Below are positions 1-64,000 of a DNA stretch of 64,000 nt, in pieces. The position numbers were made by a program, and so were the translations under genes. The stretch is from Ignavibacteriales bacterium (lineage in GTDB: Bacteria; Bacteroidota; Ignavibacteria; Ignavibacteriales; SURF-24), in contig JAPLFH010000009.1 of the NCBI GenBank assembly GCA_026390815.1, positions 1 through 64,000 of the forward strand. Reading direction: 5' to 3'. Within the stretch, counting starts at the first letter, position 1. Each line of letters opens with the position of its first letter. The notes below the pieces were generated by a model, which was given only the letters and a program-made list of their open reading frames with translations, had not been told where the DNA came from and ran no database searches.

Positions 1-43
1 TAGTTCCGCTTTTATTTTTCTTTTTTCTTACGAACATAGCCAT
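1..43 (-). CDS. Start of an IS transposase (IS1634/IS4-like), cut by the window edge
   Basis: Only the first 14 codons lie in the window. Read on the minus strand they give MAMFVRKKKNKSGT. The M-x-V-R-K-K-x-N-K-S-G pattern is the usual beginning of IS1634/IS4-group transposases, which continue with a short beta-strand segment outside the window. A second in-frame ATG two codons in (plus positions 35-37) is an equally good start. The call rests on a short N-terminus only. If correct, an insertion sequence borders the biosynthetic locus. Confidence 0.4.
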   Translation of the reverse strand, partial: MAMFVRKKKNKSGT

Positions 44-334
44 TTTTAATTTTGGGACACCCAAGATAGGTAATATTCTTTTGTTTCTGTATCAAATACT
101 AAACTTTTTCGCTTGTTTAAAAAAAGTGCGGAAAACAGGAGTTCGATTATTAGTACAGAGATTCTTCATTCGCTTTGCTTCATTCAGAATGACAAGTTGT
201 GCAATAGATTCTTTCCGCAGGAAGGTTTGGGCAGCAGTGATTTACTTATGAATTAAAGTTTATTGAATATTTAATTCAATAAATATATCTTATATCTACA
301 CAATTTAATTTTCATACTTTTTATAGTTAGCAAG
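44..334. other. Intergenic region left of the thioesterase gene
   Basis: No convincing gene is seen here. The left part is probably the non-coding end of the insertion element whose transposase starts at position 43. A repeat fragment lies at 158-193. The last ~90 bases before the thioesterase start are very A+T rich and must carry its leader, but no clear promoter or ribosome binding site could be picked out. Confidence 0.5.
158..193. repeat. Half copy of a dispersed palindromic repeat (RFAQND type)
   Basis: It starts with GAGATTCTTC and ends with TTCAGAATGAC, like the right half of the complete palindromic element at 12359-12435 inside the NRPS/PKS gene. Only one arm is visible here, so this is a fragment or a degenerate member of the same family. 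Confidence 0.55.
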
Positions 335-1048
335 ATGGACTTAAAAAAAACCAGGCTTTTTTGTATTCCCTTCTCTGGCGGAAATGCATACTCTTATTCA
401 GAATTTAAAAAATATATTCCTGATAATATTGAACTGTGTAATCTTGAACTACCAGGGAGGGGAAAGAGAATTTCGGAACCATTGCTGCATAGTGTCGAGT
501 CCATGACTGAAGATCTCTTTTTGCAGATTGAAACAAAAATAAACGAAAACTACGTTATTTTTGGCCACAGCCTTGGATCTTTGCTTGGCATTACCTTATG
601 CAGATATATTTCCGTGAAAGGAATGAACCTTCCTTTAATACTTTTTCTTTCGGGGCAGACAGCTCCAGCTTCAATCAAACCGGACAATAAACACACTCTA
701 CCTGATGATCAGTTTATAAACATGCTTAGAGAAATGGCAGGCACTCCCGAAGAATTGCTGACAGACAAAAGTTTTCTTCAATTTTTCCTTCCGGTTGTAA
801 GAGCAGATTTTCAGGCTCTCTCAGATTACAATTATACTTCAAAAAATACTCCATTGGATGTACCTATTACTATCATGCTTGGCAAGGATGAAAAAATAAG
901 CGACGAGGATGCAGCCATTTGGCAGTTGGAGACGGACAATACAATTTCTGTTCATCGTTTTGAAGGTGGACATTTTTTTATATTTGATCATATAGAAAAA
1001 ATCTCCAATTTGATTGCTGAAAAAATTAAAAGTCAACTTAAAACATGA
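335..1048 (+). CDS. Type II thioesterase of the NRPS/PKS locus
   Basis: This is an alpha/beta-hydrolase of the external (type II) thioesterase family, 237 aa, the normal length. Such enzymes hydrolyse wrong or stalled acyl groups from carrier domains of NRPS and PKS lines. The N-terminus has the family's F-C-I-P-F-S-G-G-N strand and loop. The nucleophile elbow is GHSLG with Ser79. The likely acid is Asp185 (MLGKDE) and the likely base His213 (EGGHFF). The gene is followed with a 4-bp ATGA overlap by a phosphopantetheinyl transferase, so the two are probably co-translated. They lie on the strand opposite to the synthase operon and converge on it. No strong Shine-Dalgarno sequence is seen. Confidence 0.9.
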   Translation: MDLKKTRLFCIPFSGGNAYSYSEFKKYIPDNIELCNLELPGRGKRISEPLLHSVESMTEDLFLQIETKINENYVIFGHSLGSLLGITLCRYISVKGMNLPLILFLSGQTAPASIKPDNKHTLPDDQFINMLREMAGTPEELLTDKSFLQFFLPVVRADFQALSDYNYTSKNTPLDVPITIMLGKDEKISDEDAAIWQLETDNTISVHRFEGGHFFIFDHIEKISNLIAEKIKSQLKT

Positions 1049-1686
1049 TCCAAATTTATTATGCATATACCGATATTTTACTTAACAACAATCTTGAAAA
1101 ATTTATAGGGCAATTATCTCTTCAGTCCAAATCGAAGCTATCTTTCCTTAAAAGAGTTGAGGATCAGCAACTGTTGCTTACATCATTAGTTTTATTATTA
1201 AAAGCTCTTAAAGAAAACGATTGTGAAAATTTCAAACTAAGCGATATGCAATATAATATCACAGGCAAACCTTTTTTTCCAGGTTCTCCATTCGATTTTA
1301 ACATCTCTCACACAGATAATTGCGCTGCGATAGTTTTCTCCAAAGATTGCCGTGTTGGAATAGATGTAGAAAGGATTAAGGAGATAGATTTTTCTGATTT
1401 TACAGATTATTTTACAACCGACCAATGGAATGATATTTATTCTGCCGAAGATAAGTTTAAAAGGTTTTACTTCTACTGGACACTTATAGAAAGTGTTGTA
1501 AAAGCAGACGGACGGGGGCTTTCTCTTATTTCTACCAAAAGAATAAAATTAGTTAATGGAGATTTATTTATTGATAACGCCCAATGGTTTTATAATCATT
1601 ATAACATTGATAAATTTATTTCGTGTTGTATAACAACAGATAAAAAAATCAAATCGTACGAAATAAAAAAAATAACCTCTATTTAG
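1045..1686 (+). CDS. Sfp-type 4'-phosphopantetheinyl transferase
   Basis: It transfers phosphopantetheine from CoA to the conserved Ser of carrier domains, so it would activate the ten-carrier-domain-scale assembly line next door (eight T domains are visible). At 213 aa it has the usual Sfp-group size. Visible motifs are FNISHT (residues 85-90), the Mg-binding GIDVER (105-110, Asp107 and Glu109), and WTLIESVVKADGRGL (from Trp145), matching the family pattern W-T-x-K-E-A-x-x-K-x-x-G-x-G-L, with Ile-Glu-Ser in place of Lys-Glu-Ala. The start ATG overlaps the thioesterase stop. The 3' end overlaps a small minus-strand gene by 8 bp. Confidence 0.9.
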   Translation: MIQIYYAYTDILLNNNLEKFIGQLSLQSKSKLSFLKRVEDQQLLLTSLVLLLKALKENDCENFKLSDMQYNITGKPFFPGSPFDFNISHTDNCAAIVFSKDCRVGIDVERIKEIDFSDFTDYFTTDQWNDIYSAEDKFKRFYFYWTLIESVVKADGRGLSLISTKRIKLVNGDLFIDNAQWFYNHYNIDKFISCCITTDKKIKSYEIKKITSI

Positions 1687-1861
1687 CCAATGGAAGTTGG
1701 GTTCTTTTCCCCATATTCGTAGCGATCAATATATATATCAAAGGCACTATCGGTGTAAGAAACAAAGAGAAAATAAAGTTACCCCAAAAACCAAGAATTG
1801 TTTTTCTACCCAACAAGCCTACAACAAAACTTAAGAATATATTTAATGCCATTAGAATCAT
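1679..1861 (-). CDS. Small two-helix membrane protein, function unknown
   Basis: The 60-aa product is almost entirely hydrophobic. It has two predicted membrane helices around residues 4-16 and 28-48, joined by a short polar turn (GRKTILGFWG), and a basic C-terminal tail. The G-R-K-x-x-x-G-F pattern followed by an S-L-x-L-T-P helix recalls small uncharacterised membrane proteins common in Bacteroidota, which supports a real gene. A second ATG at 1852 is possible. It lies downstream of the hairpin that follows the DUF697 gene, at the end of the minus-strand run, and overlaps the phosphopantetheinyl transferase end by 8 bp. No function can be given. Confidence 0.5.
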   Translation of the reverse strand: MILMALNIFLSFVVGLLGRKTILGFWGNFIFSLFLTPIVPLIYILIATNMGKRTQLPLAK

Positions 1862-1902
1862 TTTAATTTTCCAATTAAGTTTAAATAATTACATATATAA
1901 TG

Positions 1903-1927
1903 ATAGCGGGGCGTACAACCCCGCTAT
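1903..1927 (-). terminator. Hairpin after the last DUF697 gene
   Basis: ATAGCGGGG (1903-1911) and CCCCGCTAT (1919-1927) form a perfect 9-bp, GC-rich stem with a 7-nt loop, about 15 nt past the stop codon of the minus-strand DUF697 gene. The transcript side that follows is A/U-rich but lacks a clean U-run, so termination may be imperfect. It probably marks the end of the long synthase operon. Confidence 0.5.
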
Positions 1928-1941
1928 TAAAAACGCTGCAA

Positions 1942-2457
1942 CTACGCTTTTGCTGTTTTCAGATTCTGAGCCATTTCCTGTCCTTGTTTGAATAAATTCA
2001 TGAAATATTCCTTTACTTTCTTAGGATCAAAATCAAGGAATGTACCACCGGATGCAAAATGCTGGATGAATACCTTACCAATAGCCCAAGTAGTTGCTCC
2101 GGAATATATAGGCATTGAAACGGCACCTACAATTCCGATAATTGGAATTGATTTGATCATACTGGTAAGATAACTTTTTGATAAAGCATCTGCAGATATT
2201 CCACCAAGTAAAGCACTGATTATCGATTTCCCAGCGTTTTTAGAAAATTTAACATTGTATACTTTTGAGAGCTCATTTAACATTTTAAGTTGAACTCCGG
2301 AAACCGTTGCAATATCCACTAATGGAACAGGAATGAGACCGGCACCCATCGACCACCACATATACTTTTTAACCAGTGCATGGGATGAATCAAGTTTAAC
2401 CTGGTCTGTATTTTCAGCGACTACTTCAGTTGTAGCAGTATTTTCTTCTTTAGCCAT
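1942..2457 (-). CDS. DUF697-family membrane-associated protein (distal copy)
   Basis: The 171-aa protein carries one DUF697 domain. A polar, acidic N-terminal tail (about residues 1-25) is followed by YMWWSMGAGLIPVPLVD, the GVQLKML helix, and a glycine-rich hydrophobic hairpin, then a soluble C-terminal helix. DUF697 is known as the C-terminal membrane domain of YcjF and of some GTPases; its function is not established. A close paralogue sits at the other end of the same gene run (36662-37147), sharing the WWSMGAGLIPVP and FIQHF-x-x-GGTFLDF blocks. The start is fixed by a near-perfect AAAGGAGGT ribosome binding site, the strongest in the locus, suggesting high translation. It is followed by a stem-loop at 1903-1927. 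Confidence 0.8.
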   Translation of the reverse strand: MAKEENTATTEVVAENTDQVKLDSSHALVKKYMWWSMGAGLIPVPLVDIATVSGVQLKMLNELSKVYNVKFSKNAGKSIISALLGGISADALSKSYLTSMIKSIPIIGIVGAVSMPIYSGATTWAIGKVFIQHFASGGTFLDFDPKKVKEYFMNLFKQGQEMAQNLKTAKA

Positions 2458-2526
2458 CGTAACCTCCTTTAATGTTGATAAATATTCCGCATATTTTTCG
2501 GAAAAAACTTTTTAAAACTCACATCT

Positions 2527-3438
2527 TTACGCTTCGGGTACCACAAGCAAAACTCCCCAGTTATTTGCTGGGATAGGCATATAATAAATCCACCAGTTTC
2601 TTTGTGTACCAAATTTGCCCACATTCATAAAACCTGATTTTCCTTTCTGTAATTCTCTACCTATTTCTCTTAAGATAGGTGCGTTATTTTCTTCTGCTAA
2701 GCTGAATAAGGATTCGTTAAAAGGCCACTGCGGATTGGGAGCGCTTATGACAGTGCCGTTTTCTGATACCAGAATGGAATAACTCTCATCAAATAATTTT
2801 ATTGATGAAACCATTTTCGCGAGCCAATCTATTGAAATATCAACGGCTACTATACCAGTCATCGTTTCTTTTATTCCATCATAATAGTAAAATGGTACTG
2901 AATAAGTCGCTAATACAATGTTTCCCCCGCTTGAACCTTCATCAAAATAAGGTTCTATCCAAACTGATTTTTGTAATATCTTCGGTAGTAAATACCAGTC
3001 CATACTAAAATATTTGTAGGTTGTATCAGTTGGATCCGTAAATATTATTTTACCGTTTTTCTTATATAAATATGGGCAATAATAAGTTGTATCTTTATCA
3101 TAAGAATTTGGCTCAAAGGCAATACAGGTCCCAAATACTTCATCATTATTTACAACAATAGCCTCCAATAAAATACTCATATGTTCTTTTTGGGGTTTTG
3201 AAAATTCAAGAACATACGCCAAATTTAGCGGTATTTGTTCTATAGAAAGGATAACCTTCTGAATTTTGTTTACCTCTCCTTTTAATTTTGCTTTTGCAAG
3301 TTCATGTGTTTGCTTCTTCCAAGAGTATCTGTTATAAGTACGGATGAACTCAATTGCTGCAAAAGCAAGTGCAACAGTAATTATTATGATGATGAAATAA
3401 AGAATAGGTCGGGATATTTTTAAGGTTATTTTTGACAT
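2527..3438 (-). CDS. Membrane-anchored Cache-domain sensor without an output domain
   Basis: One membrane helix near the N-terminus (PILYFIIIIITVALAFAA) is followed by an extracytoplasmic domain of about 250 aa that reads as a dCache_1-type small-molecule sensor: a coiled helix, the strand GTCIAFEPNSYD, YYY-DGI, and GIVAVDISIDWL. The protein ends right after the last Cache strand (WGVLLVVPEA). The second membrane helix and the HAMP, kinase, cyclase or phosphatase part that normally follow are absent. The ATG at 3438, two bases after the upstream stop codon, was chosen; a GTG at 3465 would overlap the upstream gene by 26 bp. Tight coupling to the binding-protein gene suggests they form one sensing unit. 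Confidence 0.7.
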   Translation of the reverse strand: MSKITLKISRPILYFIIIIITVALAFAAIEFIRTYNRYSWKKQTHELAKAKLKGEVNKIQKVILSIEQIPLNLAYVLEFSKPQKEHMSILLEAIVVNNDEVFGTCIAFEPNSYDKDTTYYCPYLYKKNGKIIFTDPTDTTYKYFSMDWYLLPKILQKSVWIEPYFDEGSSGGNIVLATYSVPFYYYDGIKETMTGIVAVDISIDWLAKMVSSIKLFDESYSILVSENGTVISAPNPQWPFNESLFSLAEENNAPILREIGRELQKGKSGFMNVGKFGTQRNWWIYYMPIPANNWGVLLVVPEA

Positions 3439-3439
3439 A

Positions 3440-4429
3440 TCACATGTCGCCTTTATAAAAATCACGGTAAAGTGGTTTAATAGTTATAAATTTATTCTCA
3501 TATAGAAAATTAGTAAGGTAATCAAAATCTGACATTAAAAGATTTCCTTCCTTTACATTTTTACCTGATGAGCTAATAATATCTTTAATGGTATTTAACA
3601 TCCAAAGAGAATGTGATCTGTTATATGATACATTTGAATTTTCTTGATATTTATTAATCACTTCTATTGTTTCATCTTTATGTGCCAGGGCATAAGTAAA
3701 TCCTTCAATAGATGCCTTAAAAAATTTTCTGCATAGCTCCGGATCACTCTTAAATGTGTTTTCCATACAGTAAATTCCGTCTTCAGGAAAATTCATTTCG
3801 TAATCATGAAAATTAAATGTTGTAATTTCATCGGGATTTATTCCTGAATTGATCAGTCGTTTATACTCATTGTAATTCATCATCACAACTATATCAACCG
3901 CATCTTTAAGCAATACATTAATACCTTTGTCAAATAGAATTATCTGAGCATTTATATTATGTTTTTTTAAGAAACCGGTCGTTAATTCTCTGGCAGTTGA
4001 TCGCCAAAGCCCAATCTTTTTACCATTAAAATCCTTTAAAGTTTTTATGCCCGATTTTTTTTTGGCAACAAACATAATACTACTTTGCTGAAATATCTGA
4101 CCGATATTCACAAGTTTGGTTCCTTTTGCCCGTTCCATTACTCCGGTATACAGAAACATTATTCCGAAATCAACTTCACCACTTTTCAATGATGTAGCTA
4201 CATCGTGTTCAATTCCACCGTTCATTATTGTTACATCAAGTCCATATTTTTCATATATCCCTTTTTCTTTAGCCATATAATAACCTGCAAATTGCTGCTG
4301 TGGAAACCACGATGGAAGAAATGTTATCTTTTTCAACTCTTTATTCTGTGTATGACTTATAACTAATGGCATTAGAACTAAGAAGCTCAATATTAAAAAT
4401 GTCCTATTCATATTTTTAAGTTTTGGCAT
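3440..4429 (-). CDS. NMT1/THI5-type periplasmic substrate-binding protein
   Basis: The 329-aa protein starts with a signal peptide (basic start, hydrophobic core FLILSFLVLMPLVI). It then shows the NMT1/THI5 (SsuA/ThiY-like) binding fold: FLPSWFPQQQFAGYYMAKEKGIYEKYGLDV, split here only for recognition at W-F-P-Q-Q-Q-F-A-G-Y-Y, then GGIEHD, and GEVDFGIMF. Relatives bind thiamine precursors or sulfonates for ABC uptake. No permease or ATPase gene lies nearby, so transport looks unlikely and a sensory role with the neighbouring Cache protein is possible (inference). It is 12 bp from the SPFH gene and one base from the Cache gene start. An alternative start at Met7 (4411) would give a more standard signal peptide. 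Confidence 0.8.
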   Translation of the reverse strand: MPKLKNMNRTFLILSFLVLMPLVISHTQNKELKKITFLPSWFPQQQFAGYYMAKEKGIYEKYGLDVTIMNGGIEHDVATSLKSGEVDFGIMFLYTGVMERAKGTKLVNIGQIFQQSSIMFVAKKKSGIKTLKDFNGKKIGLWRSTARELTTGFLKKHNINAQIILFDKGINVLLKDAVDIVVMMNYNEYKRLINSGINPDEITTFNFHDYEMNFPEDGIYCMENTFKSDPELCRKFFKASIEGFTYALAHKDETIEVINKYQENSNVSYNRSHSLWMLNTIKDIISSSGKNVKEGNLLMSDFDYLTNFLYENKFITIKPLYRDFYKGDM

Positions 4430-4441
4430 TTTTATAACCGT

Positions 4442-5311
4442 TTATTTTTTTTCATCGGAGTTTAATAGTAATGGCAAATCGTTTTTACCGTTACCCATAA
4501 TAATGATCTTTGAATTATTGGACTTTGCAAATTCAGAAGTAACTTCTAATCCTTTCCATTTCAGAATGGAAATTTTTGATAATTCCTCAAACTGCTTTAT
4601 GCCTTCAGCCTCAATAATTTTCCTCTGTTTTTCTTTTTCTTCAATTTTAAGTTTGTAGACAAACTCATAAGACAACTGTTCTGCAACCATTTTTCTTTCG
4701 ATTGAACTGGAAACAAGATCCGGCAATATTATTTTCTTGATCAGGTAATCATCCATTACAATATTTTGCTCAAGTAATTGTTTGCTCAAGTAATATTTAA
4801 TAGTTGATTGAATAATTAAAGACGACATTTTATATAATTGTTCAGGAGCAAAGTTTCCAATTATTGCCATCGAGGCAGCTTCGACTTCGGGTTTTACGAA
4901 TGATTTTGCATATGTAACACCCAGGTTCCTATGTATTGTCGGGATCGAATCTTTCATAAGATAAAAACGGTAGGAGAACTCTACTTTAACAGTCAACCCT
5001 TCGGCTGTAAGGATTTGCATTGTATCAATTTGGTTTTGCAAGCGAGTTTCATAGATATACATCCTATCCCAGGGCCAGATAACATGAAGTCCTTCACCAT
5101 AGATCTCGCTAATTTCTGTACCACCGAACCTTGACCATCTTATTCCTTGTTGACCTGAATCGATGGAAATAAAAATATTGTTCCAGAACAAAGCTAAAAA
5201 GAATACGAACAAAAGTAACCAAATAGTAATCCCCATAGTATGCCTGTTCCAGTAACCAATTGCTTTCTTCTTTAGAAATTGGTAGATAAAAGCAATTTTT
5301 GCTGATATCAT
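4442..5311 (-). CDS. SPFH/band 7 (prohibitin-like) membrane protein
   Basis: A basic N-terminal segment and one membrane helix (GITIWLLLFVFFLALFW) are followed by an SPFH domain: SGQQGIRWSRFGGTE, the GLHVIWPWDRMYIYE strand typical of prohibitin and stomatin relatives, and a charged helical region (KIEEKEKQRKIIEAEGIKQFEEL) that would form the coiled-coil oligomerising stalk. Known members build ring-like membrane scaffolds. Here it is the first of three tightly spaced genes, with a periplasmic binding protein and a Cache sensor. The start is uncertain: ATG at 5311 is given, and a GTG at 5329 adds six residues; neither has a clear ribosome binding site. Confidence 0.8.
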   Translation of the reverse strand: MISAKIAFIYQFLKKKAIGYWNRHTMGITIWLLLFVFFLALFWNNIFISIDSGQQGIRWSRFGGTEISEIYGEGLHVIWPWDRMYIYETRLQNQIDTMQILTAEGLTVKVEFSYRFYLMKDSIPTIHRNLGVTYAKSFVKPEVEAASMAIIGNFAPEQLYKMSSLIIQSTIKYYLSKQLLEQNIVMDDYLIKKIILPDLVSSSIERKMVAEQLSYEFVYKLKIEEKEKQRKIIEAEGIKQFEELSKISILKWKGLEVTSEFAKSNNSKIIIMGNGKNDLPLLLNSDEKK

Positions 5312-5369
5312 TCTAATTTTTTGAATCACTTAAAACCACTAAGTTTGTTTATAAAATAAGTGAATTATG

Positions 5370-6986
5370 TTAAATAATTTTACCGTATTCCATTTTTATT
5401 ATTCGGTCTGCTAATTTAAAATAACGGTCATCATGGCTTACGGCAATAACTGTTTTACCCTCGGCTTTCAGTTTTTGCAATAACTCATAATAAAAATATT
5501 CTTTAAACTGCGGATCCTGATCAGCAGCCCATTCATCAAAAATATATATTGGTTTATCCTCCATAAATGTAACAATTAATGCAAGACGTTTTCTCTGACC
5601 CGTTGATAAATCAAGTTTTGTAAACCCATTATCTTTGAATTCAGTCTTGTTCTGTATCTGCATTAATTTCAAGAGATCATTAATCTTTTTCGGGTCAACT
5701 TTTTCCATGCCATATAGCTTGTCAAAAAGATGGAAGTCATTAAAAATAGCTGAATACAATTCCCTGTATTCCAAATAATTTGCGCTGTCGATTAATTTAT
5801 CATCAACATATATGGTCCCTGTCTTAGGCTTGTAAAGCATTGTAAGGGCTTTTAAGAATGTAGTTTTGCCACAGCCGTTACCGCCGATTATAAATAGCAC
5901 TTCGCCCCGTTGTATTGAAAGATCTATTGGTCCGATCGAAAATACATCACTTTCGTCTCCATTCTTATATTCAAAATAAAGGTCGTTCAAGACGATTTTA
6001 TTAAAATCAGTAAATCTGTTCTCGCCATTTATCGGCTGAATTTCATTTGGATTAACCTGCAGATCCAATTCGCTTTCCAGGTTATAAATATTTTTTATTG
6101 CAATTTCTATCTTACCAAAAACAGGAAGCATAGAAACAAGGGAAGTTAAAGGACCTATAGCAAATAACATAGCCGTAGTTGTGCTAACAATATTTTCAGC
6201 CATATCAGGTTTTAACTTTGGCAGTACAAAAACTATGGCACCGAGGATAATGTAAATGAAAGCCTGTGAGAAAACCATGTTTTCAGAAAATTTATAACCG
6301 GTACTTATCTTTAAGTTTTTTAGTTTCAGAGATATTTTTTCAAAATGGGAGTATAAATCATTACTCTTCTTTCTGTTCAGTTTAATTTCTTTTATTCCAT
6401 CAAGGATATCGGTAAGTGACACAAAAAATTTTATTTCAGCTTTATTTGTTTCTTCCAATTCAGCATAAACTTTTAGATTATTCTTGTGAAAAACAAGTAC
6501 ACCAGCAAGTATAAGAATAACAAGTAACGCAGCGGCAAAAATTGAAAGAATTGCTATGTATCCAAAAATAAAAATAAGCATTATTGCCGATTGCATTGCA
6601 GTAATTATGTATGGTGCCATTTGTGAAATTAGTGTACATTCCTGTGTCAACCGGTTATATATTTCAGCTTTGCCAATTTGTTCAATGTTTAGTAAATCGG
6701 TTCGGCGGATTTTGTCGGACAATCTTAACCTTATGTTATTAAGAATTTCCTCAATGATAATAATTCCGGAAGTTAAAATATACTTCTGCGAGGTGACGAA
6801 GATTCCCACTGTTGAAACAAACATTAAAACGTAACTGATGTTAATTGATTTACTAGAAACATTCTTTGCCGCCAAATTAATAATTGCTAAAACACCGGCG
6901 CTTGAAAGGCCGGACACAGCCGTTAAAAGAAACAATTTGAGTAACGGTTTATTAGATTCTTTTTTTAGGAATTCAAAAAATTTCAT
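5370..6986 (-). CDS. Cyclic-peptide export ABC transporter (SyrD/PvdE type)
   Basis: The 538-aa half transporter fuses six membrane helices (about residues 15-300) to an ATPase. Visible motifs are Walker A GGNGCGKTT, signature LSTGQRKRLAL, Walker B PIYIFDEWAADQDP, and the H-loop VIAVSHDD. The D-E-W-A-A-D-Q-D-P block is characteristic of the SyrD/PvdE group, which carries siderophore precursors and cyclic lipopeptides across the inner membrane. It is translationally coupled to the NRPS/PKS gene by a 4-bp ATGA overlap, so it almost certainly exports that product. Length and all catalytic motifs are complete. Confidence 0.92.
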   Translation of the reverse strand: MKFFEFLKKESNKPLLKLFLLTAVSGLSSAGVLAIINLAAKNVSSKSINISYVLMFVSTVGIFVTSQKYILTSGIIIIEEILNNIRLRLSDKIRRTDLLNIEQIGKAEIYNRLTQECTLISQMAPYIITAMQSAIMLIFIFGYIAILSIFAAALLVILILAGVLVFHKNNLKVYAELEETNKAEIKFFVSLTDILDGIKEIKLNRKKSNDLYSHFEKISLKLKNLKISTGYKFSENMVFSQAFIYIILGAIVFVLPKLKPDMAENIVSTTTAMLFAIGPLTSLVSMLPVFGKIEIAIKNIYNLESELDLQVNPNEIQPINGENRFTDFNKIVLNDLYFEYKNGDESDVFSIGPIDLSIQRGEVLFIIGGNGCGKTTFLKALTMLYKPKTGTIYVDDKLIDSANYLEYRELYSAIFNDFHLFDKLYGMEKVDPKKINDLLKLMQIQNKTEFKDNGFTKLDLSTGQRKRLALIVTFMEDKPIYIFDEWAADQDPQFKEYFYYELLQKLKAEGKTVIAVSHDDRYFKLADRIIKMEYGKII

Positions 6987-9900
6987 TTAGTATTGTTTCC
7001 ATTTGAATTAACATCGCAATATTTATTTATCAGACTATACAAAAGTTTGCTCGTTAACAAAGCATTCTTTTCCACGTTAGGCTGCTTTAGCATATCCATA
7101 TGACCCCCGTAACCCTCATACACTTCAAATTGAGGAGTTAATTCGCCCCACGCTCTTCTACTGATTTTATGATTAAAATTATTAATCTTGTCTGTGGCTT
7201 CAATTTGAATTATGGGACAATCCAAAGTTTCATCCTCGGTTCTGGCATTCAGATACTTTCGATATGCAACAATTTTTTTAAAGGCTGCATCTTTAATCTC
7301 TTCATCTAAAAATTCGGCATGATTTTGTTCTATATATAAAATAGCATCATTTAAATATTCGTCCGCACTCCAATCGATCAGTTCAAGCTGCCGGTAGCTG
7401 TCTAATAATATAATTCCGCCCACTTGTCTTCCTTGTTTTTTAAGTTCAATCGCAACATCGTAAGCCATATTGCCACCGGCTGAATGTCCGAACAGGTAAA
7501 ACTCACTTTCATTTTGAAGATTGGTTAGAATTTCTGCAGTTGATTTTGCAGGAGCTGCTGATTCAATAAAGTTTATTCCGTACACGGAATGATCCAAAAA
7601 GTATTTGGCAAATTCCATATAAGCAAAAGAATAGCCGATTCCCGGAGGTAAAAAGAATATCTTCTTTTCAGATTCCTGATTAAATAGGATAGAATCCATT
7701 TCAATATTTTTCAACATTTCTTCCGTCCCCAATATTCTAATTGACATTTGTTTGATGGTTGGCTGCTGGAAAATAAGGTTCAAATAAGTTTTTTTGCCAA
7801 GCCGCTTTTGCACCTTCGACATAACCTGAATTGCTTTAATTGAGTTACCTCCAATTTCAAAGAAATTATCCTGAGAACTTATTTTTTCTTTGTGCAGTAT
7901 TTCTTTCCATACTTCTGCAATAACAATTTCCGTTTTTCCATCGGGTTCAATATACGCAGTTAAGAATGGATTATCAGTATTATCCGGTTTGGGAAGTGAA
8001 CGAATATCAATTTTGCCGCTTGGAGTGTGTGGTAATTTTTCGAGTTTAACAAAATACTCCGGAATCATATAACCCGGAAGATGTGCAGACAAAAATTCTT
8101 TCAAACTGATAATATCAATATCTACAAGAGATGTAAAATAAGCTGCAATCTCTTTATTATCTCCATCATCTATTAATTTAACTGCGGCTTCTTTCAGATC
8201 GGGATATTTCAACAGACAGGATTCAATTTCTCCAAGCTCAATTCTATAACCTCTCACTTTTACCTGCCCGTCATCTCTTCCAAGGAATTCAAGTTCGCCG
8301 TTATTGTCCCATCTGGCAACGTCGCCGCTTTTATACAATTTTCCTTCACCAAAAGGATTCTTAATAAATTGTTCATTCGTCAATTCAGATTTATTTATAT
8401 ATCCGCCAGCTACATTGAATCCACCGATATATAAATCTCCGGGAATTCCCACGGGCACAAATTCCATTTCTTTGTCTAATAAAAATATTTGTGTGTTATT
8501 AATCGGTCTGCCGATTGGAATTTTACTGGGCAGTTCATCAACTTTTCCCGAAAGAGTAAATGATGTAACAACATGTGTTTCAGAAGGTCCGTATTGATTA
8601 TGAAACATTATTCCGGGATAGGCTTTCAATAATTTTTCAATGGTGGAATTTATAAACGGTTGTTCACCGGATGTAATAATATGCTTAAGTGATTTTAGTT
8701 GGTTATTATTTTCTACTTCATTCAGGAATAAATTTAATGCGCTGTACGGTATCGTTAGCATTTCAATTTCTTCTTTATCTATAATTTCGGCAATCAAACT
8801 CATTTTATAACGAGTTTCATTTTCGATCAAATATAATGTTCCGGCGGTTGCAAGAGAAAACAATATCTCTTGAATCGAAACATCAAAACTGTGCGGTGCA
8901 AACTGAAGTGTTTTCAATCCGCTTTCTATTTGATCTGACTGCCATTCAATCAAATTCAACAAACATTTGTGAGTGCCCAAAACACCTTTCGGTTCGCCAG
9001 TTGATCCGGATGTGTAAATAACATATGCGGCAGAATACAAATCGGGAGAAAAATTAACATTCAGATTTTCTCCACTGAGATTTGAAATCTTTTCATCGAA
9101 CTCTTCAACAGTAATAATTCTATCTTTATTAAAGGAAGTAAGTTTTTCATATTTTTCAGATGTAATCAGAATTTTTCCTTCGCAGTCTTGTAGAATATAG
9201 TCAATTCTGTTTTGCGGATAATTTGGATCGACGGGAATATATACTCCACCGGTTTTAAGAATTGCAAGCATGGTGATGATAGACCATTCGGATCTATCAA
9301 GCATAACGCAAATGAACTCTCCAGGTTTTACTCCTTTACTTTCAATAAGAAAACGGGCAAACTGGTTTGCTTTCGAATTCACTTCTTCAAAAGTTAATTT
9401 TTTCCGTTTAAATACTACCGCAGATCGATCCTTAAATTCTGCTGCTCGTTTTTCAATAAGATTCACAATTGAATTATTTGCCAGCACTTTGTTGCATCCC
9501 ATCGATAAATTGTAAAGCGTTTCTTTTTCTTTTATCGAAACAATACTTAAATGTGAAATTGGTTTCTCATCATTTGCCAGAACACTTTCAACCAATGAAG
9601 AGAAGTGATGGAACATGTTCTCAATTCTTTCTTTTTTGTAGAGAGCTGTATTGTATTCAAAGAAATATTTTATACAACTTTCATCTTCATAATAACTTAT
9701 TGATAAATCAAATTTGCTTACGGGATAATCAAATTCAATTGATTTCATTTCAAGACCGGATGAGGATCTGATTCCAACTTCAGCCGGAGTTTGCGATATC
9801 AACATTACATCGAATAATGGAGAACGGGAGAGGTCCCTTGGTAATTGCAATTCATCTACAAGTAAGTCAAACGGATACGTCTGGTGACTGAATGCGCTGA

Positions 9901-12900
9901 GTGTATTATTTTTAACTTTATTCAAAAACGATTTGAAACTTTCATCATTATTAGATTGATTTCGCAGAGCAAGCGTATTAAGGAAAAAGCCAATCTGATC
10001 CTGGATATCTTGGTGTTCCCGGTTCGCAATCGGAGTTCCGATAACAATGTCATTTTGTTTTGTGTATTTGGATAACAGTAAATTAAATAACGCCAGTGTA
10101 GTTATAAACAGAGTAGTATAATTTCCGGTGCTTAGTTTCTTAAGTCCTTCGGATAAGGATTTAGAAAGACAGAATGATTCTGTCTTCCCTTTAAATGTTT
10201 GTGTTTTAGGTCTCGGATAATCGGAAGGTAAATTCAAACATTGTACAGGTTCTCTGAATATCTCCAACCAATAATTCTTATGTGCGTTAACACTTTTTCC
10301 GTTATCCTTAATCTGCCGGTTGTGCCAATCAGCGTATTCTTTATATTGAACCGGCGACGGAGCGAAAACACTTTCATCTGAAATTTTATTTTTGCCAGAA
10401 TAATGATTATAGAATGCAGCTAAATTATCTGCCAATATATTTATTGACCATTCATCTAAAACTATATGATGAATATTGATGATTAAGATATATTCTTCTT
10501 TAGATTTATTTTTCAGCAGAGTAACTTTAATTAAAGGAGCTTCCGCCAAATTAAAAGGTTCGGTAATTGCTTTCTGAATTAATTCCTTTATCCTATCCCT
10601 TACTCCTTCCCCAAAAGAAGGGGACTTAAAGACCCTCTCCTTGGGAGAGGGAAGGGAGAGGCTTTCTATAAAGTCCCGATTTCCATTTACATCAATAACA
10701 TCAATTGTGAAATCAACTTTATCTGATATTACCTGTTTGGGTTCTCCGTCAACCTCAATAAAATATGTTCTCAAAGATTCATATTTGTTTATGAGAGCAT
10801 TAAACGAATTTTGAAGAGCGTTAAAATCTATTTCAGAATTTATCTGGTAAACAACCGGAACATTATAAGCAATAGATTTTTTCTCAATCCTGTCGAGTAT
10901 CCATAGCCGGCGCTGAGCGTGTGATACATCATAGAAATTCGCTTTTTTAAGTGGAATGAGTGAAATAACCGAAACATTATTTTGTCTGTCGATGATATTT
11001 GCAAACTGTGCAATTGTCGGATATTCAAATATGTCTGATAGACTGCAATTGCTTTTAAACTCATGGTTGATTTGTGTAAGGAGTCTTAAGGCTTTTAGAC
11101 TGTGTCCTCCCAGGTCGAAGAAGCTGTCATGTATACTTAATTTGTCAACTTCTAATACTCTCTTCCATATTTCTGCCAGTAATTCTTCAGATGAATTTAA
11201 TATTTCCACTTCGGCTGACTCAGAATGTTTAATATCAAGTTCCGGTTCGGGCAGCGTTTTAACATCAATCTTTCCGTTAGGTGTAAGCGGAATTTTTTCC
11301 ATCATAACAAAATATAACGGAACCATAAACGCAGGCATTAGTTTACTTAAATAATTTTTTAAATCATTTATATCTATTATTTCTCTTGCGACTATATATG
11401 CAGCGATATCTTTAAATGCGCCTTTTCCATAAGCAATAACAACTGCATTATCAATTGAAGGATAACGCCTGATATTGGTTTCTATTTCTCCAAGTTCAAT
11501 TCTGAATCCTCTTATTTTTACTTGTCTGTCTATCCTTCCCAGATAATCAATATCACCTGTATCAGTCCACCTTCCCAAATCTCCTGTTTTGTAAAGCCGT
11601 CCTTTTCCAAATGGATTGCCAATAAATTTTTCTTTAGTCAATTCGTCTTTAAATAAATAACCTTTTGCAAGTCCATCGCCGGTAATACATATTTCTCCAG
11701 TGTGTCCGAGTGGAACTAACTTAAGATTTCTATCAACAATATAAATTTGAGTATTGGATATTGGTTTGCCGATTAAAACTTTTTTATTCCTATTGCTAAA
11801 TCTATAAATTGTAGAATAGGTAGTATCTTCAGAAGGTCCATAAAAATTTCTCACTTCAATTTTATCACAATCTATCCCATCAATAAGTGTTTGAGGTATT
11901 TGTTCTCCAACAATATTTAAAGCTGATAAATGATTGAACCCTCGTTGGTCCAAATAATCTTTTATTTCAGATACTAAAGATGGAACAGTATTAACCAATA
12001 CATTATAGTCCTTGTCAAGATACTCCGGAATTTCAAGTGCCGATTTTAATATCCGTATAGTCTTACCTGCTATAAGAGAGAAGAATACTTCATACACCGA
12101 TATGTCGAAGCAATAAGAGGTGGAAGCATAAACAATATCATAATCTGTTGATTTGAATTCAGCAAAACACCATTGCAAAAACACCGAAAGATTTTTGTGG
12201 GTAATTGCAACTCCTTTTGGGTTTCCAGTTGATCCTGAAGTATAAATTATATAAGACAAATCTTCCAGTGAGTTTATATTTGCCGGTTCATTTGACTTTT
12301 GATGCGCGATAGCAGGATCATCTATATCTATGATAACTGTTCCAAAAGGCAACTTCTTGTCATTCTGAGCAAATCGAAGAATCTGATTATCAAGACCATT
12401 CGGGAGATTCTTCGTCGCAAGCTCCTCAGAATGACTAATGCTGGCTTTAAATGAATCTTTTTCAAAAATACTTTTTTCCGTTAATAATATTTTTGCTTTA
12501 CAGTCATTCAGGATGTAGTCAATTCTTTTTTGCGGATAAGCGTTATCAATTCCCACATAGGCTGCGCCGCTTTTTAATACACCAAGCATTGCAACAGCCA
12601 TCGTTTCTGTTCGTTCTACCATTATACCAATCAGGTCATCCGGCTTAACCGAAAGCTCCGACCGTAAATAATTTGCAAGTTTATTTGCTCTTATATTCAG
12701 CTCACTGTAAGTCATCGTTTTATCTTTGTACAATAAAGCAATCTTCTCCGGATTTTTTGTAAATGATTTTTTAAGCAGATCCACAGCGAGAATTTTTTTA
12801 GTAATCTTTTTGTAATTATTGTTATAACTTTTTAAAAGTTTAATTTCATTTGGTAAAAGAATATCAACATCACGTAATTTAATTTCCTTATTCTCAGTAA

Positions 12901-15900
12901 CAGTCCCAACTGTTTTTGAAAAATGCCCGGCAAATCTTTCTATACTCTCATTTTTGAATAATGACTTCTTATATTTTATCGTAATATAAATTTTATTTTC
13001 AGCCTCAAGACCGTAAAGTGTCATATCATATTCTGAAGAGATAATCGTTTCTGCCCTGTAATCGGAAATCTGCATCTCACCGTTTTTAATTTCCGAAAGC
13101 GCAAAATTCATATAAGAAAAAACTACATCGAAAAGCGGTGAACGGTTTAAGTCTCTTTTAATTTTTAGATCCTCAACAAGTTCATCGAAAGGATAATCCT
13201 GATTTGCAAATGCGTTAATAGCAGTTTCTTTCACTCTATTCAGAAACTCGATAACGCTCATATCATCTTTAGGAAAATTTCTTATCGGTAAGTTGTTAAC
13301 AAACATACCGAGAAGGTTGGATAATTCAACGTTATCGCGTCCCATCGTGGTAACACCTATTATAATATCATCCTGCTGGGTATACTTATGCAGAACAATA
13401 TTATAAACGGCAAGCAAAATCATGAATGTTGAAATGCCCATGCCGGCAGACATTTTTTTAATTTCTGCAGTCAGTTTTTCATCGATACAAAATGTAAATA
13501 TTCCAGCTTCTGCAGATTGATTAGCAGTACGGGAATAATCAAGAGGCAGATTAATTACAGGTATTTCACCATCAAACTGTTTTATCCAATATGATTTCTT
13601 CTCAATGGCTTCACGGCTTTTATAGTAGCCGCTTTGCCAGATCGAATAATCTTTGTATTGAATGTTAAGCGGTTCAGGTTCAATTCCTTCATAATAATTG
13701 AATATTTCTTTCTTGAGAATTTCCATTGAGAAGGCATCTATAATAATATGATGAGCATCAAATAATACAAGATGATTATCCGGGGAAAGTTGAATTACTT
13801 CAGTCCGGAATAACGGTGCAACGCCTAGATTAAATGGTTTTATAAATCCGCGGATGTGATTTCTTGCTTCCTCTTCGCTCATTGATGAAACAGGAATTGT
13901 AAACTCAACATTTTCATGAACAATCTGCACCGGTACATCCTGAACGAGATCAAATGATGTGCGAAGGATTTCGTGACGATCAATAATTCTATCGAATGCT
14001 TTTATAAGTTCATCTGCATTCAATCTTCCTTTAATATTCCATATCTCCGGAATATGATAACTTAGTTTATCTTTTGTTAATTGATCAAGAATGAATAACC
14101 TGCGCTGGGCTGAAGAAACAGGATAATAGTTGCTCTTCTCTGCTGGTAGAATAGCCGGTGAAGCTGAATCTTCTTTATTTTCCTTATCATTTAATCCAGT
14201 TCTAATTTCAAGAAATTCAGCAAGCTCCGCAATTGTTAAATGATTAAATAAATCTCCAATAGTAACTGGAATTTTTAACTGCTTTTCCAGAAGACTGTTA
14301 ATTTTTATAGCATGAATTGAGTCGCCACCCAGATCATAATAATTATCAGTTACATTAATTTCCTCATAACCTAAAACAGTTCCCCATATTTGAGCTATTG
14401 ATTTTTCGTATTCGGTATAATTGCCGCTTTCATTTCCTTTAAGCGATACATCCTTTTTAATCTCTGTTTCGGATTTGCTCTTCACATGTTGCTTCTTTGG
14501 CAAACGCATATTTTTATCAAGATAAAACGGCAGTCCTTCATTTGAATCCAGGTAAGATAAATCAGGTTCACCAAGTACAACGGAATTCATTTTTCTTTGA
14601 ATAATTTTTTCAAAAGCATCTACACCGTTTTTTGTAGATATGGATTTGAATATTCCATCATCAACAACGCCGTAATCGTAAGCCATCCCGGTTTCTTTCC
14701 AAGAGGTAAGATTAATACTCACCGCATTTATCCCGGAGTTATTTAATTCAGATGAATATGCATCCATAAAACTGTTTGCAGCAGTGTAATCACTTTGCCC
14801 GGCAGTTGGTAATATTGCCGTTAATGCCGATGTCATTATAAAGAAATCCGGTTTTTCTTCTTTAAGTAATTCGCTTAAATAAATTGTGCCGTGAATTTTT
14901 GGTTTTATTACATCACGGAATTTTCCCAGATCTTTACCGAAAATAAATCCATCTCCTGCCACTCCTGCTGCATGTATAACTCCGCAGATTTTGCCAAGAT
15001 CATTTTTAATTTTTTCGATTACTGTTTTTAACTTGTCATAGTCACTTACATCAGTAGTATAGAAAAAAACTTCTGCTCCTTCATTTTCAAACTCTCGGAT
15101 CTTATCAATTTTCCGGCATAACTTTTCATCTCTTCTTTCATGCAGTACTAAGTTCCATTTATCCCTTGAAAGAAATTCAGAACGGTTTATCAGAGCTAAT
15201 TTTATTTTTGCCTGCTTTGCAAGAAAATGTGCCAGCTCTAATCCGATACCTCCGGTTCCTCCTGTAATTACATAAACTCCGTTTTCTTTATAGGAAATCT
15301 CATTAAGCTCTCTTTCTTCCAGACTCACCGGTTTAATTTCGCGAATGAATCTTTCACCGTTTCTATATGCCCGGTAATAATAAGATTCGGTAAACCCATT
15401 ATTTATTTCGTCAATTATTTCTGCCGTTGTGGTGTGCTCGTCAATATCCAAAAACCTGCAATTGATATTTGGACTTTCTCTTTGCAATACTTGTCCCAAA
15501 CCGGCAACAGAATTATTTAATGGATTTAAATACAATTCTGACTTTGTAACTTCACAAACATTTTTCCCGACAAACAACAGATCAATCTTGGATGATACGT
15601 TCACGGAAAGATATTTAGCAAAGTTGAAAGTGCTGTAAAGAGAGTTTGTCAGTTTGATTTCTAAATCAATATCAGGAACGATTTTATTACCAACCATTTC
15701 CGGTAGGATAAAAATTATTTTTTCGGGAATCCTGTTATCGAACTTTCTAAATATTTCCGTAAAATTATCTTTTGCTATTTCATTTGCAGTTATCCATTGA
15801 ACGGCTTTAATATCCTTAACCAGCTCCTGATTGCATCCTGAATTATAAAACACAAAAGTGTTAATATTTTTTATGATAGCAGGTTTATTTAACTCCCAGG

Positions 15901-18900
15901 ATTTCCAAATCAGTTCATGAAAATAATTTCCCTGTTTCTGCTTCGTTATTTTCTTCAAAGTAAAATTCCGGAAAGCAGCTATAATATTTCCTGTTTCATC
16001 TGCCAGCGTTATATCAAATGAGCGGGTTTCCGAAGAATCGTTAGTTTGTTTTTTTATATAACTGAATATTTTTTTTGTGGCTCTTCTTCGTAAATCAACT
16101 GTTCCGAATGAATAGGGCAGAAATCCGGCTTCATCAATGGCATAACTCAGTGCGGCGTCAATCAATGGAGGATACAAATAATAATTCTCTGTTAATTCCG
16201 TATCTGCTTCCGGAACGCTTAACTCTGCCAGATACTCATTTTCATTCCAATAAATTTTATTCAGGCAATTCCACTTTTTGCTTACCTGAATAATTTCATC
16301 GTTTTCCTCATCCTCATCCTTTTGAAATATTTCGCGGGAATTTATTGTGCGTTTTTTAATTTCTTCAATATCAATTTTATCGAATGATTTCTTTTCAAGT
16401 TCACTTACTCTGAATTTCGCATACGTCAACCAGTCGTTGTCATCAGTTTTTGAATGAACATCAATTTTAAGAATATTATCTTCGCTTTTATTTATTGCAG
16501 CGAGAACTTCTAAATCTTTTCCCTCATTCTTCTTCAGTGGCTGAAGTAAATAGAATTCTTCAAAACGAAATTGCTCGCCCTTAAAATGATTCTTCCCCGC
16601 TTCATAAGCCATTTGCAGGTATGCAGCACCAACCAGCGTTGGTATGCCCATAACACGGTGTTCATCAAGCAGCCAGTTATCATCATTAAAAGTATTGGAG
16701 TAAACTGCAACAGCCGGAGTATCAAAAATGCAATTACTCAAAAATATATTGTCAAACTTTTTGCCGTAAGAAGTGTTAACACTTTCTTTTACTATTTCTT
16801 TTTCTCTTACTTTAACCCAGCATCTTTTCTTTTCAAAAGGATAACCGGGAAGTGATATTTTTGCAGGGGAAGAATTGTTATAATATTCATCCCACAAAAT
16901 ATCTGCTCCTTTTACGTATGCCATTGCTGTTGGATTTACTTTATCAATTTCATCGGTATTGTTTTTTAAGATGTTATTAATATCATTGCTGATATCACGA
17001 ATATCATTTTCGGTTATTTCACCGGCAACCAGATTCTTTTTGTTTGATGCAACAACTTTTGAATAATTATAAAATATACCGTCTGCTTCTACAGAGCTAA
17101 GTTCATTCTCAATTAATTGGGATAGTTTCTGCATTAGCTCTTTCACATTTTCAAATACGATTGCTATTCTGTGGGAATAATGCCCTCGTCCAGTTGCAAG
17201 TGTATAGCAAATACTTTCGGAATTTGCATCAGGATGAAGATAAAGAGATTGTTTAATTTTCTTTGCATGTTCAATCAAACCAACTTTACTACGTGATGAA
17301 AGAGTAAATAGAAAATTTTTCTTCTGATGTATTATTTTTTCTTTAGGTGGAGCTTCTTCCAAAACAACGTGGCAGTTTGTACCGCTTAATCCGAACGAAC
17401 TTACACCACATCGTAACGGATTTCCATTTCTTTCCCAACCATTCAGATCTTTATTTATATAAGCAGCGCTTTCTTCAAAATTTATATTTCTGTTTGAAGT
17501 TTTGAAATGAACCAACGGTGTAAGCTGTTTATATTTTAAACTCAATACTGCTTTTAATAATCCGGCTAAACCTGCAGCGGTATCTAAATGACCAATGTTT
17601 GCCTTAACTGCTCCGATTGCGCAGATATTTTTTTCAGAAGTATATCTTCTGAATGCTTTTGTAATACCATCTATCTCAATCGGATCGCCGAGTTTTGTAG
17701 CAGTTCCATGAGTTTCAATAAAGCTTACAGTTAGCGGATCTATTCCTGCATCCAGCCATGCTTTTTCAATTGCATTAGCCTGCGCATCTGCATCAGGTGC
17801 AGTAATACCAATTGAATTTCCGTCCTGATTAATTTCACTTCCTTTAATAACAGCATAGATATTATCTTTATCTTTTAAAGCGTTCTCCAGCGGTTTAATA
17901 AAAATAGCTATTACGCCTTCCCCGGCTCCGGTACCGTTTGCCGATTCATCAAAACTATGCGTACGTGAATCGGATGAATCAATTTCCAACCGCGAATTTG
18001 AATCCAACGGAAGCAGGTGAAGTTTTACTCCGCCAACAATCGCCGAATCGATTTTCCCTTCCCGTATTGCCTGGCAGGCTAAATGAACTGCAACGAGTGA
18101 TGAAGAACAGGCAGTATCAACCAGCAGTGCCGGACCTTTTAAATTGAGATGATATGATAATCTGCTTGCCAGAATTGATGGTGTCTGTGCTGCGAGTAAA
18201 AGATTCGGATCCAGGTTATCGGAAGCTTCAATAAATTTTGCATATTCACCCAGGTTATCGCTTGCGCCGATAAACACTCCTGTCCGGCTTCCCCATAATT
18301 TATTTCCGCCATAACCGGCATCTTCCAGTGCGTGGTAAGCGGTTTCCATAAACATTCTCTGCCCCGGATCAATTAAGGCTGCTTCGCTTGGAGATAGTTT
18401 AAAGAAGCTATAATCAAACTTATCAACCTCACTCAGATAACTGTACTCTCTTAACTTGAATGTACCGGTTTTAATATTATATAATTTGCCAAGTTCTTTG
18501 ATATCGTGAATTCTTGCCTGAGGCATTTCACCAATAAAATCAACACCCATACGCAGGTCATTCCAGAAATCATCTGGCGTTTCACAATCGCCAATTCTTG
18601 CAGCAATGCCTATAACAGCTACATCATGATATTTTAATCCGGCTTCCGGATGTTCAAAAGTTTTTATAGTAACTTCCGGATTATCTGAAATTTTCTGTGA
18701 AATAAATTCCGCCTGTTCGGAAATTTTACTTTTTGAAAACAAGTCTGTTAATTCCATTACGTCTGGATACTTCTCATTTATTTTGCTGTAAAGTTTCACT
18801 AGAAGAATCGAATTACCACCAAGATCGAAAAAGTTATCATGAATACTAATGCTCTCTGTTGATAAAACTTCCTGCCATAATACAAGTAATTCTGTTTCGA

Positions 18901-21900
18901 GTTTGTTGGCAGGATTCTCGAATAAAGCTCCTGTTGCAATGTTCTGAATTGCCGGGGGAAGAGATTTCTTATCAAGTTTGCCGTTGGAGGTCAGCGGAAT
19001 TTTATCAATCTTAATGAAGTAAGTCGGAATCATATAATCTGGCAGAGAGGATGAGAGAAAACTTTTGAGTTTATTAATTTTTAATTCTTCTTCCGAAACA
19101 ATGTAAGCTGCTAATTCCTTTGTTCCTTCTCTATCAATGGCAACAACAGATGTATCAACAATTCCTGTATACAGACGAAGCTGAATTTCAATCTCTGTAA
19201 TTTCAACACGGAAGCCGCGAATCTGAACCTGGTTATCGCTGCGGTCAAGATATTCCATTGTCCCATCATAAATCCACCGGGCTACATCCCCGCTTTTATA
19301 TAATATTTCATTTTTGTCGTATGGATTTTGAATAAATCTTTCTGCTGTTAAATCAGGGCGATTCAAATATCCTTTGCTTAACCCAGTTCCTGCAACATAT
19401 ATTTCTCCGTAAATACCAACAGGAACAAGCATTTTATCATCATTAAAAATGTAAACTTTAGTTTCAGGAAGCGGCACGCCGATATTGCTTGTTCCGTCCG
19501 ATGATATTATTTCTTCATCCGTTAAACGGTGATATGTTACGTGAATTGTTGTTTCAGTAATTCCATACATATTTATTAGCTTTACTTTTTCGGCGGGATA
19601 TACTTTAATCCATCTCTGCAATTTTGAAGGATTAAGTTTTTCACCTCCAAAAATTACATAACGAAGACTGAGAGATTTTTTGTTCCGGTTTTCAATCGCT
19701 GTATCAATAAATTTATAAAACGCGCCCGGAGTCTGGTTCAATATTGTAACTTTATGTTCATCTACAAGTCTTACAAAAGCTGAAATATCTCTAACTTCAT
19801 TTCTATCCGGTATAATTATTTTTCCGCCGAATAATAATGCGCCGTACATTTCCCATACCGAAAGATCAAAACAATATGAATGCGCCATTATCCATACATC
19901 AGAAGAATTAAAATCAAAATGTGATTTATCATTAATAAAAAGACGAACCAGATTTCTATGACTTATGGGACAACCCTTGGGTTTGCCGGTTGAGCCTGAA
20001 GTAAAAATTATATAAGCAGTTGAATCCGGATTGATATTTATTCCGCAAAGATTCGCATAATCCAAACCATCAGTTTTTAGAACCTCGGTCAGGTTGAGGA
20101 TATTGCAATCAAGATTAACTTCATTTACAAGTTTGTTTAAACGGAGATCATTTTCATTTAGTGTGATAAATATATTCGTTTTACTTTCAGAAAGGATATG
20201 CTTGATTCTTTCATCAGGATATTCCGGATCAATTGGAACATAAGCTCCGCCAACCTTTATTATCGCTAACAATATTACAATTGTATTTTCAGATGGCGCA
20301 ATTAAAACACCAACCGGTTCACCCGCTGAGATAGAATATTTTTCATTAATATACCGCGCAACTTTATTCGCTCTATTATTCAATTCGGAATACGTTAAAG
20401 TTTTTTCTTTATAAACAACCGCAGTGTTTAAAGGATATTTTGAAACCGACTCTTCAAACAATTGTGCGATTGTTTTATCATCCGGATAACTAGCGGCTGT
20501 GTCGTTATAATTCCGCAGTAAATTATTTTCTTCTTCTTTGCTTAATATATTAATTGATTTTACACTCTGCGCCGGGTTGGTTATTATTGCATTTAACAAA
20601 ACAAACAAATGCGACGCTATCTGCTCAATCCTTTCCTGTTTATATAATTGCGTGTTGTATTCTATTAAAAGATCTAAATCTTCTCCTGCATCATTAAAAT
20701 TAAAAGTCAGATCAAACTTGCTCATATTCATCGGAATCTTATACGATTCTATCTGCTTAAATACTCCGATGAATGAAACATCAAAATTTTGTAAAACAAT
20801 CATTACATCAAATAATGGCGAACGGCTTGTATCCCGCGGAAGCTTTAATTCTCCAACCAGTTTATCAAACGGATACATTTGATGAGAATAACTTTCGGTT
20901 GTGGTTGTTTTTATTTCTTCCAACAGCTCTGCAAAAGATTTTTCAGGTTTTATTTGATCCCGCAAAGCAAGAGTATTTACGTAATAGCCGATTTGATTTT
21001 CCAGGTCGGGGTGGTCTCTGCCCGCAACGGGCGTGCCGATTATTATATCTTCCTTACCGGTGTATTTATATAACAGAATTTTTAAAGCCGCAGTGAGAGT
21101 CATAAACAAACTGCTTCGCTTTTCAATGTTGAAAGTATCAAGATTTTTTTTGAGTTCTTTTGAAAAAGAATAATAAATAGAATTACCCTGGTATGTTTTG
21201 ATAACAGGACGACGGAAATCCGAAGGAATATCTAAAGGAGTTATTTCTCCATTTAGTTTCTCAAGCCAGTATGCATGATCGGAATCATTCTCCGGCTTAT
21301 TTATTCTGTCATTCAACCAGTAAGTATAATCTTTGTATTGTATTTTGGGAATTACAAGCGGATTCCCGGTTTTATCAATATAATTTTTGTATCTGCCGAA
21401 TAGTTCGTCTGTCATTATGCTTAACGACCATCCGTCGCAAATTATATGATGGATGTTGAGGAGTATAATATATTTTTCAACGGATGTTTTTATAACGTAC
21501 AACCGGACTAGTGGAAATTCAGAAAGAGTGAATGGGTTATGTGCTTCTGTAACAACAAAGTTAAAAGCAGAATCATCCGGATTATTATCATTGCTGAAAT
21601 CTTTTACTGCAATAGGAATTTTCTGGTTATTAATTATTTTCTGAAATGGTTCTCCGTTAATATCGATAAACACAGTTCTAATTGATTCATGTTTTTGATT
21701 CATATCGTCAAATGATAATTGTAAAGCGCTCAAATCTATTTCATCATAAACTGTAACAGCAAGCGGGATATTATAAGTTGATTTTGATTTCTCTATTTTG
21801 TCTAAAACCCAAAGTCTTTTTTGTGCATATGATAAATCATAATAAGCGGCTTCTTTTATAACCGGGATAATTCCGAGTGTCTCCCGTTTTCTATCACGTA

Positions 21901-24900
21901 TAATTTCTTCAAGTGAAAGAATATCAGGATATGTAAAAAATTCCTTTAAGCTGACTTTTACTGATAGTTCTTTTTGTATTGCGGATACCGCCCTGATAGC
22001 TTTTAAACTATGTCCGCCCAAACTAAAGAAGTTATCTGTAATTGAAATATTTTTTACGTTTAATATTTCCTGGAATATTTTTGCTAATGTCTTTTCAGTT
22101 TTGCCTGCATGACCGGTAAGCAGGTTTCCCGGTTCAAGAATCTTTTCAGAAATGTCTGATTTTGTATCAGGTTTTGGGAATGATTTATAATCTACCTTTC
22201 CATTTTTATTTAGAGGAAATTCTTCCAGCCGGATAAAATATTTGGGAACCATATATTCGGGAAGTGTTTTGCCAAGATATTTTTTGAACTCTTCTTTACT
22301 GATTTCATTTACAGATGTATAATAAAGAGCCAGTTCTTTCTGTTCTTCCTCCTGGATAGCAATAATTTTTGTGTTGGTTATCCTGTTATATTTTGCCGAT
22401 ATATTCTCAATCTCACCGGTTTCAATTCTATATCCTCTTATTTTAAGCTGGTCATCATTTCTGCCATGGAAAAGAATATTACCATCATTACACCATTCTC
22501 CTATATCGCCGGAGCGGTATAATATTTTTCCTTTCTTTAAAGGATTTTCAACAAATTTTTCTTTGTTTAATTCAGGTCGGTTAACATACCCGCGCGATAA
22601 TCCTTCACCGCCGATAAATATTTCTCCGGGGACACCGATGGGACATAAATTACAATCTTCACTAAAAATGTAAACCGTGGTGTTCGCTATTGGTTTACCG
22701 ATAGGAATTTCACTTTGAAATTCTTTTGTAACATTAAATACCGTGGTAAAAGCCGTATTCTCTGTGGGTCCGTATCCATTCAATAATAAGATACCGGGAT
22801 AATGCGCAATGAATTTGTTAGATGTATGTGAGGGCATTTTATCACCACCAACAATTACTTCTTTAATTCCTTCAAACATTTTTAGATTATTTTGTTGATC
22901 GGCTTCAACCATTCTTACAAATAAACCGGTAGGGAGAAAAACTTTATTGATTTTATAATTTAAAAAATATTTTTTCAGTTTTTCAGGATCGAGAAAGTCT
23001 TCTGTATTTTCCAGATAGAGCGTTCCGCCGTTTAATAACATCCCCCATAAATCCACAGTTGTTGCGTCAAATGAAATTGATGATGTAGAAAGCGTTCTGT
23101 CTTTATCACTATAAGAGTAATAATTAGTATTTCTTACTAATCGTATAACTGATTTTTCTTCTATCATACTCCCTTTTGGAATTCCAGTTGAGCCTGAAGT
23201 ATATAATATGTATGCTAAATTGGATGATGTTTTACCAACATTAATATTGCCAAAACTCTCACGTCCTAAAAAATATTTTTCTGTAATATGAATAACATAA
23301 GGAACAGAATAAGCGTTATTTGCCTGTTCACTGCCGGTTAAAATAATCCTTGCCTTTACATCTTCGAGAATGGTATTTATTCTTTCAACTGGCATATTTG
23401 TATCAATCGGCAGGTAAGCCCCGCCCGCTTTTAACACGCCTAATATGGATATGATTAATTCATGCGACCTGTCCATAAGCAATACTACTGGTTCATCAAG
23501 CTTTATCTCATATTTGCTTATTAAGTGATGAGCTAACGAGTTGGCTCTTTCATTAAGCTGACGATACGTTAAAGGATTTCCCTGGAAAACTATTGCCGGT
23601 TTATCGGGATATTTTTCTGCTATTTCTTCAAATAGTTCTGCAATGGTTTTTTCTTTGGGATAATAGCAGGTGGTTTTATTAAATACATTTATTATCTGTT
23701 CTTTTTCTTCCGGGGATATAATTTCTATTTTTCTTACAACTTCATCTGGAGTATTCAAAATATTTTGTAACAATTCCTGGAAATGTCTGCCTAATCTTTC
23801 AATCCTTTCCGGTTGATATAAATCCGTGTTATAAACAATTCCGAGTTTCATATTTCCGGATGATTTTTCAAAATTGAAATGGAGATCGAACTTACTGAAA
23901 GTTATTTTGGGTTTCATTACAGAAGTTTTAATTCCGTCAAACAAAATTGAATCGGAATTTTCTTCCTGCAGCGACACTACAATTTCAAATAATGGATTCC
24001 TGCTTGTATCACGTTCTAAATTCAAATCTTCTATCAATAAATCGAAAGGATAAACCTGATGATCATACGCTTCAATACAGTTATGTTTAACCTTGTTGAG
24101 AAAGTTTATAAAGCTAAGAGAAGTTTCAACTTCATTCCGCAGAGGAATTGTGTTTACATAAAAGCCTATTTGATCTTCCAGGTTTCTTTGTTCTCTTCCA
24201 GAAACAGGAGAACCAATAATAACATCGGTTTTACCGGAATATTTATTTATAAGAATACTTACAATGGAAACGAGAAACATAAAAAGGCTTACATTATTTT
24301 GCCTGCACAGATTTTCAATCCGGACATGAAACTGTTTTTCAATATTTATTTCATGCAGCTTTCCGTTAAATGTTTTATATAAGGGACGCTGCGAGTCCGC
24401 AGGTAATTCAGTAATCGGGAGTTCACCCGAAAATTTATCCAGCCAGTATTTTCTATGTCCTGATGAGTTAACCTCTTTCAATAATTGCGTATGACTGTTC
24501 ACATAATCTTTGTATTGCATTTTCAATGGCGCCAAAGGATTGAGTTCTCCTTTGGTAAAGGAATTGTATAACTGAGTAAGTTCCGAGATTAATATTCCTA
24601 TGGACCATCCGTCGCTTATTATGTGGTGCATATTGAAAATTAGCAGATGCTTCTGTTCTTCCAATTTAATTAAACTGCAAACGATTAGCGGTCCTTTGGA
24701 AAGATCAAAACAGCGGTTTGATTCCTCTTCAATTAATAAGGATATTTTTTCTTCCTTTTCGGAAACATCACTTAGATCATTCCTGGATAAATTAAATTCA
24801 ATAGCATTAAATATTTTTTGGTAAGGTACTCCATCTGTTTCAACAAAAACCGTGCGTAATATCTCATGTCTTTTAATTATTTCTTTGAAAGCATTTTCCA

Positions 24901-25129
24901 ATGCTTGAACATTTAAATCCCCTTCAAAGGTTAATGCTGCCGGAAGATTGTAAGCAGGTGATTTATCCATCTTGTCAATAAACCAGAGCCGACTTTGTGC
25001 ATAAGATACAGGCGCCATGTTGTACTTTGATTTATTATCCGACAAGACTCCTATCTGTCTTAACTCTTCTAGTGCAGATAAATCACCACTTAAAGCCCGT
25101 AGTTTTAATTCTTTAATTTTATTCATCAT
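6983..25129 (-). CDS. Hybrid NRPS / trans-AT PKS megasynthase with terminal thioesterase
   Basis: About 6048 aa. Domain order with motif positions: C (HHIISDG ~178), A (YTSGSTG ~646), T (GGHS ~1039); C (HHIICDG ~1234), A (~1714), T (~2105); KS (~2164-2590, Cys in DTACSSS ~2340, ETHGTAT, NIGH); no AT; DH-like (~2797-3057); KR (TGGTGGIG ~3285, QSDYTAAN ~3443); carrier (GGDS ~3602); C (HHIIIDA ~3795), A (~4303), T (~4676); C (HHIVLDE ~4895), A (~5376), T (~5763); TE (GHSAGG ~5882). Hand-read A-domain codes, tentative: DAVFIGGAFK (Val-like), DLWNIGMIHK (Thr-like, compare DFWNIGMVHK), DIYNNVFTYK (Ala/Gly-like), DVQTISQVVK (Pro-like). No epimerase domains. The start is one of two adjacent ATGs (25129 or 25126) overlapping the upstream NRPS stop; a TTG at 25132 precedes them. 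Two palindromic repeats interrupt it in frame. Confidence 0.95.
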   Translation of the reverse strand: MMNKIKELKLRALSGDLSALEELRQIGVLSDNKSKYNMAPVSYAQSRLWFIDKMDKSPAYNLPAALTFEGDLNVQALENAFKEIIKRHEILRTVFVETDGVPYQKIFNAIEFNLSRNDLSDVSEKEEKISLLIEEESNRCFDLSKGPLIVCSLIKLEEQKHLLIFNMHHIISDGWSIGILISELTQLYNSFTKGELNPLAPLKMQYKDYVNSHTQLLKEVNSSGHRKYWLDKFSGELPITELPADSQRPLYKTFNGKLHEINIEKQFHVRIENLCRQNNVSLFMFLVSIVSILINKYSGKTDVIIGSPVSGREQRNLEDQIGFYVNTIPLRNEVETSLSFINFLNKVKHNCIEAYDHQVYPFDLLIEDLNLERDTSRNPLFEIVVSLQEENSDSILFDGIKTSVMKPKITFSKFDLHFNFEKSSGNMKLGIVYNTDLYQPERIERLGRHFQELLQNILNTPDEVVRKIEIISPEEKEQIINVFNKTTCYYPKEKTIAELFEEIAEKYPDKPAIVFQGNPLTYRQLNERANSLAHHLISKYEIKLDEPVVLLMDRSHELIISILGVLKAGGAYLPIDTNMPVERINTILEDVKARIILTGSEQANNAYSVPYVIHITEKYFLGRESFGNINVGKTSSNLAYILYTSGSTGIPKGSMIEEKSVIRLVRNTNYYSYSDKDRTLSTSSISFDATTVDLWGMLLNGGTLYLENTEDFLDPEKLKKYFLNYKINKVFLPTGLFVRMVEADQQNNLKMFEGIKEVIVGGDKMPSHTSNKFIAHYPGILLLNGYGPTENTAFTTVFNVTKEFQSEIPIGKPIANTTVYIFSEDCNLCPIGVPGEIFIGGEGLSRGYVNRPELNKEKFVENPLKKGKILYRSGDIGEWCNDGNILFHGRNDDQLKIRGYRIETGEIENISAKYNRITNTKIIAIQEEEQKELALYYTSVNEISKEEFKKYLGKTLPEYMVPKYFIRLEEFPLNKNGKVDYKSFPKPDTKSDISEKILEPGNLLTGHAGKTEKTLAKIFQEILNVKNISITDNFFSLGGHSLKAIRAVSAIQKELSVKVSLKEFFTYPDILSLEEIIRDRKRETLGIIPVIKEAAYYDLSYAQKRLWVLDKIEKSKSTYNIPLAVTVYDEIDLSALQLSFDDMNQKHESIRTVFIDINGEPFQKIINNQKIPIAVKDFSNDNNPDDSAFNFVVTEAHNPFTLSEFPLVRLYVIKTSVEKYIILLNIHHIICDGWSLSIMTDELFGRYKNYIDKTGNPLVIPKIQYKDYTYWLNDRINKPENDSDHAYWLEKLNGEITPLDIPSDFRRPVIKTYQGNSIYYSFSKELKKNLDTFNIEKRSSLFMTLTAALKILLYKYTGKEDIIIGTPVAGRDHPDLENQIGYYVNTLALRDQIKPEKSFAELLEEIKTTTTESYSHQMYPFDKLVGELKLPRDTSRSPLFDVMIVLQNFDVSFIGVFKQIESYKIPMNMSKFDLTFNFNDAGEDLDLLIEYNTQLYKQERIEQIASHLFVLLNAIITNPAQSVKSINILSKEEENNLLRNYNDTAASYPDDKTIAQLFEESVSKYPLNTAVVYKEKTLTYSELNNRANKVARYINEKYSISAGEPVGVLIAPSENTIVILLAIIKVGGAYVPIDPEYPDERIKHILSESKTNIFITLNENDLRLNKLVNEVNLDCNILNLTEVLKTDGLDYANLCGININPDSTAYIIFTSGSTGKPKGCPISHRNLVRLFINDKSHFDFNSSDVWIMAHSYCFDLSVWEMYGALLFGGKIIIPDRNEVRDISAFVRLVDEHKVTILNQTPGAFYKFIDTAIENRNKKSLSLRYVIFGGEKLNPSKLQRWIKVYPAEKVKLINMYGITETTIHVTYHRLTDEEIISSDGTSNIGVPLPETKVYIFNDDKMLVPVGIYGEIYVAGTGLSKGYLNRPDLTAERFIQNPYDKNEILYKSGDVARWIYDGTMEYLDRSDNQVQIRGFRVEITEIEIQLRLYTGIVDTSVVAIDREGTKELAAYIVSEEELKINKLKSFLSSSLPDYMIPTYFIKIDKIPLTSNGKLDKKSLPPAIQNIATGALFENPANKLETELLVLWQEVLSTESISIHDNFFDLGGNSILLVKLYSKINEKYPDVMELTDLFSKSKISEQAEFISQKISDNPEVTIKTFEHPEAGLKYHDVAVIGIAARIGDCETPDDFWNDLRMGVDFIGEMPQARIHDIKELGKLYNIKTGTFKLREYSYLSEVDKFDYSFFKLSPSEAALIDPGQRMFMETAYHALEDAGYGGNKLWGSRTGVFIGASDNLGEYAKFIEASDNLDPNLLLAAQTPSILASRLSYHLNLKGPALLVDTACSSSLVAVHLACQAIREGKIDSAIVGGVKLHLLPLDSNSRLEIDSSDSRTHSFDESANGTGAGEGVIAIFIKPLENALKDKDNIYAVIKGSEINQDGNSIGITAPDADAQANAIEKAWLDAGIDPLTVSFIETHGTATKLGDPIEIDGITKAFRRYTSEKNICAIGAVKANIGHLDTAAGLAGLLKAVLSLKYKQLTPLVHFKTSNRNINFEESAAYINKDLNGWERNGNPLRCGVSSFGLSGTNCHVVLEEAPPKEKIIHQKKNFLFTLSSRSKVGLIEHAKKIKQSLYLHPDANSESICYTLATGRGHYSHRIAIVFENVKELMQKLSQLIENELSSVEADGIFYNYSKVVASNKKNLVAGEITENDIRDISNDINNILKNNTDEIDKVNPTAMAYVKGADILWDEYYNNSSPAKISLPGYPFEKKRCWVKVREKEIVKESVNTSYGKKFDNIFLSNCIFDTPAVAVYSNTFNDDNWLLDEHRVMGIPTLVGAAYLQMAYEAGKNHFKGEQFRFEEFYLLQPLKKNEGKDLEVLAAINKSEDNILKIDVHSKTDDNDWLTYAKFRVSELEKKSFDKIDIEEIKKRTINSREIFQKDEDEENDEIIQVSKKWNCLNKIYWNENEYLAELSVPEADTELTENYYLYPPLIDAALSYAIDEAGFLPYSFGTVDLRRRATKKIFSYIKKQTNDSSETRSFDITLADETGNIIAAFRNFTLKKITKQKQGNYFHELIWKSWELNKPAIIKNINTFVFYNSGCNQELVKDIKAVQWITANEIAKDNFTEIFRKFDNRIPEKIIFILPEMVGNKIVPDIDLEIKLTNSLYSTFNFAKYLSVNVSSKIDLLFVGKNVCEVTKSELYLNPLNNSVAGLGQVLQRESPNINCRFLDIDEHTTTAEIIDEINNGFTESYYYRAYRNGERFIREIKPVSLEERELNEISYKENGVYVITGGTGGIGLELAHFLAKQAKIKLALINRSEFLSRDKWNLVLHERRDEKLCRKIDKIREFENEGAEVFFYTTDVSDYDKLKTVIEKIKNDLGKICGVIHAAGVAGDGFIFGKDLGKFRDVIKPKIHGTIYLSELLKEEKPDFFIMTSALTAILPTAGQSDYTAANSFMDAYSSELNNSGINAVSINLTSWKETGMAYDYGVVDDGIFKSISTKNGVDAFEKIIQRKMNSVVLGEPDLSYLDSNEGLPFYLDKNMRLPKKQHVKSKSETEIKKDVSLKGNESGNYTEYEKSIAQIWGTVLGYEEINVTDNYYDLGGDSIHAIKINSLLEKQLKIPVTIGDLFNHLTIAELAEFLEIRTGLNDKENKEDSASPAILPAEKSNYYPVSSAQRRLFILDQLTKDKLSYHIPEIWNIKGRLNADELIKAFDRIIDRHEILRTSFDLVQDVPVQIVHENVEFTIPVSSMSEEEARNHIRGFIKPFNLGVAPLFRTEVIQLSPDNHLVLFDAHHIIIDAFSMEILKKEIFNYYEGIEPEPLNIQYKDYSIWQSGYYKSREAIEKKSYWIKQFDGEIPVINLPLDYSRTANQSAEAGIFTFCIDEKLTAEIKKMSAGMGISTFMILLAVYNIVLHKYTQQDDIIIGVTTMGRDNVELSNLLGMFVNNLPIRNFPKDDMSVIEFLNRVKETAINAFANQDYPFDELVEDLKIKRDLNRSPLFDVVFSYMNFALSEIKNGEMQISDYRAETIISSEYDMTLYGLEAENKIYITIKYKKSLFKNESIERFAGHFSKTVGTVTENKEIKLRDVDILLPNEIKLLKSYNNNYKKITKKILAVDLLKKSFTKNPEKIALLYKDKTMTYSELNIRANKLANYLRSELSVKPDDLIGIMVERTETMAVAMLGVLKSGAAYVGIDNAYPQKRIDYILNDCKAKILLTEKSIFEKDSFKASISHSEELATKNLPNGLDNQILRFAQNDKKLPFGTVIIDIDDPAIAHQKSNEPANINSLEDLSYIIYTSGSTGNPKGVAITHKNLSVFLQWCFAEFKSTDYDIVYASTSYCFDISVYEVFFSLIAGKTIRILKSALEIPEYLDKDYNVLVNTVPSLVSEIKDYLDQRGFNHLSALNIVGEQIPQTLIDGIDCDKIEVRNFYGPSEDTTYSTIYRFSNRNKKVLIGKPISNTQIYIVDRNLKLVPLGHTGEICITGDGLAKGYLFKDELTKEKFIGNPFGKGRLYKTGDLGRWTDTGDIDYLGRIDRQVKIRGFRIELGEIETNIRRYPSIDNAVVIAYGKGAFKDIAAYIVAREIIDINDLKNYLSKLMPAFMVPLYFVMMEKIPLTPNGKIDVKTLPEPELDIKHSESAEVEILNSSEELLAEIWKRVLEVDKLSIHDSFFDLGGHSLKALRLLTQINHEFKSNCSLSDIFEYPTIAQFANIIDRQNNVSVISLIPLKKANFYDVSHAQRRLWILDRIEKKSIAYNVPVVYQINSEIDFNALQNSFNALINKYESLRTYFIEVDGEPKQVISDKVDFTIDVIDVNGNRDFIESLSLPSPKERVFKSPSFGEGVRDRIKELIQKAITEPFNLAEAPLIKVTLLKNKSKEEYILIINIHHIVLDEWSINILADNLAAFYNHYSGKNKISDESVFAPSPVQYKEYADWHNRQIKDNGKSVNAHKNYWLEIFREPVQCLNLPSDYPRPKTQTFKGKTESFCLSKSLSEGLKKLSTGNYTTLFITTLALFNLLLSKYTKQNDIVIGTPIANREHQDIQDQIGFFLNTLALRNQSNNDESFKSFLNKVKNNTLSAFSHQTYPFDLLVDELQLPRDLSRSPLFDVMLISQTPAEVGIRSSSGLEMKSIEFDYPVSKFDLSISYYEDESCIKYFFEYNTALYKKERIENMFHHFSSLVESVLANDEKPISHLSIVSIKEKETLYNLSMGCNKVLANNSIVNLIEKRAAEFKDRSAVVFKRKKLTFEEVNSKANQFARFLIESKGVKPGEFICVMLDRSEWSIITMLAILKTGGVYIPVDPNYPQNRIDYILQDCEGKILITSEKYEKLTSFNKDRIITVEEFDEKISNLSGENLNVNFSPDLYSAAYVIYTSGSTGEPKGVLGTHKCLLNLIEWQSDQIESGLKTLQFAPHSFDVSIQEILFSLATAGTLYLIENETRYKMSLIAEIIDKEEIEMLTIPYSALNLFLNEVENNNQLKSLKHIITSGEQPFINSTIEKLLKAYPGIMFHNQYGPSETHVVTSFTLSGKVDELPSKIPIGRPINNTQIFLLDKEMEFVPVGIPGDLYIGGFNVAGGYINKSELTNEQFIKNPFGEGKLYKSGDVARWDNNGELEFLGRDDGQVKVRGYRIELGEIESCLLKYPDLKEAAVKLIDDGDNKEIAAYFTSLVDIDIISLKEFLSAHLPGYMIPEYFVKLEKLPHTPSGKIDIRSLPKPDNTDNPFLTAYIEPDGKTEIVIAEVWKEILHKEKISSQDNFFEIGGNSIKAIQVMSKVQKRLGKKTYLNLIFQQPTIKQMSIRILGTEEMLKNIEMDSILFNQESEKKIFFLPPGIGYSFAYMEFAKYFLDHSVYGINFIESAAPAKSTAEILTNLQNESEFYLFGHSAGGNMAYDVAIELKKQGRQVGGIILLDSYRQLELIDWSADEYLNDAILYIEQNHAEFLDEEIKDAAFKKIVAYRKYLNARTEDETLDCPIIQIEATDKINNFNHKISRRAWGELTPQFEVYEGYGGHMDMLKQPNVEKNALLTSKLLYSLINKYCDVNSNGNNTK
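10597..10662. repeat. Dispersed palindromic repeat inserted in frame in the synthase gene
   Basis: The core CCCTCTCC (10633-10640) / GGAGAGGG (10644-10651) is a perfect stem, flanked by CTTC/GAAG and further C- and G-runs. The reverse strand begins AGCCTCTCCCTTCCCTCTCC, close to the intergenic copy at 43432-43475. In the protein it adds about 20 residues (LPSPKERVFKSPSFGEG) to the last condensation domain, between the HHxxxD-preceding beta strand region and the helix before PFNLAEAPL, where other condensation domains of this window have none. Confidence 0.75.
12359..12435. repeat. Complete RFAQND-type palindromic repeat inserted in frame in the synthase gene
   Basis: The outer arms GTCATTCTGAG (12359-12369) and CTCAGAATGAC (12425-12435) are perfect inverted copies, and so are the inner arms CGAAGAATC (12375-12383) and GATTCTTCG (12406-12414). 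The 77-bp element encodes about 26 residues including NQILRFAQND, in the third adenylation domain of this protein, in the variable loop before the core motif SYIIYTSGSTG. A half copy lies between genes at 158-193. No stop codon is introduced. Confidence 0.85.
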
Positions 25130-28100
25130 CAATCTTTAAGAGAGATAGTAGTTTTAGTTCATCGTCAGATATCGGAACAATTTTAGCATCATCATTTATT
25201 TCTACAAAGTTCGCATTGTCAGCAATTAGCTTTTTTACTTTCACTGCAATATCAATCAAAACCGGATTATAAAATATTTCTTTAAGCGCCAGGTCGATAT
25301 TCAATTCCTTCTGTATTTGGGATATTACTCTAACGGCATTTAAGCTGTTTCCACCGATTTCAAAAAAATTATCATCAAGATTAATTTCTTCTTTCTTCAG
25401 AACGTTCGAACAGATCCGGAGAATTAAAAACTCTATATCATCCTGAGGTTTTCTGAAAATATCTTTTTTGAGAACTCCGGCTGGATCAGGCAAAAGTTTT
25501 TTGTTTGCCTTTCCATTTGCAGACAGCGGAATTTTTTCAAGTCGGATGAAATAAGATGGGACCATATATTTTGGCAGAAATCGGGCAAGATGATTTATTA
25601 TTATCGAATGGTCTATTACTTCATCGGAAGTAAAATAAGCAGCAAGTTCGCTTATGCCGTTCTTTTCAAAAAGAGTAACCGCACATTCGTTAATATCTTT
25701 TACTTCATGCAGATGTTTTTCAATTTCCTGCAATTCAATTCTGTATCCGCGAATCTTTACCTGCTCATCCATCCTTCCCAAAAATTCAATATTACCATCA
25801 GTAAGTATTCTTCCTGAATCACCTGTTTTATATATGCGTGTTCCTTTTAGCGATGGGAATTGGACAAATTTCTCGTTCGTCTTTTCAGGATCGTTCAGAT
25901 ATTGCCGGGCTAATCCTTTACCAGCAATATATATTTCTCCAGGAACACCAACGGGGCATAAATTCAGATATTTATCGAGAATGTAAATTTGTTCGTTTAA
26001 TACCGGTTTGCCGATAAGTGCAACATCATTACTTTCATCGAGAATATCAGGATGAAATTTAAAGTAAGAAGATTCAACACAGCATTCTGTTGGTCCGTAA
26101 AAATTTGTAATATTTATTATTTTGTTATTTGCAAAACCATAAAAGATTTTAACCAATTTGATCGGCAAAGCTTCCGAACCAAGGAATATTTCTTTTAGAT
26201 CCGGTTTGTTTATTTCCCCAAATCCTTCTTCAAGCATTACTGAAAATAATGAGGGAGTTAAATCTGCAATATTTATTCTGCTGCTGATAATATATTTTAT
26301 TATTTCGCGCGGGTCGAGTCTTCCTTCGTTATTTAATATGTGCAGCGTATTTCCGTTGCAAAGTGCTGCAAATATCTGTTTCAGAGAAACATCAAACGCA
26401 AAAGAACTGATCATCAATTCATTTAAGGAATTTTTATAGTGCGAATAAATATTTTCATTCAACGATAAAATCAGATTTGAAAGAGAACCGTGTTCAATCA
26501 TTACACCTTTTGGCAGCCCGGTAGAACCTGATGTATAAATAACATAAGCTAAGCTGTCGTTTGCAATTTTAATTTCAGGAGAGGATTGGTTTTCACTTAT
26601 CTTCGCATTGATATTAATAATTATTGTTTCTTCAGGAGAAATATTTTCTCTCCCGCTGCTGATAGTGAGTAAATCATTATCAACTAAAACAGCTTTTGCA
26701 TTGCTGTCTTTTATTATAAATTTTATTCTTTCAACTGGATTATCTGACATTACCGGAAGATATGATGCGCCGGTTTTCATCACAGCTAATAAAGATGCTG
26801 TCGATAAAACCGGATCATCAACAATAACCGCTATTATATCATCCTTCTTTGGTGCAATTAGTTCAATAATGTGATTGGCAATCCGGTTCGATAATTTATC
26901 CAGCTCACCATAAGTTATTTTTCTTTCATCATAAACCAGGGCAATATTATTTTTGTTTATTCCTGCCTGGTAATTAAAAAGCTCAATAACATTTTTTTCA
27001 ACCGCCTGCCGATTTGTATTATTAAATTCGAACAGGAGTTTTTCTTTTTCCTTTGCTGGAATAATCTCAAGGTTTTTTATTTTTTCTTTCGGATTCGATA
27101 TGATGCTTTCAACTAATTTCTTAAAATGATCCGACATTCTTTGAATTCTTTCCCGGCTGAATAAAGAAGTATTATATTCGATTGCGTAAGAAACTTTCCC
27201 TTCGTTTTCATCAAACAGAAATGACAGATCAAACATGCTTTTGGTTATACGGAAATTGAGTCCTTCCGCTTTTATGCCATTAAAGTTCAGCTTCATTTCC
27301 ATTCCATTATTTACCATCCATACTACCATTACATCAAAAAGTGGATTCCGGTTTCGAATTCTTTCAACATCAAGTTCATCAACAAGTCTATCAAATGGAT
27401 AAACCTGGTTATCAAAAGCTCCGCTCAAAGTTTCTTTAACCTTATTTAATAATTCCTGGAATGTATTTTCAGGATTGACTTCATTACGCAGAACCAAAGT
27501 ATTTATATAAAAACCGATTTGATTTTCGAGATCATAGTGCTGCCTGCCTGCAACAGGAGTGCCTACCATAATATCTTCTTCCCCGGTATATTTATGAAGA
27601 AGAATATAAACAGTAGAAAGAAGAGCCATATATAAGCTCGCATTTTGTCTGCTGCTAATATCCATTAATGTTTTAGCTTGCACATCATCAAGGGAATACT
27701 GTATTAGGTCTCCACCGATTGAAAATGATTCCGGTCTTTTATAGTCCGCAGGCAAATTTAACAGCGGACGAGGTTTACTTAATTTTTTCTGCCAATATTC
27801 TTTAATAACACCAAGGGATTTTTCACCAAGAATTTTATTCTGCCACGATGCGTAATCCTTATATTGAATTTTGAGTGGTTGAAGAGGAACATCGGAATGG
27901 TTAAGAAAAGAATTATAGTAAATTTCAATTTCCTTTATCATTATCTCTATCGACCAGCCATCGCTGATTATATGATGCATGTTAAAAAGAAGAAGATAAT
28001 TATTTTCAGATAATGCTATGAGTTTGATTTGCAGAAGGGGAGCTTTCGATAAATCAAATTCTTTCTCGAAATAATCATTTGCAAGTTCTCTAAGTTTATT

Positions 28101-31100
28101 TTCGTCCCATTCTTTACCGGGGTATTCCTCCAATTCTATATTGAAATCAACTTTGTCTAATATTTTCTGAAAAGGTTCGCCTTCAATTTCTACAAAGTAT
28201 GTTCTGAAAGATTCGTGCCGTAGTACAATGGATTTGAAAACATTTTCCAATACCTGTACATCCAGATCACCCTTCAATAGCAAAACCCCTGGGAGGTTGT
28301 AAAGTGAATTCTGCCCTTCCAGTTTTGCAAGAAGCCAAAGTCTTTGCTGGGAATGAGAAAGGGGATAGTATTCTTTTTCTTCTATCTTTTCAATAGGATT
28401 AAATAATGATGGATTCTTACTTCTTAATAATTTCGCAAGTGAAATAATTGTGGAATGCTGGAATACTTCCCAAATATTTATTTCAATATTAAATTCCTTA
28501 TGTATCCTGGAAGTAAGCCGGATTGCTATTAAACTGTGCCCGCCAAGTTTGAAGAAATTATCTGTCAGATTAATTTTATCAATGTGCAATAACTCTTTCC
28601 ATATCTCACAAAGTTTTTCTTCAAGCATATCTTCAGCAGGAAAAGAATTCTCATCCACGTATATTTCTTTTACAGGAAGAGGCAGAGATTTTTTATCTAC
28701 TTTTCCATTTATTGTTAATGGAAGATTTTTCAATTCGATCAAATAAGAAGGGATCATATACTCAGGTAAATGAAGCGATAAAAATTGTCGTAAATCATCA
28801 CTCTCAATTTTTTCCACAGAGCAATAGTATGCGGCAATTTCCAGAAAATTTCCTTCTCCAACCGGAATGACTGCGGCTGAATTAATTTTGTCATAATTTC
28901 TTATACAATTTTCAATTTCATTTAGCTCAATCCTGAACCCGCGCAATTTTATCTGATCATCCACTCTTCCTGATAAAATGATATTTCCATTTTCAAGGTA
29001 ACGTCCAATATCTCCCGTCTTATAAATTCTTTTACTTTTGTCAGAATTAATTTCAATAAATTTTTCATCCGTCAGGTCTTGCCTGTTAATATATCCTCTT
29101 GCAAGTCCAGCACCTGCAATACAAAGTTCACCGTTAACACCAACGGGTACTTGTTTAATGTTTGAATCAAGAATAAATATTTGTACGTTATTTAACGGCT
29201 TGCCAATTGGTAATGAATTAAATGCTGCTTCAGATTCCAAAAATAATCCCGGTGGTACATTAAAAAAGGTTGATACATCGCAGCACTCTGTTGGACCATA
29301 AACGTTTGATATTACAGGAGAATTATCTCCTGTAATATCAAAGAATTTCTTTACGGTTTGATACATAAGCTGCTGACCGCCTATTACAAATCTTTCCGGA
29401 AGATATTTTTCAGTTCCAGCAGTTAATTCATCTAATATTATTTCCAGGTGAATTGGAGTTCCGTCTGAAACATTAATCTTATGTTCTTCATAAAACTCAA
29501 GAAGTTTTCTTCCGCTCGTTTTTATTTCATCCGGAACGATATAGAGACAATGCCCGTTTAACAATGTGTAAAATATTTGTTTGATTGATGCATCAAAGGC
29601 AAACGGAGAAATCAGGGCTATATTCAAAGGGGAAGATTGTCCACCATATATTCCATCCGACAGTCCTAAAACAAGATTATGCAGACTGTTGTGTTCAATC
29701 ATAACACCTTTCGGTTTGCCGGTTGAACCCGAAGTATAAATAACATACGCAAGGTTTGCTGAAGTTAAATTAGATTCCGGCTTTTCATTGTTTAATTCAT
29801 TCAGAATGCTGATATCAAGAATATTTGTATTTTGAGACAAACACAATTTATTTATTCCGGCTGCTTCTTGTGCGATGTCAAATAAATCGCTCTCAGTTAA
29901 AAGTAATTTCGTTTTGCTATCCTTAAGCATGAATGAAATTCGTTCTATTGGATAATCAGAATCGATTGGCATATAAGCGGCACCGGCTTTTAGTATTCCT
30001 AATATTCCGATAACCATTAATTCAGATCTGCTTGTCATTATTCCAATTATGTCATCGGGACTAATAGTTGTCCTTAGCTTAATTTCATTTGCAATTACGT
30101 TTGCACGCTCATCCAATTCTTTATAAGTGAATTTTTTATCGTTAAAGATGAGCGCTGTATTACCGGGAGTTTTTTGTGCCTGGTTTTCAAATAATTCAGG
30201 AATGGTAATCTTTTTGTCAAATTCTCTATGTGTTCCTGAAGATAAATTATTCAGAGTTTCATTTTCAGCAACATCTGTTAAATCGATTTCTTTTATTGTA
30301 TGTTCTGGATACTTAAGAATATATGCTATAATATTTTTAATATGGTGCGCTGCTCTGTCAATCCGGTCTTTATTAAACAAATCAGTATTATAACCAATGC
30401 TGAAATTAATTTTTTGATCTTCTTCCACAAATGTAAAAGTCAGATCAAATTTATTTAATTTGAAATCCGCTTCGTAAAATGAGGTTGAAACGCCATCTAA
30501 TTTTAAGTCAGTCGGATTCTGATTCTGAAGCTGAACAAGAACATCAAATATTGGCGTACGAGATGTATCTCTGTCAAGGTTTAATATCTGTATCAAGCGG
30601 TCGAAAGGATAATTGCTGTTCGTTATGGCTTCAGTTGAATTTATTTTTACTTCATTTAGAAAGTCTGTAAAACTGCTGCTACATTTTACCTGGTTCCTTA
30701 AAGCTACTGTATTGAGATAAATGCCAACCTGATCTTCAAGATCCGGGTGGTTTCTTCCTGCAATTGGGGAACCGATAATTATTTCTTCTTGTGCGGAATA
30801 CTTGTGCAATAGTATATTTACTATTGAGACCATTACAATAAAAAGACTAACATTCTGCGCTTTGCAGAAATTTATTAAATTTTGTGTCACTGAACTTTCA
30901 ATTTCGCAGAATAAATAATCACCCAAATATGTTTTTACAGGAGGACGCGGTCTATCATATGTCAATTCAAGCACGGGCAGCGGATTTTGTAATTTTTTTA
31001 TCCAGTATTTTTTTTCTTCATTAAATTTTTTGCTTTCAATTAATCCCTTTTCATATTCACAATAATCTTTATACTGAATTCTTAAAGGTTCGAGATTTAA

Positions 31101-34100
31101 CTCATTACCTTCAAGAAAAGAATTATACAGCTCTGACAATTCCTTCATAATTATTCCAATCGATATTCCATCACCGGCTATGTGATGCAAAATCAAAAGC
31201 AGAATATGTTTTTCCTTTTCAAGTTTAATGATATAAGTGCGTATTGGAATATCGAAGGTGAGATCAAACGGAGCAATTATTTTTTCTTTAATTAATTTTC
31301 GTGCAGTTTCATTCTTATTATCCGTCTTGCTTAAATCATGGTTTTCAATTATAAGATTAAAATCGTTAAGCACTTTTTGAAACGGAATTCCATTAATATC
31401 AATAAATGTAGTATGGAGAGATTCATGTCTTCTGACAATTCTTTTCAGGGATTCAGACAGTGCATTCAGATTTATTGGTCCTTCCAAAAGAAGAGAAACA
31501 GGCATATGATACGCCGCAGCATTCTCTTTACTTTGAGCCAACACCCACATTCTTTTTTGAGAGTGCGACAAAGCATAATATTCTTTAGTGGGAACGACGG
31601 GAATTTCTTTATACCCGGTGATGGTTTTTATTTCCAATTCCGCCGCTATGCTTCGCACGGTTGGACTATCAAAAATTACTTTGAACGATATTTCACGTTT
31701 TAGTTCTTTATATATTTTTGAAATAAGGTGCGCTATCTTCAAGCTTTCACCACCTAATTCAAAAAAATTATCATCAACACCAACATTTTTTACATCCAAA
31801 ACTTCTTCGAACATTTCAATAAGCCGGCATTCAATTTCACTTGAAGCAGCTCTGAATTCTCTCTTATTAAATGACGAGTTTAGCGTTAATTTCCGAAGTG
31901 CTTCTTTATCAATTTTATTGTTTTGAGTAAGTGGAATTTTTTTAATAAAAATATAATGCAGCGGGATCATAAACTCAGGGAGGAACTTTCGTAAATACAG
32001 CTTAAGGTCCGTTGCACTGATTATCTTTTCCGCAACTATAAAAGCCGCCAGTTCTTTTGCAACTCCTTTTGTAATAGCCAGGACTGTCACTTCTTTTACC
32101 TTATCATATTTTGCAAGCAGGGTATTTATTTCACCAAGTTCAATTCTGTTCCCTTTTATTTTTACCTGATCGTCGAGTCTTCCTAAAAATTCAATATTGC
32201 CATCCTGTTTCCATCTCGCCAGATCACCTGTTCGGTATAACCGCGTACCAGCTTCAAAAGGATTATTTATAAATTTTTGTTTTGTAAGTTCTTCATTCTT
32301 TAAATAACCGCGCGCCAGACTTGAACCAGACACACACAGTTCCCCTTCAAAGCCAACTGGTACAGGTTCAAGATTATTATCAAGAATATATATCTTTGAA
32401 TTTGGAGACGGCTTACCGATTGGAACTGAATCGGTGTACTCTCTGTCTTTTTCTGCAATATAATAAGAGGCGCATACCGATGTTTCAGTTGGTCCATAAC
32501 CATTAATATATCGCTTAAATTGCTTATAGAAATTTACATCGGCAGCCACTGCCGGTTCACCGGCTGTAATCAATGTATTAAGTTCTGGAAGTTCGGCTTT
32601 ATTAAGTGCACTAAGATAAACCGGGGGAAGAGTAGCAAATGTTATTTTTTTTTCTTCGATATAACGGACAAACAATTCAGTGTTCTGAATTGTTTCTTTA
32701 TCCGCAATAACAAGTGCAGCGCCGGTTAGCAGTGCTTGGAATATTTCCATTATGGATGCATCAAATCCCAGGGAAGCAAACAGCAATACCCGGTCTGTTT
32801 CTTTTACCCCAAACTTTCCAATCATATTAACAAACATGTTCATAAACTGGTTATGTTCAATCAATACACCTTTCGGTTTTCCAGTAGAGCCTGATGTATA
32901 AATAACATAAGCTAAATTATCCGGTCTGATTTTGATTCCAACATTATTTTTATTTTGTGAGGTTATCTCGCCCAATTCGAGTACGACTTTAGCTAAGTCC
33001 TTCTCTTCCAGTCCACTTTTGATTAATATTTTTGAATCGCTGTTTTCAATAATATATTTTATTCTTTCAACAGGATAATCAGGATCGATTGGTAAATACG
33101 CTGCACCTGTTTTCATAATTCCTATCATCGCTGCTATGGTATCGATTGAGCGTTCCGAAACCAAGCAGATAATTTCCTCCGGCTGGATTTTATAATTTGC
33201 CAGAAGATAATTTGCAATATGGTTAGCCTTTTCATTTAATTCTTTATAAGTAATAGTTTTTTCATTGCATATAACAGCTTCGGCTTCTGGATTCTTGTTA
33301 ACCATCTCTTCAAACAATTCAACAATTGTTTTTTCTGTTGCAATTTTTTCCGGAGAGGAATTAAATTCATTTAATATTTTGTGAGTGTCAAAATCGTTTA
33401 GAAGAGTTAATTCTTTTAATTTTTTTTCGGGGAAGTGAATCAAATCCATCAAAATAGTTTCAAAGCACTGTACAAACTGAAGCAGTTCATCTTCTGAAAT
33501 TACTAAAGGATTATAATTGAAAAATATATTAATATTCTCCTCTTCACCGTATTCATCTATTTCTATCGAGAGACTTTCACTACGGATTTCTGTATCAAAA
33601 GTAATTGAATTTATTTTTGCTTCACCAAAGCGTTGAGATAAATCCATTTTGCGGTAAACAACCGATACATCAAATAATTCGTTATTGAATTCTGGGTTGC
33701 TTCGTAAATGTTTTATTATATCCTTTAGTGGAAATCTTTGGTGCCTGTAACCTTCTCTTACTTCGGACTTTATAGAATCAATTAATTCTTTAAAAGTTTC
33801 ATCGGAATAAATATTTAGTTTTAATGCCATCATGTTCAGAAACAAACCTGGAGTATTTCTGAACTTATGATTGCTTCTGTTCAATACCGGCATACCGATA
33901 ATAAATTCATCCCGTTTGTAGCATCTGTTAAGCGTTGTTGATATAAGACCTAAAATAACTTGAAATGTTGTTACATCTGCTTCGAATGCGATATTAAGTA
34001 TTGATTCAAAACTGATTCGATGCAAATTCAATGTTAATCTTTCTGTGTGGAGTGAAATATTCTTAACACTTTTTTTCTTCGAAGTGAAACCAAATGGCTC

Positions 34101-34718
34101 CGGAAGAAGTGCAAGTTTTTGTTTCCAGAATTCGAACGAATTTTTGTATGAATCAGAATTTCTGTATTGAAGATCATCATTAAGGAAATCTATATATGAA
34201 AAAGTATTTAATCCGGGATAACAACCTTTTTCAAGAAGGCTGTTGTAAGTATCGGAAAGTGCTGTATTAATAATTGACCATCCGATTCCATCAAATGCCA
34301 TATGGTGAAATTTCGGTGCAAAAATAAATTTCTTATCACCTATTTGTAATATCATTACCGAATAAAGATCATCACTTTCAATGGGAAGTGGTTTCCTGTA
34401 TTCCTTCAAAATAAAATCCAGAGCTTCTTCTATAGGATTCGCGTGGTTTCTAAAATCAAAATATTTTATTTCATTTTTATATTCCGTTCTGAATTGCTGG
34501 TATAAAATTTCTTCCTTTTTAACAAACTTTATTCTCATCGCGTCGTAATGTTCGGTTACATAATTATAAGCTTTTCGGTACAAATCAATATTTAAATCAC
34601 CGTTTAAAATTAAAGCGCCGCCCATACTGTATTTACAGTCATTGCGGTTCAATAGATAATCATAATAGAAAGCTTCCTGAGGTCCGCTTAATGGATATAC
34701 ATTATTATCGGTAATCAC
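25119..34718 (-). CDS. Three-module NRPS with an N-terminal starter-type condensation domain
   Basis: 3199 aa, three C-A-T modules: C (FHHMAFDG ~140), A (YTSGSTG ~611), T (GGES ~991); C (HHIAGDG ~1180), A (~1666), T (GGHS ~2059); C (HHIISDG ~2251), A (~2733), T (GGNS ~3125); a ~60-aa acidic tail follows. It should supply residues 1-3 and hand over to the hybrid synthase, whose start overlaps its stop. The first C domain stands at the very N-terminus with no loading carrier, which in known lines means acylation of residue 1 from an acyl donor (inference). Tentative hand-read codes: DAMTIAGVCK (aromatic, compare GrsA DAWTIAAICK), DAKDVGVDVK and DVKDFGFVEK (Glu/Gln-like). The start is a GTG: an in-frame TGA lies four codons upstream and no nearby ATG is available. 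Confidence 0.95.
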   Translation of the reverse strand: MITDNNVYPLSGPQEAFYYDYLLNRNDCKYSMGGALILNGDLNIDLYRKAYNYVTEHYDAMRIKFVKKEEILYQQFRTEYKNEIKYFDFRNHANPIEEALDFILKEYRKPLPIESDDLYSVMILQIGDKKFIFAPKFHHMAFDGIGWSIINTALSDTYNSLLEKGCYPGLNTFSYIDFLNDDLQYRNSDSYKNSFEFWKQKLALLPEPFGFTSKKKSVKNISLHTERLTLNLHRISFESILNIAFEADVTTFQVILGLISTTLNRCYKRDEFIIGMPVLNRSNHKFRNTPGLFLNMMALKLNIYSDETFKELIDSIKSEVREGYRHQRFPLKDIIKHLRSNPEFNNELFDVSVVYRKMDLSQRFGEAKINSITFDTEIRSESLSIEIDEYGEEENINIFFNYNPLVISEDELLQFVQCFETILMDLIHFPEKKLKELTLLNDFDTHKILNEFNSSPEKIATEKTIVELFEEMVNKNPEAEAVICNEKTITYKELNEKANHIANYLLANYKIQPEEIICLVSERSIDTIAAMIGIMKTGAAYLPIDPDYPVERIKYIIENSDSKILIKSGLEEKDLAKVVLELGEITSQNKNNVGIKIRPDNLAYVIYTSGSTGKPKGVLIEHNQFMNMFVNMIGKFGVKETDRVLLFASLGFDASIMEIFQALLTGAALVIADKETIQNTELFVRYIEEKKITFATLPPVYLSALNKAELPELNTLITAGEPAVAADVNFYKQFKRYINGYGPTETSVCASYYIAEKDREYTDSVPIGKPSPNSKIYILDNNLEPVPVGFEGELCVSGSSLARGYLKNEELTKQKFINNPFEAGTRLYRTGDLARWKQDGNIEFLGRLDDQVKIKGNRIELGEINTLLAKYDKVKEVTVLAITKGVAKELAAFIVAEKIISATDLKLYLRKFLPEFMIPLHYIFIKKIPLTQNNKIDKEALRKLTLNSSFNKREFRAASSEIECRLIEMFEEVLDVKNVGVDDNFFELGGESLKIAHLISKIYKELKREISFKVIFDSPTVRSIAAELEIKTITGYKEIPVVPTKEYYALSHSQKRMWVLAQSKENAAAYHMPVSLLLEGPINLNALSESLKRIVRRHESLHTTFIDINGIPFQKVLNDFNLIIENHDLSKTDNKNETARKLIKEKIIAPFDLTFDIPIRTYIIKLEKEKHILLLILHHIAGDGISIGIIMKELSELYNSFLEGNELNLEPLRIQYKDYCEYEKGLIESKKFNEEKKYWIKKLQNPLPVLELTYDRPRPPVKTYLGDYLFCEIESSVTQNLINFCKAQNVSLFIVMVSIVNILLHKYSAQEEIIIGSPIAGRNHPDLEDQVGIYLNTVALRNQVKCSSSFTDFLNEVKINSTEAITNSNYPFDRLIQILNLDRDTSRTPIFDVLVQLQNQNPTDLKLDGVSTSFYEADFKLNKFDLTFTFVEEDQKINFSIGYNTDLFNKDRIDRAAHHIKNIIAYILKYPEHTIKEIDLTDVAENETLNNLSSGTHREFDKKITIPELFENQAQKTPGNTALIFNDKKFTYKELDERANVIANEIKLRTTISPDDIIGIMTSRSELMVIGILGILKAGAAYMPIDSDYPIERISFMLKDSKTKLLLTESDLFDIAQEAAGINKLCLSQNTNILDISILNELNNEKPESNLTSANLAYVIYTSGSTGKPKGVMIEHNSLHNLVLGLSDGIYGGQSSPLNIALISPFAFDASIKQIFYTLLNGHCLYIVPDEIKTSGRKLLEFYEEHKINVSDGTPIHLEIILDELTAGTEKYLPERFVIGGQQLMYQTVKKFFDITGDNSPVISNVYGPTECCDVSTFFNVPPGLFLESEAAFNSLPIGKPLNNVQIFILDSNIKQVPVGVNGELCIAGAGLARGYINRQDLTDEKFIEINSDKSKRIYKTGDIGRYLENGNIILSGRVDDQIKLRGFRIELNEIENCIRNYDKINSAAVIPVGEGNFLEIAAYYCSVEKIESDDLRQFLSLHLPEYMIPSYLIELKNLPLTINGKVDKKSLPLPVKEIYVDENSFPAEDMLEEKLCEIWKELLHIDKINLTDNFFKLGGHSLIAIRLTSRIHKEFNIEINIWEVFQHSTIISLAKLLRSKNPSLFNPIEKIEEKEYYPLSHSQQRLWLLAKLEGQNSLYNLPGVLLLKGDLDVQVLENVFKSIVLRHESFRTYFVEIEGEPFQKILDKVDFNIELEEYPGKEWDENKLRELANDYFEKEFDLSKAPLLQIKLIALSENNYLLLFNMHHIISDGWSIEIMIKEIEIYYNSFLNHSDVPLQPLKIQYKDYASWQNKILGEKSLGVIKEYWQKKLSKPRPLLNLPADYKRPESFSIGGDLIQYSLDDVQAKTLMDISSRQNASLYMALLSTVYILLHKYTGEEDIMVGTPVAGRQHYDLENQIGFYINTLVLRNEVNPENTFQELLNKVKETLSGAFDNQVYPFDRLVDELDVERIRNRNPLFDVMVVWMVNNGMEMKLNFNGIKAEGLNFRITKSMFDLSFLFDENEGKVSYAIEYNTSLFSRERIQRMSDHFKKLVESIISNPKEKIKNLEIIPAKEKEKLLFEFNNTNRQAVEKNVIELFNYQAGINKNNIALVYDERKITYGELDKLSNRIANHIIELIAPKKDDIIAVIVDDPVLSTASLLAVMKTGASYLPVMSDNPVERIKFIIKDSNAKAVLVDNDLLTISSGRENISPEETIIININAKISENQSSPEIKIANDSLAYVIYTSGSTGLPKGVMIEHGSLSNLILSLNENIYSHYKNSLNELMISSFAFDVSLKQIFAALCNGNTLHILNNEGRLDPREIIKYIISSRINIADLTPSLFSVMLEEGFGEINKPDLKEIFLGSEALPIKLVKIFYGFANNKIINITNFYGPTECCVESSYFKFHPDILDESNDVALIGKPVLNEQIYILDKYLNLCPVGVPGEIYIAGKGLARQYLNDPEKTNEKFVQFPSLKGTRIYKTGDSGRILTDGNIEFLGRMDEQVKIRGYRIELQEIEKHLHEVKDINECAVTLFEKNGISELAAYFTSDEVIDHSIIINHLARFLPKYMVPSYFIRLEKIPLSANGKANKKLLPDPAGVLKKDIFRKPQDDIEFLILRICSNVLKKEEINLDDNFFEIGGNSLNAVRVISQIQKELNIDLALKEIFYNPVLIDIAVKVKKLIADNANFVEINDDAKIVPISDDELKLLSLLKIDDE

Positions 34719-34785
34719 GGGAAGTTCTCATTGTTTTTTGTATTGATAAAATTCATTTTCTTTTTAATGATTTATTAAATCCGAA

Positions 34786-35604
34786 TTATAAACTTATATT
34801 GATGCCGATGGTTTGTGTGGTATTTTCTGCGGTTATACCAAGCAATTCGCTCTCTTTATCAAATTTATAAAGGTAACCTAATACAAATGATACTGGTTGA
34901 ATAATACCAATGCTAAAGTTTAGACCCACACCCATTCTATACCTTTTTGAATCAGTCATATTAGTGAGATAATACGCTTGTTCCATAAATGAAAATCTCT
35001 GATCAATCACATACTTATAATTCTGTCTGATATAAAATTCTGTATGCGCACCTTTTGCAACGTTATATGCCTCAACAGGAATTGTATATTCCTGATTTAC
35101 TCTACCCGCCGCTACCAAAATCTTCAGATAGTGTTTTTCATAAATCAAACCATTCAAACCTATTCCTGCATACAAGGAATATCGGTTTTCTAGGTAGAGA
35201 GTATTATCCCTTTCCCATATGAACCCTGCTTCGCCAAATAACAAACTTGTAATGTCCACATCCAGGTAATCCGTAAAAACCTGTGATTCAGTGGCATAGC
35301 TCATACCCAAATTCTCAATCATTAAGTTCATTTTATCGATCATGTAGTCAGTATGATTAGTGAAGATATTTTTTCTTACTATCAATCTTACACTACCTGA
35401 ATGCATTTCATTTTTCAGGGCACCGGTCATTTTCGTATAACTGTATTGCCCTTCAACATGAAACAAATACTGATCGACTGAATCAGTCAGTGAACTATTC
35501 AACCACCATTGTGGCGAAGGCATTTTTTCAGAAGCAGTCTGCGCAATTAAAAAGTTTAGTGAGCTGCAAATAATAATTAAACCTGTTATGAGATACTTTT
35601 TCAT
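34786..35604 (-). CDS. Outer-membrane beta-barrel protein, DUF481-like
   Basis: The 272-aa protein has a cleavable signal peptide (MKKYLITGLIIICSSLNFLIAQ) and then alternating aromatic/polar strands typical of an outer-membrane barrel, ending in the C-terminal strand TTQTIGINISL. The spacing of Y-x-Y and G-x-x-F strands fits DUF481 (salt-stress-induced outer-membrane protein) best, but that is a family-level guess. It lies between the acyltransferase (26-bp gap) and the first NRPS (67-bp gap) in the same direction. It could therefore be the outer-membrane step for product release, or part of self-protection; neither can be shown from sequence. Confidence 0.65.
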   Translation of the reverse strand: MKKYLITGLIIICSSLNFLIAQTASEKMPSPQWWLNSSLTDSVDQYLFHVEGQYSYTKMTGALKNEMHSGSVRLIVRKNIFTNHTDYMIDKMNLMIENLGMSYATESQVFTDYLDVDITSLLFGEAGFIWERDNTLYLENRYSLYAGIGLNGLIYEKHYLKILVAAGRVNQEYTIPVEAYNVAKGAHTEFYIRQNYKYVIDQRFSFMEQAYYLTNMTDSKRYRMGVGLNFSIGIIQPVSFVLGYLYKFDKESELLGITAENTTQTIGINISL

Positions 35605-35630
35605 ATAAACTCTTTTTTTTAATATGTTTT

Positions 35631-36560
35631 TTAAACCTCAACACTTAAACGATTCTTTATCTCTTCAAGTTGATCAAAAGCGTAACAATTGATTGTGCCA
35701 CTTTGACTTTGGAAAAGCTTGGTTAATGTTTTCTTTGGAGGAAGTTCGAGTGTGATATTAACACGAGTTTTTTTTATATATTCCATAATTTTCAGCCAGT
35801 TTACAACCGTTGTAACCTGTTCCGTAAGCAGAGGAATAATTTCGTATTCATTCATATACGGTTTGCAGGTTACATTAGAAATGACAGGATATTTAAGTTT
35901 TGAAAAGCTGTATTTATTCAATTCAGATTCAAGTCCAATTGCCGCAGGTTTCATTAATGGGCTATGGAAAGGAGCACTGACTTTAAGTGGTATAGTTATG
36001 GCTCCAAGCAGTCTTGCCTGATTTCCAATAAATTCAATGCTTTTCTTATCGCCAGAAATTACAATTTGATGTGTGGAATTTATGTTTGAAATAACAGCTT
36101 TACCACTAATAATATCAGAGCTGCATAATTTTTCCGCTTCACTTATAGAAATTCCGTTTAATGCAAGCATTGCTCCATTCCCATCACTAACTGCCAGTTG
36201 CATCAGTTCCCCCCTTTTCCTTACAATTTTTAAAGCATCAGAAAATTTTATTGCACCGCTACAGCAAAGAGCAGTAATTTCCCCTAAGCTATGACCCGCC
36301 ATTAAAAAGGGTTTTATGTCAGATTCTTTTTGTAAAATTTGAAATGCACAATAACCGAGGGTTAAAATAGCTGGTTGAGCATTTGTGGTAAGATTCAGTT
36401 TTTCTTCCGGTCCATTTATGCATAGGTCTAAAATATCGAAATTTAGGACTTCGTTTGCTTCAAGAAAAAACTCTTTTATATAAGGGAATTCTTGTAAATA
36501 ATTTGCACCCATCCCCGGATATTGCGAACCTTGCCCGGGATATAAAAAAGCAAAATGCAC
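35631..36560 (-). CDS. Free-standing malonyl-CoA:ACP acyltransferase (likely trans-AT)
   Basis: The 309-aa FabD-like protein loads malonyl units onto carrier domains. It has the N-terminal YPGQGSQ motif, the active-site GHSLGE with Ser91, Arg116 in KRGELMQ (the malonate-binding Arg of the family) and His199 in SAPFHSPLM. The PKS module of the downstream megasynthase has no AT, so this protein most likely serves it in trans. A separate housekeeping fabD is expected elsewhere but cannot be checked. The start is a GTG: the catalytic GQGSQ motif begins only nine codons in, and AAAGGAG sits seven bases before it. The only nearby upstream ATG is out of frame. Confidence 0.9.
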   Translation of the reverse strand: MHFAFLYPGQGSQYPGMGANYLQEFPYIKEFFLEANEVLNFDILDLCINGPEEKLNLTTNAQPAILTLGYCAFQILQKESDIKPFLMAGHSLGEITALCCSGAIKFSDALKIVRKRGELMQLAVSDGNGAMLALNGISISEAEKLCSSDIISGKAVISNINSTHQIVISGDKKSIEFIGNQARLLGAITIPLKVSAPFHSPLMKPAAIGLESELNKYSFSKLKYPVISNVTCKPYMNEYEIIPLLTEQVTTVVNWLKIMEYIKKTRVNITLELPPKKTLTKLFQSQSGTINCYAFDQLEEIKNRLSVEV

Positions 36561-36661
36561 TCATTTCTCCTTTAATAAAAAGAATCACATTCAGTGTATT
36601 TTCAGGGTAAATAATTATTTCATAAAAAAAGTATACAGACAAATTGTATTCAACAAACTCT

Positions 36662-37147
36662 TTAAACTGTTTCGGGCTTTTTACTCTTTTTTTCACTCAT
36701 CTCTTTCGCAATCGTTTTTCCTTCTGTAAAGAGGGTGTGAAAGTACTCTTTTACAGTAATTGGATTGAAATCGAGGAAGGTTCCGCCAGCCTCGAAATGT
36801 TGAATGAAAACTTTTCCTATTGCATATGTTGCGGCACCAGAAAATAGAGACATCGATAGTCCTCCTAATACAGGTCCGATAATAGGAACCATCTTTAACA
36901 AGCTGCCCATATTGCCTACTGATAAAGAATTGGGAACAATTGATCCTAATAGTGCGCTTACAATTGACTTGCCTTTGTTTTCCGAGAATTTAATTTCATA
37001 AACATCAGACATATCTTTCAACATTTTAAGTTGAACACCTGATACCGCTGCCAGATCTACAAATGGAACCGGAATTAAACCTGCTCCCATCGACCACCAC
37101 ATATAATTTTTAACAATTTTTTTAGCAGTCGTTTCTTTTTCTTCCAT
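36662..37147 (-). CDS. DUF697-family membrane-associated protein (proximal copy)
   Basis: The 161-aa DUF697 protein is first in the minus-strand run. It is a paralogue of the last full gene of the run (1942-2457): YMWWSMGAGLIPVPFVD, GVQLKMLKDMSDVYE, GKSIVSALLG, and FIQHFEAGGTFLDFNP match block by block. The differences are mainly a shorter N-terminal tail and a Lys-rich C-terminus. It shows two or three hydrophobic segments and no catalytic motif. An AGGAG ribosome binding site precedes the ATG. Such small DUF697 proteins have no established role; a link to the membrane-located export or assembly of the peptide is only suggested by position. Confidence 0.8.
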   Translation of the reverse strand: MEEKETTAKKIVKNYMWWSMGAGLIPVPFVDLAAVSGVQLKMLKDMSDVYEIKFSENKGKSIVSALLGSIVPNSLSVGNMGSLLKMVPIIGPVLGGLSMSLFSGAATYAIGKVFIQHFEAGGTFLDFNPITVKEYFHTLFTEGKTIAKEMSEKKSKKPETV

Positions 37148-37963
37148 AATCGCTCCTGTTTTTTATTATTTATTAATCTGTGATCTCCCACTTTTTTTAA
37201 TTCAAAACCATCAATCTATACTTTCAATAATATTCTGTCAAAATAAACACTTTAACTTATTTAACCTTACATCATACTTTTTGCAGCCTAATTTTTGTTG
37301 TACATTAAAAATGTTGTAATTGAAAAGTTTTATTAAAATAATTCCAAGAAAAAGCTGGTAAATCACAATAGTAAACTTCTTAATTACTTTGAATTTGTTT
37401 AGAAGGTACATTTATGTGAAGCTACTTTCAATAGTCCAAAGGGATGAAAAAGGAACTACTTCTTTAGGATGAAAAAAGCAACAGATTACCAATTTCCGAA
37501 TTGAAAATGAACTTCCAATAATAGAGGAGATATTAGATGGTTAGCAGTATCGTGGCAGCTACTTAGCAACAATCTTGATTAGGTACTAAATACGAATTTA
37601 TGTACAAAATGAACGGTAGTATTTTTATAAATAAAATTTGGATTGGTATATTACAATATAAAAGAAATATTGTTCACGCTTTTTTATTTGGAGCATTAAT
37701 GTTTCAATTCCAAAAACTCCATAACAATTTTATGAAAAGTTATAACGAAATTTATTTCCCAAAACTTGAACCAAGTATAACCGATACTAATGAATATAAT
37801 AAATCTGATAAATATTAAGCAAGTTTTAGTTTGCGTTGAGAATCGCCATCTCTTAAAAATGGATACTAAATTCACAGTTGCAAATCAAAAATAGCAGTTA
37901 TAAGTTTGTCATATGTTAATGATTTAAAATGTCAATCTACAATTGTAATTAGTAAATTAAAAA
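37148..37963. other. 816-bp intergenic region between the synthase operon and the polymerase fragment
   Basis: No recognisable gene. The only open frame of size (plus strand, 37600-37818, 72 codons) has no ribosome binding site, a skewed composition and no familiar motif, and was not accepted. This is the divergent gap that must contain the promoter of the minus-strand operon (candidate at 37215-37241) and the leader of the polymerase fragment. Confidence 0.5.
37215..37241 (-). promoter_or_regulatory. Candidate sigma-70-like promoter of the synthase operon
   Basis: On the minus strand TTGACA (37236-37241) precedes TATAGA (37215-37220) with a 15-bp spacer, ending about 68 bases before the DUF697 start codon. 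The -35 box is perfect, the -10 box is only 4 of 6 and the spacer is short. In a Bacteroidota-type genome the main sigma factor may prefer other boxes, so this is weak. Confidence 0.28.
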
Positions 37964-39628
37964 ATGCTTTCACTTCATAATCATTCAAATTATTCTCTGC
38001 TAAGGGGAACCATTCCCTTAGATAAAATAATTGGTTTTGCCAAGGCAAGCAACAGCCAATACGTTGCATTGACTGACACCAACAATATGTGCGGCTTAAT
38101 CCAGTTTGCAAAGAAAGCAGAAGAAGAAAAGATTAAACCAATTCTCGGTGCTTTGATTGATGATCCAAAAGATTCTGAACTTAAGGCTGTATTTCTTGCC
38201 AGGAATAATTCCGGCTACTCGCAGCTTTGTAGGATAATTACCACGAGAAAATTGAAAGATGATTTTTCGCTGGTCGATTTGTTCCACCAGGAATTGAAAG
38301 ATTTATTTATAATTACTTCATCCTTACCTCTTCTGGAAAAAATAAAGAATTGCAGAAATTGGGAAGAAAATATTTTTGCTGAACTAATTGTAACAGAAAA
38401 GCAAAAAAGAAAAACACGCCAGCTTTACGATTTTGCCAAAGCAAATGGATTGCAGGTAGTGGCATCTCATCCATCATATTTCCAAGCGCCTGATGATTAT
38501 TTACTGCACAAAGTTGTTACGGCAATTTGCTTAAATGCCGCACTGGAAAACTTGGATGAATCAGAATTGGTTGATGAGGAATTCTGTTTAAAATCCCCGG
38601 AAGAAATGATTAAAACATGGAAGTCTTTACCGGAAGCGTTATGGAACATTGACCACATAGTTCAAAATTGTAATGTTGATTTAGAATTTGGCAAATACAA
38701 ATTCCCAATCTTTCAGCTTCCGGAAGGTGAAACTGCTTTTTCTTTTTTATGGAAAATTTGTTTTAACGGATTAGCTGAAAAATATCAGCCGATTACAGAT
38801 AAAGCTGTTAAACGCTTGCAATACGAACTTGAAGTGGTCGACGAACTCGGTTTTAGCGATTACTTTTTAATTGTATGGGATATTGTTTGTGAGGCAAGGA
38901 AGCGGGGAATGATGACTATCGGTCGTGGTTCGGCAGCCAACAGCCTGGTTGCATATTGTTTAGATTTCACACAGGTGGATCCTATTAAACATAATTTATA
39001 TTTTGAAAGATTTTTAAACAGAGGAAGAACATCTCCGCCTGATGTAGACTTAGATTTTTCCTGGAAAGAGCGGGATGAAATTGTAAAATATGTTTATGAA
39101 AAATATGGGTACAACAAAGTTGCAATGATTTCCACTATGGTTACTTTTAAAGCACGCTCTGCATTTAGAGAAGTAGCTAAAGTATTTGGAATTTCAACGC
39201 GGGAAATTTCAAGGTTCAGCAAATTCATCCCATGGACGCGTGCCCAAAACTTAGTTGATATTGCAGCTAAATATCCTGAAGCAAAATCCTTAAAATTTGA
39301 TAGTGAACCATGGAAATCTGTTATTAAAATTGCTTCGCAACTTGCTGACTTTCCGCGCCACCTTAGCATTCATCCAAGCGGAATTGTTATAACTCCTGAT
39401 CCAATAACCAACCATGTTGCATTAGAATATGCAAAGAACAAAGGACTTGGTTTGATTGTTACTCAACCGGATATGTACCCGATTGAAGATTACGGTTTAA
39501 TTAAAATTGATCTGCTTAGCCAGCGCTCGCTTGGAGTTCTCCGCGATACTCTGAATTTAATTGAAAAATCCTCATCGTCTCAACAAACCAATTCTCCCAA
39601 AATATTTAAATTGGATTCAAATCAGTAA
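37964..39628 (+). CDS. Truncated DNA polymerase III alpha (DnaE-like) paralogue
   Basis: 554 aa, about half of the usual 1000-1160. An N-terminal PHP domain is present (LHNHSNYSLLRG, residues 3-14; ALTDTNNMCGL; VASHPSYF). The polymerase palm follows with GRGSAANSLVAY, and the first two catalytic aspartates in PPDVDLDFSW (~357-366) and the third in IKIDLLSQRSLG (~514-525). Homology stops about ten residues later and a Ser/Gln-rich tail (EKSSSSQQTNSP) leads to the stop. The fingers, beta-binding and OB regions are missing, and no frame in the next 200 bases continues them. It may be the remnant of an error-prone (DnaE2-like) or second DnaE, or an unusual short form. No clear ribosome binding site is visible. 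Confidence 0.75.
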   Translation: MLSLHNHSNYSLLRGTIPLDKIIGFAKASNSQYVALTDTNNMCGLIQFAKKAEEEKIKPILGALIDDPKDSELKAVFLARNNSGYSQLCRIITTRKLKDDFSLVDLFHQELKDLFIITSSLPLLEKIKNCRNWEENIFAELIVTEKQKRKTRQLYDFAKANGLQVVASHPSYFQAPDDYLLHKVVTAICLNAALENLDESELVDEEFCLKSPEEMIKTWKSLPEALWNIDHIVQNCNVDLEFGKYKFPIFQLPEGETAFSFLWKICFNGLAEKYQPITDKAVKRLQYELEVVDELGFSDYFLIVWDIVCEARKRGMMTIGRGSAANSLVAYCLDFTQVDPIKHNLYFERFLNRGRTSPPDVDLDFSWKERDEIVKYVYEKYGYNKVAMISTMVTFKARSAFREVAKVFGISTREISRFSKFIPWTRAQNLVDIAAKYPEAKSLKFDSEPWKSVIKIASQLADFPRHLSIHPSGIVITPDPITNHVALEYAKNKGLGLIVTQPDMYPIEDYGLIKIDLLSQRSLGVLRDTLNLIEKSSSSQQTNSPKIFKLDSNQ

Positions 39629-39747
39629 TTAAAATGGATTTCCATTTTTAAGATTTTCTATCTCAATTTTCCCAATTCATCATTAAAAAATCTTAATGAA
39701 TATTGGATTTCTTTCGATATTAAGCTAATTTTATTTCCAGATTTCGG

Positions 39748-39763
39748 TGGCTTAATATTTGTC
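39748..39763 (+). promoter_or_regulatory. Weak sigma-54-like element upstream of nifJ
   Basis: TGGC (39748-39751) and TTTGTC (from 39758) are spaced like a -24/-12 promoter, about 80 bases before the nifJ start. The invariant GC of the -12 box reads GT here, so the match is poor. It is noted because a sigma-54 activator is encoded 18 kb downstream. Confidence 0.2.
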
Positions 39764-39843
39764 ATTTTAGCTTAGTTATAAGATTATAGATTTCAATTCA
39801 AATAGAAAAAGTTTAATTGTTAAATTAATTGGAGAAATAAATA

Positions 39844-42800
39844 ATGGAAAGAAAAAAAGTAACTATTGATGGAAATGAAGCTGCAGCATATGTAGCGCAT
39901 CAGATCAATGAAGTTATTGCGATTTACCCGATAACACCTTCGTCACCGATGGGAGAACATTCCGATGAATGGTCTGCAAAAGGAAAAAAGAATATTTGGG
40001 GCACTGTACCTTCAGTTACAGAAATGCAAAGTGAGGGCGGCGCTTCGGGTGCTGTTCATGGTGCATTACAAAATGGAGCTTTAACTACAACATTTACCGC
40101 TTCTCAAGGCTTGCTCCTGATGATTCCCAATATGTATAAGATCGCAGGTGAGTTAACCCCAACAACATTTCATGTAACCGCTCGTTCGCTTGCTTGCCAG
40201 GCACTTTCAATTTTTGGAGATCATAGTGATGTTATGGCAACACGCCAAACAGGTTTTGCTATGTTGGCTTCTAACTCAGTTCAGGAAGTAATGGATTTTG
40301 CTTTAATCTCTCAAGCTGCTTCGCTCGAATCCAGAATTCCTTTCCTTCACTTTTTTGATGGATTCAGAACTTCGCACGAAGTTATGAAGATTGAACAACT
40401 TGATGTTGAAGATTTGAAAGCAATGATTGATGATGATCTTGTTAAGAAACATCGTGAACGTGCAATGTCCCCGGATAATCCTTTCCTTAGAGGTACTGCT
40501 CAGAATCCAGATGTTTATTTCCAGGGGAGAGAGACAGTAAATAAATTTTATGATGTTTGTCCGGAGATCGTTCAGAAAGCAATGGATAAATTTGCTAAGA
40601 TTGTTGGAAGACAATATCATTTATTCGATTATTATGGCGCTCCGGATGCAACAAGAGTAATTGTTTTGATGGGTTCCGGTGCAGAAGCTGTTGAAGAAAC
40701 TGTTGAGTATTTAACATCCAAAGGTGAAGAAAAAGTTGGTGTTGTTAAAGTAAGATTATTCAGACCATTTTCTGTAAAACACTTGATCCAAGCACTTCCA
40801 AAAACAGTTGAAAAAATTGCAGTACTTGATCGTACAAAAGAACCTGGTTCTTTAGGTGAACCACTTTATATGGACATAGTTAGTGCAATCAGTGAAGAAA
40901 TGACCAGCGAAAATCCTCCATTCAAAAAATTTCCTAAAATAATCGGTGGAAGATATGGACTCTCTTCAAAAGAATTTACGACTGCAATGGTTAAAGCTGT
41001 TTATGATGAATTGAAAAAGGACAAACCTAAAAATCATTTTACTATTGGCATTAATGATGACGTTACTTTTACAAGCTTAGATTATGATAATAACTTTACT
41101 ACTGAAACAGATGTGTTCCGTGCTTTATTCTATGGATTAGGTGCAGATGGTACAGTCGGCGCCAACAAAAACTCAATTAAAATTATTGGTGAAGAAACTG
41201 AAAATTATGCACAAGGTTATTTCGTTTACGATTCTAAGAAATCAGGCTCAGCTACAATTTCTCATTTACGTTTTGGAAAAAAACCAATAAAATCTACATA
41301 CCTAATTTCCAAAGCAAACTTTATCGGTATCCATCAATTTACATTTTTAGAGAAGTTTGATATTCTGAATAATATAATTTCTGGTGGAACATTTCTTATG
41401 AATAGCCCTTTCCCTAAAGAAGAAGTTTGGGAAAAACTACCAAGAATTTACCAGGAACAAATCATAAACAAAAAAATTAATTTCTACGTAATTGATGCTT
41501 ATGAAGTTGCAAAGAAAACCGGGATGGGTTCCAGAATAAATACCATAATGCAAACCTGTTTCTTTGCAATTTCAGGTGTTCTTCCAAAAGATGAAGCTAT
41601 TGAACAGATAAAGAAAGCAATCAAAAAAACCTACGGCGCAAAAGGGGATAATGTTGTTCGTCAGAATTTTGAAGCAGTTGATCAAACATTAGAAAATCTT
41701 TACAAGATTGATATACCGGAAAAATCCACAAGTACATTTGAACTGCCTCCGACAGTATCTGCAAATGCTCCTGATTACGTTAAGCAAGTTCTTGCAAAGA
41801 TAATGGAAGGCAATGGAGATGATGTTAAAGTAAGTGAAATGCCGGTTGATGGAACATTCCCAACTGCAACTACACGATGGGAAAAAAGAAACATCGCACT
41901 AGAAATACCAGTTTGGGATAATGAAATATGTATCCAATGCGGAAAGTGCGCAATGGTTTGCCCACACGCTTCAATTAGAATTAAAGTTTACGATGAAGCA
42001 TTGTTAAAAGATGCTCCTGCAACTTTTAAGCATATGAAAGCAAAAGGTAAAGAGTATGAAGATAACCTTGCTTATACAATTCAGGTTGCTGTAGAAGATT
42101 GCACCGGCTGCCAGCTTTGTTTTGAAGTTTGCCCTGTGAAGAATAAGAAAGAAGTAAAATTGAAAGCATTGAATATGGCTCCACAAATTCCATTACGCGA
42201 ACCTGAAAGAGCAAATTGGGATTTCTTTTACAACTTACCTGAATATGATAGAAGAAAAGTTAATCTCTCAATGATTAAATTCAATCAATTACTTCAACCA
42301 TTGTTTGAGTTTTCCGGCGCATGCACTGGTTGCGGAGAAACTCCATATGTTAAATTGGCTTCTCAATTATTTGGCGATAGAATGGTTGTTGCAAATGCTA
42401 CTGGTTGCTCTTCAATTTATGGCGGCAATTTGCCAACAACACCCTGGGCACAGAACCGTGAAGGAAAAGGACCAGCTTGGTCAAATTCATTGTTTGAAGA
42501 TAACGCTGAATTTGGAATGGGAATGCGTTTAGCAATTGATAGACACAATCATTTTGCAAAAGAATTAATAGTAAAACTTAAAGATCAGATTGGTGCTGAA
42601 CTGGTCCATGCTTTACTTAACGCTGATCAAAAAGATGAATCTGGTATATTTGAACAAAGAGAAAGAGTTGATAAATTAAAATTGATTTTAAAGAATTTAA
42701 ATACACCCGATGCACAGAACCTTTTAACAATTGCTGATTATCTTGTTAAAAAATCTGTTTGGATTATGGGTGGTGATGGCTGGGCTTACGATATTGGTTA

Positions 42801-43428
42801 CGGAGGATTAGATCATGTTATTGCATCCGGAAAGAATGTTAACATCCTAGTGCTCGATACTGAAGTCTACTCAAATACCGGTGGACAAATGTCCAAGTCA
42901 ACTGGAATGGGTGCAGTTGCCAAATTTGCCGCAGGTGGAAAAGCTACACCAAAAAAAGATTTGGCAATGATGGCAATGAATTATGGAAATGTTTATGTTG
43001 CTAAAGTGGCAATGGGTGCAAATGATGCTCAAACCATCCGCGCATTTCTTGAAGCAGAAGCGTATGATGGTCCATCGATTATAATTGCTTACAGCCATTG
43101 TATTGCACACGGTATTGATATGTCCAAAGGCTTGGACTGTCAGAAAGCTGCTGTGGATAGCGGTCACTGGTTATTATTCAGGTATAATCCCGAATTAACC
43201 AAAGAAGGTAAAAATCCATTAAAACTGGATTCTAAAGCACCAAAAATTAAATTAGAAGATTATATTTACAAAGAAACGAGATATAAGATGTTGACGAAAT
43301 CTGATCCTGAAGCAGCAAAACATTTATTAGGATTAGCTCAAAAAGAAGTTGAATCAAGATGGAAATTGTACGAAAGACTTGCAGCTAATGGAACGGAAAA
43401 ACCTGGAGTAAAACCAGAAGAAAATTAA
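39844..43428 (+). CDS. nifJ: Pyruvate:ferredoxin (flavodoxin) oxidoreductase, single-chain
   Basis: The 1194-aa chain is the homodimeric form, full length. It converts pyruvate and CoA to acetyl-CoA and CO2 and reduces ferredoxin, in the cytoplasm. The pyruvate-binding domain I starts with YPITPSSPMGEH. Two 4Fe-4S ferredoxin motifs follow (CIQCGKCAMVCP ~696, CTGCQLCFEVCP ~753). The proximal cluster and TPP domain show ACTGCGETPYVKL (~826), ATGCSSIYGG and GDGWAYDIGYGGLDH (~978) with DTEVYSNTGGQ. A GGAGAAATAAATA leader gives the ribosome binding site. A DHODH-like gene follows after 144 bp that hold a stem-loop repeat. It would feed reduced ferredoxin to partners such as the oxidoreductase encoded at 49-55 kb (inference). 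Confidence 0.96.
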   Translation: MERKKVTIDGNEAAAYVAHQINEVIAIYPITPSSPMGEHSDEWSAKGKKNIWGTVPSVTEMQSEGGASGAVHGALQNGALTTTFTASQGLLLMIPNMYKIAGELTPTTFHVTARSLACQALSIFGDHSDVMATRQTGFAMLASNSVQEVMDFALISQAASLESRIPFLHFFDGFRTSHEVMKIEQLDVEDLKAMIDDDLVKKHRERAMSPDNPFLRGTAQNPDVYFQGRETVNKFYDVCPEIVQKAMDKFAKIVGRQYHLFDYYGAPDATRVIVLMGSGAEAVEETVEYLTSKGEEKVGVVKVRLFRPFSVKHLIQALPKTVEKIAVLDRTKEPGSLGEPLYMDIVSAISEEMTSENPPFKKFPKIIGGRYGLSSKEFTTAMVKAVYDELKKDKPKNHFTIGINDDVTFTSLDYDNNFTTETDVFRALFYGLGADGTVGANKNSIKIIGEETENYAQGYFVYDSKKSGSATISHLRFGKKPIKSTYLISKANFIGIHQFTFLEKFDILNNIISGGTFLMNSPFPKEEVWEKLPRIYQEQIINKKINFYVIDAYEVAKKTGMGSRINTIMQTCFFAISGVLPKDEAIEQIKKAIKKTYGAKGDNVVRQNFEAVDQTLENLYKIDIPEKSTSTFELPPTVSANAPDYVKQVLAKIMEGNGDDVKVSEMPVDGTFPTATTRWEKRNIALEIPVWDNEICIQCGKCAMVCPHASIRIKVYDEALLKDAPATFKHMKAKGKEYEDNLAYTIQVAVEDCTGCQLCFEVCPVKNKKEVKLKALNMAPQIPLREPERANWDFFYNLPEYDRRKVNLSMIKFNQLLQPLFEFSGACTGCGETPYVKLASQLFGDRMVVANATGCSSIYGGNLPTTPWAQNREGKGPAWSNSLFEDNAEFGMGMRLAIDRHNHFAKELIVKLKDQIGAELVHALLNADQKDESGIFEQRERVDKLKLILKNLNTPDAQNLLTIADYLVKKSVWIMGGDGWAYDIGYGGLDHVIASGKNVNILVLDTEVYSNTGGQMSKSTGMGAVAKFAAGGKATPKKDLAMMAMNYGNVYVAKVAMGANDAQTIRAFLEAEAYDGPSIIIAYSHCIAHGIDMSKGLDCQKAAVDSGHWLLFRYNPELTKEGKNPLKLDSKAPKIKLEDYIYKETRYKMLTKSDPEAAKHLLGLAQKEVESRWKLYERLAANGTEKPGVKPEEN

Positions 43429-43431
43429 GAG

Positions 43432-43466
43432 CCTCTCTCCCAACCCTCTCCCCCAAAGGGAGAGGG
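43432..43466. repeat. Intergenic copy of the CCCTCTCC stem-loop repeat
   Basis: CCCTCTCCC (43444-43452) and GGGAGAGGG (43458-43466) form a perfect 9-bp stem with a 5-nt loop, just after the nifJ stop. The preceding bases (AGCCTCTCTCCC) also match the reverse strand of the copy inside the synthase gene at 10597-10662. The CTTTAA that follows could let it act as a partial terminator of nifJ. Confidence 0.65.
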
Positions 43467-43572
43467 CTTTAACTGAGGTTGAATGTAATTTTAAATGAAA
43501 ATTATTTATAAATTCAAAACCCTTTAATATTTCCTTCTTGGGATTAGAGGGTAGGCTAAAAAGGAGTATAAA

Positions 43573-44571
43573 ATGGATTTAACAACAACATATATGGGTT
43601 TGAAATTAAAGAATCCAATTGTTCCCTCAGCATCACCACTTTCAGAAACTGTAGACCAGGTAAAGGCATTGGAAGATGGAGGTGCATCAGCAGTTGTGGT
43701 TTATTCCCTCTTTGAAGAACAAATTACACACGAAGCAAATGCTCTCGATTTTTATCTTACCCAAACTGGTGAAAGCTATGCTGAAGCATTAAGCTATTTC
43801 CCAAAACCAACTGAGTTCAAATTAGGTCCGGATGAATATCTGAATCATATTGCAAAATTAAAACAAGCTGTAGACATTCCAATTATTGGAAGTTTGAATG
43901 GAGTTAGTGTTGGTGGTTGGATGAAATTCGCAAAAAATATTCAGGAAGCTGGCGCTGACGGTTTGGAATTAAATATTTATTACATTCCAACGGATGCAAA
44001 TCTTCCGGGTTCGCAGGTTGAACAGATTTATGTTAACAATTTGAAAGCAGTAAAGGAAAATATTTCTATTCCTGTTGCGGTCAAGTTAAGTCCGTATTTC
44101 TCTTCTTTAGCCAACCTTGCAAAAAAACTTGATGATGCTGGTGCTGATTCACTAGTATTGTTTAATCGTTTCTATCAGCCAGATTTTGATTTAGACAATT
44201 TAGAAGTTGTTCCTAATCTTACTTTAAGCTCTAAATGGGAATTACGTCTTCCTTTGCGCTGGATAGCAATTCTTTACGGAAAGATTAAAGCAAGTATGGC
44301 AGCTACAAGCGGCATTCAAGATTATGAAGATGTAATTAAAGTAATGATGGCTGGCGGTAATGTTGCAATGATGTGTTCGGAACTTCTTCGTCATGGTACT
44401 GGAAGAATTTCGCAAATCCTTGAAGGATTAAAGAGATGGATGGAAGAGAAAGAATATGAATCGATTGAACAGATGAAAGGAAGTATGAGTCAGAAATCTA
44501 TTACTGAACCAGCAGCGTTTGAACGTGCAAACTATATGAAAACTCTCCAGAGTTTTAAACCATTAGTTTAG
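43573..44571 (+). CDS. Dihydroorotate-dehydrogenase-like FMN protein, probably not PyrD
   Basis: 332 aa with the TIM-barrel fold of class 1 dihydroorotate dehydrogenases: [30 protein letters not shown], and the FMN-phosphate site [17 protein letters not shown]. The catalytic loop N-x-S/C-x-P-N of true PyrD reads [11 protein letters not shown], so the base residue is missing and a pyrimidine role is unlikely. AAGGAG precedes the ATG. Similar genes next to pyruvate:ferredoxin oxidoreductase are known in several phyla, suggesting a flavin-dependent accessory redox role with NifJ (inference). A good terminator follows at 44600-44629. Confidence 0.85.
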
Positions 44572-44599
44572 TTTACAATTCAAATTTTTTCAACTTTTG

Positions 44600-44629
44600 A
44601 AGGTCAGGCAATCTTGTCTGACCTTTTTT
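44600..44629 (+). terminator. Intrinsic terminator after the DHODH-like gene
   Basis: AAGGTCAGGCA (44600-44610) pairs with TGTCTGACCTT (44615-44625), with one G-U pair, around an ATCT loop, and runs into a six-T tract. It is the clearest rho-independent terminator in the window and closes the nifJ unit. Confidence 0.9.
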
Positions 44630-44712
44630 ATTGTATTATATTCACAATATATTTTTTCTGAAATTTGAATGAAACTGACTTTGATCCTTGCGATCTATAA
44701 CTTTATAGAACT

Positions 44713-45633
44713 ATGAAAAAGAAAATATTTTCTATCTGGACTTTCATTAAAGAAGTGTTTAATAATTGGGATGAGGATAACGTTCCAAGATTGGGGGCTG
44801 CTTTATCTTTCTATACAATTTTCTCTATTACACCCCTATTAATAATCATGATTGCTGTCATTGGTTTTTTCTATAATCCAAATGAAGCTTCCGGGGAAAT
44901 ATTTATCCAGATAAAGGAATTGGTAGGAAAGGAAGGCGCGTTGTTAATACAATCTACCGTTAAGAATGCCAGCAATACACAAGCTGGAATGGTTGCGACA
45001 ATTATTAGCCTTATAACTTTATTTATTGGAGCCACCGCATTATTAGATCAATTGCAGAATTCATTAAATACAATTTGCAAGGTAAGAAGAAAAAAGGGGA
45101 GAGGTGTTTGGGGAATAATTAAAGATAGAGCTATTCATTTATTTATAATTATTATATTCGGATTTTTTGTAATACTATTTTTAATAACTGGTTCCATACT
45201 TTCAATTTTAGATAATTACATTGATAAAAATCTGGCATTTATTCTGGGATTAATAAATTTCATTCTGTCTTCATCAATAATATTTCTTTTGTTTGCTGTT
45301 ATTTACAAAGTACTGCCTGATATCAGAATAGCCTGGCGTGATGTGTGGATTGGAGCGTTAGTTACTTCTCTTCTTTTTATTTTGGGTAAAAGTTTTGTTA
45401 CAACTTATATCGGCCAAACAAGTTATGGATCAATTTATGGTGCAGCAGGTTCGTTAGCAATATTTCTGATATGGGTATATTATTCTTCCCAAATATTATT
45501 TCTTGGAGCAGAATTTACCGTTGTATATGCCGAAAAATATGGCAGAGGAATTAAACCGGATAACGATGCAGAACAAATTAAAATGATTAAGCATGAGGAA
45601 TGGAAAACTTTTATTGAGAGTAAACTTGTATGA
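44713..45633 (+). CDS. YihY/BrkB-family integral membrane protein
   Basis: 306 aa with about six membrane helices. Family features are NVPRLGAALSFYTIFSITPLL near the N-terminus (given in pieces: RLGAALSFY, SITPLL), the central ATALLDQLQNSLNTI, the GSIYGAAGSLAIFLIWVY helix (Y-G-A-A-G-S-L), and LGAEFTVVYAEKYG at the end. The family was once called ribonuclease BN by mistake; its true role is unknown, possibly transport or envelope maintenance. The stop overlaps the next gene by 4 bp (ATGA). Confidence 0.88.
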   Translation: MKKKIFSIWTFIKEVFNNWDEDNVPRLGAALSFYTIFSITPLLIIMIAVIGFFYNPNEASGEIFIQIKELVGKEGALLIQSTVKNASNTQAGMVATIISLITLFIGATALLDQLQNSLNTICKVRRKKGRGVWGIIKDRAIHLFIIIIFGFFVILFLITGSILSILDNYIDKNLAFILGLINFILSSSIIFLLFAVIYKVLPDIRIAWRDVWIGALVTSLLFILGKSFVTTYIGQTSYGSIYGAAGSLAIFLIWVYYSSQILFLGAEFTVVYAEKYGRGIKPDNDAEQIKMIKHEEWKTFIESKLV

Positions 45634-46211
45634 TCAAATTTGAACAATCAGATATTCCTACTCCAATCTTATTGAATTGCTGGAAACACCACATAGGATT
45701 TATTCAAAAGCAAATCAAAAATATCCACAAGGGAAGTGAAAAATCATTAGAGAAGGTTTTATTTTATCTTCGTACTATCGGGGAATCCCAGATGGATTTA
45801 TATTTGGGTGAACTGACCCCAAATGAAATATCAAGAAAAATAATTGACGAAATGAAAAAGTTAAAAATCACTTCCAGAGAAGAATATAAGAATTTGTTCT
45901 TAACTGATGGAATTGATTATAAACTTATAGAAATAAGCGATGGATCAAGTTGGACATTAAGATTTGGTAACAATGCCAATAGATATATTCACATTCATCC
46001 TTCCAGAAATTCAATCCATACAGTTAGAGTTAGGGCTACAACTCTTAAAACTGCAATTTTAGTTCTATGCTGGCGAAAAATATTTGGTGGATCTTATAAT
46101 GATGTTAATATTGTAAATCAAATTCGCGAGGATTATCTCTCAGAATCACCAATAAAAAATATTTCGTTCGAAAAAGGACTTGGTAAATTATTTTTAATTT
46201 TAAATGGGTAA
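45630..46211 (+). CDS. Unrecognised protein coupled to the YihY gene
   Basis: The 193-aa product has no signal peptide or membrane helix. It begins with a helical half (residues ~1-85, with K/E-rich segments) and continues as an alpha/beta part with SSWTLRFGNNANRYIHIHPSR and HTVRVRATTLKTAILVLCW (shown in fragments: YIHIHPSR, TLKTAILVL). The HIHPSR and T-L-K-T-A pieces look conserved but match no family I know. Its ATG overlaps the YihY stop codon, so the two are probably co-translated and functionally linked. It is likely a real gene by coupling and codon pattern. Confidence 0.65.
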   Translation: MIKFEQSDIPTPILLNCWKHHIGFIQKQIKNIHKGSEKSLEKVLFYLRTIGESQMDLYLGELTPNEISRKIIDEMKKLKITSREEYKNLFLTDGIDYKLIEISDGSSWTLRFGNNANRYIHIHPSRNSIHTVRVRATTLKTAILVLCWRKIFGGSYNDVNIVNQIREDYLSESPIKNISFEKGLGKLFLILNG

Positions 46212-46358
46212 TGTAATCTGAAAAGTTTAATTCTATTTATTTTTTCGTTAAAGTGTTTTAGAATAAAGTTCAATGATGATTGAATTATATGGTCTTAAAC
46301 TGTAAATTAAGCCCACAATTTTTATAAACAATTGTCTTTGATTTAAGTTGGAGAATTA

Positions 46359-47702
46359 ATGAGCAAGTTTAAATTTGTAATTAAAAGAAGTGGGGCAATT
46401 GTTCCCTTCAATCCAGATAGAATAGCAAATGTAATTTACAGAGCCGCAGTTGCAGTTGGCGGGCGTGACAAAGAGAAAGCTGAGGAGCTTGGTAAAAAAG
46501 TTATTGAAGTGATGGAAGTACAATTTGAAGAAGGTTATAAACCGCATATTGAAGAAATACAAGACATTGTTGAAAAAGTATTAATTGAAAATGGACACGC
46601 AAAAGTAGCAAAAGAATATATATTATATCGAGACGAAGCAGCACAAAGAAGACAAACAGATTCACGGCATTTTTCAAAACCTTCTGAATATATACCTTGG
46701 GCAAAAGTTTGGAGCTCACTTGATTGGGCAGTCTTTCATAATTTACACACAATTGAAGCAATGAATGAACGAATTAAGAAAGGAGACTTTCCCCAAATAG
46801 TTCACGAATCGGAAACTGCTTACGAAATTCAACTTGATACAGCGGCAGAAATGATTAAAGAAAGAAGCAATGAACTTAAAATGGTGATGGTCAGCGGTCC
46901 GTCATCCTCTGGAAAAACAACTACTACATTAAAACTTGAGCAGAGATTAAAAAAACTCGGGATGAGTTTCGTTCCACTGGTAGTTGATAATTATTTCTAT
47001 GATCTGGAACTTCACCCGAAAGATGAATTTGGTGATTATGATTTTGAAACTCCGCAAGCTCTTGATCTTGAATTAATAAATAATCATCTTAAACGCCTGG
47101 CAGATGGTGAGGAAGTTGTAATTCCATTTTATGATTTTAAATTAGGAAAAAGATACCTTGATCGTACTCCAATGCAAATTCATAAAAATGAAGTTTTGTT
47201 GATTGATAGTTTGCACGGATTATATCCTGATTTTAGCAGGGAAATTCCAGCCTTGCAGAAGTTTAAATTATACTTAGAACCATTATTACAAATGAAAGGA
47301 CCCGAAGGTCATTACATTCGCTGGACAGATTTAAGATTAATCCGAAGAATGCTAAGAGATTCCGTACATCGTGCATATAAACCAGAACAGACTTTGCTTC
47401 ATTGGCATTATGTCCGTTCTGCAGAAAAAAGAAATATTCTTCCTTATGGTAATACGGCAGATTATATCGTAAATACCTCAATGCCTTTTGAAGTTCCTTT
47501 ATACAAACCAAAACTTCTAAAAGATTTTGAAGAATGGGAAAAGAAATATGCAAAAGATCCATTAAGAGAAGATGCATATATCAGGGCTGCTCGGGTAGCA
47601 AAGATGCTGCAGGCAATTGAACCGATTGAAGATGATTCTCCTGTACCAGGCGATTCTGTACTACGTGAGTTCATTGGCGGGAGCACTTTAGAATATATTT
47701 AA
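46359..47702 (+). CDS. ATP-cone / uridine-kinase-like nucleoside kinase fusion
   Basis: 447 aa. Residues ~4-95 read as an ATP-cone: FVIKRSGAIVPFNPDRI, then I-x-x-I-V-E-x-V-L and the A-K-x-Y-I-L-Y-R end. ATP-cones are nucleotide-sensing modules of ribonucleotide reductases and NrdR. From ~172 a P-loop kinase of the uridine kinase/phosphoribulokinase group follows: GPSSSGKTTT (180-189), VVDNYFYD, YDFETPQALD, YDFKLGKRY, and LLIDSLHGL. It probably phosphorylates a nucleoside or related sugar under allosteric nucleotide control; the substrate is unknown. GGAGAATTA before the ATG is the ribosome binding site. Confidence 0.85.
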   Translation: MSKFKFVIKRSGAIVPFNPDRIANVIYRAAVAVGGRDKEKAEELGKKVIEVMEVQFEEGYKPHIEEIQDIVEKVLIENGHAKVAKEYILYRDEAAQRRQTDSRHFSKPSEYIPWAKVWSSLDWAVFHNLHTIEAMNERIKKGDFPQIVHESETAYEIQLDTAAEMIKERSNELKMVMVSGPSSSGKTTTTLKLEQRLKKLGMSFVPLVVDNYFYDLELHPKDEFGDYDFETPQALDLELINNHLKRLADGEEVVIPFYDFKLGKRYLDRTPMQIHKNEVLLIDSLHGLYPDFSREIPALQKFKLYLEPLLQMKGPEGHYIRWTDLRLIRRMLRDSVHRAYKPEQTLLHWHYVRSAEKRNILPYGNTADYIVNTSMPFEVPLYKPKLLKDFEEWEKKYAKDPLREDAYIRAARVAKMLQAIEPIEDDSPVPGDSVLREFIGGSTLEYI

Positions 47703-47723
47703 TTTTTGTTTGTTGTGGATTCG

Positions 47724-47753
47724 GTTATTCTAAAATGATTTTAAAAGAATAAC
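47724..47753 (+). terminator. Inverted repeat after the kinase gene, possible weak terminator
   Basis: GTTATTCT (47724-47731) and AGAATAAC (47746-47753) form a perfect 8-bp stem, extended inside by AAAAT/ATTTT with a small bulge. It lies about 20 bases after the kinase stop. No T-run follows, so termination is uncertain; it could equally be a binding site. Confidence 0.3.
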
Positions 47754-47817
47754 TCGCATTCTTATTTAGCTGTCATTTTAGTTGCGATGTGTTGTTATCA
47801 AACTGTAAAAAAAACTG

Positions 47818-47831
47818 ACGATGACTATCGT
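47818..47831. promoter_or_regulatory. Small palindrome, possible upstream activator site
   Basis: ACGAT-GACT-ATCGT lies about 110 bases before the -24 box of the sigma-54 promoter at 47938. That is the usual distance for an enhancer bound by an NtrC-type activator. One such activator is encoded at 57057. A single site of 14 bases is weak evidence. Confidence 0.25.
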
Positions 47832-47937
47832 ACCTTTTTGTAACGCTTTACCAAAACTGTGTAAAATCTTTTAACGATCTTCAAAAAATATCATCAAACA
47901 ATATTCAAATTATCAACTGAATTTAAGACAATTTAGT

Positions 47938-47953
47938 TGGTCCGATCCTTGCC
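47938..47953 (+). promoter_or_regulatory. Sigma-54 (-24/-12) promoter
   Basis: TGGTCCGATCCTTGCC has the invariant GG and GC with exactly ten bases between them, and the TTGC of the -12 box is perfect. The -24 box is TGGTCC against TGGCAC. It lies 46 bases before the receiver-protein start codon, so a short leader with a good AAGGAG site remains. It would make this gene, and perhaps the whole redox cluster, dependent on RpoN and an NtrC-type activator. Confidence 0.65.
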
Positions 47954-47998
47954 TATATAGCTGCAAAGAAATGAAATTAATATTAAGGAGAATGCAAG

Positions 47999-48994
47999 AT
48001 GCAAAAAAGAATTTTACTCGTTGATGATGAATCCGCATTAAGAAGATCCCTTTCATTAAGCCTTAACCAATCCGGTTATGATGTTGAACCGTGTGAAAAC
48101 GGAATGACAGCCTTGAATAAACTAAACCTTTACAAAAAGAATGATGTAAATCTTGATGTTGTAGTTCTGGATATCGAATTACCAGATATTAACGGAAAGA
48201 AGCTTGGTAGAATAATTAAATCAAAATACCCGGACACAACAATGTTCTATATTACCGGGTATGCAGATAAATTAGATATTAATGAGATTGAAGATCTTAA
48301 AGCAGATGGTTTATTGGAAAAACCTTTTTCTGGTGATGAACTAACAGCAGAAATCCAAAGGATCTTGGCTTCAAAACCTCAGATTGAAGAAGTAAAGAAA
48401 ACAGATAAAGATGATGTTAAAACTGTTTCCGCTTATGCACTTATTAAAATTGAAAAGCAAGCCGACTTCTTTAATCTTTATAAAAAATTATATTTTATGG
48501 AAAATGTTCTCTACTGCGATGCTACCAGAGGAGATATTGATATTTTCATGCTTCTTCAATCAGATTCACTTGAAGAATGCGAGGCAATTTTCCAGAATGT
48601 TATTAAGAATTTTGAGGGAATTAAAGAAGCCGAATTCTTACCCATTGGAACTCCTGTTCTAAATGACAACATAAGAGATATAATTAATTCAGCTGGTATT
48701 TCAATGTTCGAAGATATGCCGGGCATGAATAAAGTTCGTGATAATAAAAAATCGGTTTGTTCATATGTTCTTGTTGATGTAGATAGAGAAAAATTGGAAG
48801 ATGTTTATCCAGTGCTACGATTAACAGAGAATGTCCTTTATTGCGATTATATATCCGGGAAGTACAATTTAGTGTTGATGGTTCACGGCACTCAGTTTAG
48901 CGAGATAGATAAAATTATTGAAAATAAAATTATAGGACTTGATGGAGTTCTGAAAGTAAAAGAATATCCAATCATTAATATTTTTGAAATGTAA
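47999..48994 (+). CDS. Receiver protein with two Lrp/RAM-like ligand-binding domains
   Basis: 331 aa. Residues 1-120 are a CheY-like receiver: acidic pair Asp9-Asp10, phosphoacceptor Asp58 (VVLDIELPD), and Lys108 in EKPF. Two similar ~75-aa repeats follow (about 143-217 and 250-325), both with the pattern A/S-Y-x-L-x-x-x-x-(x)20-E-N-V-L-Y-C-D-x-x-x-G-x-x, then an L-x-G-I/V strand. The fold pattern (strand, helix, strand with G-x-Y-D-like turn, strand, helix, G-V strand) recalls the Lrp/AsnC ligand-binding (RAM) domain. There is no DNA-binding or enzymatic output. It lies behind a sigma-54 promoter and upstream of the NuoE/F-like genes, so it may sense a metabolite or redox signal for that complex (inference). 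Confidence 0.75.
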   Translation: MQKRILLVDDESALRRSLSLSLNQSGYDVEPCENGMTALNKLNLYKKNDVNLDVVVLDIELPDINGKKLGRIIKSKYPDTTMFYITGYADKLDINEIEDLKADGLLEKPFSGDELTAEIQRILASKPQIEEVKKTDKDDVKTVSAYALIKIEKQADFFNLYKKLYFMENVLYCDATRGDIDIFMLLQSDSLEECEAIFQNVIKNFEGIKEAEFLPIGTPVLNDNIRDIINSAGISMFEDMPGMNKVRDNKKSVCSYVLVDVDREKLEDVYPVLRLTENVLYCDYISGKYNLVLMVHGTQFSEIDKIIENKIIGLDGVLKVKEYPIINIFEM

Positions 48995-49040
48995 TTTTGA
49001 AAAATAATTTTTCAGAATGACCAGATTATAAATTAAATTT

Positions 49041-49102
49041 GGGGCAAGTATTTCCAAAACCCTGATGTTTTCTTAGGGAATGCTTGTCCCTGTTTTCTTT
49101 TT
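49041..49102 (+). terminator. Strong stem-loop in the leader of the NuoE-like gene, terminator or attenuator
   Basis: The segments 49041-49055 (GGGGCAAGTATTTCC) and 49076-49090 (GGGAATGCTTGTCCC) can pair over 15 bp with three G-U pairs. The loop contains a second AAAAC/GTTTT stem. A T-rich tract (TGTTTTCTTTTT) follows. Only about 22 bases separate it from the NuoE-like start, so transcription of the redox genes must read through it or begin very close by. Confidence 0.65.
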
Positions 49103-49124
49103 AAAATTTACAAGGTGATAAGTT

Positions 49125-49643
49125 ATGACAGAAATAAACATCTTAGAAGAAAAAAAAGAAATTCTAAATTTTAAAATTGATCTTATCAACAAACGGCATC
49201 AGGATGGTTCACTAATCACGCTTCTCCAATCTGCACAAGATTCCTACGGTTACGTTCCCGAAAAAGTTATTCATTATATAAGCGAACTTGTTAGAATTCC
49301 TGCTTCAGAAATTTACGGCGTAATTACTTTCTATTCGCAGTTCAGATTGAAACCGATGGGAAAAAACTTGATCAGGATTTGCGAAGGAACAGCCTGCCAT
49401 GTTAATGGAGCCAAAACTGTTTTATCAGTTCTTCAGGATGAGTTAGGAATTACCGTAGGTGAAACCAGTGAAGATGGTTTATTTACGTTATTGTCAGTTG
49501 CTTGCCTGGGATGCTGTTCTTTAGCGCCAGTTATGATGGTAAATGAAACAACTTGTGGAAATCTTACTACTGAAAAAATTAAACGAACAATCAAAGAATG
49601 CAAATACAAAGAGAAATCCAGAGTAGAGTATGAAAAAAATTAA
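49125..49643 (+). CDS. NuoE/HndA-like thioredoxin-fold [2Fe-2S] subunit
   Basis: 172 aa, normal length. It carries the 24-kDa subunit pattern: an N-terminal helical part (GSLITLLQSAQDSYGYVPE), the YGVITFYSQF motif, and a [2Fe-2S] site made by Cys86, Cys91, Cys127 and Cys131 (CEGTAC and CLGCC). Such subunits pair with a NuoF-like flavoprotein in complex I, NAD-linked hydrogenases, formate dehydrogenases and bifurcating enzymes. AAGGTGA precedes the ATG. The end overlaps the next gene by 14 bp. No other complex I subunit is present, so this is a soluble complex. Confidence 0.92.
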   Translation: MTEINILEEKKEILNFKIDLINKRHQDGSLITLLQSAQDSYGYVPEKVIHYISELVRIPASEIYGVITFYSQFRLKPMGKNLIRICEGTACHVNGAKTVLSVLQDELGITVGETSEDGLFTLLSVACLGCCSLAPVMMVNETTCGNLTTEKIKRTIKECKYKEKSRVEYEKN

Positions 49644-51393
49644 AGTTGGACTTGGTACCTGCGGAATTTCTGCCGGTGGTGAACATGTTTTTAATAAAGT
49701 AAAACAGGAAATAGAAGACAAAAATCTTGATGTGGAATTAAGTGAAACCGGTTGTATGGGTATGTGTTATGAAGAAGCATTGGTAGAAATTGAGGATGAT
49801 GTAGATAAATATTTATATTCAAAAGTTTCTGTTGATAAAGTTGGCAGAATTATAAACGAACACATTATCAATAACCAGCCGGTAAATGAATGGATAATAC
49901 GAAGTAGGGATTATTCAAAAGAAGAATCATTCCTTAAAAAGCAAACCAGAATTGTTTTAAGAAACTGTGGTGAAATAAATCCTTCATCAATTGATGATTA
50001 CATTTCCAGGCAAGGCTACGATGCAATCCAAAAAGTGTTGAATCATCATTCAAAAACTGAAGTAATTGATATAATTATTAAATCGGGTTTACGTGGACGA
50101 GGCGGTGGAGGCTTTTCTACCGGATTAAAATGGAAATTAACTAACCAGGTAAACTCGGATAAGAAATACATAATCTGTAATGCCGATGAAGGAGATCCCG
50201 GAGCATTTATGGATCGAAGTGTTCTCGAAGGCGATCCACATTCGGTAATTGAAGGAATGATGATTGCCGCTTATGCAATCGGTGCCGATGAAGCGTATAT
50301 CTATGCCCGCGCTGAATATCCTCTTGCAATTAAAAGATTAAAGACCGCATTACGCCAATGTAAGGAAAAAGGTTTTTTAGGAAAAAATATTTTTGGTTCA
50401 GTTTTCAATCTTGAAGTAAAAATAAAAGAAGGAGCTGGTGCTTTTGTATGTGGTGAGGAAACTGCTTTAATGGCTTCAGTAGAAGGGAAAAGAGGTGTTC
50501 CCAAACTTCGCCCACCATTTCCATCCCAAAGCGGGTTATGGGGTAAACCAACTAACATCAACAATGTTGAAACTTACGCTAATGTACCATGGATAATTTT
50601 AAATGGCTGGGAATCATTTGCATCGTTAGGAACAGAAAAAAGCAAAGGAACAAAAGTCTTTGCCCTGGCTGGTAAAATAAAAAGAAGCGGATTAGTTGAA
50701 GTGCCAATGGGAATGACAATAAATGAAATTATCTTTGATATTGGCGGCGGAATTAAGAACAATGGAAAATTTAAAGCCGTACAAATGGGTGGTCCTTCAG
50801 GTGGATGTATTCCCGCAAGTATGGGCGATCTTAAAATCGATTATGATGAAATAACCAGGACCGGCGCGATAATGGGTTCCGGAGGTTTAATTGTTCTTGA
50901 TGATACAACCTGTATGGTTGATCTGGCAAGATACTTTCTGAATTTTACTCAAATGGAATCGTGCGGCAAATGTACATTCTGCCGTATCGGAACAAAGAGA
51001 ATGCTGGAAATATTAGAAAGAATTACCGAAGGATTTGGCAAAGAATCGGACTTAAATCTTTTGGAAAATTTAGCTTTTAATATTAAACAAGCAAGTCTGT
51101 GCGGACTCGGTCAAACAGCTCCCAACCCGGTTCTTACAACCATCAAATATTTCAGAAAGGAATATGAAGATCATATCTTTAATAAAAAATGTACTGCTCA
51201 CAATTGCGCTTCGCTTATAACCTATCAAATAGATGAAATTCTTTGCAAGGGATGCGGAGTATGCATAAAAGCTTGTCAATCAAATGCTATTACAGGAAGT
51301 AAAAAAGCAGTTCATTATATAAATGATAGTTTATGTATTAAATGTGGCAAATGTTTCGATGTCTGTCGGTTAGATGCTGTTCTAAAAAATTAA
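49630..51393 (+). CDS. NuoF/HndC-like NADH-binding FMN subunit with extra Fe-S domains
   Basis: 587 aa. Order: N-terminal thioredoxin-like [2Fe-2S] domain (GLGTCGISAGG and ETGCMGMCYEE), FMN/NADH-binding core (GRGGGGFSTGLKWKL ~156, NADEGDPGAFMDRS ~184), the N3-type [4Fe-4S] site (ESCGKCTFCRIGT ~443), and a C-terminal 2x[4Fe-4S] ferredoxin (CKGCGVCIKAC ~539 and CIKCGKCFDVC). This layout is that of the NADH-oxidising subunit of soluble hydrogenases and flavin-based bifurcating complexes, not of membrane complex I. It is sandwiched between the NuoE-like subunit and the large fusion protein and should be the NAD(H) entry or exit point of that complex. Confidence 0.93.
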   Translation: MKKIKVGLGTCGISAGGEHVFNKVKQEIEDKNLDVELSETGCMGMCYEEALVEIEDDVDKYLYSKVSVDKVGRIINEHIINNQPVNEWIIRSRDYSKEESFLKKQTRIVLRNCGEINPSSIDDYISRQGYDAIQKVLNHHSKTEVIDIIIKSGLRGRGGGGFSTGLKWKLTNQVNSDKKYIICNADEGDPGAFMDRSVLEGDPHSVIEGMMIAAYAIGADEAYIYARAEYPLAIKRLKTALRQCKEKGFLGKNIFGSVFNLEVKIKEGAGAFVCGEETALMASVEGKRGVPKLRPPFPSQSGLWGKPTNINNVETYANVPWIILNGWESFASLGTEKSKGTKVFALAGKIKRSGLVEVPMGMTINEIIFDIGGGIKNNGKFKAVQMGGPSGGCIPASMGDLKIDYDEITRTGAIMGSGGLIVLDDTTCMVDLARYFLNFTQMESCGKCTFCRIGTKRMLEILERITEGFGKESDLNLLENLAFNIKQASLCGLGQTAPNPVLTTIKYFRKEYEDHIFNKKCTAHNCASLITYQIDEILCKGCGVCIKACQSNAITGSKKAVHYINDSLCIKCGKCFDVCRLDAVLKN

Positions 51394-51413
51394 TTATTGA
51401 ACGGAATTCAATT

Positions 51414-54400
51414 ATGGAAAATGTTAAACTAATTATTAACGGTAAAGAAGTTGAAACTACTCCGGATAAAACTATTCTTGAAGCAGTTCATGAAAATAGA
51501 TTGGATATCATTCCAACTTTATGTGACGATAAAAGATTAGAACATTATACATCATGTTTTATGTGCGTGGTTGAAGTTGAAGGAATGAATAAGTTGGTTC
51601 CATCCTGTTCTACAAAAGTTGGCAATGGGATGAAGATAAAGACTAACAGCGAAAAGGTATTCAAATCAAGGAAAACTGCGCTTGAACTTTTAATGTCTAA
51701 TCATTATGCTGATTGCATTGGTCCTTGCAAAAATAATTGCCCGGCTGGAGTTGATGTTCAGACTTACATTGCATTTATATCAATGGGAAAATACAAAGAA
51801 GCACTGAAATTAGTGAAAGAAAATAATCCGCTTCCTCTATCAATTTGCAGAGTATGCGTCCGTGATTGTGAAGTTGATTGCCGCCGAAATTATATTGATG
51901 AACCTGTTGCAGTGAATGCATTAAAAAGATTTATTGCGGATCTGGATGCGCAGAATAAATGGATACCAGAATTAAAGTCAAAGAAAAATAAGAAAGTTGC
52001 CGTTGTTGGAAGTGGTCCCGCAGGATTAACTTGCGCTTACTATTTAACGCTTGAAGGATATGAAGTTAAAATTTTTGAAAAGCTACCGGAGTTAGGAGGA
52101 ATGCTACGCTATGGTATTCCGGAATACAGATTACCTAAAAAAGTATTGGATGATGAAATTAAATGGATTCTCGATTTAGGAGTCGATGTTAAAACAGGAG
52201 CTGCGTTGGGAGTTGATTTCAGTTTAGAAGAATTGAAGGAGCAAGGATTTGAATCTATATTTATAGCAGTTGGAGCACACAAAGCCACTAAGCTTGGTCT
52301 GGATGGAGAAGAAAAAATTGAAGGTGTATTCCGTGGAATTGATTTTCTCCGCGAGATTGAATTAAATCATATTCCAAAATTTGAAGGAACAGTAATAGTA
52401 GTTGGCGGTGGTAATACTGCAATTGATGCTGCAAGATCAGCCTTAAGATGCGGCGCTGACGAAGTAAAAATTGTTTATCGAAGAAGTATAAACGAAATGC
52501 CAGCGCATCATGAAGAAATTGAAGCGGCAATGAAAGAAGGGATTGATATTTTATTCCTAACAAATCCAAAATCTCTTGTTACAGAAAATAATAAGCTAAC
52601 GGGAATTGAATGCTTAAAAATGTGCCTGGAAGAACCTAAACCGGGTGAAAGACCCCGACCAGTACCGGTTGAAGGTTCTGAATTTATTATCGAATGCAAT
52701 TTTGTAATAAGCGCTATTGGTCAGGCAGTTGATATTTCATTTTCAAAAAAAGAAAAAGATCTTAATCTGGAAAAGTGGGGCACTGTATCAGTTAACAAAG
52801 ATACTCTTGAAACATCTGTTGCCGGTGTTTTTGCCGGAGGTGATGCTGTAACAGGACCATTTACAGCCATCAGCTCAATTGCTCAAGGCAAGAAGGCTGC
52901 GTTGGCAATTATAAATTATTGTGAAATTGGTGAAGTAAAAAAAACGGCAAGTAAATTCTATAGTTTTAAACACAAATTAGGTAAACTTTCCGAAAGAGAA
53001 TTTGAATCTTATAAAAAACAAGCTAGAGAAAGAACAGTTGAAGTGGAAGTTGCAGATAGGATCAACAATTTTAACGAAGTTGATTTGGGAATTACAGAAA
53101 CACAATCAATACTCGAGACAAAAAGATGTTTGGAATGCGGTTGCTCGGAATATTCAGATTGCCAGTTGCGAAAATATTGCGATGAATATCAAATAAATAT
53201 TTCTGAATTTATTGGTGAAACCCGTAAGTATATGGTGGATGGCAGGCATCCATTCATTCTTCTCGATCCAAATAAATGTATAAATTGTGGGAAATGCGTT
53301 CGAACTTGTTCGGAAATATTAAAGGTTTCAGCTCTCGGTTTTGTTTATCGGGGATTTAAATCCATTGTTAAACCAGCTATGGAAAAAGCCTTGACAGAAA
53401 CAAATTGCATAGGATGCGGTAATTGTATTGATGTCTGTCCAACTGGAGCAATCGCTGAAAAATATCCGTTTAAAATACTGGGTACATTACCAAAAGAAAA
53501 AATAGAAACTATATGCGGATTCTGTTCGGTTGGGTGTAAAGTAAACTACAAAAAAATTTCCAACGATATTTTCTTTATTTCCAATGACACAGAAGAAATT
53601 AAAGACACACATAACAAAGGATATCTTTGCACCAAGGGAAGATTCGGTCATCGATATTTATTGCAAAAGAACAGAATATTTAATCCAATAATTAAAAGGA
53701 ATGGATTATCACATCACGTTAGTGAAGATGAAGCAATAATTTATATTGAAAGAAAATTAAAACAGTTGATTGAAGAGTATGGCAAGGAATCAATCGCGAT
53801 AGTGGCTTCACCAAAACTTTCCAACGAAGAACTTTATCTATTGCAAAAATTCTCAAGAGTCGGATTAGGTAACAACAATATTGGTAGTTTTTCAAATCTG
53901 CTTTATGGTTTAGAGTTGGATAGTCTTGACGAATCATTCGGTTTCACATCTTCAACAATAAGTATGGATAAGCTGGATAAAGCTGATGTGATTGTTGTAC
54001 TCAATTCAAACTTATCTGAAGAAAATCTTGTAATGGAACTGAAAATAAAAGCAGCTCAGAAGAAAGGAGCAAAGCTGGTTTTGATCAATTCTTCCGAAAT
54101 CAAATTAGCTAAGTATGCTGACTTGTGGATTGATAGTAAGAAAGGTACCAGTACTTTATTATTGAACGCACTAATGAAATTCTGTATCGAATCAAATTCT
54201 ATAAATGATGAATTCATAAACCATAGGATTAATAATTTTCAAGAGTTCAATTCAAAATTAAATGAAGTAACTACAGATGAGGCAATTAGACAAGCCGGTG
54301 TAGATGTGGATAGATTCAAAACTTTTGTTGAATTGTTACAAAATCCAAACTCAAACATCGTATTTATTTATAATATTGATTCAACAAGTGATAAATCTGT

Positions 54401-55172
54401 TAATGATCTTAAAGCGGTTGGTAACTATTTACTATTATCCGGCAGAATCGGAAAAGAAAATAATGGTTTGATTATTTTAAGAGAATTAAACAACTCGGCT
54501 GGGTTATTTGATATGGGGGTTACGCCAGAATATTTACCGGGATTAGTAAAGTTTGACGACGAAAAGGCGATAGAAAAAATTGCAAAAATGTGGAATGCTG
54601 ATTTAAAAAACATTTTCCAACCAATTGATTTATTAAAAAAATTAAAGCGAGGTGAAATAAAAGGATTATTAGTCTTTGGCGAAGATCCATTGTTTGTAAA
54701 GAACAACATAAAGTATTTGAGCGGAATTGAATTTCTTGTTGTTAGCAGTTCTTTCTTTTCAAGCACTACTGAAGAAGCGGATGTAATATTGCCAGCATCA
54801 ACATTAATTGAACAGGAAGGAACTTATACTCGTTGTGATAATACAATTCAAAAAGCCAACAAGATAATTGATGGACCAAACGAATCTGAGAACTGGGAGA
54901 TAATTCAAAAATTGGCTTCAAAGTTTGAAAATCGATTTAATTATAATTCAGTTGAGCAAATCTTTAATGAAATTAAAGAAGTAAACCGATTTTATAATTA
55001 TTCTGATATTGATAAATCGTGGCAAACCGGATTTTTCTCTAATTGGTTTAATGAAAACAAATTATCCTTTTCTATTTATGATATTGACTTTTCAACATTT
55101 GACCCAATTAAACCCACTATACATTATCAAGAGAATTACTATTTTAGTAGCATTAAAAAACTATTAGTATAG
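51414..55172 (+). CDS. Large fusion: 2Fe-2S + GltD-like FAD/NADPH + ferredoxin + degenerate molybdopterin domain
   Basis: 1252 aa from the ATG at 51414 (a longer frame from 51342 would overlap the previous gene). Domains: NuoG-like [2Fe-2S] (Cys37, 48, 51, 65); Cys-rich linker and GltD/NfnB-like oxidoreductase with FAD site GSGPAGL (~198) and NAD(P) site GGGNTAIDAA (~329) followed by VYRRS, which favours NADPH; 2x[4Fe-4S] ferredoxin (CINCGKC ~622, CIGCGNC ~665); formate-dehydrogenase-like molybdopterin domain with a [4Fe-4S] site (CGFCSVGC ~701). The Mo-ligand Sec/Cys and next His of FdhF align with Leu830 and Tyr831, and the C-terminal cofactor-binding domain is absent, so no molybdenum chemistry is expected. 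It resembles SfrAB-type and bifurcating NAD(P)H enzymes. Likely links NADH, NADPH and ferredoxin (inference). Confidence 0.85.
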   Translation: MENVKLIINGKEVETTPDKTILEAVHENRLDIIPTLCDDKRLEHYTSCFMCVVEVEGMNKLVPSCSTKVGNGMKIKTNSEKVFKSRKTALELLMSNHYADCIGPCKNNCPAGVDVQTYIAFISMGKYKEALKLVKENNPLPLSICRVCVRDCEVDCRRNYIDEPVAVNALKRFIADLDAQNKWIPELKSKKNKKVAVVGSGPAGLTCAYYLTLEGYEVKIFEKLPELGGMLRYGIPEYRLPKKVLDDEIKWILDLGVDVKTGAALGVDFSLEELKEQGFESIFIAVGAHKATKLGLDGEEKIEGVFRGIDFLREIELNHIPKFEGTVIVVGGGNTAIDAARSALRCGADEVKIVYRRSINEMPAHHEEIEAAMKEGIDILFLTNPKSLVTENNKLTGIECLKMCLEEPKPGERPRPVPVEGSEFIIECNFVISAIGQAVDISFSKKEKDLNLEKWGTVSVNKDTLETSVAGVFAGGDAVTGPFTAISSIAQGKKAALAIINYCEIGEVKKTASKFYSFKHKLGKLSEREFESYKKQARERTVEVEVADRINNFNEVDLGITETQSILETKRCLECGCSEYSDCQLRKYCDEYQINISEFIGETRKYMVDGRHPFILLDPNKCINCGKCVRTCSEILKVSALGFVYRGFKSIVKPAMEKALTETNCIGCGNCIDVCPTGAIAEKYPFKILGTLPKEKIETICGFCSVGCKVNYKKISNDIFFISNDTEEIKDTHNKGYLCTKGRFGHRYLLQKNRIFNPIIKRNGLSHHVSEDEAIIYIERKLKQLIEEYGKESIAIVASPKLSNEELYLLQKFSRVGLGNNNIGSFSNLLYGLELDSLDESFGFTSSTISMDKLDKADVIVVLNSNLSEENLVMELKIKAAQKKGAKLVLINSSEIKLAKYADLWIDSKKGTSTLLLNALMKFCIESNSINDEFINHRINNFQEFNSKLNEVTTDEAIRQAGVDVDRFKTFVELLQNPNSNIVFIYNIDSTSDKSVNDLKAVGNYLLLSGRIGKENNGLIILRELNNSAGLFDMGVTPEYLPGLVKFDDEKAIEKIAKMWNADLKNIFQPIDLLKKLKRGEIKGLLVFGEDPLFVKNNIKYLSGIEFLVVSSSFFSSTTEEADVILPASTLIEQEGTYTRCDNTIQKANKIIDGPNESENWEIIQKLASKFENRFNYNSVEQIFNEIKEVNRFYNYSDIDKSWQTGFFSNWFNENKLSFSIYDIDFSTFDPIKPTIHYQENYYFSSIKKLLV

Positions 55173-55177
55173 CAAAA

Positions 55178-57064
55178 ATGAAACGCTTCAATAATTTTAG
55201 TTTAATTAGCGGATTAATTGAAAATGTTATCATCTTCAATTCCAATCTTTCTGTAATTTATCAAGGCAGCATAATTAAAAAATTGCTGGATGAAAATGAA
55301 ATAAATATTGAAGAATTTAATCGCACATCTATTACCAAAAACAACGAACTGGTTTTACTAAAAAATAATATTGAAAAAGTAATTACAACTAGTGAACCAC
55401 TTTCTTTCAAATTCATCAGACTAAAAGAGGATTTCCTGTTAATACCTTCCAGCAAAGGACAAAGTTTGGAAATTATTTTTGGATTAAAGAACAAGATTTA
55501 CAAGATTACAAAAATTGAACATGATCTTAAAGAACGGGTTAAGGAACTTCAATGTCTTTACAACATAAGTAAAGAACTTGAAGCAGAGAAAACGCTTCTT
55601 GAAGAGTTGGAAGATTGTGCTTTGCAAATTCAGCAAGGTTTTCAATTCCCCCAGGAAACAATTGTAAATATTGAAGTAAATAAAAACATTTACGGTAATT
55701 CTGATTGGAATCCGAAAGATGTTAACGATATGCTAGCCTGCGATATAAAATTGAAAAATGAAAAAAGGGGAGAGATAAGAATTTATTTCAAGCATAAATT
55801 CGGTTACTTGAATGAAGAACAACATTTAATAGAGGAAATTTCCGGGAAAATATCCAGGGCTATTGAGAAAGATGAAAAGGAAAAAAATCTTGAGAAGCAG
55901 CAGAAAATATTAAAAGCAAAAAATGATATTCTGTTAAAACTAACTGATGATTGCAACAGCAGCAGGCAAAAACTCAGAACTTTTTTTAAGGCAATTACGG
56001 ACAAAATTGTTGTAGTGGATAATGATTTTAATATTATTATGTCGAATAAGGATGAAATTGGTGATTCTGGAAAATGTTTTAACAAACTTTTTAATCTGCA
56101 AGAAAGATGCAAGGAATGTCCCGCAGTAAATACATTCAAAACAGCACAAAATACTTATCGCGAATGGGAGGAGACCGATAAATACACAGCTTTAAGAACA
56201 TATCCCATCTTTGGAAAAGAAGGAAATGTTGACAGGGTATTGGAAGTTTGCCGCGATATTACAACTCAGAAAAAAATGGAAGCTCAACTTCTGCAATCGT
56301 ATAAATTAGCTTCGCTTGGTAAATTGGTAGCTGGTGTTGCTCACGAAATCAATAATCCAAATACATTTATACTTGGTAATTTAAAAATTGTACAGGAATC
56401 TTTTACAGATTTATTCCCAATTTTAGATGAATATAATAAGAATCATTCTGATTTAAAAATTGCCAGATTAAACTATGATGTTTTTAAAGAGAATATTTCT
56501 GTGCTTGTAAATGATATGATAGATGGAGCAAATAGAACAAAAAAGATTGTGGCAGATCTGAGAAATTTTGCTAAAAAAGATAATGGAAGTTTAATTGACG
56601 AAATTGATTTGAATTATATTATCAAAAATAATCTTACACTTACACGAAAGCATATTAAAAAATATGCACAGTTAGATGTGGCACTAAACGAAAACATTCC
56701 TTTGTTTAAAGGTAGTATTTTTAAGCTGGAACAAGTTTTATTGAACCTGATTATGAATGCTTCAGAAGCCATTGAACATAGTGAAGGAGTAATAAAAATT
56801 GCAACAGATTTTGATGTTAGCAATAACGAAATAATTCTTATTGTTAGCGATAATGGTTGTGGAATGGATGAAAACACGGTAAAAAATATTTTTGATCCTT
56901 TCTATACAACCAAACGAAACAAGGGTGGCACTGGATTGGGTCTTTCAATTACATATGGAATTATTAAAGATCATGGTGGTAAGATTGAAGTAGAATCAAA
57001 AATAAATGAAGGGACTAAGTTCATAATCCGAATACCAGCAAAAGCAAGTGAATCGTATGTATAA
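55178..57064 (+). CDS. Soluble PAS-domain sensor histidine kinase
   Basis: 628 aa without membrane helices. An N-terminal region of unknown fold is followed by a coiled coil and a GAF-like segment (~120-240), another coiled coil, and a PAS domain (~268-372) that carries Cys300, Cys311 and Cys314 (C-x10-C-x2-C). The kinase has H-box VAGVAHEINNPN with His389, an N-box (LNLIMNASEA), DNGCGMD, FDPFYTTK, and GGTGLGLSITYG. The Cys cluster might bind metal or sense redox state (inference). It starts six bases after the fusion gene and overlaps the NtrC-type regulator, so it is the partner kinase of that regulator and probably controls the redox operon. Confidence 0.9.
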   Translation: MKRFNNFSLISGLIENVIIFNSNLSVIYQGSIIKKLLDENEINIEEFNRTSITKNNELVLLKNNIEKVITTSEPLSFKFIRLKEDFLLIPSSKGQSLEIIFGLKNKIYKITKIEHDLKERVKELQCLYNISKELEAEKTLLEELEDCALQIQQGFQFPQETIVNIEVNKNIYGNSDWNPKDVNDMLACDIKLKNEKRGEIRIYFKHKFGYLNEEQHLIEEISGKISRAIEKDEKEKNLEKQQKILKAKNDILLKLTDDCNSSRQKLRTFFKAITDKIVVVDNDFNIIMSNKDEIGDSGKCFNKLFNLQERCKECPAVNTFKTAQNTYREWEETDKYTALRTYPIFGKEGNVDRVLEVCRDITTQKKMEAQLLQSYKLASLGKLVAGVAHEINNPNTFILGNLKIVQESFTDLFPILDEYNKNHSDLKIARLNYDVFKENISVLVNDMIDGANRTKKIVADLRNFAKKDNGSLIDEIDLNYIIKNNLTLTRKHIKKYAQLDVALNENIPLFKGSIFKLEQVLLNLIMNASEAIEHSEGVIKIATDFDVSNNEIILIVSDNGCGMDENTVKNIFDPFYTTKRNKGGTGLGLSITYGIIKDHGGKIEVESKINEGTKFIIRIPAKASESYV

Positions 57065-58424
57065 AATTTTATTAATTGATGATAACCAGGCTGTACTTAA
57101 CTTCCTTAGAATACTGTTACTTCAGAAAGAACAATATGAAATAAAAACACTCCAGGATTCTACTAAAGCATATGAATTGTTAGAGAAAGAAAAATTTGAT
57201 GTAATGCTTCTCGATATGGATATGCCAGATGTTAGTGGATTGGATATTCTAAAATTTATTAAAATAAATAATATTGATATAACCACAATTGTACTTACCG
57301 GTGTTGAAGATATTGATCTTGCAATTTCTGCAATGAAGTTGAGCACTTACGATTACATGCTTAAACCCGTAGATGAAAATAAATTAATTGAAACAATTGA
57401 CACAGCTATCAAACAAAAACAATTTTTCAAGAAAGATTCAGAAGTTGATCAATTGGCGATTCTTGACGGATTTAAGTACAAAGATGTTTTTAAGAATATT
57501 ATTACAAATGATGAAAAAATGTTCAAGATTTTTCACTTTGTGGAAAAATTTGCGCAGACAGATAACAGCGTTCTAATATGGGGAGAAAGCGGTTCCGGTA
57601 AAGAATTAATTGCTGAGGCTATTCACGCAATAAGTTACAGAAGGGATAAAAAATTTGTAGCAGTAAATGCAGGAACATTTGCGCAGGAATTATTTTCAAG
57701 TGAATTCTTTGGGTATGAGAAAGGCGCGTTTACAGGTGCCTCAAAAGATAAAGTAGGCTTTCTTGAAGATGCAAATGGAGGGACGTTATTCCTTGATGAA
57801 ATTGGAGAATTATCATTACCAATCCAGGTTAAATTACTGCGCGTTTTGCAGGAAGAAGAATTTTACAGATTAGGCTCAACAAAAAATATTAAAGTTGATG
57901 TTAGAATAATTGCAGCAACTAATAAAAATCTTTTTGAAGAAATAAAAAAAGGGAATTTCAGAAAAGACTTATTCTTCCGATTAAATATTAACTCAATAAA
58001 TCTTCCTCCGTTGCGGGAAAGAAAAGTTGATATTGAGATATTAGCGAATTATTTTCTGTTAAAGTTTAACAAAAAGTACAACAAGAATGTATTAAGAATA
58101 TCCGACCCAGTGATTAATTGCTTGAAAAGTTATCCCTTTCCAGGTAACGTTCGGGAATTGATGAATATAATTAATAGCGCAATAATTGTTGAACCAACAG
58201 CTGAGCTGCGAAAAAAATCACTGCCCAATTATTTTTTAGAAAACAACGGTTCATATGGAGATTTTGATGATGGGATTATTCCTATTACCTTAGAAGAAAT
58301 TGAAAAAAAACATATTTATAAAGTGATGGAATTTACTAATAACAATAAGACAAAAGCTGCTGAAATTTTAGGTATCTCGAGAGTAAACCTTATAGCTAAA
58401 ATTAAAAAATATCAACTGGAATAA
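57057..58424 (+). CDS. NtrC-family sigma-54-dependent response regulator
   Basis: 455 aa. Receiver (Asp9-Asp10, phosphoacceptor Asp53 in LLDMDMPD, Lys in LKPVD), AAA+ domain with Walker A GESGSGKE (~176), the sigma-54 contact loop GAFTGA (~223), Walker B GGTLFLDEIGEL, and a C-terminal Fis-type helix-turn-helix (KTKAAEILGISRVNL). All parts needed for activating RpoN promoters are present. The ATG at 57057 was taken; a GTG nine bases earlier is possible. It overlaps the kinase end by 8 bp. The sigma-54 promoter at 47938, at the head of the same gene group, is the obvious target (inference). Confidence 0.94.
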   Translation: MYKILLIDDNQAVLNFLRILLLQKEQYEIKTLQDSTKAYELLEKEKFDVMLLDMDMPDVSGLDILKFIKINNIDITTIVLTGVEDIDLAISAMKLSTYDYMLKPVDENKLIETIDTAIKQKQFFKKDSEVDQLAILDGFKYKDVFKNIITNDEKMFKIFHFVEKFAQTDNSVLIWGESGSGKELIAEAIHAISYRRDKKFVAVNAGTFAQELFSSEFFGYEKGAFTGASKDKVGFLEDANGGTLFLDEIGELSLPIQVKLLRVLQEEEFYRLGSTKNIKVDVRIIAATNKNLFEEIKKGNFRKDLFFRLNINSINLPPLRERKVDIEILANYFLLKFNKKYNKNVLRISDPVINCLKSYPFPGNVRELMNIINSAIIVEPTAELRKKSLPNYFLENNGSYGDFDDGIIPITLEEIEKKHIYKVMEFTNNNKTKAAEILGISRVNLIAKIKKYQLE

Positions 58425-58457
58425 ATTGATTTTATTCTTGAGTCCACTCTAAAAAGT

Positions 58458-58558
58458 TCATTCCCGTGAAAACCCGCTTGCAGCAGGCAAGCGGGAATCC
58501 AACAACCTTTATAAATGCATTAGAATCACACCTACTGCTGGCAGGTACGTGGGAATGA
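58458..58558. repeat. Intergenic palindromic repeat element
   Basis: Outer arms TCATTCCC (58458-58465) and GGGAATGA (58551-58558) are inverted copies. Inside lies a perfect hairpin, CCCGCTTGC (58473-58481) / GCAAGCGGG (58487-58495). The inside is less regular after that. It sits between the convergent ends of the NtrC-type regulator and a VOC gene and may also serve as a bidirectional terminator. Confidence 0.6.
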
Positions 58559-58594
58559 CAATTTGAGTATTGCGGCTTTCTTAAGGAAACTCAT

Positions 58595-59026
58595 TTATTT
58601 TTGTTGATTATTGTCGTGACTAACCATCCACTGAATACCAAACTTATCATTGAGCATTCCAAAGTAGGAACCCCAAAAAACTTTTTCTAAATGCATTAGT
58701 ACTTTCCCACCTTTCGAAAGTTTGTTAAATATATTATCTACTTCAGCTTCGCTTTCAGTTTCAACTGAAAGAGAGAAATTATTCCCAACAGACAACTTAT
58801 GTCCCATAGATTCCAGAGCATCAGTTGCCATAAGAGTGTTTCCTTTTCCTATCGGTAAAGCTACGTGCATGATTTTGTCTAGTTCATTCACCGGAACCCT
58901 TCCCGCTTCCGGTGTATCTTTGAAGCGTTGCAGAGTTTTAAATTCTCCACCAAATACTGATTTATAAAAATTAAATGCTTCTTCTGTGTTACCACCGAAG
59001 TTTAAATATGGATTAATATTCGGCAT
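58595..59026 (-). CDS. VOC-superfamily protein, PhnB/glyoxalase-like
   Basis: 143 aa with the PhnB-like paired beta-alpha-beta-beta-beta fold: INPYLNFGGNTEEAFNFYKSVFG at the start (key F-G-G-N-x-E-E-A-F-x-F-Y), MHVALPIG, and the end GSYFGMLNDKFGIQWMVS. The metal-ligand pattern is partial, so enzymatic activity is uncertain. Its function is unknown; related proteins are annotated as glyoxalase- or bleomycin-resistance-like. The start has a GGAGAAATAAT leader. It opens a group of small minus-strand accessory genes. Confidence 0.85.
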   Translation of the reverse strand: MPNINPYLNFGGNTEEAFNFYKSVFGGEFKTLQRFKDTPEAGRVPVNELDKIMHVALPIGKGNTLMATDALESMGHKLSVGNNFSLSVETESEAEVDNIFNKLSKGGKVLMHLEKVFWGSYFGMLNDKFGIQWMVSHDNNQQK

Positions 59027-59231
59027 TATTATTTCTCCTTAGATTATTGATTTGTTTATGTTTATTAAATTAATATTTACAAAATTTATTAAAACGTATA
59101 TCAGTTTATGTTTGGTAAATAACAAATGAACGAAACAGATTTTGAAAGTTTCAGTTTTTGATTATTGTTTAAATTGGTAAAGATGCTTGGACCTTTTCCA
59201 ATTGATGACCACAATTAAAAGAAGCATATGC

Positions 59232-59744
59232 CTATTTAATTTCTTCTACAGGTTCTTTTTGTTCATATGCCTGCTTCAAGGATTTGATATCAATTTTTTT
59301 CATTTGAAGCATTGCCTCCATAACTCGTTTAGATTTTCCAGCATCTTTATCGCTTAATAATTTACCCAGAATGGAAGGAACGATCTGCCATGACAAACCA
59401 AATTTGTCTTTAAGCCATCCGCATTGTTGAGCTTTTTCATCTCCGCCTTTAGAAAGTTTTGCCCAATAATAATCAACTTCTTCCTGCGTTTCGCAATTCA
59501 CAACGAAAGAAATAGCTTCTGTAAATTTGAAGTGAGGACCGCCATTTAGAGCTATAAATTCTTGTCCTTCAAGTTGGAATGTTGCTGCCATTACCGATCC
59601 TTTCGGTCTTCCTGATGCTGCTGCTCCAGCTTCATCATACCGGGAAACACTTCCGATTTTTGAGTTTTTGAAAATGGTAGTATAATAATTAATTGCTTCT
59701 TCAGCATTATTATCAAACCACAGAAATGGGGTTATCTTTTGCAT
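59232..59744 (-). CDS. VOC-superfamily protein, 3-demethylubiquinone-methyltransferase-like
   Basis: 170 aa from the ATG at 59744, chosen because AAAGGA lies ten bases before it; a TTG six codons earlier is the alternative. Pattern: [41 protein letters not shown], and the hallmark end [16 protein letters not shown]. The family is known as 3-dmu-9_3-mt or PhnB-like by name only; catalytic function is not established. The C-terminal helix ([15 protein letters not shown]) is also typical of these proteins. Confidence 0.88.
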
Positions 59745-59847
59745 AGTTTTTAGTCCTTTCAATTATTATTAAGATTTATTATTACATTAATATCATTCTA
59801 CATTGCTACTAGAATTAACCAGGTCCAAAAGTTAAAACAACAACTCT

Positions 59848-60486
59848 CTACGGAAAGGTACTTGTTTGCAACAGTTTCAGGCTGGTTGTTTCTTTGAACA
59901 AAGGTAATCCGCCGGTTAGAAACAGGGGATGTAGAATCAATTTAAACTCATCTATTAGTCCGTACTTAGAAAGTGAATGGATAAATGATGCACCACCATG
60001 CACCAGTATTTCTTTGCCAGGCTCTTGCTTAAGCTGCGCAATTCCTTTTACTAAATCGCCATTGTAAACTTGTGTATCTTTCCAATCCGCTTGCTTCATG
60101 GATTTAGAATAAACGACTTTCGGAATCTCATTCATCGGTGGTGCAAACGCTTCGTTTGAAGCGGGCCAATATGCAGCCATCTCATCGTACAAATTGCAAC
60201 CCATAATATGTGTTCCTGCCTGCCACAATAGATCGACTTCCCACGATTTCAACTCATCATCATAAGTATGAAAGATCCAGCTAAGATCGCCGTCTGCAGC
60301 CCGAATATAACCATCAAGTGAAACGCGTAATGGTGGTTTAGAATTAATTATTGATGCAAGCACTGGAAGCCAGGTTGATGCAGGTGCGGGTTCATCATCA
60401 ACAATATTGTAAATTCCTTTAGAACCATTTTCTATGGATAATACTGTTGCCATGATGCCGGTAGCGCCTGCTAAAAAAATTGTCAT
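59848..60486 (-). CDS. Decaying chimera: epimerase remnant joined to a RibD/DHFR-family domain
   Basis: 212 aa. Residues 1-12 (MTIFLAGATGIM) are the first strand and glycine loop of an SDR epimerase. About residues 13-54 (GIYNIVDDEPAPASTWLP) match the C-terminal part of the same kind of enzyme, with its middle missing. From ~55 (SLDGYI) the protein is a RibD C-terminal/DHFR-like domain lacking its first strand, with MGCNLY where relatives have M-G-R-x-T-Y. It ends TFP-stop; reading through the TAG gives RVVVLTFGPG-stop at 59815, the expected domain end. So a Ser codon was probably lost to a nonsense change. A ribosome binding site (AGGAAA) remains. Probably non-functional. Confidence 0.75.
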   Translation of the reverse strand: MTIFLAGATGIMATVLSIENGSKGIYNIVDDEPAPASTWLPVLASIINSKPPLRVSLDGYIRAADGDLSWIFHTYDDELKSWEVDLLWQAGTHIMGCNLYDEMAAYWPASNEAFAPPMNEIPKVVYSKSMKQADWKDTQVYNGDLVKGIAQLKQEPGKEILVHGGASFIHSLSKYGLIDEFKLILHPLFLTGGLPLFKETTSLKLLQTSTFP

Positions 60487-60527
60487 ATATATTTCCTATA
60501 AACTGATTTAAGAATTATTAGTTCTTT

Positions 60528-61082
60528 CTATCTCAATTCATTCTGGTAATGTAGAACAACTACACCCGAACCAAATGTCCTGGTCTCCAACAGTTTCAGA
60601 TTCATCCTACTCTTTATATCTTTAAATAATGGCGTTCCTGTTCCCAATACAATCGGCTGAACCACAAACCAATATTCATCAATCATTCCCAGTTGCATAA
60701 AAGTTGATGCGATGCTGAGACCTCCTACTGAAAGACTTTTACCAGGTTGCTGCTTCATTCTTAAGACTTCTTCTATCATATCTTTCTTGACTAATCTTGT
60801 ATTACTCCAATCAACCTTTTCGAGAGTTTTGGAAAAAACAATCTTGGATATACTATTAATTCCGTCAGCAAACTTAATCATGCTCTTTGTACTTATAGGA
60901 TCTTCCGGAGCATTGGGCCAGAAGCTTTGTAGTAGTTGATAAGTTTTACGTCCCAACAAAACAGTGTCCACTTCATCAAATAGATTAGAGTAAAAATCAT
61001 GCAATTCATAATCAGCTATCACGGCTGTATGATCTGCAAAACCATCGATAGTTACATTTATAGAAAAAATTAATTTTCTCAT
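60528..61082 (-). CDS. RibD C-terminal / dihydrofolate-reductase-family protein
   Basis: 184 aa, complete. Family features: N-terminal strand KLIFSINVTIDGFADH, the NADP-binding DTVLLGRKTYQLLQSFWP, KIVFSKTLEKVDW, and the G-G-L-S-I-A helix followed by PIVLGTGTPLFKD and the closing strand TFGSGVVVLHYQ. These proteins share the DHFR fold; most have unknown substrates and are not the housekeeping FolA or RibD. It is the intact relative of the damaged gene next to it (59848-60486), 41 bp away. A GGAAG site precedes the ATG. Confidence 0.9.
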   Translation of the reverse strand: MRKLIFSINVTIDGFADHTAVIADYELHDFYSNLFDEVDTVLLGRKTYQLLQSFWPNAPEDPISTKSMIKFADGINSISKIVFSKTLEKVDWSNTRLVKKDMIEEVLRMKQQPGKSLSVGGLSIASTFMQLGMIDEYWFVVQPIVLGTGTPLFKDIKSRMNLKLLETRTFGSGVVVLHYQNELR

Positions 61083-61168
61083 TTTATCTTCCGTTCACAT
61101 ATTCGACTTTAAATAAATCAAGTACCTATTATTTAATATAGCATTGGGAAAGTGTTTCAGTGATAAAT

Positions 61169-61600
61169 CTATTTTTCTAAAAATTCTTTTAATCTGTTTC
61201 CAATTAAAAAACTCCAGCCGTTCATGCAGCTTTCCCTGGTAAAGTCCGGGTTATCCTGTGGAAAACTTTCTATTCCATTGTGTGTTAGTTTCAATTTAGT
61301 CTGTTTACTAATTGGATATAACTCAAAGGATACAAATGAATCGCCGGGGTAGTCTTGGTACTTCCAGTTATATGTTATTCTTTTCTCGGGCTCAACTTCA
61401 GTTACTTTCCATAAGTGCCAATAATAAATATTGCCATTCCGAACATTAAATTTAGTTTCAAACCCTACTTCAGCTTTAAATGATTCAATAGTATCGAAGT
61501 ACCATTGTTTCATTTGGTTATGGTTTGTAAGTGCATTCCAAACTTCTATAATAGGAGCATTATAAACTTGTTCTACAATAATTGGATTATTATTTATCAT
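61169..61600 (-). CDS. SRPBCC/AHSA1-domain protein
   Basis: 143 aa. It shows the START/Bet v1-like ligand-binding fold of the AHSA1 family: VEQVYNAPIIEVWNALTN at the start, MKQWYFD, the strand WKVTEVEPEKRITYNW, FELYPISKQTKLKLTH, and the end ESCMNGWSFLIGNRLKEFLE. Such proteins bind hydrophobic ligands; no enzyme activity is implied. AAAGGAAA precedes the ATG. It belongs to the same minus-strand accessory group as the VOC and DHFR-family genes. Confidence 0.9.
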   Translation of the reverse strand: MINNNPIIVEQVYNAPIIEVWNALTNHNQMKQWYFDTIESFKAEVGFETKFNVRNGNIYYWHLWKVTEVEPEKRITYNWKYQDYPGDSFVSFELYPISKQTKLKLTHNGIESFPQDNPDFTRESCMNGWSFLIGNRLKEFLEK

Positions 61601-61844
61601 TATATATTTCCTTTTGTTTTTGAATTATACTTCAAGTATCCTACAAATCTTTTCTTTACCATAACGACAATGTTTGTTTAACCTTCAACAAAATCTAAGA
61701 AGTATTGAGCTTTGTTTTATTATAAATATATTGTCGATAAATTAAAAGTCAAGGGTGTAATTACGGCAATATAAGGGGTTGACTGCGACAACAATTTTAT
61801 TTACAATTATATAAACAACACGTTAACAATAATTGAAGGTATAT

Positions 61845-62582
61845 ATGAAACATGTTTCAATTCTAATTCCCATTGGACATACAAGCTTAGTAAATATTGA
61901 AGGAACCCACCAGATACTTTCAGAAGTAAACGGGTTGTTTACACAAATGGGAAAACCTCCACTGTTTACTGTGCAGTTGGTAGGACTAACAAAAGAAACC
62001 ACACAAACAAACGGATTATTTACTGTAAATCCTGATGCATTAATCGAAGATGTAACCAAGACTGACTTGATAATTATTCCTGCGATACATGGTGATAGAC
62101 AAAAAGCACTTGAGCTAAACAAAAAATTTATTCCCTGGATAATAAATCATTATAAAAGTGGTACTGAGGTTGCAAGTTTTTGTATTGGTTCTTTTTTCCT
62201 CGCGGCTACTGGTTTGTTAAAAGGTAAGCAATGTACAACACATTGGAGATTTACAAATGAATTCAGGAATATGTTTCCTGATGTTAATCTGCTAGATGAT
62301 AAAATAATGACTGAAGAGAATGGAATTTATACTAGCGGCGGTGCATATTCTTATTTGAACCTGCTATTGTACCTGATAGAAAAACATGCCGGCAGGGATA
62401 TAGCAATTTTAATTTCAAAAGCTTTTATGATAGATATTGATAGGAAAAGCCAATCACCTTTTATTATTTTCGCAGGACAGAAAGATCATGAAGATGAGCT
62501 GGTAAAAAAAGCACAAGAATTTATTGAAAGCAATTTCCAAAATAAAATTACTGTTGATCAGCTGCATCAATGCTTGCTTTGA
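61845..62582 (+). CDS. GlxA-type AraC regulator, N-terminal DJ-1/PfpI part (frameshifted gene)
   Basis: 245 aa from the ATG at 61845 (GAAGG seven bases upstream; a TTG at 61833 is unlikely). The DJ-1/PfpI-like sensing domain is complete: HVSILIPIGHTSLVNIEG, DLIIIPAIHG, the nucleophile-elbow region ASFCIGSFFLAATGLL, CTTHWRFTNEF, and YTSGGAYSYLNL. The start of the AraC helix-turn-helix follows (FQNKITVDQL) and then the frame is lost: CHQCLL-type read-out ends at a TGA. The missing helix-turn-helix is in the next frame at 62570-62833. One G missing near 62563 explains the break. Confidence 0.85.
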   Translation: MKHVSILIPIGHTSLVNIEGTHQILSEVNGLFTQMGKPPLFTVQLVGLTKETTQTNGLFTVNPDALIEDVTKTDLIIIPAIHGDRQKALELNKKFIPWIINHYKSGTEVASFCIGSFFLAATGLLKGKQCTTHWRFTNEFRNMFPDVNLLDDKIMTEENGIYTSGGAYSYLNLLLYLIEKHAGRDIAILISKAFMIDIDRKSQSPFIIFAGQKDHEDELVKKAQEFIESNFQNKITVDQLHQCLL

Positions 62583-62833
62583 GCAGGAGAAATCTTGAGC
62601 GCAGGTTTAAGAAAGCGACCTCAAATACTCTGATTGAATACTTGCAACGTGTAAAAATAGAAGCTGCAAAGTACAGCCTGGAATCATCGCGTGAAAATGT
62701 GAATGAAGTGATGTATAAAGTAGGTTATTCAGACACAAAAGCATTCCGGACCACATTTAAAAAAATTACTGGATTATCACCGGTTCAATACCGTAAAAAA
62801 TATAACCACGAAGCTTTATACACAAGTGAATAA
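62570..62833 (+). CDS. C-terminal AraC helix-turn-helix part of the same frameshifted regulator
   Basis: 87 aa. MLALSRRNLERRFKKATSNT (from helix 3 of the first helix-turn-helix), then VNEVMYKVGYSDTKAFRTTFKKITG and SPVQYRKKY: the DNA-binding half of an AraC-family protein. It lacks the first half of the domain, which is at the end of the preceding frame. No independent ribosome binding site is visible. If one base is added in CTGCATC (about 62563) the two parts join as VDQLASMLALSRRNLERRF, exactly the family pattern. A sequencing error would give the same picture. Confidence 0.85.
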   Translation: MLALSRRNLERRFKKATSNTLIEYLQRVKIEAAKYSLESSRENVNEVMYKVGYSDTKAFRTTFKKITGLSPVQYRKKYNHEALYTSE

Positions 62834-62943
62834 TATTTAGGAATGTAATTGAGGAATATATTTAGATGAAATGGAAATTTATTAAAAACTTATTGTGCGA
62901 AAATCTACTACAAAAAGTATTTACATTCTTCAGTTCAACAAAT

Positions 62944-62985
62944 TTCTAAATTCTGACTTCTGTTTTCTGAATTCTATCTTCTTAT
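62944..62985. repeat. Six tandem heptamers of the form TTCTNNN
   Basis: TTCTAAA, TTCTGAC, TTCTGTT, TTCTGAA, TTCTATC and TTCTTAT follow one another without gaps, ending directly at the stop codon of the SGNH hydrolase gene. The four-base TTCT is constant and the other three bases vary. Confidence 0.8.
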
Positions 62986-63666
62986 TTATTTCACCAATAC
63001 CTTCATCATTTCTAAGGCAACAAATTTATTTCCATCTGCGCTTAAATGTACACCATCGTAAGTAAGTATTCCTTCATGAAGCTGCTTTGGATTGTGAATT
63101 ACTTCGTATTGAATAAATTCTTCTCTAAGATCGCATAAAGTTGTGTTGGTTTCTTTAGCTACTTTTCTGCTAATGTCAGAATATTCATTTAGCATTTTAT
63201 CCAGCTTATTTAAGCTGTCCGATCTTTCTCCAACAACACTTGGAGTGCATAAAATAACTCTTGCACCATTCTCGATTATTTTGCTAATTAAAAATTTCAA
63301 TCCTTCTTCATATTTATCTTTTGTTGTTCCGCCAATCCCCAGATCGAAATGCCAAACATCATTTATACCGATATAAATAAAAACAATTGTTGGTTTCTTA
63401 GAAAGAACATCTTTACCTAATCGTGCAATTAAATCTGTTACCTTATTTCCGCTAATACCGGCGCCTATAATCTCAATTCCTAATTCCTTGTATTTAAAAG
63501 CAATTGAATCGCGAATGATGGTAATGTAACCTCCGGGATTGACACCAAGCTGAGTAATCGAATCGCCAAAGAAAATTATTCTATCATTTTTTTTAAGTGA
63601 AATTGAAAATGCAGCCATTGTAAAAAGTAAAATGATGATTGATAAGATGAGTTTTTTTAATTTCAT
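62986..63666 (-). CDS. Exported SGNH/GDSL-family hydrolase
   Basis: 226 aa from the ATG at 63666. The start was chosen because it gives a standard signal peptide (KLKKLILSIIILLFTMAAFS); a GTG 21 codons upstream (63729) would add an unlikely leader. Block I is FFGDSITQLG (catalytic Ser), block III IYIGINDVWH (Gly, Asn), block V DGVHLSADGN (Asp, His). Such enzymes are esterases or acetyl-hydrolases, often acting on envelope or plant polysaccharides; the substrate is unknown. It is probably periplasmic or lipid-anchored elsewhere; no lipobox Cys is seen. Confidence 0.88.
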   Translation of the reverse strand: MKLKKLILSIIILLFTMAAFSISLKKNDRIIFFGDSITQLGVNPGGYITIIRDSIAFKYKELGIEIIGAGISGNKVTDLIARLGKDVLSKKPTIVFIYIGINDVWHFDLGIGGTTKDKYEEGLKFLISKIIENGARVILCTPSVVGERSDSLNKLDKMLNEYSDISRKVAKETNTTLCDLREEFIQYEVIHNPKQLHEGILTYDGVHLSADGNKFVALEMMKVLVK

Positions 63667-63749
63667 TTCAGTAAAAAATTGTTTTGAAAAATTGTTGATC
63701 GAAAAATAAAAGTAATTTTTATAAATCACTAATTTGATGTCATATGAAA

Positions 63750-63819
63750 GACGTCAAACGAGAGATGCAATATGGGACAGGGATTATGGAATTTTATTAT
63801 CCCGTTTCCGTTTGACGTC
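63750..63819. repeat. Inverted repeat between the SGNH and YhcH-family genes
   Basis: GACGTCAAACG (63750-63760) and CGTTTGACGTC (63809-63819) are perfect 11-bp inverted copies, 48 bases apart. The flanks also match partly (ATGAAA against TTTCAC in inverse). Between them is the G-rich/C-rich pair GGGA...TCCC. It may be a dispersed element or a terminator of the YhcH-family gene. Confidence 0.6.
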
Positions 63820-63861
63820 TGACATTTCACATTTGATAACTCCTAGGAAAAAAGTAAACGA

Positions 63862-64000
63862 TTAAAGCGCAACCTTAAGAACAGCTTTATGAACAAAGTC
63901 ATCTGCAACCATTGGAGAATGTGCATCTTCGGGAAAAAATATTGCAAATGTGCCTGGTTTAAGAGTTAACCAGTTTACCGGCGTGTCAGAATATAAACCC
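63862..64000 (-). CDS. C-terminal part of a YhcH/YjgK/YiaL-family protein, cut by the window edge
   Basis: The minus-strand frame gives 45 codons before the TAA at 63862. Key pieces are PGTFAIFFPEDAHSP and FVHKAVLKVAL. The F-F-P-E-D-A-H-x-P motif with a K-x-V-x-K-V end is the signature of the cupin-like YhcH/YjgK/YiaL (DUF386) family, small proteins linked to sugar (sialic acid, ebg-type) metabolism. The N-terminal two thirds lie beyond position 64000. Confidence 0.75.
   Translation of the reverse strand, partial: GLYSDTPVNWLTLKPGTFAIFFPEDAHSPMVADDFVHKAVLKVAL

Follow-up and report, generated by a model that had tools for sequence, protein, structure and literature searches.

A receiver protein with tandem RAM domains opens a conserved operon for a Stn-type electron-bifurcating transhydrogenase

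Introduction

To our knowledge, little is understood of how the timing of flavin-based electron bifurcation is decided in cells. In the window (the whole 64,000-nucleotide stretch of an Ignavibacteriales contig that was analyzed here), a gene encoding a receiver (REC) domain joined to two tandem RAM domains lies at the head of an operon for a predicted bifurcating enzyme and a two-component system (Table 1), and the question is what such a protein does there. The protein, referred to here as RRR (REC-RAM-RAM), consists of known domains in a new arrangement within a well-defined and conserved regulatory setting. The bifurcating enzyme is of a characterized type, the Stn transhydrogenase, and the conserved cassette surrounds it with a two-component system, sigma-54 control and a new receiver-tandem-RAM protein. 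As a switch joined to tandem RAM domains, without a DNA-binding part, opens this conserved and apparently self-regulated operon, RRR probably serves to signal when Stn should run, or how hard. A 2010 review called the significance of RAM proteins without DNA-binding domains unclear (PMC2995911), and RRR offers a candidate role for proteins of this kind.

Table 1. Features of the RRR operon and its upstream region, in coordinates of the window
Feature	Position	Strand	Details
Weaker upstream palindrome TGTAAAAAAAACTGACG, candidate NtrC-type enhancer	47804..47820	+	PWM score 11.4
Upstream palindrome TGTAAAATCTTTTAACG, candidate NtrC-type enhancer	47860..47876	+	PWM score 18.0
Sigma-54 -24/-12 promoter-like element TGGTCCGATCCTTGCC	47938..47953	+	Score 10.8, shuffle p=0.007
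REC-RAM-RAM protein (RRR)	47999..48994	+	331 aa; ORF limits exact
RRR receiver (REC) domain, residues 5-119	48011..48355	+	PF00072 E=4.5e-21; Foldseek receiver matches
RRR first RAM domain, residues 143-217	48425..48649	+	AYALIKI...LYCDATRGDIDIFMLLQ; PF01037; AlphaFold
RRR second RAM domain, residues 253-326	48755..48976	+	CSYVLVDV...LYCDYISGKYNLVLMV; PF01037 residues 257-321
StnA-like (NuoE/HydC) subunit	49125..49643	+	PF01257; PDB matches 9n5u_C, 9bov_C, 8oh5_A
StnB-like (NuoF/HydB) bifurcating-core subunit	49630..51393	+	PF01512, PF10589; best PDB match 9bov_B, then 8oh5_B, 9n5u_B
StnC-like GltD/NuoG fusion, 1252 aa	51414..55172	+	StnC domain order; best PDB matches 9bov_A, 8oh5_C, 9n5u_A
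PAS histidine kinase, His389; PAS Cys300/311/314	55178..57064	+	PF00512, PF02518
NtrC-type response regulator (REC, sigma-54 interaction AAA+, Fis HTH)	57048..58424	+	PF00072, PF00158, PF02954

Domain architecture of RRR

A sequence-only reading of the locus had proposed a receiver with Asp58 and Lys108, followed by two Lrp/AsnC-like repeats and no DNA-binding part, in an architecture without a named family, and all of these points were borne out. Both receiver residues are present, together with Asp9, Asp10 and Thr86, and the phosphorylation site is intact by sequence; among 33 RRR homologues, D9, D58, G87 and P109 are invariant and D10 and K108 are kept in at least 90%. The ENVLYCD motif and glycine turn that the reading had noticed are common to both repeats, whose local alignment to each other scored 99 compared to a mean of 25.4 (sd 4.6) and a maximum of 53 in 1000 shuffles, and Cys173 and Gly178 of the first RAM domain are invariant among the homologues. 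In the Pfam search, PF01037 (Lrp/AsnC ligand-binding, RAM) matched two stretches of RRR and scored 51.1 bits, well above its cut-off of 25 (E=1.2e-13). As PF01037 matches RRR and all 33 full-length homologues (E<=0.001), each of which also matches PF00072, the outcome that the reading had named as speaking against it, repeats with no RAM similarity, was not observed.

No HTH family was matched in RRR or its 33 homologues by Pfam, nor in five REC-less relatives, and RRR lacks the N-terminal winged HTH of the Lrp/AsnC transcription regulators with which its RAM domains are homologous in sequence and fold. Matches to NCBIfam all fell far below cut-off, leaving the whole architecture without a curated family, and in searches of the literature available without subscription, receiver-RAM-RAM proteins were not described. 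Among published cases, the archaeal REC-NitrOD1 architecture (PF18549) comes nearest, and stand-alone forms are reported as well (PMC5847659). That architecture carries one domain of about 70 residues and was reported for Nitrosopumilus, whereas RRR carries two tandem PF01037 domains and is a bacterial protein encoded in a sigma-54 operon with Stn; PF18549 was absent from the Pfam scan of RRR up to E=10, a search in which HMMER filters drop weak matches.

The window's genome contains only one RRR gene, and the gene is kept across at least three phyla. Whole-genome searches with full-length RRR returned mostly receiver domains, and the RAM-RAM part was therefore used as the later query. One homologue with a broken reading frame, likely an assembly error, was left out of the alignments (L010).

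Predicted fold and ligand pocket of the RAM pair

Receiver matches dominated the search with the full-length model of RRR (mean pLDDT 76), and a separate prediction and search therefore used the RAM pair by itself. This AlphaFold prediction from 34 sequences had a mean pLDDT of 86.8 and a pTM of 0.83 and depicts two copies of a strand-helix-strand-strand-helix-strand unit, each resembling stand-alone RAM and Lrp/AsnC proteins in structure search (Z ~12). On this model, the pair may form an Lrp-like pseudo-dimer inside one chain.

Over both RAM domains, the top VIA-align match was the siroheme decarboxylase NirDL (4ch7, 4czc; Z 15.0, rmsd 3.4 A, 162 residues), an enzyme with two Lrp-type RAM domains per chain in an arrangement similar to that of the RRR model. 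A RAM pair acting as an enzyme or tetrapyrrole binder in the manner of NirDL would account for this best full-length match, but identity is very low (17%), the receiver has no part in the match, the RRR alignment contains no conserved His, and no tetrapyrrole genes stood out beside RRR in the window. We consider this role very improbable; the likeness is one of fold only, reflecting a shared RAM-pair arrangement, as NirDL is itself built from Lrp-type subunits.

The single RAM domains also matched the ligand-binding stand-alone RAM proteins 2e1a and 2zbc. Such proteins (DM1/2e1a, STS042/2zbc, TTHA0845/2djw) have, like RRR, the RAM fold without a DNA-binding domain, and are reported to bind amino acids and to form homo- or hetero-oligomers, including mixed octamers (PMC2995911). 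They differ from RRR in having a single RAM domain and no receiver, while RRR places two RAM domains per chain behind one. This clear homology could suggest that RRR is chiefly a sensor of an amino acid or related metabolite that forms mixed RAM oligomers and in this way passes its ligand state on to the kinase or Lrp-type partners. However, the Thr-x-Thr motif by which Lrp proteins contact the effector (Thr132/Thr134 of ST1022, named as such in PDB titles) does not appear to be conserved in either repeat: no Thr pair was aligned at the matching strand, with a register uncertain by one residue. The sequence-only reading had suggested that RRR might integrate phosphorylation with a small-molecule signal, and it is this part that fared poorly: with the Thr pair apparently absent from both repeats, an amino-acid effector is doubtful and a principal role in metabolite sensing improbable. 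Some form of ligand control is possible.

The operon encodes a Stn-type transhydrogenase and a two-component system

The sequence-only reading had mentioned an enzyme complex and a histidine kinase, and both do lie in the RRR operon, whose six genes run RRR-StnA-StnB-StnC-HK-NtrC with RRR first. NuoE-, NuoF- and GltD/NuoG-fusion subunits occur in Stn order, matching the S. ovata Stn subunits and their domain order, with a StnC homologous to that of S. ovata; by these sequence matches, the enzyme is assigned as a Stn-type electron-bifurcating transhydrogenase, StnABC. In the excerpts consulted of two reports, Stn is described as an Nfn of the Sporomusa type, a transhydrogenase that bifurcates electrons and acts on NADPH, NAD and ferredoxin; genes for a REC-RAM-RAM protein, a sensor kinase or an NtrC protein are not mentioned there alongside Sporomusa stnABC (PMC7483475, PMC10482914).

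The kinase His is conserved in 18/18 relatives, and a Cys-x10-Cys-x2-Cys arrangement in the PAS domain (residues 300-314) retains its three cysteines in 15 of the 18. This triad is a possible redox or metal site, and because the PAS domain carries it, the kinase may sense redox state. The response regulator at the end of the operon contains GAFTGA at residue 226.

Several features of the neighborhood were also recorded. Upstream of the Stn operon, window positions 39844-44571 contain pyruvate:ferredoxin oxidoreductase-like and dihydroorotate-dehydrogenase-like genes, so that ferredoxin metabolism seems clustered here. Further upstream, positions 335-36560 read, by inspection of the sequence, as a large multi-module nonribosomal-peptide/polyketide-type cluster, mostly on the minus strand, with ORFs of 6049 and 3199 aa, thioesterase- and acyltransferase-like genes, and a phosphopantetheinyl-transferase-like ORF. 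At several loci (L007, L008, L009, L078, L079, L098-L101), NfnA and NfnB genes lie divergently beside the RRR-Stn operon, making neighbors of the two kinds of bifurcating transhydrogenase, Nfn and Stn.

A sigma-54 element and paired palindromes precede RRR

Along with the Stn identity and the REC-less relatives described below, the promoter region went beyond the sequence-only reading. In 36 of 40 loci, RRR is preceded by a sigma-54 element at a distance of 30-100 nt; among control ORFs taken from these loci, 12 of 531 have one (Fisher p about 4e-42). The weight matrix was composed manually to follow the known consensus, with shuffles and the 531 control ORFs as guards, and RRR starts were anchored by homology, as longest-ORF starts had hidden some of the elements.

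Upstream of the sigma-54 element, RRR loci carry a pair of palindromes close to TGTTAAATAATTTAACA. The two copies in the window are 56 bp apart, a spacing that recurs in most relatives; distances are mostly 52-59 bp, with 71-73 bp in several other loci. Both copies are present in 17/17 loci of the window's class, which are the set on which the palindrome matrix was trained, so the independent test consists of 23 held-out loci only: the best palindrome exceeded the 95% null at 18 of them and the second palindrome at 15. In the loci scanned for it, the combination of two palindromes with a sigma-54 element occurred only upstream of RRR-type genes. A single palindrome was not enriched over the reversed control in a three-genome scan (the window's genome gave 71, against 78 for the control), and therefore no wider regulon could be mapped. 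The NtrC protein probably activates the RRR operon at 47804-47953.

Distribution across genomes

The operon order recurs in the window's class, where StnC was found in 41/391 genomes and a tandem-RAM match in 23, 21 of which also encode StnC. It recurs likewise in the phyla of an Acidobacteriota record and of a Desulfobacteraceae record, with the RAM-RAM part present in 13/297 and 9/297 genomes, respectively. Many of the operon-bearing genomes sampled are metagenome assemblies. In two genomes of the latter phylum, a shortened REC-RAM paralogue was also seen (L125 8381-9313, L132 8958-9764); the L125 paralogue has a palindrome pair and sigma-54 element of its own and precedes the full RRR gene.

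The association with Stn has exceptions in both directions. In two genomes (G472 and G497), the RRR, kinase and NtrC genes are adjacent with an unchanged promoter layout, and a search for StnC at E<=1e-100 found none, which argues that RRR can work without Stn there. At ten loci examined from a more divergent Stn clade, there was no tandem-RAM gene; Stn as such therefore does not need one. A further locus (L129) contains an RRR homologue in whose vicinity Stn, kinase and activator genes are all absent; at 4191-5696, it is a longer open frame, listed as 501 aa.

The two RRR-HK-NtrC genomes bear on a different account of the protein, in which RRR serves the histidine kinase-NtrC pathway as a phosphate sink or exerts feedback on it and dampens expression, draining phosphoryl groups or docking on the kinase while the RAM pair gates this by oligomerization or ligand binding. 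Persistence of these genes without Stn, under a like promoter, is better explained by such a sink than by a role in Stn control. Feedback regulators are often the first gene of an autoregulated operon, as RRR would be here. In addition, the presence of REC tracks the kinase and activator genes (counts below).

Receiver-less relatives and the proposed function of RRR

Some relatives of RRR consist of two RAM domains only, and genes for these REC-less proteins lie directly upstream of stnA at 13 loci, the first five being L072, L080, L081, L084 and L085, and including all 8 of the loci checked for one family (f45). At the REC-less loci, no kinase or activator gene adjoins Stn where the downstream side is readable, and no sigma-54 element was found near the tandem-RAM genes. 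A hand count over loci with readable downstream sequence, in which related loci are not independent, placed kinase and activator at 24/25 receiver-bearing loci versus 0/4 receiver-less loci (p=2e-4). As REC-less relatives adjoin stnA without kinase, activator or sigma-54 promoter, the gene content indicates that the tandem-RAM module accompanies Stn, and REC the two-component system.

This pattern is left unexplained by the phosphate sink, as a RAM part that sits with Stn where kinase and activator are absent points to a role unrelated to phosphoryl drain, and we regard the sink as a possible but less likely account. With the RAM pair following Stn and the receiver following the two-component genes, RRR is most simply read as a link between them. 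We infer that RRR works as a response regulator which, rather than binding DNA, tunes Stn or, with lower likelihood, buffers phosphoryl flow to NtrC. More specifically, we see a near-even chance that Stn has a tandem-RAM accessory protein of which RRR is the version under phosphorylation control.

As a mechanism, the kinase would phosphorylate the NtrC protein, which would bind both palindromes and fire the operon in an autoregulated loop, with RRR made first. The same kinase would also phosphorylate RRR, whose RAM domains would be paired as the pseudo-dimer, and phosphorylation would alter the oligomer state or contacts of RRR such that Stn activity or assembly is adjusted. The outcome would be an exchange among NADPH, NADH and ferredoxin tied to the sensed signal. 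The action of RRR on Stn is the least certain step. In its strongest form, which we put forward only as a speculative proposal, two-component phosphorylation would switch electron bifurcation by Stn directly, through the receiver and a Stn-binding tandem RAM, while the same kinase controls transcription of the enzyme through sigma-54; were this true, the Stn enzyme itself would be the output of a response regulator. The natural comparison of tandem-RAM proteins with and without REC makes the question directly testable. Among the receiver-less tandem-RAM proteins, those of L185-L192 have in common a distinct HAVDGHYHL-like stretch, which contains three His and lies in the first RAM domain.
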